From an uncultured Ruminococcus sp. (GTDB lineage Bacteria; Bacillota; Clostridia; Oscillospirales; CAG-272), in NCBI GenBank assembly GCA_902761695.1, contig CACWLT010000002.1:13210-61834 (forward strand): DNA of 48,625 nt, given 5' to 3'. Positions within the stretch are counted from its first letter, which is position 1. Each line of letters opens with the position of its first letter. A model generated the notes under the pieces. The model was given only the letters and a program-made list of their open reading frames with translations. It was not told the DNA's origin and did not search any database. Of the stretch, positions 1 through 48,625 are shown piece after piece. A program made the position numbers and the translations under genes.

Positions 1-580
1 TGAGGACGATGGCATAGAAGGTGCAGTCCTCCCCCTCCACCGCCACCATGCCGTGGGGCGTGCCGCTGTCGTAGTAAATGCTGTCGCCTTCCCGGAGGAT
101 CTCCTTGTGGCTGCCCACCTGGACCTTCAGGGCGCCCTTGATGACGATGTCGATCTCCTGGCCCTCGTGGGTGGTCAGCTCGATATCGCGACGCTCCGCA
201 CCGGGGGTGTATTCCGCCACCACGTACAGGGGCTCGGAGATCCTGTTCCGGAAGGATCCGGCCAGGGAGTGGTAGGTCATGCCGTGGGCCTTTTCGATGA
301 TCTGCCCCTGTCCCTTGCGGGTGACGGTGTGGCCGACCAGGGTGGGGGACGTGCCTTCGATGATGTCGGTCACGTCCACGCCCAGAGCCAGGGCGCAGCG
401 GTAAATGAAGGCGAAGGTCAGGTTCCGCTCGCCCCGTTCGCAGCTCCGGTATTCCTCCACGGAAACGTCGGTTTTCTGCGCCATTTCCTCCTCGGTGTAG
501 CCTTCGATGGCGCGCAGCTCGGCAATCCGGGCCGCCATGCCGCGGATCTGGTATTCCAGTCCGGTGAGATTGGTCTGCAT
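1..580 (-). CDS. XRE-family regulator with C-terminal cupin domain (3' end outside window)
   Basis: The minus-strand frame opens at the ATG at 580 and stays open to the window edge (193 codons). An AAGGAGG site lies about 9 bases upstream of the ATG. Residues about 10-65 form an XRE helix-turn-helix (EEMAQKTDVSVEEYRSCERG). Residues about 105-190 form a cupin_2 barrel, with GQEIDIVIKGALKVQVG and the second motif around DSGTPHGMVAVEG. Such proteins are DNA-binding regulators whose cupin probably senses a small ligand; the ligand here is unknown. The gene is the first coding region behind the T-box leader at 624-937, so its expression probably depends on the charging of one tRNA species. The C-terminus and any operon partners are beyond the edge. 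Confidence 0.85.
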   Translation of the reverse strand, partial: MQTNLTGLEYQIRGMAARIAELRAIEGYTEEEMAQKTDVSVEEYRSCERGERNLTFAFIYRCALALGVDVTDIIEGTSPTLVGHTVTRKGQGQIIEKAHGMTYHSLAGSFRNRISEPLYVVAEYTPGAERRDIELTTHEGQEIDIVIKGALKVQVGSHKEILREGDSIYYDSGTPHGMVAVEGEDCTFYAIVL

Positions 581-623
581 GGTGCTCTTCCTCCTTGTGG
601 ACAATCAGGGGCAGTGGGGGGAT

Positions 624-937
624 AAAAAAACCGCCCCAAAGACCAAAATGATGCTTTGAGACGGACAAAATGCGCTGTTGTCCGCGGTACCACTCAAATT
701 GCGCCGAACCCTCCCCGGGTGAGACGCCCCTCAGGCTCCTTCAAGCCTTAGACCTTTACGCAGCCGTCACGGGAGGATTCTACTGACGGGATCCGTTTCC
801 GGTCCGCTTTCTTTCCTCCGGCTTGGGAGCTACAGCGCGCTGTTCTTCGTCAACGGCTTCCACCGCGGCGTCTTTTCATTACGCCGGCCGTTTTCTCTGG
901 GACAAAGGCTCCAGCCGCCCTCTCCGTCATTGCCATT
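624..937 (-). promoter_or_regulatory. T-box riboswitch leader
   Basis: Read on the minus strand, 682-692 holds the T-box core TGGTACCGCGG, preceded by AATTTGAG. Upstream, a Stem I-like fold can be drawn: GGCTGGAGC (908-916) pairs with GCTCCcaAGCC (820-830), AACGGC (887-892) pairs with GCCGTT (852-857), and the apical part carries the usual GGTGGAA. Downstream, a GCGGT element followed by seven T (624-630) can pair with ACCGC of the T-box to form the terminator. Position and order fit the class. The specifier codon could not be assigned with confidence, so the amino acid is unknown. The leader ends 44 bases before the XRE-cupin start. Confidence 0.85.
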
Positions 938-2476
938 ACGGATATTATAACGCGCCCGCGCCGATTTGTCAAGAGGGATGAGGGGATTTTTTTTTTTTTT
1001 TAGCTTCCGGCGCTCCTCGGCCTCCGCCTGCATCTCCTCCACGGTCTTTTCGTGGATCTTTGCCGCGCCGGCGTCGTTCCGGTGCTTCGTGATGAACGTG
1101 CCGTCCGCCTTGCGCTGTTCCATGCGGGCCTTCGCCTTTTCGATCTCCTCCGCGTACTGGGGCAGCCACTCGGCCTCCTCGATGAGGTATTCGTCCACCA
1201 TCTGGTCGATTTCCGGGGTGGTCAGCAGCGCGCCGGTCAGGGGATCCATCATCATGGCCTGAACCAGCAGCTTCCGGTCGCCCGCCACCGCCGCCTCCAC
1301 CGACAGCCGCTGAACCCAGGAGGACTGGGAGCATACCGCCGCGCAGCCGAGAGGCAGGTCCCCCACCTTCGGGATGCTGATGCCGTTTCTGTCCACGTAG
1401 CCGGGAACCTCCACCACGCATTCATAGGGCAGGTTGGTGATGGTGCCCTGGTTCATGACGTTGAAGTGGCCCCGGTAGGTCCGGCCCGTCTCCAGCGCTT
1501 CTATAATGTAGGATCCGTGCTCCTGGGACCGCTGCTCGGGGACGAATTTGTTTGCCGGAGCCGCCAGCCAGTTGGGAAAGTCCGTCTCGAACCAGTTCCG
1601 TCCCTCCCGGCAGACCCGGAGGTAGCCGCCGGTTTCGCCGTTGGACCAGCCGCCCGCGTGATCCAGCCACTTGTTGATCTCCTCGGGGTTCTTCCGGTAC
1701 CAGGCCACGTACTCGGAGAGATGGCCGTTGGACTCGGTGGAGTAATAGCCGAAGCGCTTCAGCATGTCGATGCGGACCTTTTCGGTCTTAGACAGCCATT
1801 CGTTTTTCTCGTAGGCCGGAAGGATCTTGTCCGTCAGGTCCTCGCCCTCGTGGGAGACTTTGATGTACCAGGTCTGGTGGTTCAGCCCGGCAGCGGTGAT
1901 GTCCACCTCGCTCTGCCTGTACCCCAGAGCGCCGGCGATCTGCGCGTGCCCGCCCTGGACGCCGTGGCAGAGACCGACCGTCTGTACATGGCCGTACTTG
2001 TTGGCCGCCCAGGTCATCATGGCGCAGGGATTGGAATAGGAAAGAAGAATGCACCCGGGCGCGGCCACCTCGCGGATGTCCTTACAGAAGTCCAGGATCT
2101 GGGGGATCCCGCGCTGGCCGTACATGATGCCGCCGGCCGCCAGGGTGTCGCCCACGCACTGGTCCACGCCGTAGCGCAGCGCCACCTCGATGTCCTTTTC
2201 GAAGGCTTCCAGCATGCCGACGCGGACGGCGTTGATGACGTACTTCGCGCCGCGGAAGGCTTCGCTGCGGTCCAGGGTGGGGTGGAGTTTGATGTTCAGG
2301 CCGTTTTCGTCGATGTCCCGCTGGCAGAGCCGATAGACCATGTCCAGATTCTGCGGGTTGATGTCCATGAAGGACACCTCGATGTCGTGAAATTCCGGGA
2401 CGGTGAGCAGGTCGGAGAGCAGACGGCGGGTGAAGCCCACGCTGCCCGCGCCGATGAAGGCTATCTTGAAGCTCAT
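830..2476 (-). CDS. GH4 family alpha-galactosidase (MelA/AglA-like), C-terminus uncertain
   Basis: Family 4 glycosidases cleave alpha-galactosides in the cytoplasm using NAD+ and a divalent metal. The protein starts with a Rossmann motif, FIGAGSVGF (residues 7-15). It keeps the NP of the 149-156 segment and the metal ligands expected in GLCHGVQG (Cys170) and GLNHQTW (His200). The start at 2476 has AAAGGAGA upstream. Family members are about 430-480 residues, but this frame gives 548. The excess begins after a run of 15 A (plus-strand T, 987-1001), after which the frame crosses a perfect promoter and half of a T-box leader. With 14 A the frame would stop at 969 after a short tail. The true end is therefore probably near 969, through a homopolymer length error or slippage. 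Confidence 0.85.
   Translation of the reverse strand: MSFKIAFIGAGSVGFTRRLLSDLLTVPEFHDIEVSFMDINPQNLDMVYRLCQRDIDENGLNIKLHPTLDRSEAFRGAKYVINAVRVGMLEAFEKDIEVALRYGVDQCVGDTLAAGGIMYGQRGIPQILDFCKDIREVAAPGCILLSYSNPCAMMTWAANKYGHVQTVGLCHGVQGGHAQIAGALGYRQSEVDITAAGLNHQTWYIKVSHEGEDLTDKILPAYEKNEWLSKTEKVRIDMLKRFGYYSTESNGHLSEYVAWYRKNPEEINKWLDHAGGWSNGETGGYLRVCREGRNWFETDFPNWLAAPANKFVPEQRSQEHGSYIIEALETGRTYRGHFNVMNQGTITNLPYECVVEVPGYVDRNGISIPKVGDLPLGCAAVCSQSSWVQRLSVEAAVAGDRKLLVQAMMMDPLTGALLTTPEIDQMVDEYLIEEAEWLPQYAEEIEKAKARMEQRKADGTFITKHRNDAGAAKIHEKTVEEMQAEAEERRKLKKKKNPLIPLDKSARARYNIRNGNDGEGGWSLCPRENGRRNEKTPRWKPLTKNSAL
944..972 (-). promoter_or_regulatory. Consensus sigma-A promoter of the T-box transcript
   Basis: On the minus strand TTGACA (967-972) and TATAAT (944-949) are separated by exactly 17 bases. 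The predicted start of transcription is near 937, at the beginning of the T-box leader. The site lies inside the extended reading frame of the upstream GH4 gene, which suggests that the last part of that frame is not selected as protein. Confidence 0.9.
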
Positions 2477-2520
2477 GGGAAGTCTCCTTTTCTGTGTTGA
2501 CTCAGGGAGCCATTGTCACC

Positions 2521-2529
2521 ATTATATCA
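2521..2529 (-). promoter_or_regulatory. Extended -10 promoter of the GH4 gene
   Basis: The minus strand reads TGATATAAT (TGn plus TATAAT) about 45 bases upstream of the GH4 start. No clear -35 is visible; an extended -10 can work without one. Confidence 0.6.
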
Positions 2530-2741
2530 CATCCGGTTCGGAGAAGGAAGTCTTCCGGCGGCTTTTTTCACATTTCCCCCGGATTCTGACGGGAAAACGC
2601 CAGCCCGATTTCCGGGAACCGTCACAAAGCCGCCCTTTGGCCGTCAGAATGGCCCGGTATAATAACAGCCATCAACAGAAAACAACCCCGGACCCACAGA
2701 GAGCCGGGATGAGCGGAACACCCGCTGAAAGGATACGGGCC

Positions 2742-4007
2742 ATGAAAAACATCAACAGAAAGATTATCGTCTCCCTGATCGCCGGAGCCATGCTCCTCGC
2801 CTCCGCCACCGCCGTTTCGGCTGCCGCTGTAAACGGGTACGCCGCCCGGTCCTTCTCCGGAATGCAGAACCAGACGCAGACGGGCGGCTTCGCTGGCGGC
2901 ATGACGGCCTACACCGCCAAGACAAACGCGCTCTCCTACTCCGATCTCACCGGCGGCATCGTCACCTCCGACGAGCTCTTCTCCAAGCGGGATCTGAAGC
3001 AGACTGCGGATCTGGAGGAAGCGAAGAGCATTACCGCCGTGAGCGGAAAGACCGTCACCATCACCGAGGAAGGCGTCTACGTCCTCAGCGGCACGGCGGA
3101 AAACTTCACCGTGAAGATCGAGGCCGACAAGGAAGCCAAGATTCAGCTGGTGCTGGACGGCGTCAGCGTCACCAACAGCGATTTTCCTGTAATCTACGTG
3201 GTCTCGGCCGACAAGGTCTTCGTCACCACGACCGCGGGCAGTGAAAACGCCCTGTCCGTCACCGGAACCTTCAAAGCTGACGGCGAAACCAACACCGACG
3301 CCGTGATTTACTCGAAGGAAGACCTGGTTCTGAACGGCAAGGGCAGCCTCACCGTCACCTCCGCCAAGGGCAACGGCATCACGTCGAAGGACGATCTCAA
3401 GATCACGGGCGGCACGCTGAAGGTTACGGCACAGCTCGACGCGCTGGAGGCCAACGACTCCATCGTGATCTCCGACGGGGACATCACCGTCAATGCAAAG
3501 AAGGACGGCCTCCACGCGGAGAATGACGACGACGACAGCCTGGGCTATATCTGGATCGGCGGCGGGAAGCTGACCGTCACGGCATCCGACGACGCCGTCC
3601 ACGGCACCTCCTTCGTCCAGATCGACGGCGGCGAGATCACCGTCACCGGTTCGGAAGGCATCGAGGGCACCTACGTGCAGATCAACGGCGGCGAGATCAC
3701 GGTCACCGGCACGGACGACGGCCTCAACGGGGCCAACAAGAGCTCCGCTTACGAGACGGCCATTGAGATCGCGGGCGGCACGCTGAATGTGACCGTCGGT
3801 CAGGGCGACACGGACGCCATAGACTCCAACGGCAACCTCTACGTCACGGGCGGCACGGTCAATATCACCGCGCAGATGTCCTCCTTCGACTACGACGGCA
3901 CGGCGACCTGCACCGGCGGCACGATTATCGTCAACGGCCAGACCGTGAACAGCATCACCAGCTCGATGATGGGCGGCGGCATGGGCGGCTTCGGCGGACG
4001 GCGGTGA
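2742..4007 (+). CDS. Cthe_2159-type carbohydrate-binding beta-helix protein, secreted
   Basis: The chosen ATG at 2742 begins a Sec signal peptide (MKNINRKI, hydrophobic core, SAAA near residue 27). The frame remains open upstream to 2403, but that part overlaps the GH4 promoter region and has no signal. The mature protein of about 395 residues repeats the family pattern: VIYSKEDLVLNGKGSLTV, then GNGITSKDDLKITGGTL, then rungs such as GGEITVTG. These stack as a right-handed parallel beta-helix. The C-terminus ends in a Gly/Met/Arg tail (MMGGGMGGFGGRR). Members related to Clostridium thermocellum Cthe_2159 bind cellulose or pectin-like polymers and are exported. A -10 element TATAAT lies at 2658-2663 with no strong -35. 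A lipoprotein paralogue lies at 6343. Confidence 0.85.
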   Translation: MKNINRKIIVSLIAGAMLLASATAVSAAAVNGYAARSFSGMQNQTQTGGFAGGMTAYTAKTNALSYSDLTGGIVTSDELFSKRDLKQTADLEEAKSITAVSGKTVTITEEGVYVLSGTAENFTVKIEADKEAKIQLVLDGVSVTNSDFPVIYVVSADKVFVTTTAGSENALSVTGTFKADGETNTDAVIYSKEDLVLNGKGSLTVTSAKGNGITSKDDLKITGGTLKVTAQLDALEANDSIVISDGDITVNAKKDGLHAENDDDDSLGYIWIGGGKLTVTASDDAVHGTSFVQIDGGEITVTGSEGIEGTYVQINGGEITVTGTDDGLNGANKSSAYETAIEIAGGTLNVTVGQGDTDAIDSNGNLYVTGGTVNITAQMSSFDYDGTATCTGGTIIVNGQTVNSITSSMMGGGMGGFGGRR

Positions 4008-4173
4008 GGAAAAGAACCGTCTGGGAGCCAGCCCTGCGAGGCAGAATGATCGGAACAGCTTATACGGGACCGGCGCGCTTCTCCTGCTTTCGGGGGAGGA
4101 CGCGGCGGTCCTTTTCCGTTTTCACCAATGTTTTGCCGGGGATGGGGAGGAATATTTGTTTCAGAAAAATCAA

Positions 4174-4221
4174 AAGGTACCTTGATAAATCGGCGGCAGG
4201 GTGGTATAATCAAGGTACCTT
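4174..4221 (+). promoter_or_regulatory. Promoter with paired palindromic operators ahead of marR
   Basis: TTGATA (4182-4187) and TATAAT (4205-4210) are 17 bases apart. The perfect palindrome AAGGTACCTT occurs twice, at 4174-4183 overlapping the -35 and at 4212-4221 just downstream of the -10. Extended, the two sites are inverted copies sharing ATCAAGGTACCTT. Their placement would block RNA polymerase and matches MarR-type autoregulation by the gene starting 24 bases further on. Confidence 0.8.
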
Positions 4222-4245
4222 AAGATAATAAGACGGAGGAGTACT

Positions 4246-5136
4246 ATGGAATTCACGGAAAACAAGAAAACCTGTCCCGGATGCGGGAGACACTGCGAAC
4301 TGAGCGAGCCCGGCTGCGAAAGAGGAAGTGTATATGCCGAAACCGGCGCGCTGCCGGAGAGGGAGCACCGGGACCATCCCGAAGACCTTGGCGCGGAGGG
4401 CGGTCCCCGTCACGAATCCCGGCGCGGCTTCCGGGAGCGTCACGGCAATCCCGGGCGCGGCTTCGGACACGGTCCGGAACGTCCGGGCGAAGAGAATCCC
4501 GAAGAGAATCCCGGACGGCATCCCGAATGGGGGAACGCGATGGAGGCCGGAGAGGGGATCGGACGCGGTCCCGGGCGCGATTTCGGTCACGATCCCGAAC
4601 ACGGACGCGGTCCCGGAAGAGGACACGGACGGCGGGCGTTTCCGGGAGACGGCGATCCTGCGGAAGGAGGCGGTCCCCGAGGCCGTCACGGAGGAGAACG
4701 CTTCGAGATTCCGGAGGACGGGGACGGCAGGCTGGCCTTCATGCTCCGTTCCGTCGGCCGCATGATGCGCATGCGGTTTGACGAGCGGGAGGGGCAGCGC
4801 CGGATCCTGGTCATGCTGAACGACGGTCCCCTCACCCAGCGGGATCTGACGGAGCGGCTGGGGATTCAGCCCGGTTCCGCCAGCGAGATCGTCAGCAAGC
4901 TGGAGGGCAGCGGACTTATCACCCGCACCCCCAATCCCCGGGACCGCCGGACCATGGATGTTCAGCTGACGGAGAGCGGCCGGGAGGAAGCGGTCCGGGC
5001 CGAGGCGGAACGGCGCGAACGGCGTGCGGAGCTGTTCTCCTGCCTGAGCGAGGAGGAAAAAACCACGCTGACCGGCCTTCTGGAGAAGCTCCGGGAGTCC
5101 TGGGAAGGAACGGGAAACGGCGGGAATCCGCAATAA
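4246..5136 (+). CDS. MarR-family regulator with Cys- and Gly/Arg/His/Glu-rich N-terminal extension
   Basis: The C-terminal half (residues about 160-285) is a MarR winged helix: RILVMLNDGPLTQRDLTERL, then a recognition helix around QPGSASEIVSKLEGSGL, then a wing with PRDRRTMDV. Usual MarR proteins are about 140-170 residues; this one has 296. Residues 10-24 hold CPGCGRHC and a fourth Cys (Cys10, 13, 17, 24), a possible metal site. Residues about 30-150 are low complexity, rich in Gly, Arg, His, Glu and Pro. The start follows GGAGGA. The promoter carries two palindromes, so negative autoregulation is likely. It may also act on the neighbouring Cthe_2159 gene or the aldo/keto reductase, but no further operator copies were seen. 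Confidence 0.85.
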   Translation: MEFTENKKTCPGCGRHCELSEPGCERGSVYAETGALPEREHRDHPEDLGAEGGPRHESRRGFRERHGNPGRGFGHGPERPGEENPEENPGRHPEWGNAMEAGEGIGRGPGRDFGHDPEHGRGPGRGHGRRAFPGDGDPAEGGGPRGRHGGERFEIPEDGDGRLAFMLRSVGRMMRMRFDEREGQRRILVMLNDGPLTQRDLTERLGIQPGSASEIVSKLEGSGLITRTPNPRDRRTMDVQLTESGREEAVRAEAERRERRAELFSCLSEEEKTTLTGLLEKLRESWEGTGNGGNPQ

Positions 5137-5212
5137 GCACGGATCCCGCGACAAACAAAAGGCTGCCGCGTTTCTCCGGAGACGGAGATGAAGCATCAGT
5201 CCCATACAGCCG

Positions 5213-5252
5213 GAGCGGTCATGCGGTGAAGCATCGCGGGCCGCTCTTTTTT
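5213..5252 (+). terminator. Intrinsic terminator after marR
   Basis: GAGCGG (5213-5218) pairs with CCGCTC (5241-5246), with an inner ATGC/GCAT pairing, followed by six T. Confidence 0.75.
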
Positions 5253-5296
5253 CCGCGCGGGCGGGCTTTATGTAGATTTGTTCACACGCGGGATGG

Positions 5297-5302
5297 TATA
5301 AT
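5297..5302 (+). promoter_or_regulatory. -10 element ahead of the aldo/keto reductase
   Basis: TATAAT lies 59 bases upstream of the ATG. No convincing -35 is visible at the right spacing. Confidence 0.5.
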
Positions 5303-5360
5303 TGAATAAAGACATTGAAAATAAAAAACGGACAAAACGGTCCGGAAAGAGAGGCAGGCT

Positions 5361-6236
5361 ATGATCAGACGCGCGCTGGGCAGAACCGGATACGACATAT
5401 CCGCAGTGGTTTACGGCGGCATCGTCTCCATGAACGACGGACAGGAGAACTCCGACCGCTATGTGGCGTGGGCCGTGGAGCAGGGGGTGAACTACTTCGA
5501 CGTCGCGCCCTCCTACGGCGACGCGCAGGAAAAGCTGGGGAACTCCCTGATTCCCTGCCGGAAGGATATTTACCTGGCCTGCAAGACCGGGCAGAGGATG
5601 CGGCGGGAGGCGGAGGAGGAGATGAAGCGCTCCCTCACCATGCTTCACACCGACTATTTCGACGTCTATCAGATGCACGGGATCTCCTCCATGGAGGACG
5701 TGGACAGGGCGTTCGGACCCGGGGGCGTCATGGAGCTCATGCGGGAGATGAAGGAAAAGGGGATCGCCCGGAAAATCGGCATCACGGCCCACTCCGAGGA
5801 CGCGGCGCTGAAATGTCTGGAACTCTATGACTTCGACACGGTGCTCTTCCCCTTCAACTGGCACATGTTCATGGCCCACGGCATGGGGAAGCGGCTTCTG
5901 CAGACGGCGAAGGAACGGGGAATCGGCCTGCTCTGCATGAAGTCCATGATCGAGCGGGCCTGGATGGACGAGGCGGAAAAGCAGGCGTCGGGGTATCCGA
6001 AATCCTGGTGCAGGCCCTTTGACACCGGGACGCAGGCGGACCTTCTGACGGCGGCGGTGAAGTTCGCCTATTCTCTCGGAGTGGACGCCGTGGTCCCGCC
6101 CGGAAACTTCGACCACTTCTCCTTCGCGGTGAAGCACTGCGGGGAGATCCTGGCCCATCCCCTGGATGACATGGACCGGGCTCTGCTGGAGGCGCATCTG
6201 GAGAAGGTGAAGGATCACCCGTTCTTCGGGGTGTGA
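5361..6236 (+). CDS. Aldo/keto reductase
   Basis: This 291-residue protein is a single TIM-barrel reductase. It starts RRALGRTGYDISAVVYGG and keeps the catalytic tetrad in FDVAPSYGDAQEKLG (Asp and Tyr), YLACKTG (Lys) and VYQMHG (His). Such enzymes use NAD(P)H to reduce aldehydes, ketones or sugars in the cytosol. The substrate cannot be named from the sequence. GAGAGGCAGGCT precedes the ATG as a weak ribosome binding site. The gene stands alone between the marR terminator and the next promoter. Confidence 0.9.
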   Translation: MIRRALGRTGYDISAVVYGGIVSMNDGQENSDRYVAWAVEQGVNYFDVAPSYGDAQEKLGNSLIPCRKDIYLACKTGQRMRREAEEEMKRSLTMLHTDYFDVYQMHGISSMEDVDRAFGPGGVMELMREMKEKGIARKIGITAHSEDAALKCLELYDFDTVLFPFNWHMFMAHGMGKRLLQTAKERGIGLLCMKSMIERAWMDEAEKQASGYPKSWCRPFDTGTQADLLTAAVKFAYSLGVDAVVPPGNFDHFSFAVKHCGEILAHPLDDMDRALLEAHLEKVKDHPFFGV

Positions 6237-6305
6237 CCGGGGCTCGCGGGGGGCGCTTTCAGAAAAGAATCACATTTTCGTGACACGGACACCACGAAAA
6301 GCGGC

Positions 6306-6311
6306 TATAAT
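6306..6311 (+). promoter_or_regulatory. -10 element ahead of the lipoprotein gene at 6343
   Basis: TATAAT sits 31 bases before the ATG. The nearest -35-like GTGACA (6280-6285) is spaced 20 bases, so the site is weak or needs an activator. Confidence 0.5.
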
Positions 6312-6342
6312 ACTGCCATCCCACGGAAAGGCAGATTCCCCC

Positions 6343-8214
6343 ATGAAAAAGAAAGCTCCCATCAGACAGATCACCGCGCTGCTTCTCGGCACCCTTCTTC
6401 TCTCCTCCTGCGGAAGCGGCGTGACGGAAGAACAGGAACGGCAGATCGTATCCGCAAAAGCCGGCAATTCCGCCTCTTACGCGGTGATTTCCGCTTATCG
6501 CGCGTCCCCGGCGGCACAGGCCCAGGTCACGGACACCTCGGCGGATGCGGACTATTATCCGGCGGTCAGCTATTCGGACTTCGATCTGGACGAATCCGCC
6601 GAGGGCGCGGTGAAGATCGCCCTGAACGGGACCGGCGCGGACTTTGCCTCCGACGCGGTGACCCTCGGGGACGGCGTTCTGACGATCGGGGCGGCGGGGA
6701 GTTATCTTCTCACGGGCGATTTCGCCGGGCAGATCCGGGTGGAGGCGGCGCGGGAGGACAACGTGCACCTGATTTTCGCCGGTCTGACCGTGGAATGCGC
6801 CATGGCCCCCCTCTGCGCGGTGTCCGCGAAAAACGTCTCCGTCACCCTGGCCCCGGGAACGGAGAACACCCTGACGGACGGGGCGGACTACACCTTCGCC
6901 GAGGGGGAGGACGAACCGGACGCGGCGATGTATTCCAAAACCGACCTGACGATCAACGGCTCCGGGGCCCTCACGGTGAACGGGAACTACAAAAACGGCA
7001 TCGTATCGAAGGACGATCTGATCATACTCGGCGGCACCATCACCGTGAACGCTGTCTATAACGGCATCAAGGGCAAGGACAGCCTGACGGTGGGCGGCGG
7101 CATCCTGAACGTGACGGCGGGCAACGACGGGATCAAATCCAGCAACGACGAGGACAGCGGCCGGGGCTGGGTGGTGATCGAGGACGGCGAGATTTCGATC
7201 CGGGCCGGAGACGACGCCGTGCACGCGGAAACCTGGCTCATCATCACCGGCGGCACCGTCCGCGTTGCCGAAAGCTGCGAGGGGCTGGAGGGCAGGCGCG
7301 TCGAGATCTACGGCGGGGATATCGAGGTGGTGTCCTCCGACGACGCCGTCAACGCCGCATTCGGAAGCGCTGCCGGGGATGACTTCGGCAGGGGGGGAGG
7401 AAAACAGGACGGCGGGGATTTCGTCGGAAAGAACGGCGGCTTCGGCGGACGGAGCGGGGAAGACGGCGAAGCGGGCGGTCAGAACGACTGGGCGTCCGGC
7501 GTGAATCCCGGCATGGGCCGCGGCGGAAACCGGGACGGCCGGGGAGACATGACCGGGGGAGCGGACGGGGGAATGCCCGAAGGCTTTGACGGAGAGATGC
7601 CCGAAGGAATGGCGCCTCCGGACGGGTTCGGCGGAGAGATGCCCGGGGATCCCGGCGGGGAAGATACCTTCGCGCGGGAGGACGCCCAGAGCGGCTTCGG
7701 AAGAGGCGGCAAGGGCGGCGGCATGATGGGCGGCATGGGCATGATGAACGAGGAGCCCGAGGAGGGGGTCTACATCCTCATGGCGGGCGGAACGCTCCGG
7801 GCTCAGGGCGGCAACGACATCATCGACTCCAACGGCACCTTTGAGCAGACGGGGGGCGTGATTGTGACGGCGGGACCCTCCATGACGGTGTACGGTGAAC
7901 CGGACGGCGTAATCGACACCAACGGGACTATGGCCCTGACGGGAGGCACCTTCGTCTCCTTCTGCCGGAACGTCGGGAGCGCGCTCACATCCGCCGTTTC
8001 CCTTCCGGGTGTCACAGTCTCCCTGAACGGCGCCGAAACCGTGACGCTGACAGACGGGGCAGGGGAGGTCCTGCTGTCGGCGGCAAACGATACGAAGGCG
8101 TCCTCGGTGCTGCTGATCTCCGACGGGATGACGGCCGGGTTGGAATACGTTCTGGATCTGGACGGCAGCGCGTACCCCTTCACGGCGGAGAACGGCGTTC
8201 AGAGCCTGCGGTAA
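6343..8214 (+). CDS. Cthe_2159-type beta-helix lipoprotein with Gly/Met-rich insert
   Basis: The ATG at 6343 begins a lipoprotein signal peptide (MKKKAPIRQ, then LLLSSC with Cys23 as the lipidated residue). The frame is open upstream to 6280, but the signal fixes the start. The mature protein (about 600 residues) has the same repeating rungs as the protein at 2742: AMYSKTDLTINGSGALTV, NGIVSKDDLIILGGTITV, DSLTVGGG, GNDIIDSNGTFEQTGG. Between residues about 345 and 475 an insert rich in Gly, Asp, Met and Pro breaks the helix. The C-terminal 80 residues resemble a beta-sandwich cap. It is probably a membrane-anchored polysaccharide-binding protein. The ribosome binding site is weak (GGAAAGG 12 bases upstream). 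Confidence 0.85.
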   Translation: MKKKAPIRQITALLLGTLLLSSCGSGVTEEQERQIVSAKAGNSASYAVISAYRASPAAQAQVTDTSADADYYPAVSYSDFDLDESAEGAVKIALNGTGADFASDAVTLGDGVLTIGAAGSYLLTGDFAGQIRVEAAREDNVHLIFAGLTVECAMAPLCAVSAKNVSVTLAPGTENTLTDGADYTFAEGEDEPDAAMYSKTDLTINGSGALTVNGNYKNGIVSKDDLIILGGTITVNAVYNGIKGKDSLTVGGGILNVTAGNDGIKSSNDEDSGRGWVVIEDGEISIRAGDDAVHAETWLIITGGTVRVAESCEGLEGRRVEIYGGDIEVVSSDDAVNAAFGSAAGDDFGRGGGKQDGGDFVGKNGGFGGRSGEDGEAGGQNDWASGVNPGMGRGGNRDGRGDMTGGADGGMPEGFDGEMPEGMAPPDGFGGEMPGDPGGEDTFAREDAQSGFGRGGKGGGMMGGMGMMNEEPEEGVYILMAGGTLRAQGGNDIIDSNGTFEQTGGVIVTAGPSMTVYGEPDGVIDTNGTMALTGGTFVSFCRNVGSALTSAVSLPGVTVSLNGAETVTLTDGAGEVLLSAANDTKASSVLLISDGMTAGLEYVLDLDGSAYPFTAENGVQSLR

Positions 8215-8224
8215 ACGAATAAAA

Positions 8225-8281
8225 GCCCCCGCGCATCCGACGGTCGGAGATCCGGAATGCGGCGGGGGCCTGTTGTTTTTT
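8225..8281 (+). terminator. Intrinsic terminator after the lipoprotein gene
   Basis: GCCCCCGC followed by GCAT pairs with ATGC and GCGGGGGC, with one bulge, and is followed by TGTTG and six T. Confidence 0.8.
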
Positions 8282-8341
8282 CAGAGGTACGGAACGGGGC
8301 CTGCGCGGATAACGGAGAAACAAAAACCTGTAAATTCGCTA

Positions 8342-8370
8342 TTGACAAGTCGGCGGTCCTGTGGTATACT
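8342..8370 (+). promoter_or_regulatory. Near-consensus promoter of the PNPOx-ferredoxin/sirtuin operon
   Basis: TTGACA (8342-8347) and TATACT (8365-8370) are spaced 17 bases, leaving a leader of about 85 bases before the ATG at 8464. Confidence 0.85.
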
Positions 8371-8463
8371 CAACATGTAAACGGATCGATTACAGGAGAG
8401 CGCAATACCCCGCCTCATCCGGAACGGAGCGTCGCACAGGCGGGGAGAAGAAGGAGCAGACAC

Positions 8464-9084
8464 ATGGAAGCCGTGGAATATTTTAGAATTCTGGTGGAGG
8501 AGATCCACACCGCCGTGGTGGCCACCGTGGACGACGAGGGGCTGCCTGTGACCGCCGCCATCGACATGATGGACTTTGACGGGGACGGGGTGTACTTCCT
8601 CACGGCGAAGGGCAAGCGCTTTTACGAGCGGCTGACCGGGCGGGGATATATGGCGCTGACGGCGGTAAAAGGCGCGGACACCATGACGAGCGCGGCCATA
8701 TCGCTGCGGGGGCGGGTGAAGGAGGTCGGGCAGAGCTTTCTCCCCCGGCTGTTCCGGAAGAATCCCTATATGGCGGAAATCTACCCCACGGAGGAATCCC
8801 GGGCCGCGCTGACGGTATTTGCGCTGTACGAGGGGCAGGGGGAGTGGTTCGATCTCTCGAAAAAGCCCATCGAGCGGGCGGCGTTTTCCTTCGGCGGCGA
8901 GGCGGTGCGGGAGGCGGGGTATTTTATAACGGACGCTTGTATCGGCTGCGGGTCCTGCGGCGAGGTCTGCCCCCAGAGCTGCATCGATTTCACCGGAACT
9001 CCGGCCCGGATCGAGGAAGAGCACTGCCTGCGGTGCGGGAACTGCATGTCCGTCTGCCCGGCCGGAGCGGTTGAAAAGCGATAA
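8464..9084 (+). CDS. Pyridoxamine 5'-phosphate oxidase-like flavoprotein fused to a 2[4Fe-4S] ferredoxin domain
   Basis: Residues 1-145 form a split-barrel FMN-binding domain of the pyridoxamine phosphate oxidase superfamily (YFRILVEEIHTAVVATVDDEG at the start). Residues 150-206 hold two CxxCxxCxxxC motifs (Cys159/162/165/169 and Cys188/191/194/198), so two [4Fe-4S] clusters can pass electrons to the flavin. The protein is probably a small cytosolic electron-transfer or reductase module; the substrate is unknown. The start at 8464 follows GAAGGAG and lies downstream of the promoter, whereas upstream in-frame starts would precede the transcription start. It shares an operon with the sirtuin 39 bases downstream. 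Confidence 0.85.
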   Translation: MEAVEYFRILVEEIHTAVVATVDDEGLPVTAAIDMMDFDGDGVYFLTAKGKRFYERLTGRGYMALTAVKGADTMTSAAISLRGRVKEVGQSFLPRLFRKNPYMAEIYPTEESRAALTVFALYEGQGEWFDLSKKPIERAAFSFGGEAVREAGYFITDACIGCGSCGEVCPQSCIDFTGTPARIEEEHCLRCGNCMSVCPAGAVEKR

Positions 9085-9123
9085 GGGTGGGAAACCCTGT
9101 GCTGTGTAGGAAAGAAGGTACCC

Positions 9124-10152
9124 ATGAAGAAGTTATTCAGCTTTATGGACAACGGTTTTCGGGAAAACGGTTTTCATGAAAACGGCTACACGGAGACCAT
9201 CCGGAAGGGCCTTGACGCCGTGCGGGGATTCCGCAGGGGATTGATCGACGGGTCGGCCTTCAGTCCGGTTGAGAAGGAAGAAGCCGTTGCGCGGCTCTCG
9301 GATGCGCTGGACGGAGCGGATGCCGTGGTGGTTGGAGCGGGGGCGGGGCTCTCCGCGTCGGCGGGCTTCACCTACAGCGGCGAACGCTTCGAGAAGGTTT
9401 TCTTTGATTTCGGGAGGCGGTTCGGCATCCGGGATATGTATTCCGGCGGGTTTTATCCCTTCCCGGACGAGGAGACCCGGTGGGCCTGGTGGGCGCGGCA
9501 CATCTATTTCAACCGGTACGTCGATCCGCCGAAGCCCGTCTATCCGAAGCTGCTGGAGCTTCTGCGGGATAAAGACTATTTCGTTCTCACCACCAACGTG
9601 GACCATCAGTTCCAGCGGGCGGGAATTGACAAAAGCCGCCTGTTTTATACCCAGGGGGACTACGGCCTGTTCCAGAGCGCGTCCCGGAGAAACCGCGCCA
9701 CCTACGACAACGAGGAATGGGTGCGGCGGGCCATGGCGGCGGAGCGGTTCATCCCGGATGAGGACGGCGTTTTCACGGTGCCGAAGGATCGGCTGCTCTC
9801 CATGCGCCTCCCGACGGAGCTGATTCCGAAATGCCCGGACGGGAGCGCGGCCGTGATGAACCTGCGCGCCGACGAAAGCTTTGTGGAGGATGAGGGCTGG
9901 CACAGGGCCTCCGCCGCCTACGCCGCGTTTCTGAAGGCCCACGAGGGGGAGCGGGTCCTCTATCTGGAGCTGGGCGTCGGCGCGAATACCCCCGTCATCA
10001 TCAAGTACCCCTTCTGGGCCATGACGGCGGAGAATCCGAAGGCTGTTTACGCCTGCCTCAACCGCGGGGAAGCCGTCGCGCCTGCGGAGATCGGGAAGCA
10101 GTCCCTGTGCATCGACGGGGATATCGGGGAGATCCTCGCGCGGCTGGGGTGA
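9124..10152 (+). CDS. Macrodomain-type (SirTM-like) Sir2 family protein
   Basis: This 342-residue sirtuin has the NAD-binding motif GAGAGLSASAGFTYSG (residues 71-86), TTNVDHQFQ (156-164) and FYTQGDYG. A glutamine (Gln177) stands where classical deacetylases have the catalytic histidine. In SirTM proteins this Asn/Gln pair supports protein ADP-ribosylation rather than deacetylation. The usual four zinc cysteines are not present (only IPKCPDGS and NLRADESF), also as in SirTM. Known SirTM genes lie beside a macrodomain hydrolase, a lipoyl carrier GcvH-L and a lipoate ligase; none is present here. The partner gene is a flavin/ferredoxin protein. The first 25 residues contain a short NGFxEN repeat. 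The target is unknown. Confidence 0.85.
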   Translation: MKKLFSFMDNGFRENGFHENGYTETIRKGLDAVRGFRRGLIDGSAFSPVEKEEAVARLSDALDGADAVVVGAGAGLSASAGFTYSGERFEKVFFDFGRRFGIRDMYSGGFYPFPDEETRWAWWARHIYFNRYVDPPKPVYPKLLELLRDKDYFVLTTNVDHQFQRAGIDKSRLFYTQGDYGLFQSASRRNRATYDNEEWVRRAMAAERFIPDEDGVFTVPKDRLLSMRLPTELIPKCPDGSAAVMNLRADESFVEDEGWHRASAAYAAFLKAHEGERVLYLELGVGANTPVIIKYPFWAMTAENPKAVYACLNRGEAVAPAEIGKQSLCIDGDIGEILARLG

Positions 10153-10178
10153 GGGGTAAAAAGGGCCCCTCCTTTTAA
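10151..10178 (+). terminator. Probable terminator between convergent genes
   Basis: GAGGGG (10151-10156) pairs with CCCCTC (10166-10171), followed by CTTTTAA. It overlaps the sirtuin stop codon and lies between converging genes. Confidence 0.5.
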
Positions 10179-10879
10179 TACCCCAGCTCGTCCAGCCAGG
10201 CGGCGACGTCCTTTCGCACGCTGTCCTGTCTGTTCTGACAGTCGTTCCCGCGGACGGCGAGACCTTTCAGAACCTCCGCGTCCGGGCAGGCTTTGGCGAG
10301 CTTTTTGTCGAATCCGGACAGGCCCGAGCCCTCGTGGGTGGAGAAGGGGACGATCGTCTTTCCGGAGAGGGCGCCGGCGTTGTTCTCAAAGAAGGTGTAC
10401 ATAATCATCGGCCAGTCGCCCCACCACACCGGCGCGCCCATGAAGATCATGTCATATGCGGAGAGGTCGGGCAGATCTCCGGCGTACTCCGGGCGGGCGT
10501 TCTCGTTCTGCTCCCGCTTTGCCACGTCGGTCAGCTCCGCGTAGGTCATGGGATAGTGGTCGTCCGCGGGGAGAAGCTCGAAAAGGTCCGCGCCGAGCTG
10601 TTCCGCGATCATCTCCGCGACGATGGCGGTGTTGCCCTTGTCGATGACGCCGACGGTGTACTGCTCGCCCGTGCGGGAGAAGAAGACCACAAGAGATTTG
10701 CACTCCCCCGCGCTGTGGGCTTCCTGTTCCGCTGTGTGATCGGCGGACGGAGCGGCTTCGTTTGAAACATGTTCTTCTGCGGTCTGCTCCGGTTCGATTC
10801 CCTTCCCGCACGATGCCAGACAGAACAGCAGGCACAGTACCATCGCGAGGCAGACGAGCTTTGTTCCGATTCTTTCCAT
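10175..10879 (-). CDS. Lipoprotein-anchored flavodoxin
   Basis: The ATG at 10879 starts a lipoprotein signal (MERIGTKLV, hydrophobic core, LASC with Cys24). An upstream ATG at 10921 would overlap the preceding gene and bury the signal. After a linker rich in Glu, Ala and His (residues 25-60), a flavodoxin fold starts with SLVVFFSRTGEQY, the FMN phosphate loop, and includes DMIFMGAPVWWGDWP and FSTHEGSG. It is predicted to sit on the outer face of the membrane as a one- or two-electron carrier. It follows the cytosolic flavodoxin at 10894-11424 by 14 bases, so the two are probably cotranscribed under LysR control. Confidence 0.85.
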   Translation of the reverse strand: MERIGTKLVCLAMVLCLLFCLASCGKGIEPEQTAEEHVSNEAAPSADHTAEQEAHSAGECKSLVVFFSRTGEQYTVGVIDKGNTAIVAEMIAEQLGADLFELLPADDHYPMTYAELTDVAKREQNENARPEYAGDLPDLSAYDMIFMGAPVWWGDWPMIMYTFFENNAGALSGKTIVPFSTHEGSGLSGFDKKLAKACPDAEVLKGLAVRGNDCQNRQDSVRKDVAAWLDELGY

Positions 10880-10893
10880 ATGGTCCCCCGTCC

Positions 10894-11424
10894 TCAGATC
10901 AGACCGTTCGCCGAGAGCCATTTCTTCACGGCTCCCTCGGAATTCGCCGCCTGACTGCCCGTGATCGAAAGACCCTTTTTCAGTACCGCGCCGGGGGCGT
11001 ATTTTTTGATGTCCCGCTCGCTCGATCCCATGCCGCTGCCCTCGTTGGTGCAGAGGGGGAGGATGGTCTTGCCGGTGAAGTCGAAGGCTTCGAGGAAGGT
11101 CACCACCGCCATGGGCATGGTTCCCCAGTAGTTCGGGTAGGCGAGGATCACGGAGTCATACCCGGCGAGGCTTTCGGGCAGGGAGACCAGCTCGGGACGC
11201 GCGCCGGAGCGGAGATCCTTTTTTGCTTCGTCGATGCAGGTCATATACACCGGGGAATAGGGGGTCTTCATCTCGATCTTGAAGCTGTCCGCCCGGGCGC
11301 TGCCCAGCAGTTTTCCGATGATCCCGCAGACGATCTCGGTGTTCCCGACTTTCACATAGCGCATGGCGCCGCCGAAATAGTTTTCATCCGCTCTCGAGAA
11401 ATAGGCGATCAGGGTCTTGCTCAT
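10894..11424 (-). CDS. Flavodoxin family protein
   Basis: The 176-residue protein begins SKTLIAYFSRADENYFGG, a modified FMN phosphate-binding loop, and contains SVILAYPNYWGTMPM and LCTNEGSGMG typical of the flavodoxin_4 group. It is probably a cytosolic FMN electron carrier or NAD(P)H-linked quinone-type reductase. GCAGGAGTGC lies ahead of the ATG. Its promoter (11466-11494) lies head to head with that of the LysR gene, the usual arrangement for a LysR regulator and its target. Confidence 0.85.
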   Translation of the reverse strand: MSKTLIAYFSRADENYFGGAMRYVKVGNTEIVCGIIGKLLGSARADSFKIEMKTPYSPVYMTCIDEAKKDLRSGARPELVSLPESLAGYDSVILAYPNYWGTMPMAVVTFLEAFDFTGKTILPLCTNEGSGMGSSERDIKKYAPGAVLKKGLSITGSQAANSEGAVKKWLSANGLI

Positions 11425-11465
11425 GATTGGTGCACTCCTGTTGTGTGATTTGTTTTTCTGACTCC

Positions 11466-11524
11466 ATTATACGCGGGATCTCTTGATTTTTCAATCGGAA
11501 TCCTGTATAATCGATTCAAAAATC
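11466..11524. promoter_or_regulatory. Divergent promoters and putative LysR operator
   Basis: Minus strand: TTGAAA (11489-11494), 17 bases, TATAAT (11466-11471) drives the flavodoxins. Plus strand: TTGATT (11483-11488), 17 bases, TATAAT (11506-11511) drives the LysR gene. The two -35 hexamers are directly adjacent, so the polymerases compete. An imperfect inverted repeat, GATTTTTCAATCG (11485-11497) and CGATTCAAAAATC (11512-11524), brackets the LysR -10 and covers both -35 regions, a good candidate for LysR binding and autoregulation. Confidence 0.8.
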
Positions 11525-11544
11525 AAATCACAGGAGCGGGGAAC

Positions 11545-12432
11545 ATGACCACCAAGCAGATCGATTACTGCATCGAGCTGGCGCGCACGCTCAATTTCAG
11601 CCGGGCGGCGGACAATCTCTACGTCAGCCAGCCGTCCTTTTCCTATCAGATCCGGCTTTTGGAGGAAGAGATCGGTTTCGCCGTATTCGAGCGGAGCGGA
11701 CGGGGCGCGTCTCTCACCCCGGCGGGCGCGCAGTTCGTGTCTTTTCTCACCGGGATGCGGGAGGACCTGAAGCGCGCCATCGAGCAGGGACAGAATTTCA
11801 GCGCGGCCTACCGGGACTCGATCTCCGTCAGCCTGATGGTGCGGCAGGCGGTGTATTTTCTCCCGGAGGCCATGCGGCACTTCTCCCGGAGCTGTCCGGA
11901 GGTGCAGATCACGCCCCTTTTTCAGTACGAGGGCGGGATCGAGGCGTTTCTGAAAAACGAGGTCGATCTGGTGTTCGCCCTGCGGGAGCAGACGAAGCAG
12001 ATCCCCGGGATCACGGTGTACGACCTCTTCGAGAGCCGGGTCTATCTGATCGCCGACCGGAACGATCCCTTAGCGAAGAAGAATCTCATCCGGGAGGAGG
12101 ACTTATACGGCCGGACGCTGATGGTGGGGGGCGGATCCCCGGCGGCGCTGAGGACGGTCCAGCACCGGCTGATCGGGACGGGGAGGATCCGCTATTTCAA
12201 CAGCCCGGATCACGATTCCACCCTTGTGAACGTGGCGGCGGGACGGGGAATCTGCCTCGCGCCCGGATTTCTGAACGACCACAGCGGCCAGTTCGCGTGG
12301 ATCCCCTTCGACTGCGGAGAGACCTTCTCCTGCGTCCTCATCGGCCATCAGGCGGACCGGCGGGAGAGCGTCGCGGCGTTCGTCGGGATTCTGCAGAGGC
12401 TGTACCGGGAGGCCGTGGCGTTTCCGCTGTGA
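11545..12432 (+). CDS. LysR-family transcriptional regulator
   Basis: This 295-residue protein is of normal LysR length. Residues 1-60 form the winged helix (QIDYCIELARTLNFSRAADN, then SQPSFSYQIRLLEEEIGFAVFER). Residues about 90-290 form the two-lobed ligand domain. CAGGAGCGGGG precedes the ATG. By position it most likely controls the two divergent flavodoxin genes in response to an unknown small molecule. Confidence 0.9.
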   Translation: MTTKQIDYCIELARTLNFSRAADNLYVSQPSFSYQIRLLEEEIGFAVFERSGRGASLTPAGAQFVSFLTGMREDLKRAIEQGQNFSAAYRDSISVSLMVRQAVYFLPEAMRHFSRSCPEVQITPLFQYEGGIEAFLKNEVDLVFALREQTKQIPGITVYDLFESRVYLIADRNDPLAKKNLIREEDLYGRTLMVGGGSPAALRTVQHRLIGTGRIRYFNSPDHDSTLVNVAAGRGICLAPGFLNDHSGQFAWIPFDCGETFSCVLIGHQADRRESVAAFVGILQRLYREAVAFPL

Positions 12433-12516
12433 GGTATGGCCGCAGCCGTTCCGCACGTTCCGCCAAACGGCCCCGTTGCTGCCGCCGCAGCTGCGGATTT
12501 CGGCGTTCAGACCTCG

Positions 12517-12541
12517 GAGCCCCGGGGCTTGTCCTTTTTTT
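12517..12541 (+). terminator. Possible terminator between LysR gene and pyrG
   Basis: The self-complementary AGCCCCGGGGCT is followed by TGTCC and seven T. The loop would be very tight, so the call is weak. Confidence 0.35.
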
Positions 12542-12544
12542 GTT

Positions 12545-14269
<1,725 letters not shown>

Positions 14270-14292
14270 TCATTCTGCATTCTGTATTTTTC

Positions 14293-15822
14293 TCACTCCC
14301 ACTCCACCGTCGCCGGGGGCTTGGAGGTAATATCGTACACCACCCGGCTGACGTTTTTGACCTCGTTGGTGATCCGGTTCGACGCTTTCGCGAGGACTTC
14401 GTAGGGCAGCCTCGACCAGTCGGCGGTCATGAAATCGTCGGTGGACACCGCGCGGAGGGCAACGGTGTACCCGTAGGTACGGGCGTCCCCCATCACGCCG
14501 ACGGTGCGGGAATCGGTCAGGACGGCGAAATACTGATTCGTCTCCCGCTCCAGCCCCGCCGCGATGATCTCCTCCCGGAAGATCGCGTCGCAGTCCCTCA
14601 GCGCGGAGAGCTTTTCCTCCGTCACCTCCCCAAGGACGCGGATGGCCAGTCCCGGGCCGGGGAAGGGCTGACGCCATACCAGCTCGCGGGGGATCCCCAG
14701 CTCCAGCCCCGCCGCCCGCACCTCGTCCTTGAAGAGCAGGCGCAGGGGCTCCACGATTTCGTCGAAGTCGATCACCGAGGGCAGCCCGCCCACGTTGTGA
14801 TGGCTCTTGATGGTGGCCGCCTCGCCGACGCCGCTCTCCACCACGTCCGGGTAGATGGTCCCCTGCACCAGCACGTGAACGTGCCCGATTTTCTTCGCCT
14901 CCGCCTCGAAGACCCGGATGAACTCCTCGCCGATGATCTTCCGCTTTTTCTCCGGCTCCGTCACCCCGGCCAGCTTCGAGAGGAACCGCTCCCCGGCGTT
15001 CACCCGGACGATGTTCATGTCGAACCGCTCCCGGAAGGTTTTCCCCACGATGTCCCCCTCGTCCTTCCGGAGCAGGCCGTGGTCCACGAAGACGCAGACA
15101 AGGCTGTCCCCGATGGCCCGATGGAGCAGCACCGCCGCCACGGAGGAATCCACCCCGCCGGAGAGGGCGCAGAGGACCTTTTTCCCGGCGAGCTCTTTTC
15201 GGTATTTCTCCACGGACGAGCGCACGAAGTCCTCCATGGTCCAGTCCCCGGAGCAGCCGCAGACCGTGAAGAGGAAGTTTTTAAGCATCGCCTTCCCGCA
15301 TTCCGTGTGCATCACCTCGGGATGGAACTGCACGCCGTAGAGCCGCCGCTCTTCATCCGCCATGGCCGCCGCCGGACAGTGCTCCGTGGTCCCGATCACG
15401 GAAAAGCCGTCCGGGAGGCGCTTCACGTAGTCCGTATGGCTCATCCAGCAGACACTTTTCTCCGGGATCCCGTCAAACAGAGGGGATTTTTTACAGGTCA
15501 GCTCCACCTTGCCGTATTCCGAGATCGCCCCAGCGGAGCCCACCTCGCCGCCCTCCAGCCAGGCCATGAGCTGACAGCCGTAACAGATGCCGAGGACCGG
15601 GATCCCGAGAGAGAGGATTTCCCTCTCGCAGCGGGGGGACGCGGGATCGTAGACGGAATTGGGCCCGCCCGTGAAGATGATCCCGGCGTATCCGGCTTCC
15701 CGGATTTCGTCGAGCGGGGTTTTGTATGAACGGATTTCGGCATAGACGCGATGCTCCCGCACCCGCCGCGCGATGAGCTGATTGTACTGCCCGCCGAAAT
15801 CGAGCACGAGGATCTTATCCAT
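14293..15822 (-). CDS. guaA: GMP synthase (glutamine-hydrolysing)
   Basis: GuaA aminates XMP to GMP with ATP and glutamine. Residues 1-190 are the class I amidotransferase ([18 protein letters not shown], then GICYGCQ with the nucleophile, then VQFHPEV). Residues about 195-390 are the ATP pyrophosphatase ([13 protein letters not shown]). The remainder is the dimerisation domain ending [10 protein letters not shown], the family's typical C-terminus. Length 509 is normal. It lies 21 bases downstream of purC, so they are cotranscribed. The GGAGA site is about 13 bases from the ATG, slightly far. Confidence 0.97.
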
Positions 15823-15843
15823 ATCGAATGCGCAGTCTCCTTT

Positions 15844-16590
15844 TCAGCGGTTTTCGTCCGCGGCGGCTCCGTCTGCCTCCGTCCGGTCCTCCAGCCTGCC
15901 CATGATCTCCCGGTACGCTTCCTCCACGCCTCCGAGATCCCGGCGGAAACGGTCCTTATCCAGCTTTTTCCCGGTCTCGCTGTCCCACAGTCTGCAGGTA
16001 TCGGGGCTGATTTCGTCCGCGAGGATGATGCTTCCGTCCGGCAGCCTGCCGAATTCCAGCTTGAAATCGACCAGGGTGACGCCCCGGGCGAGCCAGAAGG
16101 CCTTTAAAAGCTCGTTCGTCCGGAACGAGAGCGTCTTGATCTCCTCGATCTCCTCCGGCGCGGCGAGGCCGAGGGCCAGGGCGTGGTACTCGTTGAGGAG
16201 CGGGTCGCCCAGCGCGTCGTTTTTGTACGAGAACTCGATGGTGGGGGAATCGAACGCGGTCCCCTCCTCCACGCCGTAGTTTTTTGCGAAGGATCCGGCA
16301 GCCATGTTGCGGACGATCACCTCCAGCGGAACGATTTTCACCTTTTTCACAAGGGTGTCCCGGTCGTTCAGCTCCTTCACATAGTGCGTCGGGATCCCTT
16401 CCTTCGCCAGATAGCGCATCAGGGCGTTGCTCATCCGGTTGTTGATGACGCCCTTGCCCTCGATAGTCCCGCGCTTCAGGCCGTTGAACGCGGTCGCGTC
16501 GTCCTTGTAGGACACGATCAGAAGCGCCGGATCCTCGGTCGCATAGACTCTTTTTGCCTTTCCCTCGTAGAGCAGAGAACCTTTTTCCAT
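15844..16590 (-). CDS. purC: SAICAR synthetase (phosphoribosylaminoimidazole-succinocarboxamide synthase)
   Basis: PurC joins CAIR and aspartate in de novo purine synthesis. The protein begins MEKGSLLYEGKAKRVYATED and keeps the ATP/CAIR motifs EVIVRNMAAGSF, TLVDFKLEFG and LADEISPDTCRLWD. The start at 16590 is chosen because GGAGGAAATC lies directly before it; an in-frame ATG at 16611 lacks a site. The C-terminal tail of about 15 residues is acidic and probably disordered. It lies 40 bases after the ANTAR gene and 21 before guaA. Confidence 0.95.
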   Translation of the reverse strand: MEKGSLLYEGKAKRVYATEDPALLIVSYKDDATAFNGLKRGTIEGKGVINNRMSNALMRYLAKEGIPTHYVKELNDRDTLVKKVKIVPLEVIVRNMAAGSFAKNYGVEEGTAFDSPTIEFSYKNDALGDPLLNEYHALALGLAAPEEIEEIKTLSFRTNELLKAFWLARGVTLVDFKLEFGRLPDGSIILADEISPDTCRLWDSETGKKLDKDRFRRDLGGVEEAYREIMGRLEDRTEADGAAADENR

Positions 16591-16630
16591 GATTTCCTCC
16601 GTTTCGGACAATCTGTATCTTCGATTTTGT

Positions 16631-17215
16631 TTAAGCTTCGCTGTCTCTGATGATCTCCAGGGCGATCTCCCTGCGTGGGAGACAGCGGTCCATCGCCTGT
16701 TTTTCGATATACCGGTGCGCGGCGGCCTCGTCCATCGAGCGCGTCCGGATCAGCGCCCATTTGGCCCGGTTGACGAGGCGGATTTCCTCCATCTTTTCCT
16801 CCAGCGTGAGGGTCTTTCTCTCGGACATCCGCAGCCGTTCCCTGGCGCTCCGCATCCACGAGAGGGCGGTCGAGACGGTGTTTTTCGACACGGGCTTCGG
16901 GAGGACGAACACCCCGCGGCCGCCGAGCCTTTCGTCCGTTTCCGCGTAAAGCTCCGCCCGGACGAGGAAGAGGACGACGCATCCGCCCGACGACGAATCG
17001 ATGGCGAAGCGCGCGCCGCTGTCGTCCGGCAGGGGGGAATTGACGAGGATCAGGTCGAATTCCCGCTCCGCCGCCGCCCGTTTCGCCGCCGAGACGGATG
17101 TGACGCCCTGCACGGGGGAATAGCGTTCCTCCGTCAGCATGGAGCGGAGCGCGTCGTTCATCTGTCCCGGCGCGGACACGAGCAGAACGCCGTACGCGCG
17201 GCCTTCTTCAAGCAT
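16631..17215 (-). CDS. ANTAR-domain RNA-binding regulator with pseudo-receiver
   Basis: Residues 1-125 fold like a response-regulator receiver, but the phosphoacceptor position in DLILVNSPLPDD is Asn59 rather than Asp, while the conserved Lys (VLPKPV, Lys107) remains. Residues about 130-190 form the ANTAR three-helix domain (LEEKMEEIRLVNRAKWALI, then RYIEKQAMDRCLPRREIAL), which binds paired RNA hairpins and prevents transcription termination. ANTAR proteins beside glutamine synthetase genes are known in clostridia and control nitrogen genes by antitermination. It sits 40 bases downstream of the glutamine synthetase-like gene. Without a phosphorylation site its signal is probably protein or ligand binding. 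Candidate RNA targets lie in the gltB1 and glnN leaders. Confidence 0.88.
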   Translation of the reverse strand: MLEEGRAYGVLLVSAPGQMNDALRSMLTEERYSPVQGVTSVSAAKRAAAEREFDLILVNSPLPDDSGARFAIDSSSGGCVVLFLVRAELYAETDERLGGRGVFVLPKPVSKNTVSTALSWMRSARERLRMSERKTLTLEEKMEEIRLVNRAKWALIRTRSMDEAAAHRYIEKQAMDRCLPRREIALEIIRDSEA

Positions 17216-17255
17216 CTCTCACCCCTCCCTTCGCTGTAACTGCGCGGTTCTCATG

Positions 17256-18428
17256 TCACTCCGCGCCGTAGGCCTTCCGCACGGACGGGGGCAGGCAGTC
17301 CCGGACGAAGCCGCTGTTTTTCGCTGAGGCTTTCGCCGCCGAAAGATCCCCGGGCAGCCGCGCTCCGCTTGCCGTGTTCCCCTCTGGCGGCAGAACGGCG
17401 CCTTTATAAAATCCCGCCAGTCCCGCGCGGATCAGCAGCGTCAGGGCGAGGTACGGGTTCGCGCCGGGATCCGGGGAACGCAGCTCGGCCCGGTTCTCCC
17501 CTTCCGGCATCCAGACAAGGCGGGCGCGATCCCTGCCGGACCACGCGATTCCGTTGTCCCGCCCCGCGAGCCGTCTATAGGAACTCTCCGTCGGATTGAG
17601 AAAGAGCGTCATGGCGCCGAGGTGGGAGAGGATTCCGGACGTGACTGCGGCGAGGGCCTGTTCCCCGGGGCACGCATCCTTCGCCGGCCGCACGGAATAG
17701 TTGATGTGGCATCCGTTCCCGGGCTCCCCGTCCAGGGGCTTGGGGGAGAAATCCGCCGCGAGGCCGTTGCGGTGCGCCACGGTGCGGACCACGGTCTGGA
17801 AGGTCATGGCGTTATCCGCGGCGGAGAGGGCATCGGAGAAATGAAAGTCGATTTTGTTCTGGCCCGGTCCCTCCTCATGGCAGGAGCTTTCCGGGCGGAT
17901 CCCCATCTGCTCGAGAGTCAGGCAGACCTCCCGCCGGATGTTCTCCCCCCGGTCCTCGGGCGCGATGTCCATGTAGCCCGCGCGGTCGTAGGGAATCCCC
18001 GTGGTCCTGCCGTCCTCGTCCGTGCGGAAGAGGTAGAAGGTCTGCTGGAGGCCGAAGAGGAAGGACAGTCCCGCCTCCTCCGCGTCCGCCGCCGCTTTTT
18101 TCAGAAGGCTCCGGGTATCGGCGGGATGGGGTGTGCCGTCGGGGAGAGCCGCCGCCGCGTACATTCTCACGACCCTCCCGTGCTCCGGACGCCAGGGCAG
18201 CACCGAAAGCGTCGCGGGGTCGGGGCGGAGCGTCAGGCTCGGCTCCCCCTCAAAACCGCAAACGGCGGAGGGATAAAAGGGTATCCCCCCGTCAAAGGCG
18301 CGCTCCAGCTCACCGGGCATGATGGAGATATTTTTCTGCCGTCCGAAAAGATCGCAGAAGGCCAGGCGGATGAACTTGACGTCCTCTTCACGGACGTATT
18401 CCATGACCTCGTCTTTGGTATAATTCAT
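17256..18428 (-). CDS. Glutamine synthetase-like protein lacking several metal ligands (probable pseudoenzyme)
   Basis: The fold is type I glutamine synthetase: N-terminal beta-grasp (RLAFCDLFGRQKN), MDIAPEDRGENIRREVCLTL, HINYSV (His241) and AELRSPDPGANPYLAL. It has 390 residues instead of about 440. Key acidic residues are replaced. The usual PExEFFLF becomes LQQTFYLF (Gln128 and Thr130 for two metal-binding Glu). The GQNE glutamate becomes Lys192. The flexible-loop glutamate (PGYEAPV) is missing in LAGRDNGIAWS, with three residues deleted. Catalysis is therefore unlikely. An intact type III synthetase exists at 24353. Adjacent to an ANTAR regulator, this protein may serve as a glutamine or ammonium sensor. 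CAGGAG precedes the ATG. Confidence 0.85.
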   Translation of the reverse strand: MNYTKDEVMEYVREEDVKFIRLAFCDLFGRQKNISIMPGELERAFDGGIPFYPSAVCGFEGEPSLTLRPDPATLSVLPWRPEHGRVVRMYAAAALPDGTPHPADTRSLLKKAAADAEEAGLSFLFGLQQTFYLFRTDEDGRTTGIPYDRAGYMDIAPEDRGENIRREVCLTLEQMGIRPESSCHEEGPGQNKIDFHFSDALSAADNAMTFQTVVRTVAHRNGLAADFSPKPLDGEPGNGCHINYSVRPAKDACPGEQALAAVTSGILSHLGAMTLFLNPTESSYRRLAGRDNGIAWSGRDRARLVWMPEGENRAELRSPDPGANPYLALTLLIRAGLAGFYKGAVLPPEGNTASGARLPGDLSAAKASAKNSGFVRDCLPPSVRKAYGAE

Positions 18429-18502
18429 GACAATACTCCTGAAATGCAGTGTATTCGCACTATGTAAGGAAGGAAACCCTGCGGATTTCCAATTAATCGT
18501 AT

Positions 18503-18767
18503 GTCCCTGCGCGGGACAGGCGGCACGAGGGACACCATCTCATGGCCGACTGAGTTCACGCTGTGAACTCGGGTGCCCACTCGTGCGGGTCCCCCTTGGC
18601 CGGGGAGCATAACTTATCCTCTCATCTCTGTATCTAAACTTGACAGTTCATCCCACGTCCTCGCCTGAAGAATGCTCTGCATTCTTCGGGAGTTGCTCCG
18701 CAACTCCGGCGGACCACGGTGCGTCAGCTGAAACATGCGTGAAATCCCATCGGAGATGGAATTTCAC
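18503..18767. repeat. Array of perfect or near-perfect palindromes in the intergenic gap
   Basis: The 518-base gap 18429-18946 has no gene. It holds five compact inverted repeats: 18503-18517 (GTCCC/GGGAC), 18552-18570 (GAGTTCAC/GTGAACTC), 18667-18687 (GAAGAATGC/GCATTCTTC), 18689-18707 (GGAGTTGC/GCAACTCC) and 18739-18767 (GTGAAATcCCAT/ATGGaATTTCAC). They could be a composite repetitive extragenic palindrome or the leader of the synthetase-like gene, since it is transcribed leftwards through here. No clear promoter was found; readthrough from gltB3 is possible. Confidence 0.65.
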
Positions 18768-18946
18768 GTGTTTCCCGCGCCGACGCAGTCGCGCAGGAGC
18801 CTCGCAAACAGCGATCGAAACGCGCATGACACGGGGCGCGATGGAGAATAGGCGGAGAATATAATTCATCCGCGCGAATTGGAGGGTATTCATTCGCTGG
18901 GAGGTGTTATCCTTTTGGTGGTGTTCCTTTTCTGCTCGTCCGCCCG

Positions 18947-19669
18947 TCAGTTTTCCACGTACATTCTGCGGTAGGGGTTGGCGGTGTCGGGGGTTATGAG
19001 GGTGAAGGGGGAAGAGAGGATGCTCTCCGCGTCCTTGGCGAAGAGGGCGGCGTAGGTTTCGATAATCGGGCGGACAGCCGTCATATCCTCCGGGGTCGCC
19101 TCTCTGGCGGTGACCTGGGGAGGGAAGGCGATATCCGTGCAGGAGCCGCGCAGCACCATCTTTCCGCCGTGCATGCCGGTACAGGGGAAGTCCCCCACGA
19201 TCCTGCGGCTGTCCTCGTGCAGGCCCAGCACCACGATGAGGCCGCCGGCCTGGTATTCGCCGAGAAAGCTGCCCGCGCACCCGCCGATGACGAGGACGGG
19301 GATTTTGTCCTTGTATTCCTTCATATGGATCCCGGCCCGGTAACCGGCGCTGTCCCGGACGTAGATTTCCCCGCCGCGCATGGCGTACCCGGCCGCGTCC
19401 CCGATGCTCCCATGGATCACGATCCGGCCGCCGTTCATGGTGTCGCCCACCGCGTCCTGCGCGCTGCCGTCCACCGTGATTTCCGCGCCGTTGAGGTAGG
19501 CGCCCAGGGCGTTGCCGGGGATCCCTCTGATTTCGATGCTGCCCCCGCTCATGCCCGCGCCGATGAACCGCTGGCCGAGGCATCCCGTGACCCGGACGGA
19601 TCCCCCCGCTCCCCGGATCGCCTCGTTCAGCTCCCGGTGGTCCAGCTCCTTTGCGTAAAGCGTCGTCAT
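18947..19669 (-). CDS. Glutamate synthase GXGXG (beta-helix) subunit, GltB3-type
   Basis: This 240-residue protein corresponds to the C-terminal alpha-subunit domain of bacterial glutamate synthase. It consists of repeated turns such as GAGMSGGSIEIRGIPGNALG, GAEITVDGSAQDAVGDTMNG and GGEIYVRDSAGYRAG. In split, archaeal-type enzymes it is a separate structural subunit that braces the synthase core. Its ATG overlaps the stop of the FAD reductase gene by four bases (ATGA), so translation is coupled. It is the last gene of the glt operon. Confidence 0.9.
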   Translation of the reverse strand: MTTLYAKELDHRELNEAIRGAGGSVRVTGCLGQRFIGAGMSGGSIEIRGIPGNALGAYLNGAEITVDGSAQDAVGDTMNGGRIVIHGSIGDAAGYAMRGGEIYVRDSAGYRAGIHMKEYKDKIPVLVIGGCAGSFLGEYQAGGLIVVLGLHEDSRRIVGDFPCTGMHGGKMVLRGSCTDIAFPPQVTAREATPEDMTAVRPIIETYAALFAKDAESILSSPFTLITPDTANPYRRMYVEN

Positions 19670-20904
19670 ACCGCACCTCCGAATTTTCTCCGCCGTTGTT
19701 CGCGCGAAAAGGCCGCCGTGGTCGCCGCGTGCCGCAGAAGCCCGAAATCGAGCGTATCGAGGGGGATCCTTTCCCGGATGAGGGAGGTATAGATCCCGGC
19801 CCGCTCCTCACAGCCGACGAGGGCAAAGCCGGTGAGGAACCCGTCCTTCGTCCAGAGCTTCTTCATCCACCCCGGTCCGCGCTCTTCAAAGACCGCGCAG
19901 CCCTCGGGAGCCGATCCCGCCGTCAGGCAGTGCAGGCCGAAGAAGCCGATGGCGTTGAGAGGGACGGCGTTGTCAAAGGTCCTGTCCCCGCCCGCCATAT
20001 TGATTCCGGCGCACTCCCCCTGAAGCCTTGCGTTCGGGAGGATGGCGAGCACGCGGTTTGCCCCGAGGGAGGAATCGTACCCTTCGGCGCAGTCCCCGGC
20101 GGCGTAAATATCCGGGACGCTTGTCCGCATGTGTCTGTCAACGATGATCCCGCGATTCACATCGCCGCCGATGTCCTTCACAAGGGCGGTGTTCGCCCGC
20201 ACGCCCACCGCCAGGACGAGGATGTCAAAATCCATCGTCTTTCCGCTTTTCATGACGGCGCGGTTCCCCTCAAACCGATCCGCCGTGTCGCCGGGCAGGA
20301 AGGAGATTCCGTGCTCCTCCAGCCTTGCCCGCATCAGGGCCGCGCCTTCCTCGTCGAGGATGCTGGAGAGGATCCGGGGAGCCAGATCGCAGACCGTGAG
20401 GGAACCCGCGCGTTCCGCCAGTCCCTCCGCGCATTTCAGCCCGATCAGCCCCGCGCCGACGATGAGCACGCGGCTGTTCTCCGTGACCGCGGCGTCCAGG
20501 GCGAGCATGTCGTCCATGGTCATGAAGGAGAACTTTCGCGCCACCGTGTCCAGCCCCGCCATGGGAGGGACGAAGGGGGAGGATCCCGCCGCGACGCAGA
20601 GCTTCGTGTAGGGCAGGCACGCGCCTTCGTTCAGTGTCACGGATTTTTTATCGGGATCGATCCCGACGGCTTTTGTACCGAACAGGACTCTGCATCCGTT
20701 TTTCTCATAGAAATCCGCCGGACGCTGGTTCATGTTCCCGGGATCCGCCTTCCCTTCAAGCGCGCAGGAGATGAGCGGGCGGCAGTAGGCGGGGTATTTT
20801 TCGGCGGAGATCACGGTGACCGGCGATTCCGTGTCAAGGGAGCGGATCCCCTCGATGCAGGAGACCGCCGCCGTCCCGTTGCCGATGATGACGTAGTTTT
20901 CCAT
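19666..20904 (-). CDS. FAD/NAD(P)-dependent oxidoreductase of the glutamate synthase operon
   Basis: The 412-residue protein is a two-dinucleotide-binding pyridine nucleotide reductase. The N-terminal FAD motif is VIIGNGTAAVSCIEGIR, the NAD motif is VLIVGAGLIGLKCAEGLAER (about residues 137-156), and the second FAD motif is DIYAAGDCAEG. It resembles NADH-rubredoxin and nitrite reductase-type flavoproteins and probably feeds electrons from NAD(P)H through the adjacent ferredoxin to the GltB2 core. The start at 20904 follows GAGGAGAGG and lies four bases after the ferredoxin stop. Confidence 0.88.
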   Translation of the reverse strand: MENYVIIGNGTAAVSCIEGIRSLDTESPVTVISAEKYPAYCRPLISCALEGKADPGNMNQRPADFYEKNGCRVLFGTKAVGIDPDKKSVTLNEGACLPYTKLCVAAGSSPFVPPMAGLDTVARKFSFMTMDDMLALDAAVTENSRVLIVGAGLIGLKCAEGLAERAGSLTVCDLAPRILSSILDEEGAALMRARLEEHGISFLPGDTADRFEGNRAVMKSGKTMDFDILVLAVGVRANTALVKDIGGDVNRGIIVDRHMRTSVPDIYAAGDCAEGYDSSLGANRVLAILPNARLQGECAGINMAGGDRTFDNAVPLNAIGFFGLHCLTAGSAPEGCAVFEERGPGWMKKLWTKDGFLTGFALVGCEERAGIYTSLIRERIPLDTLDFGLLRHAATTAAFSREQRRRKFGGAV

Positions 20905-20908
20905 GGCC

Positions 20909-21340
20909 TTACCTCTCCTCATAGACGATGGCGCGGTTCGGACAGCCCTTCACGCACGCCGGTTCTCCGGACGCGTTTGAAAGGCACAGCTCGCATTTCT
21001 GCATCACGCCGTCCTCCGCCGGAGCGAGCGCGCCGTAGGGACAGACGAGGACGCAGGTGAAGCAGCCCACGCAGCGGGTTTTTTCGATCCGGATCACCCC
21101 GTCCTCCCCCTGCGAGAGAGCTCCGGCGATGCAGGCCTTCACGCAGAGAGGGTCGTCGCAGTGGCGGCAGGATACGGCGTAGGTCACCCGCTCGTCCCCT
21201 TCGATATGGATGCGCGGGAAGATCGGCTTCCCCCGGAGCGCGGACGCCATGTCGGACCCGCCGGAATTGGCGAAGGCGCAGTTGTATTCGCAGAGATGGC
21301 AGCCGAGGCACCACTCTTCGTTGACGTAAACTCTTTTCAT
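20909..21340 (-). CDS. Four-cluster [4Fe-4S] ferredoxin (HycB/HydN-like)
   Basis: In 143 residues there are four cysteine groups: CLGCHLCEYNC, CRHCDDPLCVKAC, CVGCFTCVLVC and CELCLSNASGEPACVKGC. This is the 16-Cys pattern of proteins carrying four [4Fe-4S] clusters that wire redox subunits together. Located three bases after gltB2 and four before the FAD reductase, it is the likely electron bridge in the split glutamate synthase. Confidence 0.92.
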   Translation of the reverse strand: MKRVYVNEEWCLGCHLCEYNCAFANSGGSDMASALRGKPIFPRIHIEGDERVTYAVSCRHCDDPLCVKACIAGALSQGEDGVIRIEKTRCVGCFTCVLVCPYGALAPAEDGVMQKCELCLSNASGEPACVKGCPNRAIVYEER

Positions 21341-21343
21341 CCT

Positions 21344-22849
21344 TCATTCCCCCGCGTGGGCGATGCCTAAAATCTCCAGCTCCTTCTCCGTCATCCCGAC
21401 GCCGCGGAGCATGAGCCGGTTGCCGCGCAGCGCTTCGATCGAATTGATCCCCATGCCGCCGAGCAGCTCCATGATTTCGTGCCGCCAGGCCGTCATGAGG
21501 TTGACGAGGCGTTCGGAGCCCACGTCCGGGTTGAGCCGCTTCACAAGCTCCGGCCTCTGCGTCGCGATGCCCCAGCTGCACCGCCCGGTCTGGCAGGTGC
21601 GGCAGAGATGACAGCCCAGCGCCAGGAGGGCTGCCGTGGCGATATAGCACGCGTCCGCTCCGAGAGCGACGGCCTTCACCACGTCTGCGGCGGAACGGAT
21701 GCTGCCCCCGACCACCAGGGATACGTCTCCCCGGATCCCCTCGTCCCTGAGACGTCTGTCCACGGATGCCAGGGCAAGCTCGATGGGGATCCCCACGTTG
21801 TCCCGGATCCTTGTGGGAGCCGCGCCCGTGCCGCCCCGGAAGCCGTCGATGGCGATGATGTCCGCGCCGGACCGGGCGATCCCCGAGGCGATGGCGGCGA
21901 TGTTGTGGACGGCGGCGACCTTGACGATCACCGGCTTTTTGTATTCCGTCGCTTCCTTGAGGGAGAGGACGAGCTGGCGGAGATCCTCGATGGAATATAT
22001 ATCGTGATGCGGAGCCGGGGAGATGGCGTCGGAGCCCTCGGGGATCATGCGCGTCCGGCTGACGTCCCCCACGATCTTCGCTCCGGGCAGGTGTCCGCCG
22101 ATCCCCGGCTTCGCGCCCTGGCCCATCTTGATCTCGATGGCCGCGCCCGCCCGCAGGTAGTCCTCGTGGACCCCGAACCGCCCGGACGCCACCTGCACCA
22201 CGGTGTTCGGCCCGTATTTGTAAAAATCCTCGTGAAGCCCGCCCTCGCCGGTGTTGTAGAGAATGCCCAGCTTCTCCGCCGCTCTCGCGAGGGAGGCGTG
22301 GGCGTTGTAGGAGATGGATCCGTAGCTCATGGCGGAGAACATCACGGGCATGGACAGCGCGATCTGCGGCGGGAGGCTTGTGTCAAGGGTTCCGTCCGGT
22401 TTTCTTCTGATTTTGTCCGGCTTCTTTCCGAGGAAGACCCGGGTCTCCATGGGCTCTCTGAGCGGGTCGATGGGGGGATTGGTGACCTGGGAAGCGCCTA
22501 CGAGCATCCTGTCCCAGTACACCGGCAGCGGATTCGGGTTGCCCATGGACGAGAGCAGCACCCCGCCCGAGGACGCCTGCTTGTAGATTTCCCCAATGGC
22601 GGTGCCCTGCCAGTTGGCGTTCTCCCGGAAGGCGTTCGGGTTCTTCACGATCTTCAGCGCCCTTGTGGGACAGAGGGAGACGCACCGCTGGCAGTCCACG
22701 CACCTCGTTTCGTCCGAGAGCATGATCCCGCGCTCCTCATCGAACCGGTGCACCTCGTTGGCGCACTGTCGCTCGCACACACGGCAGGCGATGCAGCGGG
22801 CTTCATTGCGCTGAACCTCAAATTCCGGCTGTACATACGCGATTGCCAT
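21344..22849 (-). CDS. Glutamate synthase FMN/Fe-S core subunit, GltB2-type
   Basis: Residues about 10-75 carry two [4Fe-4S] motifs (CIACRVCERQC and CVDCQRCVSLC). Residues about 90-470 form the FMN TIM barrel that reduces 2-oxoglutarate plus ammonia to glutamate, with PVMFSAMSYGSIS, NTGEGGLHEDFYKYG, QGAKPGIGGHLPG, IDGFRGGTGAAPT and the 3Fe-4S ligand segment CHLCRTCQTGRC. Length is 501 residues. The start at 22849 follows AAGGGGGG and shares one base with the gltB1 stop (TAATG), so the two are coupled. A longer frame upstream is only antisense readthrough of gltB1. Confidence 0.92.
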   Translation of the reverse strand: MAIAYVQPEFEVQRNEARCIACRVCERQCANEVHRFDEERGIMLSDETRCVDCQRCVSLCPTRALKIVKNPNAFRENANWQGTAIGEIYKQASSGGVLLSSMGNPNPLPVYWDRMLVGASQVTNPPIDPLREPMETRVFLGKKPDKIRRKPDGTLDTSLPPQIALSMPVMFSAMSYGSISYNAHASLARAAEKLGILYNTGEGGLHEDFYKYGPNTVVQVASGRFGVHEDYLRAGAAIEIKMGQGAKPGIGGHLPGAKIVGDVSRTRMIPEGSDAISPAPHHDIYSIEDLRQLVLSLKEATEYKKPVIVKVAAVHNIAAIASGIARSGADIIAIDGFRGGTGAAPTRIRDNVGIPIELALASVDRRLRDEGIRGDVSLVVGGSIRSAADVVKAVALGADACYIATAALLALGCHLCRTCQTGRCSWGIATQRPELVKRLNPDVGSERLVNLMTAWRHEIMELLGGMGINSIEALRGNRLMLRGVGMTEKELEILGIAHAGE

Positions 22850-23949
22850 TACCGATTCCCCCCTTCCGTCCTTGCCGTCACGACGACGGGTTCTCCGCCC
22901 GCCGGATACCGGATGTTCCCGGCCTCGGGATCCATGGCCCGGATGGCGGCCTCTTCGCTGGCGATATACACCCGGGAGCCGTGCTCGCCCACCACCATGG
23001 ACCGCAGCTTCAGCCTGTCGTTCAGCGCCATGAGCCCCCCGTTGAAGCCGAGGATGATGGAGAAAGGCCCGGTGACGAGCAGGGAGGGGAAGAGCGTGCG
23101 GAGACAGGTGAGCTTTTCCCGCTTCTCCGGATCCTCCTCCGCCTCGATGGACGACCAGAACGGAGCCGCGGTCACCGACGCCGCCTCTTCGAGCGTCAGG
23201 CCCTGCCGCCGGAGCAGATAGTCCATGATGTAGGTGATGACCTCGGTGTCGGTCTGGAGAGTGCATTTGTAGCCGAACATCTCGATCCACCGGCGGTTGG
23301 CGTCGTAGGAGGAGATCTCCCCGTTGTGGACCACGGACCAGTCCAGCAGGGTGAAGGGATGCGCGCCGCCCCACCAGCCGGGGGTGTTCGTAGGATACCG
23401 CCCGTGCGCCGTCCACGCGTACCCGGCGTATTCCTCCAGCCGGTAGAACTCCGCCACGTCCTCGGGATAGCCCACGGCCTTGAAAGCGCCCATGTTCTTC
23501 CCCGACGAGAAGACGTACCCGCCCCGCCGCTCCGTATTGATCTTCATCACCGTGCGCACGACGAATTCACGCTCGTCCACCTGCTCCGCCGCGAGCCGTG
23601 ATTTCAGCGGATCGACGAAATACCGCCAGATCACCGGCTCGTCCGTGACGGCGGGGATCTTCCTTGTGGGGACGAGCTCACTCTTTACGATCTCGAACCG
23701 TTCCTTTAAATAGACCTCGCAGTCCTTGCGCGCCGCCCGGTCCTCGAAAAAGAAATGCAGGGCGTAAAAATCACGGTATTCCGGATAGATCCCGTAGCCG
23801 GCGAATCCCCCGCCCAGGCCGTTGGAGCGCTCGTGCATGGGGCGCATGGCCTCGGCCGTGAGGTTCCCGGGGATCATCCCGCCGTCCCGGTCGATCACGG
23901 CGGCGATGGCGCAGCCCGATGGGATCCTGACCTCTCCTTCCATTTTCAT
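22849..23949 (-). CDS. Glutamate synthase glutaminase subunit, GltB1-type
   Basis: This 366-residue class II glutamine amidotransferase releases ammonia from glutamine for the GltB2 core. The internal nucleophile Cys is in RIPSGCAIAAVIDRDGG (about residue 13), as in other stand-alone GltB1 proteins that retain a short N-terminal peptide. AWTAHGRYPTNTPGWWGGAHPF and DWSVVHNGEISSY form the glutamine pocket. The start at 23949 follows GGAGGAAGACC; the in-frame extension to 24012 lies within the attenuator hairpin. First gene of the leftward convoy. Confidence 0.92.
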   Translation of the reverse strand: MKMEGEVRIPSGCAIAAVIDRDGGMIPGNLTAEAMRPMHERSNGLGGGFAGYGIYPEYRDFYALHFFFEDRAARKDCEVYLKERFEIVKSELVPTRKIPAVTDEPVIWRYFVDPLKSRLAAEQVDEREFVVRTVMKINTERRGGYVFSSGKNMGAFKAVGYPEDVAEFYRLEEYAGYAWTAHGRYPTNTPGWWGGAHPFTLLDWSVVHNGEISSYDANRRWIEMFGYKCTLQTDTEVITYIMDYLLRRQGLTLEEAASVTAAPFWSSIEAEEDPEKREKLTCLRTLFPSLLVTGPFSIILGFNGGLMALNDRLKLRSMVVGEHGSRVYIASEEAAIRAMDPEAGNIRYPAGGEPVVVTARTEGGNR

Positions 23950-23960
23950 GGTCTTCCTCC

Positions 23961-24008
23961 GAAAAAGAAAACGCGCCCATCCCGAAAAACCGGAATGAAC
24001 GCCTTTGC
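23961..24008 (-). terminator. Attenuator-like hairpin in the gltB1 leader
   Basis: On the minus strand, GCAAAGG is followed by CGTTCATTCCG, a GTTTTT loop and CGGGATGGGCG (11 bp including G-U pairs), then CGTTTTCTTTTTC. The T tract runs straight into the gltB1 ribosome binding site (GGAGGAAG). Termination here would switch the operon off. The glnN leader has a matching element, so joint control is likely. Confidence 0.75.
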
Positions 24009-24020
24009 TCATTTGTCCGT

Positions 24021-24049
24021 ATTATACGGGATTCCGCCGGAGTTGTCAA
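24021..24049 (-). promoter_or_regulatory. Consensus promoter of the glt operon
   Basis: TTGACA (24044-24049), 17 bases, TATAAT (24021-24026) on the minus strand. Transcription should start near 24014, leaving a leader of about 65 bases that is almost entirely the attenuator hairpin. Confidence 0.92.
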
Positions 24050-24130
24050 GGGGGAGCGCGTAAATTCGAGCGAATAAATATTCAAAGGCATACCGCCCGA
24101 ATTTTGTGCAACTTACCAGTGAGGTTCCCC

Positions 24131-24159
24131 TTGACAGGACGGAAAAAGCGGAGTATAAT
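24131..24159 (+). promoter_or_regulatory. Consensus promoter of the glnN-amt-asnB-purF-carAB convoy
   Basis: TTGACA (24131-24136), 17 bases, TATAAT (24154-24159). It lies 82 bases from the divergent glt promoter and is equally perfect, which suggests that control is exerted after initiation. Confidence 0.92.
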
Positions 24160-24169
24160 ACCGCCATGG

Positions 24170-24313
24170 AAGGCAAAGGCGTCTTCGCGGATCGGTTTCG
24201 CGGAGGCGTTTTCCTTTTTTACCATGATACAGTGGATCGGCAAAATCACATATTTATACAATAAAGGCAAAGGCGTCTTTATCCGGGGAATCCGGAGAGG
24301 TGTCTTTGCCTTT
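24170..24313 (+). promoter_or_regulatory. Tandem attenuator hairpins in the glnN leader
   Basis: Hairpin A: GCAAAGG, then CGTCTTCGCG (24180-24189), a nine-base loop, CGCGGAGGCG (24199-24208), then TTTTCC and six T, like an intrinsic terminator. Hairpin B: AAAGGCAAAG (24263-24272) pairs with CTTTGCCTTT (24304-24313), with further GCGTCT/AGGTGT and TCCGG/CCGGA pairing, followed by TCTC. The 16-mer AAGGCAAAGGCGTCTT is repeated exactly at 24170-24185 and 24264-24279, so the 3' arm of B could also pair with the 5' arm of A and prevent its terminator. The leader also contains an ATG frame of about 30 codons from 24166, probably incidental. Confidence 0.75.
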
Positions 24314-24352
24314 CTCACATTTCAGGGCCTTACGGGGCAGGAGGATTTCACA

Positions 24353-26452
24353 ATGGCGGCAAACGTGCAGGAAACATTCGGCAGCATGGTGTTCGACGAC
24401 AGAGTCATGAAGGCGCATCTCCCGGCAAAGGTCTACGCGTCCCTCAGAAAGACCATCGACGAGGGCGCGGAGCTGGACGTGGCCGTGGCCAACGCGGTGG
24501 CAGACGCCATGAAGGAATGGGCCGTCTCAAAGGGCGCGACCCACTTCACCCACTGGTTCCAGCCGCTCACCGGCATCACGGCGGAAAAGCACGATTCCTT
24601 CATCTCCCCGGCTCCGGACGGCGGCGTCCTCATGGAGTTTTCCGGAAAGGAGCTCATCAAGGGCGAGCCGGACGCCTCCTCCTTCCCCTCGGGCGGACTG
24701 CGGGCCACCTTCGAGGCCAGGGGCTACACCGCGTGGGATCCGACCTCCTACGCCTTCATCAAGGGAAAGACCCTCTGCATCCCCACGGCCTTCTGCTCCT
24801 ACGGCGGGCACGCGCTGGACAAGAAGACGCCCCTGCTCCGCTCCATGGAGGCCATCAACCGGCAGGCGCTGCGCATTCTCCGGCTCTTCGGAAATACGGA
24901 CGTCAAGCGCGTCACTACCTCGGTGGGACCGGAACAGGAGTATTTCCTCATCGACCGGAAGCTCTACGAGAAACGGCCCGATCTGCGCTTCACCGGCCGG
25001 ACCCTCTTCGGCGCGAAGCCTCCCAAGGGCCAGGAGATGGACGACCACTACTTCGGCGTCATCAAGCCCCGCGTCGCCGCCTACATGGAGGAGCTGAACG
25101 AGGAGCTCTGGAAGCTGGGGATCCTCGCCAAGACGGAGCACAACGAGGTGGCCCCTGCCCAGCACGAGCTGGCTCCGATCTATACCACCACCAACGTTGC
25201 CACGGATCACAACCAGCTCACCATGGAGATCATGCAGAAGGTGGCGGCGAAGCACGGGCTGGTCTGCCTGCTCCACGAAAAGCCCTTCGCAGGGGTCAAC
25301 GGCTCCGGCAAGCACAACAACTGGTCCATCGCGACGGACACGGGGGTCAACCTCCTCTCCCCGGGCGAGACGCCCTATGAAAACGCGCAGTTCTTAACCT
25401 TCCTCTGCGCCGTGATCCAGGCCGTGGACGACTACGCCGACCTCCTCAGGATCTCCGTGGCGACCGCCGGCAACGACCACAGACTGGGCGCCAACGAGGC
25501 CCCGCCCGCCGTGGTGTCCATGTTCCTCGGGGACGAGCTGACCGCCATCCTTGACGCCATCGAGGCGGACAGGCCCTACAGCGCGGCGGAGAAGACCGTC
25601 ATGAAGCTGGGCGCGGACGTGCTCCCCCAGTTCCGCCGGGACGCCACGGACCGCAACCGCACCTCCCCCTTCGCCTTCACCGGCAACAAGTTCGAGTTCC
25701 GGATGCTGGGCTCCTCCAACTCCATCGCCTGCGCCAACATCATGCTCAACGCCGCCGTAGCCGAGAGCCTGAGACAGTACGCGGACCGGCTGGAGGCGGC
25801 GGACGATTTCGAGGCGGCCCTGCACGACCTGATCCGGGACGTGGTGGCCGCCCACAAGCGGATCCTCTTCAACGGCAACGGCTACGACGACGCGTGGATC
25901 AAAGAGGCGACGGAGGTCCGCGGCCTGCCCAACTACCGCACCACCCCCGACTGCTTCCCGGAGCTTCTGTCCGAGAAGAACGTCACGATGCTGACCTCCC
26001 ACGGCGTCTTCACCCCGGCGGAGCTGAAATCCCGGTACGAGATTATGCTGGAGAACTACTGCAAGACCGTGCTGATCGAGGCGAACACCATGATCGACAT
26101 GGCGAAGCGGCAGATCCTCCCGGCGGTTGCCTCGTATGCCGCTGCCCTTTCCTCCGACATCGCGGCGAAGCGGTCCGTCTCCGAGCCCCTGTCCTGCCGG
26201 TACGAGGTCCGCACCGCCGCAGCCCTGTCCCGTCTCGCGGATTCCATCGCGGACCGGGTGGACGAGCTGGAGACGGCGGCGGACAAAGCGCGGAAGATCG
26301 GGGAGATCGGTCCCCAGTCCTTCGCCATCCGGGACCACGTTCTCGGCGGCATGACGGCTCTGCGCGGCCTATGTGACGAGGCTGAGACGATCACCGCCGC
26401 GGAATACTGGCCGTTCCCGACCTACGGGGAGCTGCTGTTCGGCGTGAACTGA
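24353..26452 (+). CDS. glnN: Glutamine synthetase type III
   Basis: This makes glutamine from glutamate, ammonia and ATP as a large dodecamer. The 699-residue length, the N-terminal GSIII domain ([21 protein letters not shown]), the catalytic core ([53 protein letters not shown]) and the helical C-terminus are all typical of type III enzymes of anaerobes. The metal-binding Glu residues missing from the protein at 17256 are present here. The start at 24353 follows AGGAGG. The frame is open further upstream through the leader, but that part only reads the hairpins. It is the first gene of the rightward convoy. Confidence 0.95.
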
Positions 26453-26534
26453 CAAGCGTCTGTTCATGACTGCGGGGCTGTACAAAATCCTGCGCGCTGC
26501 TGTCCCCGCCATTACCCTGAAAGGGAGTACCACC

Positions 26535-28250
26535 ATGACTTACTCATCCGTCAACACCATCTGGGTCCTGCTCGGCGCGGCCCTCGTCTTCTTCATGCAG
26601 GCCGGATTTTCCATGTGCGAGGCCGGCTTCACCCGTGCCAAGAATACCGGAAACATCCTCATGAAGAACCTCATGGATTTCTGCATCGGAACCCCGGCGT
26701 TCTGGCTCGTGGGTTTCGGGATCATGTTCGGCTCGGGCACGGCCCTCTTCGGGCGCATCGATCCCTTCATCCTGGGAGACTACAGCCATATCCTCCCGGC
26801 GGGCGTTCCGCTCTGGGCGTTCGCCATTTTCCAGACCGTCTTCTGCGCCACCTCCGCGACCATCGTGTCCGGGGCCATGGCGGAGCGGACGAAGTTCTCG
26901 GCGTACTGCATCTATTCCCTCTGCATCTCCCTCTTCATCTATCCCGTCTCCGGCCACTGGATCTGGGGCGGCGGCTGGCTCTCCGCGCTGGGGTTCCACG
27001 ATTTCGCGGGCTCGACCTGCGTGCACATGGTGGGCGGGGTCTGCGCGTGCATCGGCGCGGCGATCCTTGGTCCCCGCATCGGCAAGTACGGACGGGACGG
27101 CAAGCCGAAGGCGATCCTCGGCCACAATCTGACGGCGGCGGCGCTGGGGGTGTTCATTCTCTGGTTCTGCTGGTTCGGCTTCAACGGCGCGTCCACCGTG
27201 GGCATGGATTCCGACGAGCTGGTGGTCTCCGCCGGACTGGTCTTCTTCAACACCAACCTCTGCGCGGCCGTCGCCTGCTGCACCACCCTGATCACCACGT
27301 GGATCCGCTACAAAAAGCCCGACGTCTCCATGACCTACAACGCGGCGCTGGCGGGTCTGGTGGGGATCACGGCGGGATGCGACGCGGTCTCTCCGGCAGG
27401 AGCGGCGGTGATGGGCCTCTGTTTCGGCTTTGTCATTGTCTTCTCCGTGGAGTTTTTCGACAAGGTGGCGAAGATCGACGATCCCGTCGGGGCGATCTCC
27501 GTTCACGGGATCTGCGGCGCGCTGGGCACGATCCTCACGGGCTTCTTCGCCACGGGCGTTTCCACCGAGAAGGGCGTCTTCTACGGCGGCGGGTTCCGTT
27601 TCCTCGGCGTGCAGGCCCTCGGCGTCGTGACCGTGGCGGCGTATGTGGCCCTCGTCATTACGATTGTTTTCTTCATCCTCAAAAAGACCGTCGGGCTCCG
27701 GGCCGATCCCGCGGACGAGATACAGGGACTGGACGTCTCGGAGCACGGGCTGCTGACCGCCTACGCCGGATTTGCCATGTCCCCCGACACCGCGAGCATG
27801 GAAAGCGATTCCGCGCCCGTTGTCGTGACCGGAGACGCCCCGCCCGCCGAGGCCGTGACCGTGAAGCGCGTTCCCTCGTTCGAGGAAGGGACGCCGAAGT
27901 TCACCAAGGTCGAAATCATCTGCAAGGAGAGCCGCTTTGAAGCGCTGAAAAACGCCATGACCGACCTCGGCATCACGGGCATGACCGTCTCCCACGTCCT
28001 CGGCTGCGGACAGCAGAAGGGACGGACGGAATACTACCGGGGCATTGCGGTAGAGGCGACGCTTCTGCCGAAGGTGCAGGTGGACATCGTCGTATCGAAG
28101 ATCCCGGTCCGCTCCGTGATCGAGACGGCGAAGAAGGTCCTTTACACCGGCCACATCGGCGACGGCAAGATCTTCGTTTACGACGTGGAGAACATCGTGA
28201 AGGTCCGGACCGGCGAGGAAGGCTACGACGCCCTGCAGGACGTGGAATAA
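26535..28250 (+). CDS. Ammonium transporter fused to a PII signal domain
   Basis: Residues 1-415 form an Amt channel with eleven membrane segments (VLLGAALVFFMQAGFSMCEAG at the start, and pore residues around GGVCACIGA, ILWFCWFGFNGAS, VHGICGALG). A 40-residue linker rich in Ala, Pro and Val leads to a complete PII domain (residues 455-571) with KVEIICKESRFEALKNAM, the T-loop signature GCGQQKGRTEYYRG and LLPKVQVDIVV, including the conserved Tyr. PII normally plugs Amt as a separate protein; the fusion makes the regulator permanent. Start at 26535 after AAAGGGAG. The next gene, asnB, follows after 12 bases. Confidence 0.95.
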   Translation: MTYSSVNTIWVLLGAALVFFMQAGFSMCEAGFTRAKNTGNILMKNLMDFCIGTPAFWLVGFGIMFGSGTALFGRIDPFILGDYSHILPAGVPLWAFAIFQTVFCATSATIVSGAMAERTKFSAYCIYSLCISLFIYPVSGHWIWGGGWLSALGFHDFAGSTCVHMVGGVCACIGAAILGPRIGKYGRDGKPKAILGHNLTAAALGVFILWFCWFGFNGASTVGMDSDELVVSAGLVFFNTNLCAAVACCTTLITTWIRYKKPDVSMTYNAALAGLVGITAGCDAVSPAGAAVMGLCFGFVIVFSVEFFDKVAKIDDPVGAISVHGICGALGTILTGFFATGVSTEKGVFYGGGFRFLGVQALGVVTVAAYVALVITIVFFILKKTVGLRADPADEIQGLDVSEHGLLTAYAGFAMSPDTASMESDSAPVVVTGDAPPAEAVTVKRVPSFEEGTPKFTKVEIICKESRFEALKNAMTDLGITGMTVSHVLGCGQQKGRTEYYRGIAVEATLLPKVQVDIVVSKIPVRSVIETAKKVLYTGHIGDGKIFVYDVENIVKVRTGEEGYDALQDVE

Positions 28251-28262
28251 CGGAGGAATGTC

Positions 28263-29846
28263 ATGTGTTCCATCATGACCTGTTACGAAAGCTCTGTCTC
28301 CCCGGAGGCGTTCCGCACGGGGTTTGAGCGCACAAAGTCCCGGGGGCCGGACGACAGCCGAATCGTGGAGCGGGACGGCATACGCATGGCCTTTCACCGC
28401 CTCGCCATCATGGGCCCGACCTCCGAGGGGATGCAGCCCTTCGAGCGGGACGGCTCCCTGGCGGTCTGCAACGGCGAGATCTACGGTTTCGAAAAGCTGA
28501 AGACAGAGCTCACGGCGAAGGGATATTCCTTTGCGAGCGATTCCGACTGCGAGATCCTCCTGCCCCTCTGGTTTGAGTACGGGACGGACATGTTCTCCCT
28601 GCTCGACGCGGAGTTCGCCTGCGTGATCTGGGACGGGCGAAAGAAGGAGTTCGTCGCGGCGCGGGATCCCATCGGCATCCGTCCCCTGTTTTACGGGTAC
28701 GGGGCGGACGGGAGGATCCTGTTCGCGTCCGAGGCGAAGAACCTCGTGGGGCTGACGGAGCGCGTGATCCCTTTCCCGCCGGGATGTTACTGGAAAGACG
28801 GCGCGTTCGTCCGGTACTGCGGCATCGCGAAGCCGGAGAGCATCATCCGGGACGACCTCGACACCGTCTGCCGGAATATCCGGGAAAAGCTCACGGCCGG
28901 GGTGGAAAAGCGCCTCGTCGCGGACGTTGAGGTCGGGTTCCTGCTCTCGGGCGGGCTCGATTCCTCCCTTGTTTGCGCCGTCGCGCAGAGGAAGAGCGCG
29001 GAGCCCATCCGTACCTTCGCCATCGGGATGGAGGGGGACGCCATCGATCTGCGCTACGCAAGGCAGGCGGCGGACTGGATCGGGAGCGAGCACACGGAGG
29101 TCACGATGACCCGGGAGGAGGTTTTATCCTCCCTTGAAACCGTCATCGCCGCCCTCGGGACGTGGGACATTACAACGATCCGCGCCAGCATGGGGATGTA
29201 CCTGGTGTGCAAGGCCATTCACGACACGACGGACATCCGGGTGCTCCTTACCGGGGAGATTTCGGACGAGCTCTTCGGCTACAAGTACACCGATTTCGCC
29301 CCCGATGCCGCGGCGTTTCAGGCGGAGGCGGAGAAGCGGATCCGGGAGCTCTATATGTACGACGTGCTCCGGGCGGACCGCTGCATCTCCGTCCACTCTC
29401 TGGAGGCCCGGGTTCCGTTCGGGGATCTGGATTTCGTGAAGTACGTCATGGCAATCGATCCGGAGATGAAGCTGAACCGGTACGGAAAGGGCAAATACCT
29501 CCTGCGCCGGGCGTTTGCCGAGGGGGACTGGCTGCCCCCGGAGATCCTCTGGCGGGAAAAGGCGGCGTTCTCGGACGCGGTGGGCCATTCGATGGTGGAC
29601 GATCTGAAGGAATACGCCGAGGGACTTTATTCAGACGAAGAATTTGAGAAAAAGCGGAGGGCATATTCCCACTGTCCGCCCTTCACGAAGGAATCCCTGC
29701 TGTACCGGGAGATTTTCGAGAAGCACTACCCAGGCCAGGCGGAGATGATCAAGGACTTCTGGATGCCGAACCGGGCCTGGAAGGGCTGCGATGTGAACGA
29801 TCCGTCCGCCAGGGTCTTGACAAACTACGGAGACAGCGGAAAATGA
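28263..29846 (+). CDS. asnB: Asparagine synthase (glutamine-hydrolysing)
   Basis: The class II glutaminase domain starts with Cys2 as nucleophile (MCSIMTCYES), and CNGEIYGF forms the glutamine site. The synthetase domain (about 215-500) has the ATP pyrophosphatase loop LLSGGLDSSLV and GEISDELFGYKY. It makes asparagine from aspartate, ATP and glutamine. Length 527 is close to E. coli AsnB. An AACGGAGGAATGTC site precedes the start. Its last four bases overlap purF (ATGA). Confidence 0.95.
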   Translation: MCSIMTCYESSVSPEAFRTGFERTKSRGPDDSRIVERDGIRMAFHRLAIMGPTSEGMQPFERDGSLAVCNGEIYGFEKLKTELTAKGYSFASDSDCEILLPLWFEYGTDMFSLLDAEFACVIWDGRKKEFVAARDPIGIRPLFYGYGADGRILFASEAKNLVGLTERVIPFPPGCYWKDGAFVRYCGIAKPESIIRDDLDTVCRNIREKLTAGVEKRLVADVEVGFLLSGGLDSSLVCAVAQRKSAEPIRTFAIGMEGDAIDLRYARQAADWIGSEHTEVTMTREEVLSSLETVIAALGTWDITTIRASMGMYLVCKAIHDTTDIRVLLTGEISDELFGYKYTDFAPDAAAFQAEAEKRIRELYMYDVLRADRCISVHSLEARVPFGDLDFVKYVMAIDPEMKLNRYGKGKYLLRRAFAEGDWLPPEILWREKAAFSDAVGHSMVDDLKEYAEGLYSDEEFEKKRRAYSHCPPFTKESLLYREIFEKHYPGQAEMIKDFWMPNRAWKGCDVNDPSARVLTNYGDSGK

Positions 29847-31270
29847 GTATTCACGAAGAATGCGGCGTGTTCGGGGTGTTTTCCCCGGAGCCGGCCGACG
29901 CGGCGGGGATCGTTTACTGCGGTCTCTTCGCCCTGCAGCACCGGGGACAGGAGTCCTGCGGGATCGTGGCGGCGGACGACGGGGTGTTTTCCTCGCACAA
30001 GGATCTGGGACTGGTCGGGGAGGTCTTCACGCCGGAGACGCTCTCGAAGCTGCCCCGGGGAAATATGGCGGTGGGACACGTCCGGTATGCCACCACGGGT
30101 GGCGGGAACAACCGGGCCAACTGCCAGCCCATCGAGGTCAATCACGTCAAGGGACACATGGCCCTCGCCCACAACGGCAACCTCGCGAACGCGGCGGAGC
30201 TGAGGGGGGAGCTGGAGCTGTCCGGCGCGATCTTCCACACCACCTCGGACACGGAAACCATCGCCTATCTGGTGACGCGGGAGAGGGTGCGGACGTCCTC
30301 CATCGAAGACGCTCTCTCCGCCGCCATGCCCCGCTTTGACGGAGCCTATTCCCTCGTCCTCATGTCCCCCCAGAAGCTGCTCTGCGCCCGGGATCCCTAC
30401 GGTTTCCGGCCCCTCTGTTACGGCAGGCGGGAGGACGGGATCTGGGTCGTGGCCTCGGAGTCCTGCGCGCTGAAGGCGGTGGGAGCGGCGTTCATCCGTG
30501 ACGTGGAGCCGGGGGAGATCCTGGTTTTCACAAGGGACGGCGTCATATCCCGCCGGGAGCACTGCGGAGAAAAGCCGCGGCGCTTCTGCGCGTTTGAGTA
30601 TATCTATTTCGCCCGTCCGGATTCCGTTCTGGACGGGGTGAGCGTGCACCGGGCGCGGCGGGAGGCGGGACGAATCCTGGCAAGGGAGTGTCCTGCGGAG
30701 GCGGAGCTTGTGATCGGCGTGCCGGATTCGGGGATCGACGCGGCGCTGGGATATGCCGAGGTCTCCGGGATCCCATACGGTATTGGGCTCATCCGGAACA
30801 AATACGTGGGCCGGACCTTCATCGCCCCGGAGGAAAGCGGGCGGCATGATCAGGTGAAGATCAAGCTCGCGGCCGTGGAGGAGGCCGTGCGGGGGCGGCG
30901 GATCGTGCTGATCGACGATTCCATAGTCCGGGGAACGACCAGCGGGCGGATCGTGGGACTGCTCAGGGAGGCCGGCGCACGGGAAATCCACATGCGCATC
31001 TCCTCCCCGCCCTTCGTCAGCCCCTGTTACTACGGCACGGACATCGACTCGAAGGAGCATCTCATTGCCGTGAAGCACACCACCGAAGAAATCTCCCACA
31101 TCATCGGCGCGGATTCGCTCGGGTATCTGCCCATCGAGGGGCTCCGGGAAATGACCGGGCGGGACGATCTCTGCACCGCGTGCTTCGACGGGAGCTACCC
31201 CACGGCGATCCCGGCGGACACGAGAAAGGACCGGTTTGAGGCGCGGCTGAACCGGAGGAAAACGATATGA
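29843..31270 (+). CDS. purF: Amidophosphoribosyltransferase
   Basis: PurF makes phosphoribosylamine from PRPP and glutamine, the first step of purine synthesis. The six-residue propeptide MSIHEE precedes the nucleophile in CGVFGVF (Cys7). LQHRGQES and AHNGNL belong to the glutaminase domain, and VLIDDSIVRGTTSGRIV is the PRPP-binding loop. Length is 475 residues. It is coupled to asnB and carA by four-base overlaps on both sides. Confidence 0.96.
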   Translation: MSIHEECGVFGVFSPEPADAAGIVYCGLFALQHRGQESCGIVAADDGVFSSHKDLGLVGEVFTPETLSKLPRGNMAVGHVRYATTGGGNNRANCQPIEVNHVKGHMALAHNGNLANAAELRGELELSGAIFHTTSDTETIAYLVTRERVRTSSIEDALSAAMPRFDGAYSLVLMSPQKLLCARDPYGFRPLCYGRREDGIWVVASESCALKAVGAAFIRDVEPGEILVFTRDGVISRREHCGEKPRRFCAFEYIYFARPDSVLDGVSVHRARREAGRILARECPAEAELVIGVPDSGIDAALGYAEVSGIPYGIGLIRNKYVGRTFIAPEESGRHDQVKIKLAAVEEAVRGRRIVLIDDSIVRGTTSGRIVGLLREAGAREIHMRISSPPFVSPCYYGTDIDSKEHLIAVKHTTEEISHIIGADSLGYLPIEGLREMTGRDDLCTACFDGSYPTAIPADTRKDRFEARLNRRKTI

Positions 31271-32355
31271 CGGAAAAAGGGATGAGAAAACTTGTGACCT
31301 CCGACGGCGCGGTGTATGTCGGAGAAGGCTTCGGCGCGTCCCCGGACCGGGTGTGCGAGCTGGTCTTCAACACCTCCATGGCCGGGTATCAGGAGATTTT
31401 GTCCGATCCCTCCTACACCGATCAGGCGGTGGTGATGACCTATCCGACGATCGGCAATTACGGGCTGAATCCGGACGACTGGGAGACGGACGTCCCCACC
31501 CTCGGCGCGCTCATCGTGCGGGAGGCGTGCGGCACACCGTCGAATTTCCGGTGCGCGGAAACGCTGGAGAATGCCATGAAGCGGTTCGGGATCCCGGGCA
31601 TCTCCGGCATCGACACCCGGAAGCTCACCCGGTCCATCCGGGATCTCGGCAGCCGGAGCGCTCTTATCACGGACGCCGGGACGCCCATGGAGGACTGCAT
31701 GAGGATCCTTCGAGACTACACTCCCCGCCGCGATCAGGTGGCCCGGGTGAGCACGAAGGAAAGCTGCACCGTCTCGCCGGAGCATCCCCGCTTTCATGTG
31801 GCCGCCGTCGACTGCGGAATGAAGAAAAACATCGTCCGTTCCCTCGTGCGGCGCGGATGCCGGGTGACGGTCGTGCCGTGGAATACGGGGGCCGACGCGA
31901 TCCGGGCGCTGCACCCCGACGGCGTCTTTCTCTCAAACGGCCCCGGCGATCCCGAGGACGTGGCGGAGACGATCGGGACGGTGCGGGCCCTGCGCGGGGA
32001 ATTTCCGCTCTTCGGCATCTGCCTCGGCCATCAGATTTTAGCCCTGGCTTATGGCGCGAAGACCTACAAGCTGAAATTCGGCCACCGGGGCGGGAACCAT
32101 CCCGTGAAGGACCTTGTCACCGGGAAAATCGAGATCACCGCCCAGAACCACTCCTACGCCGTGGATGCGGAGAGCCTTGCGGGAACGGGACTGACCGTGA
32201 ACCGGGTGAACCTGCTGGACGGGACGGTGGAGGGGCTTTCGGCTCCGGCTGAGCGGGCGTTTTCCGTCCAGTACCACCCCGAGAGCGTGCCGGGTCCCGA
32301 GGACAGCGGGGAACTGTTCGACGAGTTTATCCGCATGATGCAAATCAAAAAATGA
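31267..32355 (+). CDS. carA: Carbamoyl-phosphate synthase small (glutaminase) subunit
   Basis: CarA hydrolyses glutamine and passes ammonia to CarB for arginine and pyrimidine synthesis. The N-terminal CPSase domain (residues 1-150) contains FNTSMAGYQEILSDPSY. The class I amidotransferase domain (about 170-355) has FLSNGPGDP, FGICLGHQ with the nucleophile, and VQYHPES. Length 362 is normal. It overlaps purF by four bases and is 12 bases from carB. Confidence 0.97.
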   Translation: MTEKGMRKLVTSDGAVYVGEGFGASPDRVCELVFNTSMAGYQEILSDPSYTDQAVVMTYPTIGNYGLNPDDWETDVPTLGALIVREACGTPSNFRCAETLENAMKRFGIPGISGIDTRKLTRSIRDLGSRSALITDAGTPMEDCMRILRDYTPRRDQVARVSTKESCTVSPEHPRFHVAAVDCGMKKNIVRSLVRRGCRVTVVPWNTGADAIRALHPDGVFLSNGPGDPEDVAETIGTVRALRGEFPLFGICLGHQILALAYGAKTYKLKFGHRGGNHPVKDLVTGKIEITAQNHSYAVDAESLAGTGLTVNRVNLLDGTVEGLSAPAERAFSVQYHPESVPGPEDSGELFDEFIRMMQIKK

Positions 32356-32367
32356 TGGAGGCGTCCC

Positions 32368-35300
32368 ATGCCGAAGAGAACGGACATACACAAAATCATG
32401 GTGATCGGCTCCGGCCCCATCGTCATCGGACAGGCGGCGGAGTTCGACTACGCGGGGACGCAGGCCTGCCTCGCCCTGAAGGAGGAGGGCTACGAGGTGG
32501 TGCTCTGCAACTCCAATCCCGCCACCATCATGACGGACACCTCCGTCGCCGACCGGGTGTACATGGAGCCCCTGACCCTGGAATTCGCCGCCCGGATCAT
32601 CCGCACGGAACGCCCGGACGCCATCCTCCCCGGCATCGGCGGACAGACGGGGCTGAACCTGGCCATGCAGCTGGAAAAGAAGGGCGTCCTCCGGGAGTGC
32701 CGGGTCGAGCTTTTAGGCACGAGGTGCGCGTCCATCGAGGCGGCGGAGGACCGGGAGAAGTTCAAGGCCCTCTGTGAACGCCTGGGCGAGCCCGTTCTGC
32801 CCTCGGACGTGGCGCACACCGTCGAAGAGGGACGGGCGATCGCGGAGAGGATCGGCTATCCTGTGGTGCTCCGTCCCGCCTTCACCCTGGGCGGCACGGG
32901 AGGGGGATTCGCTGAGGACGAAGGCGAGCTGCTCCCCATGCTTGCGCGCGGCCTCGAGCTGTCGCCGGTCACCGAGGTGCTGGTGGAGAAGAGCGTGAAG
33001 GGGTATAAGGAGATCGAATACGAGGTCATGCGGGACAAAAACGACACGGCGATTACGGTCTGCAACATGGAAAACCTCGATCCCGTCGGCGTGCACACCG
33101 GGGATTCCGTCGTCGTCTGCCCCTCCCAGACCCTGACCAACAAGGAATACCAGATGCTCCGCTCCTCCGCCTTGAAAATCATCCGGGCACTGGAGATCGA
33201 GGGAGGATGCAACGTGCAGTTCGCGCTGGATCCCGGGTCGTTCCGGTATTACCTCATCGAGGTCAATCCCCGGGTGTCCCGGTCGTCCGCACTGGCGTCG
33301 AAGGCGTCCGGGTATCCCATCGCCCGGGTGTCGGCGAAGATCGGCGTCGGGATGACGCTGGACGAGATCCCCCTGGCCAACACCCCGGCCGCCTTTGAGC
33401 CGTCCCTGGATTATGTGGTAACGAAAATGCCGCGCTTCCCCTTCGACAAATTCACGGACGCCGACCCGACCCTCGGCACCCAGATGAAGGCCACCGGCGA
33501 GGTCATGAGCGTGGGCCGGACCCTTGAGGAGAGCCTGCTTAAGGCCGTGCGCTCCCTCGAGACAGGTCACAGCCATCTTTACGACAAAAGGTTTGACGCC
33601 GTTTTGACAGAAGAACTGCTGGATTCTGTCAGAACCCCGACGGATACCCGCCTTTTCGCCGTCGCGGAGCTCTTGCGCCGGGGCGTTTCTTCGGCTATAA
33701 TAGGGGAGAGGACCGGCATCGACCGCTTTTTCCTCGACAAGATCAAAAACATCACGGACACGGAGACCGCTCTGAAGGAGCATCCCGGGGACGCGGCCCT
33801 TCTCCGGTCAGCCAAGCGCATGGGCTTCTGCGACCGGGAAATCGCCCGGCTGTGGAACCGGACGGAGAAAGACGCCGCCGCGTTCCGGAAAGAGCGGGGG
33901 ATCGTCCCGGTCTACAAGATGATCGACACCTGCGCGTCGGAGTTTTCAAGCTACGTTCCCTATTTCTATTCGACGTACGAGGACGAGGACGAATCCGCCG
34001 TGTCGGACAGGCCGAAGGTGGTGGTCCTCGGCTCCGGCCCCATCCGCATCGGGCAGGGCGTGGAGTTCGACTATTCCACCGTCCGGGCGGTGAAGACCAT
34101 CCGGGAAGCGGGATATGAGGCCATTATCATCAACAACAATCCCGAAACCGTTTCCACGGACTACACCTGCTCCGACAAGCTCTATTTCGAGCCCCTCACC
34201 CCGGAGGACGTGATGAACGTGATCGAGCACGAGTGTCCCATGGGCGTCATCGCCACCCTCGGCGGGCAGACGGCCGTCAATCTGGCGGAACCTCTGGCGA
34301 AGCGCGGCGTAAAGCTCATCGGCACGGACTGCGAGGCCATCGCCCGCGCGGAGGACCGGGATCTCTTTGAAAAGCTCCTGCTCTCCCTCGGCATCCCCCA
34401 GCCCGAGGGCCGCGCCGTGACGAGCATCGAGGCGGGGGTGAAGGCGGCGGCGGAGATCGGCTATCCCGTCCTTGTCCGTCCATCCTTCGTGCTGGGAGGG
34501 CGGGCCATGCAGATCGTGGCGAAGGAGGCGGACCTCAGGCACTACCTCAGAACCGCCGTGGAGATCGACGAGGACAGGCCCGTTCTGGTGGACCGCTACA
34601 TCCGGGGCCGGGAGGTGGAGGCGGACGCGGTCTGCGACGGGCGGGAGGTCTTCGTGCCCGGCATCATGGAGCTGGTGGAGCGGACGGGGGTCCATTCCGG
34701 GGACTCCATCTCGGTCTACCCGCCCTTCTCCCTGTCGGAGAGGGTGAAGGAAACCATTCTGGACTACACGAAACGGCTCGGGACCGGCATCGGGATCGTG
34801 GGGCTGTACAACATTCAGTTCATCGTCACCCCGGCAGAGGAGGTCTTCATCATCGAGGTCAATCCCCGCTCCTCCCGCACGGTGCCCTTCCTCTCCAAGG
34901 CCACCGGGTATCCTCTCGCCGACATCGCGGCCCGCGCCATTCTCGGGACGAGCCTCAGAGAGCAGGGGATCGCGCCGGGATATCCGAAGGAAAAAACGCG
35001 GTACTACGTCAAGGTCCCGGCCTTTTCCTTCTCCAAGCTCGGCGGGATGGATGTCTGCCTCTCCCCCGAGATGAAGTCCACCGGGGAGGCCATCGGCTAC
35101 GACAAAAAGCTCCCCCGCGCCATGTACAAGGCCCTGGTGGCGTCCGGACTGAAGCTCCCGAACTACGGCACGGTCGTGGTGACCCTGGCGGATGAGGACA
35201 AGGAGGAGGGCCTGCCCCTGGTGCGCCGGTTCCGGGCCATGGGATTTGCCGTCGAGGCCACCACCGTCACGGCGGAATTCCTCAGAGAGCACGGGATCGA

Positions 35301-35544
35301 GGCCCGGACCCTCCACAAGCTGAGCGAGGGCAGCCATGAGGTCATCGACGCCATCCGGGCCGGCCATGTCAGCTACGTCATCAACACCCGCGCCATCCTC
35401 TCCGGCGTCCACTACGGAGACGGCACCGCCATCCGGCAGGCAGCCATCCAGTCCGGCGTGACCATGTTCACCTCCCTCGACACGGTGAAGGTTCTCCTGG
35501 ACGTGCTGGAGGAAATGACGATCGGAATTTCGAGAATCAGTTAA
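32368..35544 (+). CDS. carB: Carbamoyl-phosphate synthase large subunit
   Basis: The 1058-residue protein has the duplicated ATP-grasp architecture: half one from [17 protein letters not shown], with [14 protein letters not shown] and [20 protein letters not shown]; half two from [17 protein letters not shown], with [14 protein letters not shown] and [19 protein letters not shown]; and the C-terminal allosteric MGS-like domain from about residue 925. It makes carbamoyl phosphate from bicarbonate, two ATP and ammonia. TGGAGG precedes the ATG. Last gene of the glutamine convoy. Confidence 0.97.
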
Positions 35545-35607
35545 GAATTATGAATTAAGAATTGTCCGCGCCGTAATTCTTCATTCTTCATTCTGAATTC
35601 TGAATTT
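35545..35607. repeat. AT-rich AAGAATT/AATTCTT tract between carB and dapF
   Basis: The gap repeats GAATT-like units and folds as a hairpin (AAGAATT 35557-35563 with AATTCTT 35575-35581) around a GC-rich loop. Its composition is unlike the flanking GC-rich genes. A shorter tract of similar ATTCTG units lies at about 14268-14285 between guaA and pyrG. Confidence 0.5.
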
Positions 35608-35622
35608 ACCCTGGAGGTTATC

Positions 35623-36414
35623 ATGCACTTCACCAAAATGCAGGGGCTCGGCAACGATTACCTCTATTTCTGGGGCGAGCCTGAGGATCCCGCGGCGGTG
35701 TCGAGAAGGCTGTCCGACCGCCATTTCGGCGCGGGCTCGGACGGGATCATCACCATCAGCCCCTCGGACATCGCGGATTTTAAAATGCGCATCTTCAACG
35801 CGGACGGCAGCGAGGCGAAAATGTGCGGCAACGGGATCCGCTGCGTCGGAAAATACGTCTATGACAAGGGCTACACCGACAAGACCCGCCTGCGCGTCGA
35901 AACGCTGTCCGGCATCCGGACGCTGGACCTGCACCTCTGCGGCGGGCGGGTGAAGAGCGTGTCCGTGGACATGGGCCGGGCCGGGGCGGGGGAGGATCTG
36001 ACGCTTGCGGCGGGCGGCGAGGAGATCGTCTGCACCCCCGTGGACGTTGGCAATCCCCATGCGGTGATTTTCACGGATACGCCTCAGGACGCCCGGCTCA
36101 CGACCCTCGGACCGCAGATCGAAAAGCACCCTGTCTTCCCGGACGGGGTGAACGTGGAGTTTGTCGAGGTTCTCGCGAAGGACCGGCTGCGGATGCGGGT
36201 CTGGGAGCGGGGGAGCGGCGTCACCATGGCCTGCGGGACCGGGGCTTGCGCTTCCGTCGCGGCGGCGGTGAAGAAGGGATACTGCCGGACCGAGGAAGAC
36301 ATCGCGGTGGTCCTTGACGGCGGGACGCTGAAAATCAGGATTTCCCCGGACGGCGGCGTCACCATGACCGGCCCGGCGGAATTTGTGTACGAAGGAGAAT
36401 GTGACTTATGCTGA
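35623..36414 (+). CDS. dapF: Diaminopimelate epimerase
   Basis: DapF interconverts LL- and meso-diaminopimelate for lysine and cell-wall synthesis. It starts MHFTKMQGLGNDYLYFWG. The two catalytic cysteines are in NADGSEAKMCGNGIRC and TMACGTGACAS. Length 263 is slightly short of the usual 275. CTGGAGG precedes the start. It overlaps the next gene, dapL, by seven bases, so both steps of the LL-DAP route are cotranslated. Confidence 0.96.
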   Translation: MHFTKMQGLGNDYLYFWGEPEDPAAVSRRLSDRHFGAGSDGIITISPSDIADFKMRIFNADGSEAKMCGNGIRCVGKYVYDKGYTDKTRLRVETLSGIRTLDLHLCGGRVKSVSVDMGRAGAGEDLTLAAGGEEIVCTPVDVGNPHAVIFTDTPQDARLTTLGPQIEKHPVFPDGVNVEFVEVLAKDRLRMRVWERGSGVTMACGTGACASVAAAVKKGYCRTEEDIAVVLDGGTLKIRISPDGGVTMTGPAEFVYEGECDLC

Positions 36415-37616
36415 AGCCCAATCCGCATTACGCCGACCTGAAGGATTCCTATCTGTTCTACAACATTGCCCAGAAGACGAAGGCCTACTGCGACGCCCAT
36501 CCCGGAACGCGGCTTCTGCGCCTGGGGATCGGGGACGTGTCCCTGCCCCTCTGCCCGGTTGTGGTGAAGGCCCTGCATGAGGCGGCGGACCATCAGGGGA
36601 AGAAGGAGACCTTTCACGGTTACATGCCGGAGCCCGGAGCGCCCTTTCTCAGAGAGGCTGTCGCTGCGCACTACCGGTCCCGGGGGATCTCCCTCGATAC
36701 GGAGGAGGTCTTCATATCCAGCGGCGCCAGCGACGAACTGGGGGACATCCTCGACCTCTTCGACCGGGACAGCGCGGCCCTGGTGATCGAACCGGCATAT
36801 CCGGCCTACGTGGACGCCAATGTCATGGCGGGGCGGCGGATCGTGCGGCTCAGTTCCTCCGAGGAGGACGGCTTCACCCCCGTGCCCACTGCGGACATTG
36901 ACGCGGACCTCGTCTATATCTGCTCGCCGAACAATCCGACCGGCGCGGTGTTCTCCCGGGAAAAGCTGAAGGTCTGGGTGGACTGGGCCAACGACCGGGG
37001 CGCGGTGATCCTCTTCGACGCGGCCTACGAGGCGTTTGTCACCGATCCCGCCCTCCCGCGCTCGATCTTTGAAATCGAAGGAGCCCGGACCTGCGCCGTT
37101 GAGATCTGCTCCCTCTCCAAGACGGCGGGCTTCACCGGGACGCGCCTCGGATACACCGTGATCCCGAAAGCCCTGGAGCGTGGCGGCATGAATCTGAACG
37201 CCATGTGGGTGCGCAACCGGACCACCAAGACCAACGGTGTCTCCTACGTGATCCAGAGGGCGGGCGCGGCGGTCTTCACCCCGGAGGGACAGGCGCAGAT
37301 CCGGGACAACCTCCGGGTCTATCAGGCCAACGCGAAGATCCTGACGGACACCTTCGACGGCCTCGGGATCCGGTACTTCGGCGGAAAAAACGCCCCCTAT
37401 GTCTGGGTGAAGTGTCCCGGAGACATGGAGAGCTGGGCGTTTTTCGATCTTCTCCTGAACGAGATCCAGGTGGTCGGCACCCCCGGCGCGGGCTTCGGCT
37501 CTTCAGGGGAAGGATACTTCCGCTTCTCGACGTTCGGCTCGCCGGAGGATACAGGGGAAGCGGCGGAGCGGATGTCCCGGCTTATAGCCCGGATTTTAGC
37601 CCGGCCTATGACATAA
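36408..37616 (+). CDS. dapL: LL-diaminopimelate aminotransferase
   Basis: A fold type I PLP aminotransferase that converts tetrahydrodipicolinate directly to LL-diaminopimelate with glutamate as amino donor. Visible motifs are NPHYADLKDSYLFYNIAQKT at the N-terminus, SSGASDELGDI, CSPNNPTGAVFS and the PLP lysine in SLSKTAGFTGTR. Length 402 is typical. It consumes the glutamate produced by the neighbouring glt operon. Confidence 0.95.
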   Translation: MLKPNPHYADLKDSYLFYNIAQKTKAYCDAHPGTRLLRLGIGDVSLPLCPVVVKALHEAADHQGKKETFHGYMPEPGAPFLREAVAAHYRSRGISLDTEEVFISSGASDELGDILDLFDRDSAALVIEPAYPAYVDANVMAGRRIVRLSSSEEDGFTPVPTADIDADLVYICSPNNPTGAVFSREKLKVWVDWANDRGAVILFDAAYEAFVTDPALPRSIFEIEGARTCAVEICSLSKTAGFTGTRLGYTVIPKALERGGMNLNAMWVRNRTTKTNGVSYVIQRAGAAVFTPEGQAQIRDNLRVYQANAKILTDTFDGLGIRYFGGKNAPYVWVKCPGDMESWAFFDLLLNEIQVVGTPGAGFGSSGEGYFRFSTFGSPEDTGEAAERMSRLIARILARPMT

Positions 37617-37781
37617 GGCGCGCTTTATTCATGAGACGGCAGACTGAATGCCGGTTTCAAACGAGCCGCTTTCGGAACCTTTTCTCTGCCCGGCTTTCAG
37701 GCATAATCTGCCTCCATTTCTCATCCGTCCGGATGCTTGTTGCCTCGCGGTTCAGCTTGTCGGTAAACGGTTCCGGTATAG

Positions 37782-37973
37782 TGCAAGGAAAAGCTGGGCG
37801 TCGACGCGCTCGACACGCAGCTTGCGTACAGTATCTGGTTTTACTGTATGGGAGCCGTGGGGATGACGCGGGAATGGGTGCTGAACGACAACATCACCTC
37901 GGCGGAGACGGTGGTGCGCATGATGTTCGCGTCCATGCCGGAGAACATGCGGGCGGCGGTGTTTGGGGAATGA
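37782..37973 (+). pseudogene. C-terminal remnant of a TetR-family regulator
   Basis: A frame following a TAG reads KEKLGVDALDTQLAYSIWFY and then a GAVGMTREWVL segment and ASMPENMRAAVFGE before TGA. This matches the C-terminal helices of TetR regulators of the group ending in a FYxxGxxGxxxxWL pattern. The DNA-binding half is missing and there is no start signal. The preceding stretch 37617-37781 holds no gene. Confidence 0.55.
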
Positions 37974-38041
37974 AAGGGCGGGCAGCCGGGCGGAAAATCT
38001 GTCTTGATTTTCTTTACCGATACGCAGAGACGCGTTTTTTG

Positions 38042-38050
38042 TGGTATAAT
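38042..38050 (+). promoter_or_regulatory. Extended -10 promoter ahead of tag
   Basis: TGGTATAAT gives TGn plus a perfect -10. No -35 match at 17 bases. The predicted transcript starts near 38057. Confidence 0.6.
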
Positions 38051-38060
38051 CCGTTCAGGC

Positions 38061-38153
38061 GTGCGCCGGTTCGGTGCACACAGTACGCTGTCCGACGGGG
38101 AGATCCACGACCGGATCGCGGACAGCCGCGAGCGCGTGAAGGAGGGAAAATAA
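38061..38153 (+). other. Unassigned short coding fragment before tag
   Basis: An open frame ends with STLSDGEIHDRIADSRERVK followed by EGK and a stop two bases before the tag ATG. The amino-acid composition looks protein-like, as if it were the C-terminus of a lost gene, but no family was recognised and no ribosome binding site is visible. Confidence 0.25.
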
Positions 38154-38154
38154 G

Positions 38155-38763
38155 ATGGGACACTGCGACTGGTCCTTGTCCGACGAACGGAACCGGAAGT
38201 ATCACGACACCGAATGGGGCGTTCCCGTTCACGATGACCGGCAGATGTTTGAGCACCTGACGCTGGAATGCCTCCAGTGCGGTATGTCGTGGGGATTGAT
38301 GATGAAAAAGCGGGACATCTTCCGCCGGTGCTTTGAGAATTTCGACTATGAGAAAATCGCGGCATACGGCGAGGAGGACGTGCGGCGCATCCTCGAAACG
38401 GAGGGGATGCTGAAATCCGAACGGAAGATCCGCGCCGTGATCGGCAACGCCCGCTGTTATCGGAAGATCCGGGAGGAGTTCGGGTCCTTCTGCCGGTATA
38501 TATGGAATTACAGCGGCGGAAAAACGATCCTCTACGAGGGACACGCGGAGGGAAAAATCCCGGTGTCAAACGGCCTGTCCGACCGGATCAGCCGGGATCT
38601 CAAAAAGCGCGGCTTCAAGTTCGTGGGAGCGGTTACGATCTATTCCCACCTGCAGGCCTGCGGACTCATCAACGACCACGCCTCCGACTGCCCCTGCTTT
38701 TCCCGGATCAATGAGAACCATCCCACGGTGAACCTGCCGCCCGACGGGGAGGTCATGGGATAA
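38155..38763 (+). CDS. tag: DNA-3-methyladenine glycosylase I
   Basis: Tag removes 3-methyladenine from alkylated DNA. The 202-residue protein starts MGHCDWS and keeps the zinc ligands (Cys4, the His in NRKYHDTEWGVPVHDD, and the pair in NDHASDCPC). The substrate pocket is around LTLECLQCGMSWGLMMKKR, with the catalytic Glu. The KFVGAVTIYSHLQACGLIND segment is characteristic of the family. GAAGGAGGGAAAATAAG precedes the ATG. It is monocistronic. Confidence 0.95.
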   Translation: MGHCDWSLSDERNRKYHDTEWGVPVHDDRQMFEHLTLECLQCGMSWGLMMKKRDIFRRCFENFDYEKIAAYGEEDVRRILETEGMLKSERKIRAVIGNARCYRKIREEFGSFCRYIWNYSGGKTILYEGHAEGKIPVSNGLSDRISRDLKKRGFKFVGAVTIYSHLQACGLINDHASDCPCFSRINENHPTVNLPPDGEVMG

Positions 38764-38839
38764 ACACGGTTCCGCGCCGCCGGCAGGGGGTCTGAGTGCG
38801 CAAAATGACTGTTTTTTCAAATTCTCCCTCAACGCAAAC

Positions 38840-38866
38840 AAAATCTTAACATTTCCGTGCTATACT
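38840..38866 (+). promoter_or_regulatory. Promoter and putative response-regulator box
   Basis: TATACT at 38861-38866 is the -10. In place of a -35 there is AAAATCTTAACATTTCC (38840-38856). A very similar AAAACCTAAACATTTCC lies at 40657-40673 upstream of the repeat-protein gene, and both regions also contain AACGCAAACA. This suggests a binding site for the response regulator encoded just downstream. Confidence 0.5.
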
Positions 38867-38899
38867 GTCCCCATCAAAACAAAAGCGGGGAGAACGATC

Positions 38900-39571
38900 A
38901 TGCTCAAAATTCTCGTGGTGGAGGACGACCGGGCGCTGAACAGGGCGGTGTGCGCGTTTCTCGAAAACAACGGCTTCGGCACAACCGGGTGCTTTACGGC
39001 GGACGAAGCCTATGACGCCATGTACGCGGAGGTGTTCGACTGCATCCTCTCCGACATCATGATGCCCGGCACGGACGGGTTCGAGTTCGCAAAATCCGTG
39101 CGTCAGCTCAACAACGAGATCCCGATCCTCTTCATGACGGCGAAGGACGATATGCTCTCCATGCAGCGGGGCTACCGGATCGGAATCGACGACTACATGA
39201 CCAAGCCCATCAACTTCGACGAGCTGCTGCTCCGGATCGGGGCACTCCTGCGCCGCGCGAAGATCTCCGCGAGCCACCGGCTGGAGGTGGGGCGGTTCGT
39301 TATGGATCTGGACGAGCGGGAGGCGGCCCTCGGCGGCGAAGCGGTATCCCTGACCGTGCGGGAGTTCAATATCCTTTATAAGCTCCTGTCCTATCCGAAA
39401 AAAACCTTCACGCGCCAGCAGCTCATGGACGAGTTCTGGGACGCGGACACCACCTCCGGCACCCGCACCGTGGACGTGTACATGACCAAGCTCCGGCAGA
39501 AGCTGGCGGGATGTGAGGATTTTGAGATCCAGACCGTCCACGGGCTCGGCTACAAGGTGGTGATCAAATGA
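38900..39571 (+). CDS. OmpR/PhoB-family response regulator
   Basis: Residues 1-120 form the receiver, with the acidic pair in VVEDD and the phosphoacceptor Asp52 in LSDIMMPG. Residues about 130-223 form the winged helix (VSLTVREFNILYKLLSYPKK, then TRTVDVYMTKLRQKL and VHGLGYKVVIK). Length 223 is typical. It overlaps the kinase gene by four bases. It probably regulates itself and the ABC operon, as related systems do. Confidence 0.93.
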   Translation: MLKILVVEDDRALNRAVCAFLENNGFGTTGCFTADEAYDAMYAEVFDCILSDIMMPGTDGFEFAKSVRQLNNEIPILFMTAKDDMLSMQRGYRIGIDDYMTKPINFDELLLRIGALLRRAKISASHRLEVGRFVMDLDEREAALGGEAVSLTVREFNILYKLLSYPKKTFTRQQLMDEFWDADTTSGTRTVDVYMTKLRQKLAGCEDFEIQTVHGLGYKVVIK

Positions 39572-40584
39572 AGGGAAACCAAAGCCGCTTCCCGCTGTCC
39601 ACCTTCTGGATCGTGCTGGGAATCCTGCTCCTGACAGCGGGGATCCAGATGGGGCTTCTCGTCGGGATGGACCGCGCGGGCTGGACGCCCATCGTCGAAA
39701 CCCATGTGATGCTCTTTTACTGGCTCGGCGCGGCGGCGCTTCTGACGTGGCTGATCCGGCTGCGGATGAAGGCGGCCTACGATAAGCCCGTGCAGGCGAT
39801 TTCCGAGGCGACGAAGCGGGTGGCCCACGGCGATTTCACGGTGCGGATCCCGCCGATCCACGAGGACGGGGGAAAAGAAGACTACCTCGACTTCATGATC
39901 CGGGACCTCAACGCGATGATCGCTGAGCTCTCGAGCATCGAGACGCTGAAAACGCCCCTCGCCGCCATCAACAACTATGCCTCCCTCCTTTCCGCGCCCG
40001 GACTGGACGAGGGGACGCGGCGGGAGTACGCAAGAGCGGTGGCGGACGCCTCCTCCCGGCTGTCGGTGCTCATCACGAACATTCTGCGCCTGAACCGCCT
40101 CGACAATCACAAACTTGCCCCGAAGCGGGAGGAGTTCGACCTCGGCGGACAGCTCACGGAGTGCCTTCTGACCTTCGAGAATGTCTGGTCGGACAAGGGG
40201 ATCGACATCGAGCCGGACATCGCCGACGACGTGAAAGTCACCTCCGATCCGGAGCTCTTGTCCGTTGTTTGGAACAATCTTTTGTCCAATGCCTTCAAGT
40301 TCACGGAGTCCGGCGGGGTCGTGGGGATCACGCTGAAGGAAGAGAACGGCATGGATGGAAGCCGGGCCATCGTCACCGTGTCCGACACGGGATGCGGGAT
40401 GAGCGCGGACACGGCGCGGCACATCTTTGATCGGTTCTATCAGGGTGACACATCCCACGCCACGGAGGGCAACGGCCTCGGCCTTGCTCTGGTAAAGCGG
40501 ATCGCGGACCTTCTCGGCGCGGAGGTCACGGTGGAGAGCGAAGAAGGGCGGGGAACGAAATTCATCGTGCGCCTGGCGAAGTGA
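39568..40584 (+). CDS. Sensor histidine kinase lacking the H-box histidine
   Basis: The order is two membrane segments (about residues 10-33 and 46-66), a HAMP-like linker, a dimerisation helix and an HATPase (WNNLLSNAFKFTESGG, VSDTGCGMS, GNGLGLALVKRI). In related kinases the H-box runs SSIETL, then a stretch of about 12 residues with NVSHE, then KTPLA. Here SSIETL is joined directly to KTPLAAI (residues 122-133), so the phosphorylated histidine and its neighbours are gone without a frameshift. The ATPase domain looks intact. As written the protein cannot autophosphorylate in the normal way; it may be a dead kinase or only a phosphatase. Confidence 0.9.
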   Translation: MKGNQSRFPLSTFWIVLGILLLTAGIQMGLLVGMDRAGWTPIVETHVMLFYWLGAAALLTWLIRLRMKAAYDKPVQAISEATKRVAHGDFTVRIPPIHEDGGKEDYLDFMIRDLNAMIAELSSIETLKTPLAAINNYASLLSAPGLDEGTRREYARAVADASSRLSVLITNILRLNRLDNHKLAPKREEFDLGGQLTECLLTFENVWSDKGIDIEPDIADDVKVTSDPELLSVVWNNLLSNAFKFTESGGVVGITLKEENGMDGSRAIVTVSDTGCGMSADTARHIFDRFYQGDTSHATEGNGLGLALVKRIADLLGAEVTVESEEGRGTKFIVRLAK

Positions 40585-40600
40585 GACCAGCCAAAACACG

Positions 40601-40635
40601 AAACCGTTTTTCCTGAAAGGGAAGGACGGTTTTTT
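40601..40635 (+). terminator. Intrinsic terminator after the kinase gene
   Basis: AAACCGT (40601-40607) pairs with ACGGTTT (40626-40632), with further TCC/GGA pairing inside and a run of six T at the end. Confidence 0.8.
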
Positions 40636-40747
40636 CGTTCTTCCCACCAAAATAACAAAACCTAAACATTTCCCGAACAAAACGCAAACACCGGGGGAGT
40701 AGAATACAGGCACAACAACAAAATCCACCCGAAAAAGGAGATTGAAA

Positions 40748-41068
40748 ATGATGTTCAGCATTCCCGCAGAAGACATGAGAAACGTGAGCCGCGCCGCGTC
40801 GAAGAAGGCGGTCGAAGCATACGAAACGGTGAAGGACGCGGTCGTGTCCGGCTATAAAGCCGTCGAAAACGGCACGGTCAGGGGTTACAAGGCCGTGGAG
40901 AACGCCGCGGTGAAGGGGTATGAGAAGACCGAGGACTTCTTCGTGGACAAGCTCTTCAAAAAGGAGGGCGAGACCGTGGAGGAGGCGAAGGAGCGGCTGA
41001 GACGGAACGCGCCCGGCAGTCAGACCGGAACGGAGGAAAAGAAGGAGGGCAGCGATGAACGCCATTGA
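40748..41068 (+). CDS. Small hydrophilic protein with 11-residue amphipathic repeats
   Basis: This 106-residue protein has no signal peptide or membrane segment. Residues about 25-68 consist of tandem 11-mers: AYETVKDAVVS, GYKAVENGTVR, GYKAVENAAVK, GYEKTEDFFVD. Period 11 gives an amphipathic 11/3 helix like that of group 3 LEA proteins and synuclein, which can lie on membranes. The C-terminal third is charged. The ATG at 40748 lies seven bases after AAGGAG. The gene overlaps the ABC ATPase by 14 bases, so it belongs to that operon. Family not recognised. Confidence 0.75.
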   Translation: MMFSIPAEDMRNVSRAASKKAVEAYETVKDAVVSGYKAVENGTVRGYKAVENAAVKGYEKTEDFFVDKLFKKEGETVEEAKERLRRNAPGSQTGTEEKKEGSDERH

Positions 41069-41972
41069 AATTCGCGGGCTGAAAAAGTCCTTCCGGGGGC
41101 TGTACGCAGTGGACGGGCTGAATATGACGGTTCCCGTCGGCGCGATCTACGGCTTCATCGGGGAGAATGGCTCCGGCAAATCCACCACGGAAAAGCTCGT
41201 CTGCGGGCATCTCGTCCCGGACAGCGGCAGGATCCGGCTCTTCGACCGGCCCTACACCGACGCGGGCGTGCGGGTCCGGGTGGGCGCGCTGATCGAGAAC
41301 ACGGGCTGCTTTCCGAATTCCAGCATCTATCAGAATCTCATGATGCAGGCGATCAACCTCAACCTCGCGGACCGGGCGGGGGAGATCGAGCGGGTGCTCC
41401 GAATCGTCCGGATGGAGGACGAGGCGAACCTGAAATTCAAGAAATGCTCCCTCGGCATGAAGCAGCGGATCGGCATCGCCATGGCCCTGCTCGGCGACCC
41501 GGCCCTGCTGATCCTCGACGAGCCGATCAACGGCCTCGACACGGACGGGATGCGGATCATGCGGGAGATCCTCGTGGACATTACAAAGAACTATGGCTGC
41601 ACCGTGCTCATTTCCTCCCACATCCTCGGGGAGCTGGAGAAAATCGCCACCCACTACGGCATCATCCGGCAGGGGAAGATGGTACAGGAGCTGTCCGCGA
41701 AGGAGATGGAGGGCCGGTGCCGCACATTCACCACGGTCAAGGCCCGGAACATGGAGGCCGTATGGAACGAACTGCGCCGGATGTACCCCAATGTACGCAC
41801 GGAAGTGCGGGCGGAGGAAGGCGCGGTCCGGGTGTACGACGTGGACGACACGGAGGGGATCGTGGGGCGGCTGATGCAGAACGGGATCGCCGTCACGGAA
41901 ATCGCAAAGAACCGGATCGGCCTTGAAGAATACTACATCGAGCTGATGAGCGGAAAGGGGGCGACGGCATGA
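41055..41972 (+). CDS. ABC transporter ATP-binding protein
   Basis: The 305-residue protein has Walker A (GENGSGKSTTE), Q-loop region (IENTGCFPN), signature (SLGMKQR), Walker B (LLILDEPINGLD) and the switch histidine (ISSHILGELEK), followed by a C-terminal domain of about 85 residues typical of bacitracin/lantibiotic-type exporters. An ATGA overlap leads into the permease gene, but that gene is truncated, so this ATPase may have no partner. Confidence 0.93.
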   Translation: MNAIEIRGLKKSFRGLYAVDGLNMTVPVGAIYGFIGENGSGKSTTEKLVCGHLVPDSGRIRLFDRPYTDAGVRVRVGALIENTGCFPNSSIYQNLMMQAINLNLADRAGEIERVLRIVRMEDEANLKFKKCSLGMKQRIGIAMALLGDPALLILDEPINGLDTDGMRIMREILVDITKNYGCTVLISSHILGELEKIATHYGIIRQGKMVQELSAKEMEGRCRTFTTVKARNMEAVWNELRRMYPNVRTEVRAEEGAVRVYDVDDTEGIVGRLMQNGIAVTEIAKNRIGLEEYYIELMSGKGATA

Positions 41973-42079
41973 CGATGAACCTGACGCCGACTTTCAAGAA
42001 TCCCACCTTCCGGGAGCGGATCGGCGGGATGCTGGGGGTGGACTTCTACCGCCTGTTCCACACGCCGCTCTTCTATATC
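41969..42079 (+). pseudogene. Truncated ABC permease gene
   Basis: The first 37 codons (MTMNLTPTFKNPTFRERIGG, then a segment ending DFYRLFHTPLFYI) look like the cytoplasmic N-terminus of an ABC-2 permease just before its first membrane helix. After about 42079 the sequence changes character and the frame runs through unrelated DNA to a stop at 42262 without any membrane segment. Confidence 0.7.
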
Positions 42080-42083
42080 AATA

Positions 42084-42127
42084 GTCAAAAAGAAGCATGG
42101 GCTGCGCCTGCCAAAACAACGCGGCCC
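42084..42127 (-). terminator. Terminator of the minus-strand ORF in the inserted block
   Basis: On the minus strand GGGCCGCG (42120-42127) pairs with CGCAGCCC (42099-42106), followed by ATGCTTCTTTTT. It lies directly at the junction that cuts the permease gene. Confidence 0.65.
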
Positions 42128-42225
42128 ATTTTATTTCCGATCTCCTCATTCGGTGCTCCTGCCCTGTCCATGGCGAGAAGCTCTTCCGCGAGCCTGCCGG
42201 GAAGGGATCTGCAGCAGGCCGGGAT

Positions 42226-42510
42226 TCATGTTTCATCCCCTGCGGGATTGTTTGCCTGGTAAAAATCTCCCGTTTCAAGCTCAAGCATCCGCCCGCGCTC
42301 GATATACGGCCGGAGCAGAAGCCGAAGCTCTCCTTCCGACAGGTCCAGCGCAAAGCACAATTCGATCCGGGAGATGAGCGGATGCTTTGCGAGAAGGTCG
42401 TCCAGTGCCTGCGCTTTGTCCGCGACCTCCCGCGGCTTGATCTTTCCGCCCGACACGGTCCGGATCGCATCGGCGAGGGCGTCGTAACCGTTCAGGGGAC
42501 TGACCCGCAT
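42226..42510 (-). CDS. Hypothetical protein, possibly the C-terminal part of a lost gene
   Basis: A 94-codon frame on the minus strand reads like protein: YDALADAIRTVSGGKIKPRE, then KHPLISRIELCFALDLSEGE followed by LRLLLRPYIERGRML, which resembles a small winged-helix segment. It is the only plausible coding frame between the truncated permease and the truncated HxlR gene, and it is followed by a terminator. No ribosome binding site precedes the ATG, and the frame is open upstream into the HxlR remnant, so the true N-terminus may be missing. No family recognised. Confidence 0.4.
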   Translation of the reverse strand: MRVSPLNGYDALADAIRTVSGGKIKPREVADKAQALDDLLAKHPLISRIELCFALDLSEGELRLLLRPYIERGRMLELETGDFYQANNPAGDET

Positions 42511-42521
42511 GCCGCGATTCC

Positions 42522-42773
42522 CGTACTGTATGGTACATCGCGGATGCGGAGAATCAGACCCTGCGGTACCGTCAGCTGGAACGCAAAGTCGTCGGCATCA
42601 CCGCCACCATGCTGACCAAATGCCTGCGCGAGCTGGAGCGGGACGGATTCGTTACCCGCACCCAGTACGCGACCATCCCCCCGACGGTGGAATATTCCCT
42701 CGCCGAGCGCGGCCGGACGCTGATCCCCGCGCTGGAGTCCGTCTACCGCTGGGCGGAGGAGCAGATGAGATAA
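42522..42773 (+). pseudogene. HxlR-family regulator, 5'-truncated
   Basis: The frame RTVWYIADAENQTLRYRQLE, then GITATMLTKCLRELERDGFV, TRTQYATIPPTVEYSLAERG and a C-terminal helix matches the winged helix of HxlR regulators from its second helix onward. The first 25-30 residues, including the usual N-terminal Cys and the start, are absent. The break falls at about 42510-42525, where the minus-strand ORF begins. The stop and C-terminus are intact. Confidence 0.7.
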
Positions 42774-42781
42774 GCGAAAAT

Positions 42782-42810
42782 AAAAAAGAGACAGCCCGCT
42801 AAACTGTCTC
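42782..42810 (-). terminator. Intrinsic terminator after the cupin gene
   Basis: On the minus strand GAGACAG (42804-42810) pairs with CTGTCTC (42788-42794) around a nine-base loop, followed by six T. Confidence 0.85.
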
Positions 42811-42856
42811 CCCGTTTTGTTTCCGGAACCGTGATTCTGCATTCGTGCTTCCTGTG

Positions 42857-43186
42857 TCACCTCGCCGCGACGATCGTGAGCAGGACGAGATCCTCCGCTC
42901 CCGTGTTGACGATGCTGTGCTCCGATCCCTTCGGGCAGATGTGCATGACGCCGGGGTGCTGCTCTTCCTCCGCTCCGTCGCAGACGGCTTTGCCTGTGCC
43001 GGACAGGATGCAGTTGAGATCGTCCCCGGAGGTCTGGGCGTGGATGCCGATGGAACCGCCCGGATGGATCACGGTGTGGACGATCCGGTACCGATCGTCG
43101 TTGACCATCCGCACGGTCATATCTCCTGTGCCGCCGTTCATGCCCGGCATGGTAACCGCGGGGATCGCGCCAAAATCGATGCGCAT
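42857..43186 (-). CDS. Small single-domain cupin protein
   Basis: The 109-residue protein has one cupin_2 barrel: motif 1 around HPGGSIGIHAQTSGDD, LSGTGKAVCDG, and motif 2 around GVMHICPKGSEHSIVNTG. Metal-binding His/Glu positions are only partly present. Such proteins bind small molecules or isomerise sugars; no function can be assigned. The start at 43186 follows AAAAAGGAGAAG; an in-frame ATG at 43216 lacks a site and lies in a hairpin. Confidence 0.8.
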   Translation of the reverse strand: MRIDFGAIPAVTMPGMNGGTGDMTVRMVNDDRYRIVHTVIHPGGSIGIHAQTSGDDLNCILSGTGKAVCDGAEEEQHPGVMHICPKGSEHSIVNTGAEDLVLLTIVAAR

Positions 43187-43205
43187 ATGCTTCTCCTTTT
43201 TGTTT

Positions 43206-43257
43206 GGAAAAGGCACCTCCCGCCCAAATGAGCCACGAGATGCCTTTTCCTTTATTT
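43206..43257. terminator. Long perfect stem between the tRNA remnant and the cupin gene
   Basis: GGAAAAGGCA (43206-43215) pairs with TGCCTTTTCC (43241-43250); plus-strand TTTATTT follows. On the minus strand it would be the terminator downstream of the original tRNA gene, and it now lies in the cupin leader. Confidence 0.5.
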
Positions 43258-43259
43258 CC

Positions 43260-43312
43260 CGCAGGGTGTGGGATTTGAACCCACGTGACTTGACGTCAAA
43301 CGGTTTTCAAGA
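43260..43312 (-). pseudogene. 3' half of tRNA-Ser(UGA), probable integration scar
   Basis: On the minus strand the fragment begins in the anticodon loop (CTTGAAAACC, anticodon TGA). It continues through a serine-type variable arm (GTTTGACGTCAAGTCAC) and a perfect T arm (GTGGGTTCAAATCCCAC), and ends with the acceptor strand ACCCTGC plus discriminator G. The 5' half is absent: upstream sequence lacks a D arm or the matching GCAGGGT. Breaks in the 3' half of tRNA genes are typical of tyrosine-recombinase integration, where this piece is the displaced end and an intact copy lies at the other end of the element. Confidence 0.75.
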
Positions 43313-43703
43313 TGACAATACCTATTGGACAATAGCGGATTATAGCGGACGATGCCGGAAGTTCACGGAAGATGGAAGAGGCCGAAAAGTGAATAAATAC
43401 AAGGGCTTCCGCATATTTGTACGAAAACTTTTCGGGAACGGGACAGGCATTGGGCTGGCGGGGTCTTTCTAATATTCAGTGGATTTTGTTAGAAAAAGTG
43501 TTAGAAAGGAAAGGAAGGTTCTGAATGACACCACATGGTTTGGCGCAAGTTAGACGGAGATATTTGTGATTTCTCCGTTCTTCCAACAGTTCCCTTTTGA
43601 AACGGATCGCGGCTGCGGGATGCTTTTCAGCAGAACAGCGCTTGCGGTGCGTCTTCTTTATTGAAGAAACGCCTTTACATGACCCGTCAGGGCGGAAACA
43701 GTA
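43313..43703. other. Gene-free, AT-richer stretch next to the tRNA scar
   Basis: No convincing gene. It contains a TAGCGGA direct repeat around 43333-43350 and only short open frames (for example a 27-codon one from 43389), with lower GC than the flanks. It may be the outer end of an integrated element. Confidence 0.4.
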
Positions 43704-43732
43704 TTGACTCTGTTGAGAGTATGTGGTATAAT
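43704..43732 (+). promoter_or_regulatory. Promoter of the hybrid kinase operon
   Basis: TTGACT (43704-43709) and TATAAT (43727-43732) are 17 bases apart, with TG one base before the -10 (extended -10). Confidence 0.85.
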
Positions 43733-43770
43733 CAAAATGAAAAGATATATCTATCAGGAGAGGATGTGGA

Positions 43771-46332
43771 ATGAAAGGAATGAGATTTGGCAAAAGAGCC
43801 TGGATCATCGCAGTCAACAGTCTGATTATCCTCTCTGTCATCGCCTTTGTCGCTGCCTATGCTGGGAAGTATAACAGGGACTACGTCTCGACGCGGGTCA
43901 GGGCGTTCGAGGACCGCACCTTTGCCGAGGAGCAGATCACGGCGAACTACCTGCGCGGCGAACAGCAGCTCTGTGATTCCTGGGCGGCCTACATCCGGGC
44001 AAACTCGCTGACGATGGAGGAGGCGGTGTCCTTTGTCCGCAGTTCTCTCACCAACAACGGCGTGACGGCGGCCGTCCTCTACGCGGATACCCCGGAGATG
44101 GACGGTCTGTCCGCCTCTCCGAAGAACGGGACGGAGGACGACTATTCCGTATCCTACCGGCAGATCCACCTGTTTCCGGAGGATGGGATCGGCGGTGGGG
44201 AAGGGGATCTCCCAAACGGGCGGATCAACATCACCCGCGCATATACCAACCCGATCAACGGCATCCAGTCCATCGCGTTCTATGACCGTGTGACCGTGAA
44301 CGAAGGCGACGCGGCACGTCAGGCTCTCCTGCTGCGGATTGTTCCTACCACGCTGCTGGAGAAACAGTGGGTTTTCCCGAAGGAGGAATTCCAGAACGCG
44401 GAGGTTTCTCTCATCGACGAAGAGGGGAACTATATCATTCGCAGCAATTCCTTCAAGAACACGAACTTCTATGAATTCTACAAGTCATACAACACAACGG
44501 ATCTGGCCGGGATCGAGGCGCTGAAGGACACGGTGGCCTCCTCGACGGGCTCCCTGGTGATGCGCAACTCCAGAGATCAGGAGTGTCTCGTTGCATATAC
44601 TCCTATGCAGGACTCGGAGGGATGGTCCATTCTCGCGTACCTGCGGATGGAGGACCTGGGAACGGGGAGCGTGGACTGGCTTCTCATCGGTGTGGTCACG
44701 GCGGGACTGCTTCTGCTTCTGCTGGTCGACGCCGCCGTCATGCTGAACTTCAACCGGAGACTGCGCGCGGCGGTGAAGGAGGCGGATGCGGCGAACCGCG
44801 CGAAAACGGACTTCCTTTCCACCATGTCCCACGACATCCGCACTCCGATGAACGCCATTATCGGTCTCACCGCCATCGCCGAGAAGAATCTGGACGACCG
44901 GGACTCCGTAAGCGACTGCCTCCGGAAAATCGGCATGGCGGGCAGCCACCTGCTCACCCTCATCAACGATATTCTGGATATTTCCAAGGTGGAGAGCGGG
45001 CGGCTGACCCTCAACGCAGCGGATTTCTCCATCGTGGATACAGCGGAGAATCTGGTCAACCTCTCCGCGCCTATGGTGAAGGAGAAGAACATCCGCTTCA
45101 ACTTCCGCACATCCGGCATCGAGAAGGAATGGCTCTGTGCCGATCAGCTGCGGCTGAATCAAATCTATATCAACCTGCTCTCCAATGCCGTGAAGTACAC
45201 GGAGCCGGGCGGATCGGTCTCGGTCAGCCTGAAGGAAGAGCCGGCGGAGGAGGAAGGAGACGTCCTTCTCACCTACGTCGTAGCGGACACCGGGATCGGC
45301 ATGACGCCGGAGTTCATGGCGAAGATGTATCAGCCCTTCTCCCGCCAGACGGACAGCCGGGTCAATACCATCCAGGGGACCGGACTCGGTCTGGCCATCA
45401 CGAAGCAGATGGTCGAGCTGATGAACGGGACGATCGACTGCGAAAGCGCGCCTGGGCAGGGGACCACCTTCACGGTGAAGCTGAAGCTCCCCGCAGCAAA
45501 GCGAAAAACGGCCGAGATGTCCCTTCCGGACGCGGACGTTCTGGTAGTGGATGACGACGAAGTCCTGTGCGAAACGGCCGTCGACACGCTGCATTCCCTC
45601 GGCGCGCAGGCGGAATCTGCCGCAGGAGCGGAAGAAGCGCTGGAGAAAATCCTCGGGCGTCACCGCGAGGGACACGACTGGAGCGTCATCATCCTCGACT
45701 GGAAAATGCCCGGCATGAACGGCGCTGAGCTGGCCCGGAGGATCCGGCAGGAAATCGGGGACGGCGTGCCGATCCTGCTCGTCTCCGCCTATGACTGGAC
45801 CGACATCGAGGAGGAGGCAAAGGCGGCGGGAGTGAACGGATTTGTCTCGAAGCCCCTGTTCCGCTCCACGCTCTATCAGAAGCTGAGCGACTTGCTCGGC
45901 CGGGAAGCGTCGGCAAACGAGGCGGAGGACGACAACTCCGATCTCGCCGGTATGAAGATCCTCGTGGCGGAGGACAACGACATCAACTGGGAGATCATCT
46001 CCATGCTGATGCAGATGAACGGTATTGACTGCGACCGCGCGGAAAACGGTCAGATTGCGGTGGACACCGTCCGGGATGCGCCCGCTGACCGCTACGATCT
46101 GATCTTCATGGACATTCAGATGCCCGTCATGAACGGTCTGGACGCGACACGGGCGATCCGCGCGCTCCCGGTTGGACACGCCAAGAGCATTCCAATCATC
46201 GCCATGACGGCAGACGCGTTCTCGGAGAACGTCGCGGAATGCATCGATGCCGGAATGAACGGGCACATCGCAAAGCCAATCGACATCAACATCGTATTGA
46301 AAGAGATCCGAAAGATCAAGGAGAATCAATAA
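43771..46332 (+). CDS. Hybrid sensor histidine kinase with two receiver domains
   Basis: Domain order: membrane helix (about residues 10-30), extracellular sensor domain of Cache type (to about 300), second helix (about 304-328), dimerisation domain with the phosphorylated His354 (FLSTMSHDIRTPMNAI), HATPase (INLLSNAVKYTEPGG, VADTGIGM, GTGLGLAITKQM), receiver 1 (Asp643 in ILDWKMPG) and receiver 2 (Asp781 in IFMDIQMPVMNG). No phosphotransfer or output domain is present, so signalling must pass to another protein. The stop overlaps the ATG of the solute-binding protein (TAATG), which suggests joint sensing. GGAGAGGATGTGGA precedes the start. Confidence 0.93.
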   Translation: MKGMRFGKRAWIIAVNSLIILSVIAFVAAYAGKYNRDYVSTRVRAFEDRTFAEEQITANYLRGEQQLCDSWAAYIRANSLTMEEAVSFVRSSLTNNGVTAAVLYADTPEMDGLSASPKNGTEDDYSVSYRQIHLFPEDGIGGGEGDLPNGRINITRAYTNPINGIQSIAFYDRVTVNEGDAARQALLLRIVPTTLLEKQWVFPKEEFQNAEVSLIDEEGNYIIRSNSFKNTNFYEFYKSYNTTDLAGIEALKDTVASSTGSLVMRNSRDQECLVAYTPMQDSEGWSILAYLRMEDLGTGSVDWLLIGVVTAGLLLLLLVDAAVMLNFNRRLRAAVKEADAANRAKTDFLSTMSHDIRTPMNAIIGLTAIAEKNLDDRDSVSDCLRKIGMAGSHLLTLINDILDISKVESGRLTLNAADFSIVDTAENLVNLSAPMVKEKNIRFNFRTSGIEKEWLCADQLRLNQIYINLLSNAVKYTEPGGSVSVSLKEEPAEEEGDVLLTYVVADTGIGMTPEFMAKMYQPFSRQTDSRVNTIQGTGLGLAITKQMVELMNGTIDCESAPGQGTTFTVKLKLPAAKRKTAEMSLPDADVLVVDDDEVLCETAVDTLHSLGAQAESAAGAEEALEKILGRHREGHDWSVIILDWKMPGMNGAELARRIRQEIGDGVPILLVSAYDWTDIEEEAKAAGVNGFVSKPLFRSTLYQKLSDLLGREASANEAEDDNSDLAGMKILVAEDNDINWEIISMLMQMNGIDCDRAENGQIAVDTVRDAPADRYDLIFMDIQMPVMNGLDATRAIRALPVGHAKSIPIIAMTADAFSENVAECIDAGMNGHIAKPIDINIVLKEIRKIKENQ

Positions 46333-47684
46333 TGAAGCAAAACATCCGGGCAATACTGGCGCTCCTACTCTGCGCCGCTTGCGTCGTCTGCACCGCGGGA
46401 TGCGCGTCGACCGACACCCCTGACGGAGGAAGCGCAGAGCAGCAGACACCTGTCGGCGAGGCTGAGGAAGAGATCCCGGCAGAGGAGCCTTTCGTGCCCT
46501 CCCTTCCCTCCGACACCGCGGCGACGGTGCATGTTGCAGGACACTACAACAATTTCGAAGCGCTGGAGGCAGAGTTTGACCGCTTCAACGAATACTATCC
46601 GGACGTAGAGCTCAGTTACACCTATCTCGACAACTACAATGGCACCATCGAGGTCGTTCTGAGCGGCGCGGAGGCTCCCGACATCTTTTTCTCCTATCCG
46701 TGGATGCTGGAGCGCGAGGATCTGAAATCGGTCATCGAAACGGCGGAGGACCTTTCCGATCCGTCGCTGGGACTGAATCTCTCCTGCATTCAGGAAAAGC
46801 TCCTGTACCGTGACGCGGACGGGAAGATCCCGATCCTCCCTGTGTTCTGTACGACCTATGGGATGCTCGTCAACGAGGCGATCTTTGAGAAGGAAGGCCT
46901 GAATATTCCCCGGACGTACGACGAACTGCTCTCCGTCTGCGGCGCGCTTCAGAAGGCGGGATATTCAAGCCCGATGATGGGCTACAGCCGGGGCAGTTTC
47001 ATGCTTTTCCCGCTGAGCTTCCCTTATTTCTGCGCGGAGATTCAGGGAAACGAGGAAGCGCTGGAAAATCTGAACGCCTTGACGCCCGGAGCCGGGGAGT
47101 ACGCCCGTGACGCGCTCGCGCTGGCCGCCGATTTCCTCGGGCGCGGGTACATCGATATGGACGCCTGCGGCGCGCTGGAGAACGACTATCAGGCCGTAAT
47201 CCTTCGCTTCTTCGAGGGAGATGTTCCCATGATGCTCGCCACGGCCGGAACGGTCTCCGGCACGGAAAAGCGGGAGAGCCTGTCCGACGCATATATCGCG
47301 CACCCCTTCAAGTACAGTTATCATCCCGTCCCCTCCACCGACGCGGGCGGATATTTTCTCAATCAGCTTTCCATGGGATTCTCCGTTAACCGGAACAGCG
47401 AAAACCTCGATATGGCGAACGAATTCATGCGCTTCCTCACCCGGACGGAGGAGCTGAGCAGAATGGCGCAGGTCAAGCGGATGGTGACGCCCTGCCGGGA
47501 TATGTCCTTCGACGGCGTCTATACCTCGTTCGGTGCGCTTTCGGGCGGACACGTGATCTATCTTTCAGACGTAGGGTTGGAGGATGCGCCGGATCAGCAA
47601 ATGCGCCGGGCAGGGACCCGGATCTGCAACGGATCCATGACCGTGGACGAAGCAGTCGCGGCATTTGGAACATTGGAAAATTGA
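46332..47684 (+). CDS. Extracellular solute-binding lipoprotein (ABC sugar type)
   Basis: A lipoprotein signal (MKQNIRAILALLLCAACVV, then CTAGC with Cys24) leads to a linker rich in Pro and Glu and a periplasmic-binding fold of the family 1 type, with ATVHVAGHYNNFEALEAEFD, TYLDNYNGTIEVVLSGAEAP, DIFFSYPW and GFSVNRNSENLDMANEFMRF. The chosen ATG at 46332 begins the signal; the frame is open further upstream inside the kinase gene. No permease or ATPase genes follow, so it may act as a ligand-binding partner for the coupled hybrid kinase instead of in transport. AAGGAGAATCAATA lies before the ATG. Confidence 0.9.
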   Translation: MKQNIRAILALLLCAACVVCTAGCASTDTPDGGSAEQQTPVGEAEEEIPAEEPFVPSLPSDTAATVHVAGHYNNFEALEAEFDRFNEYYPDVELSYTYLDNYNGTIEVVLSGAEAPDIFFSYPWMLEREDLKSVIETAEDLSDPSLGLNLSCIQEKLLYRDADGKIPILPVFCTTYGMLVNEAIFEKEGLNIPRTYDELLSVCGALQKAGYSSPMMGYSRGSFMLFPLSFPYFCAEIQGNEEALENLNALTPGAGEYARDALALAADFLGRGYIDMDACGALENDYQAVILRFFEGDVPMMLATAGTVSGTEKRESLSDAYIAHPFKYSYHPVPSTDAGGYFLNQLSMGFSVNRNSENLDMANEFMRFLTRTEELSRMAQVKRMVTPCRDMSFDGVYTSFGALSGGHVIYLSDVGLEDAPDQQMRRAGTRICNGSMTVDEAVAAFGTLEN

Positions 47685-47894
47685 AAATGGCATATCCATT
47701 CCTCGGATTTGATTTTGTAGTTCCCCTTTGGTGAAGGCACCGACTAAGAACAACTGCGGCGGTCGCACTGATCGGGAAGGCATGATAGACAATTCAAAAT
47801 TGCAAAGGATATTCTGCGTTGACCAACCCGGCGCGGCATTGTACAGCGGGAGAAGGCCGCTGCAGCTCAGGCACGCAGAGAAAGGGAGAAAATT

Positions 47895-48625
47895 ATGAGA
47901 AGCAAGCAATTCAGAGCCCTGTCGACAGTCATTCTTGCGGCGTCCCTCCTCCTCTCCTCCTGCCTGAAGATCCAGCGCATCGACCAGGGCGGAGGACCGG
48001 AAACGGATCCCGTCTCCCCGCTCACCTCACCTGAAACGGATGCGCCGGAAACCATGCCCCTCGCGCCCGATCCCGACCCGGCAGAGAACCGGACCGCCAA
48101 TTTTGACCTCGGCCTTCTGACGGAGCAGAATTCTATTTCTTCCCTCCTGAGCCGCCACGACAGCGTGACCGTGCGCCGGGAATACGACGGCGGGAGCGAG
48201 GTCGAATGTCTCTGGATGCGGGACGGCGACCTGGTGTATTTCAGCGACGAAAAGGCGTCCTACGACGGCGAGGAATACGAGGACCTGTACGGGTACTACC
48301 GCGGCTATAATATCTATCCCGACCCGGACGGGGAGACCTCGCTCAGTTACTGGGTTTCGGCCGAAGAAATTCCTTTCGGGAACGAGGCGGACACCCTGAT
48401 CACGAATTTCCTGCCCGCCGAGCTCTCCGGGGAGATGCGCGTGCTGTCCGAGGACGCGGAAACGGTGACGGTCCTTCTGCCGGAGACGCTGGTGTACGAG
48501 GATGGGAGCGAGGTCCCCTGCGAGAACACCGTCACGGTGAACAAGGGAACGCTGGACATTTACGCCTTCAGTTGGGAATATCCGGCGGAGGATGTTGTCC
48601 ACTCCGGATCCTTCACGGTGGAGTA
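47895..48625 (+). CDS. Lipoprotein of unknown function (3' end outside window)
   Basis: The ATG at 47895 follows AAAGGGAGAAAATT and begins a lipoprotein signal (MRSKQFRALSTVILAASLLL, then SSC with Cys23). A linker rich in Pro, Thr and Asp (residues 30-65) precedes a domain with many Tyr and acidic residues (DGEEYEDLYGYYRGYNIYPD). The frame is open to the edge (243 codons). No family recognised. The 210-base gap before it has only a weak TTGACC promoter candidate, so cotranscription with the kinase and binding protein is plausible. Confidence 0.75.
   Translation, partial: MRSKQFRALSTVILAASLLLSSCLKIQRIDQGGGPETDPVSPLTSPETDAPETMPLAPDPDPAENRTANFDLGLLTEQNSISSLLSRHDSVTVRREYDGGSEVECLWMRDGDLVYFSDEKASYDGEEYEDLYGYYRGYNIYPDPDGETSLSYWVSAEEIPFGNEADTLITNFLPAELSGEMRVLSEDAETVTVLLPETLVYEDGSEVPCENTVTVNKGTLDIYAFSWEYPAEDVVHSGSFTVE

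What the first reader, a model, noticed from the sequence alone, without database searches (positions are those of the whole stretch)
17256..18428. Glutamine synthetase-like protein that has lost several active-site glutamates
Relative to type I enzymes, PExEFFLF is LQQTFYLF, the GQNE glutamate is Lys192, and the flexible-loop glutamate is deleted, while fold and phosphate-binding motifs remain. The frame is intact, so it looks selected and not decayed. Next to an ANTAR pseudo-receiver, with an intact GSIII in the same cluster, it may be a sensor that binds glutamine, ATP or the regulator.
Basis: partly seen in the sequence, partly recalled or inferred. Interest (0 to 1): 0.8.

Follow-up and report, generated by a model that had tools for sequence, protein, structure and literature searches.

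The report
Dead glutamine synthetase paired with antiterminator
A gene that looks like the enzyme that makes glutamine has lost catalytic residues but keeps its amino-acid pocket, and sits with an RNA-binding switch protein and matching RNA leaders, so it most likely works as a glutamine sensor that controls nitrogen genes.

Summary
Window 17256-18428 (-) encodes an intact 390-aa type I glutamine synthetase (GS) fold (pLDDT 94.7) with metal ligands changed to Q128, T130 and K192 and no catalytic flap Glu. This is not recent decay: seven distinct proteins of the genus share the changes, with dN/dS 0.14-0.30. It is the extreme of a large clostridial family: of 171 distinct GS proteins read, 139 lack the flap Glu and 19 lack metal ligands, in about eight lineages; 20 of 20 type I GS away from ANTAR genes keep the flap. 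An ANTAR gene follows in all 175 other loci with room (full in 174). Amino-acid-site arginines stay invariant; the ANTAR receiver has mostly lost its phospho-Asp. Outside the reported coordinates, ANTAR-type hexaloop hairpins overlapping terminators precede the glutamate synthase operon (48 of 49 loci) and GSIII (34 of 35). Best model: an AmiC-AmiR/NasS-NasT-like pair whose sensor is a retired GS. It would explain why deleting glnA in Clostridium thermocellum (flap Glu to Arg) is reported to raise glutamine. Binding, interaction and activity remain untested.

The parts
17256..18428 (-). GS-like pseudoenzyme, 390 aa (proposed sensor)
   Evidence: ORF; Pfam; residues; model pLDDT 94.7, TM on query 0.89-0.94 over the 50 listed GS chains
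18039..18047 (-). Q128-Q129-T130: replaces the ExE metal ligands
   Evidence: alignment
17853..17855 (-). K192: replaces the third n1 metal ligand
   Evidence: alignment
17547..17573 (-). R286 (kept amino-acid-site Arg) and shortened E flap without Glu
   Evidence: alignment
16631..17215 (-). ANTAR protein with pseudo-receiver (Asn at the phospho-Asp position), proposed antiterminator
   Evidence: Pfam; alignment; model
18947..19669 (-). GXGXG subunit of split glutamate synthase
   Evidence: Pfam
19666..20922 (-). pyridine nucleotide-disulphide oxidoreductase subunit
   Evidence: Pfam
20909..21340 (-). 4Fe-4S protein
   Evidence: Pfam
21344..22978 (-). glutamate synthase (FMN/Fe-S) subunit
   Evidence: Pfam
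22849..23949 (-). class II glutamine amidotransferase subunit (GAT); start taken at Met22 of the ORF 22849-24012 (inference)
   Evidence: Pfam; the upstream ATG lies inside the leader hairpin
23943..24014 (-). leader RNA of the glutamate synthase/GS-like/ANTAR operon: hexaloop AUGAGC[AAAGGC]GUUCAU overlapping an intrinsic terminator
   Evidence: (R1 54.7 bits)
24021..24049 (-). promoter-like TTGACA-17-TATAAT for the glutamate synthase operon
   Evidence: 12 of 12
24131..24159 (+). promoter-like TTGACA-17-TATAAT for GSIII
   Evidence: 12 of 12
24169..24222 (+). GSIII leader hairpin 1: GAAGGC[AAAGGC]GUCUUC overlapping a terminator
24261..24315 (+). GSIII leader hairpin 2: AUAAAGGC[AAAGGC]GUCUUUAU overlapping a strong hairpin (not called a terminator by the scan)
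24353..26452 (+). type III glutamine synthetase, 699 aa (probable working enzyme)

Best explanation
The protein is a retired glutamine synthetase that serves as the cytoplasmic nitrogen sensor of an ANTAR antiterminator. It keeps the GS fold and the glutamate/glutamine pocket but cannot do the ATP-dependent reaction. When glutamine is plentiful it binds the amino acid and holds the ANTAR protein through its phosphorylation-incompetent receiver. When glutamine falls it lets go, and the ANTAR dimer binds the hexaloop hairpins in the leaders of GSIII and of the glutamate synthase/GS-like/ANTAR operon, which blocks the overlapping terminators and turns both on. Shown here: the lost catalytic residues, purifying selection, the near-universal pairing with ANTAR, the pseudo-receiver, and overlapping hexaloop and terminator hairpins at both promoters. 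Inferred: loss of activity, glutamine as ligand, the direct contact, the sign of the switch, and that this ANTAR protein binds these leaders.
For: Fold kept, three metal ligands and flap Glu lost. dN/dS 0.138-0.297 over 21 pairs of the window clade. ANTAR within 376 bases downstream on the same strand in 173 of 178 other loci by HMM; of the five misses L006, L058 and L125 are contig ends, L160 has ANTAR and L065 a partial one. Repeated loss: 139 of 171 distinct proteins lack the flap Glu, 19 lack metal ligands; the 81-row tree needs 5 flap and 9 metal changes, one of the 9 a Glu-to-Asp change in control L193. Control: 20 of 20 type I GS without ANTAR keep the flap, 19 of 20 all metal ligands. 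In the 21 metal-lost rows R286, R317, G237, G239, D26, D148, Y152 and W296 are unchanged in 21 of 21 (R286 is labelled R287 in its output). Phospho-Asp column is Asn in 154 of 174 ANTAR rows, and in 20 of 20 partners of metal-lost GS. Leaders: 48 of 49 glutamate synthase leaders; 34 of 35 divergent GSIII leaders, 65 hairpins against 0.2 expected; 13 of 20 terminator pairs with a change on both sides. Before GS genes with no glutamate synthase gene found within 1.5 kb upstream, 12 of 63 have a hexaloop hairpin against 0.46 expected. GS-ANTAR distance correlation 0.82-0.90, against 0.16-0.75 for GS with three neighbours. C. thermocellum: GS with flap Arg (L144); its deletion is said to give a nitrogen-starvation response with raised glutamine and alpha-ketoglutarate (PMC10967112, passage, second-hand), and the GS mutant grew to the highest turbidity of the strains compared (PMC5887222, passage). 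NitR antiterminates GS/GOGAT genes on N limitation (PMC6316151, passage).
Against: No binding, interaction or activity data. GS proteins with complete active sites are also paired with ANTAR (28 of 171 are complete), so pairing does not itself require loss of catalysis. 124 of 171 lack only the flap Glu and may retain activity. 51 of 63 GS genes outside the glutamate synthase operon have no hexaloop in the 300 bases before them, though some lie inside other operons, as in L034. Covariation in the hexaloop stem itself is weak: one of six pairs changes on both sides, matched by 154 of 500 shuffles. The second hairpin (P1-P2 pair) of described ANTAR targets was not found. Flap Glu and C-terminal thongs, which B. 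subtilis-type GS uses towards glutamine and GlnR (PMC9249791, passages), are missing, so the contact would have to be new. In PMC4676874 (section 8) Clo1313_2031 is listed among GS genes without differential transcription although the cluster 2030-2036 is said to behave alike.
Confidence: 0.6

Rival explanations
1. A pseudoenzyme that regulates by contact with an enzyme instead of with ANTAR, for example a subunit or inhibitor of GSIII or of the split glutamate synthase encoded beside it.
For: Encoded in the glutamate synthase operon and opposite GSIII in many loci; GS proteins form large oligomers, so hetero-oligomers are conceivable.
Against: ANTAR stays next to it where no glutamate synthase gene precedes it, e.g. 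L043, L050, L064, L070, L076, L090, L094; GS distances correlate more with ANTAR than with three glutamate synthase subunits, though for GAT the gap is small (0.816 against 0.754).
Confidence: 0.15
2. An enzyme with a different reaction: the wider family, mostly with Lys in place of the flap Glu but metal sites intact, is a gamma-glutamyl ligase for another amine or a slow GS.
For: 124 of 171 distinct proteins lack the flap Glu but keep all six metal ligands; GS-like ligases for other amines are known (PMC5403932, PMC6529630, seen in a search listing).
Against: Hard to apply to the window clade, where one of three n1 ligands is left and K192 sits in the site. No operon gene seen suggests an amine substrate, and metal ligands were lost in several ANTAR-paired lineages.
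Confidence: 0.15
3. An active-site relic drifting towards loss.
For: Several catalytic residues are gone and the genome has two GSIII genes.
Against: Open frames in seven distinct proteins (L006 runs off its contig end), dN/dS 0.14-0.30, identical replacement residues, conserved pocket residues and ANTAR partner.
Confidence: 0.03

Closest known systems
AmiC-AmiR (Pseudomonas aeruginosa) and NasS-NasT (Paracoccus denitrificans)
   Same: Two-gene control: a cytoplasmic small-molecule sensor holds an ANTAR antiterminator; the ANTAR model matches AmiR (1qo0, TM 0.59-0.60); loss of NasS makes expression constitutive (PMC3795266, passages), like the deregulation reported after glnA deletion in C. 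thermocellum.
   Different: The sensor there is related to transport-type binding proteins (NasS, same passages; AmiC recalled), here a glutamine synthetase; the proposed ligand is glutamine; no complex has been shown.
NitR of Clostridium saccharobutylicum (ANTAR)
   Same: ANTAR protein that antiterminates GS/GOGAT genes on nitrogen limitation (PMC6316151, passage); its gene is next to glnA (recalled).
   Different: There the GS is taken as an enzyme (recalled); I did not fetch its sequence. Here the partner GS has lost catalytic residues.
Feedback-inhibited GS with TnrA/GlnR (Bacillus and relatives)
   Same: GS as nitrogen sensor that passes the glutamine signal to a gene regulator (PMC9249791, abstract and passages).
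   Different: Active enzyme, DNA-binding partner, contact through E flap and thong helices; here catalytic residues are lost, the partner is an RNA-binding ANTAR protein, and flap Glu and C-terminal tail are missing.
Type I glutamine synthetase (GlnA)
   Same: Fold, N-terminal beta-grasp domain, amino-acid pocket residues.
   Different: Three of six metal ligands, flap Glu and C-terminal tail missing.
ANTAR target RNAs of Ramesh et al. 2012 (PMC3369931, passages)
   Same: Hexaloop with A at position 1 and G at 4, overlapping a terminator, upstream of nitrogen genes; 11 of 13 letters of their motif at 23997-24009.
   Different: Single hexaloop per terminator here; their motif has two stem-loops.

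Membership tests
Type I glutamine synthetase (enzyme) | GS catalytic and beta-grasp domains | tested here: met
   PF00120 203.8 bits, PF03951 45.6 bits; Foldseek best matches all GS
Type I glutamine synthetase (enzyme) | Six metal-binding residues | tested here: not met
   Three of six replaced by Q, T, K
Type I glutamine synthetase (enzyme) | Catalytic Glu in the E flap | tested here: not met
   Flap AGRDNG without Glu
Type I glutamine synthetase (enzyme) | NCBIfam GlnA equivalog score over 429.15 | tested here: not met
   230 bits
Type I glutamine synthetase (enzyme) | C-terminal helical thong joining two rings | tested here: not met
   Sequence ends before the tail that L178 and L183 have; role of thongs from PMC9249791 (passages)
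Type I glutamine synthetase (enzyme) | Makes glutamine | not testable with these tools
   needs assay
ANTAR antiterminator with separate sensor (AmiC-AmiR, NasS-NasT) | ANTAR protein with receiver-like domain | tested here: met
   PF03861 54.3 bits; Response_reg 23.6 bits, under its cut-off of 30.2; PDB profile hits 1s8n, 6wsh, 1qo0, 4akk
ANTAR antiterminator with separate sensor (AmiC-AmiR, NasS-NasT) | Input not by phosphorylation: phospho-Asp absent | tested here: met
   Asn in the window and in 154 of 174 rows, Asp in 9
ANTAR antiterminator with separate sensor (AmiC-AmiR, NasS-NasT) | Sensor gene next to ANTAR gene | tested here: met
   173 of 178 other loci by HMM; with L160 and the partial ANTAR of L065 175 of the 175 that do not end at a contig edge
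ANTAR antiterminator with separate sensor (AmiC-AmiR, NasS-NasT) | Hexaloop hairpin (A1, G4) overlapping a terminator in target leaders | tested here: met
   binding by this ANTAR protein not tested
ANTAR antiterminator with separate sensor (AmiC-AmiR, NasS-NasT) | Two closely spaced hexaloop hairpins (P1, P2) | tested here: inconclusive
   One seen per terminator; scans for pairs gave 1 of 52 and 0 of 49 leaders, under rules later seen to be too strict
ANTAR antiterminator with separate sensor (AmiC-AmiR, NasS-NasT) | Sensor related to a solute-binding protein | tested here: not met
   Sensor candidate is a GS fold
ANTAR antiterminator with separate sensor (AmiC-AmiR, NasS-NasT) | Ligand-controlled sensor-ANTAR complex | not testable with these tools
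   needs purified proteins
FBI-GS with TnrA/GlnR | DNA-binding TnrA/GlnR-type partner | tested here: not met
   Adjacent partner is ANTAR; TnrA/GlnR elsewhere in the genome not searched
FBI-GS with TnrA/GlnR | Flap Glu contacts bound glutamine | tested here: not met
   Flap Glu absent; contact described in PMC9249791 (passages)

The most novel reading that the evidence does not exclude
Across Clostridia, type I glutamine synthetase has repeatedly been turned from enzyme into a dedicated glutamine receptor for an RNA-binding antiterminator. In this reading the GS paired with ANTAR (including the glnA of C. thermocellum) is primarily a sensor, GSIII is the working enzyme, and a direct GS-ANTAR-leader RNA switch does for these bacteria what TnrA/GlnR do in Bacillus.
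Probability: 0.5. Interest if true: 0.85.

Novelty: new variant of a known kind. Interest (0 to 1): 0.76.

Why it matters
How many Clostridia sense nitrogen is poorly understood. If true, many genes annotated as glutamine synthetase in gut, rumen and industrial Clostridia are receptors rather than enzymes, metabolic models that use them need correction, and the odd report that deleting glnA in C. thermocellum raises glutamine and derepresses nitrogen genes has a simple cause. It would also be a natural series from active enzyme through impaired enzyme to pure sensor, with several separate endpoints.

Tried and rejected
Dual-hexaloop scans with strict stems found 1 of 52 leaders (0.4 expected; that one lies in an over-long segment) and 0 of 49; the leaders printed showed the conserved hairpin that my GC rule had excluded. 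The ANTAR 13-mer with two mismatches gave 12 matches in the window against 20.45 expected by chance, so alone it is no evidence; one of the 12 is the leader hairpin. Model R1 on the own genome found nothing convincing beyond the window leader (54.7 bits; next 23.9 and 23.5), and R1 does not recover the two GSIII hairpins of the window, so it does not map the whole regulon. In six other genomes each best hit is strong; of the rest, one in G300 (C58, 40.3 bits) and weaker ones were not followed. Minus-strand R1 hits on top of plus-strand hits are the palindrome read backwards. Rfam has no family for these leaders. Decay was rejected.

Limits of the controls. The distance correlations use 101, 62 and 49 loci and do not correct for shared ancestry among pairs; they are descriptive. 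Alignment A2 holds only leaders found with at most three mismatches to a 16-mer, so part of its loop conservation is by construction; the GSIII scan required AANGRN loops, and its shuffles used the same rule. The 20 control GS are a different, 474-549-aa type I group (34-40% identity to L183), mostly close to one another, so they are a weak control. The 40 extra loci were picked by me to span the list, not at random. Of the 12 hexaloop hits, L142 repeats L025 and L178 is of another type.

Rows dropped: L002 and L003 (GSIII); L085 (frame broken in my extraction; an ANTAR follows it); L001 and L004 (the window itself) from the counts. Eight proteins were fetched twice by two tools; distinct proteins are counted.

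Literature: ten searches of open-licence PMC papers listed no paper that, from its title and abstract start, describes a GS pseudoenzyme as ANTAR partner; subscription journals are not held, so absence in print is not established. Rydzak et al. 2017 is not held; I saw its title in reference lists and second-hand sentences; its abstract is recalled.

Full report
What is there. Window 17256-18428 (-) is an open 390-aa frame. It matches Gln-synt_C (203.8 bits) and Gln-synt_N (45.6 bits) but scores only 230 against the 429.15 cut-off of the GlnA equivalog. The metal-ligand motif ExE is Q128-Q129-T130, the third n1 ligand is K192, and the E flap has no Glu. B. subtilis residue numbers used as labels are recalled. 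AlphaFold gives a confident GS fold (pLDDT 94.7, pTM 0.94); the 50 PDB chains listed by Foldseek are all GS, TM on the query 0.89-0.94. I could not inspect coordinates, so statements on the pocket rest on alignment.

It is not recent decay. The same Q, T and K occur in the window protein and in L005, L006, L007, L008, L009 and L010 (L034 and L035 are second copies of the last two), at 67-86% identity to the window. L006 runs off its contig end. dN/dS over the 21 pairs is 0.138-0.297, and the codons of Thr130 and Lys192 differ synonymously. Purifying selection holds the protein and the new residues are fixed.

It is the far end of a large family. I read 171 distinct GS proteins: from relatives, one scan of species genomes (80 loci kept of 432 confirmed), and a class-wide draw in which 191 of 391 genomes had a match at E <= 1e-60, of which I read 70 loci (30 best, 40 chosen by me to span the rest). 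139 of 171 lack the flap Glu, most often with Lys in its place; 19 lack one or more metal ligands; 28 keep both. On a tree of 75 family members and 6 outgroup GS, built without the active-site columns, flap state needs 5 changes and metal state 9, one of them a conservative Glu-to-Asp change in control L193. Metal losses lie in the window clade, L149/L152/L158, L165/L168/L170, L167, L171, L121/L123, L027 and L031. The tree is a quick one with 37 of 78 inner branches drawn open, so 'about eight lineages' is an estimate. As a control, 20 type I GS of the same order with no ANTAR match in the fetched 2.5-4.2 kb all keep the flap Glu, and 19 of 20 all metal ligands; they are a distinct and rather uniform group, so the control is weak.

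What is kept. In the 21 metal-lost rows (19 distinct proteins) R286, R317, G237, G239, D26, D148, Y152 and W296 are unchanged in all 21, and H241 in 20 (where R286 is labelled R287). From established GS structure (recalled), R286 and R317 correspond to arginines that hold the substrate glutamate. So pocket residues are conserved where metal ligands are lost. The C-terminal tail that joins the two rings of canonical GS (thong helices; PMC9249791, passages) is missing in the window clade and in the short relatives printed.

The partner. Leaving out the window's own copies, an ANTAR gene lies within 376 bases downstream on the same strand in 173 of 178 loci by HMM. Of the five misses, L006, L058 and L125 end within 102 bases, L160 has an ANTAR frame that my rule missed, and L065 has only the C-terminal part. 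Canonical GS (28 distinct complete proteins) are paired with ANTAR too, so the pairing is older than the losses. The receiver has Asn at the phospho-Asp position in 154 of 174 rows and Asp in 9, and Asn in all 20 available partners of metal-lost GS. The ANTAR model resembles Rv1626, EutV and AmiR. GS and ANTAR distances correlate at 0.82-0.90; GS with three glutamate synthase subunits at 0.16-0.75 (descriptive).

The RNA. The window carries two divergent promoter-like sites with 12 of 12 consensus letters. Each is followed at once by a hairpin with loop AAAGGC, A at position 1 and G at position 4, the marks of ANTAR target loops (PMC3369931, passages). The hairpin shares its bases with a terminator-like hairpin. 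On the glutamate synthase side 48 of 49 loci, the window included, have it within three mismatches, and the missing L091 is hit by the covariance model. The hexaloop stem pairs in 99.7% of 288 cells, but covariation within it is weak (one of six pairs changes on both sides; 154 of 500 shuffles do as well). The terminator stem has changes on both sides in 13 of 20 pairs. On the GSIII side 34 of 35 loci have it, 65 hairpins against 0.2 in shuffles; the exception is the C. thermocellum locus L144. Of 63 loci where I found no glutamate synthase gene within 1.5 kb upstream, 12 have a hexaloop in the 300 bases before GS against 0.46 expected, among them L007 of the window clade, L050 (two copies) and the complete GS L182; 51 have none there. 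In L034 the leader lies further up, before a frame that reads as purA, then GS-like and ANTAR (purA recognised by eye). Rfam has nothing for these leaders.

Physiology. All 31 genomes checked that carry this GS type also carry at least one other GS-family gene, mostly with the ~700-aa frame of type III; the window's genome has two GSIII (82.9% complete). A contrast seen in passing: G234, whose ANTAR-family match scores like a canonical GS, has only that one (residues not read). In C. thermocellum the sole type I GS, glnA Clo1313_2031, lies between the ANTAR gene 2030 and the glutamate synthase cluster 2032-2036 (PMC4676874 section 8 part 1; PMC9888227, passages). In genome G402, which I take to be strain ATCC 27405 from contig length, cohesins and GS inventory, this GS has Arg in place of the flap Glu and intact metal ligands. 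Its deletion is reported to give a nitrogen-starvation response together with raised glutamine and alpha-ketoglutarate (PMC10967112, passage, second-hand). That is easier to explain by loss of a sensor that restrains an antiterminator than by loss of a glutamine-making enzyme. Loss of NasS likewise makes nas expression constitutive (PMC3795266, passages).

Mechanism and limits. The best reading is a sensor-ANTAR pair that works like AmiC-AmiR or NasS-NasT but whose sensor is a retired GS. It fails membership in active type I GS on tested features, and differs from known ANTAR sensor pairs in the origin of the sensor and in the single hexaloop. Loss of activity, ligand, contact and direction of the switch are inferred. 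The flap-Lys majority may still have some enzyme activity.

Noticed in passing
window 18435-18940: The 506-base gap between the GXGXG gene and the GS-like gene matches a dispersed repeat: 61 matches in the own genome, the window's own included. In the sister species L005 the two frames are about 16 bases apart, so it looks like an insertion inside the operon.
   Followed up: partly
window 24012 and ORF 22849-24012: The first ATG of the amidotransferase ORF lies inside the leader hairpin; the likely start is Met22. Automatic gene calls in this family may start in the leader.
   Followed up: partly
L034 3976-5364: In a window-type relative the leader motif precedes a frame that reads as purA, followed by the GS-like and ANTAR genes and guaA; in the window purC, guaA and pyrG follow ANTAR (recognised by eye). 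Glutamine-using nucleotide genes may belong to the circuit.
   Followed up: partly
window 26466-28250: Ammonium transporter fused to a P-II domain, downstream of GSIII, followed by asparagine synthase, a class II amidotransferase and carbamoyl phosphate synthase subunits.
   Followed up: no
G018:C9:20399-21451 and G018:C83:3162-4355: One genome of the genus carries a window-type GS-like gene and a second match of 46% identity, which would allow a direct comparison within one cell; residues of the second were not read.
   Followed up: no
L065 3498-3653: Only the C-terminal ANTAR domain follows the GS gene here; the receiver is missing, through deletion or an assembly fault.
   Followed up: no
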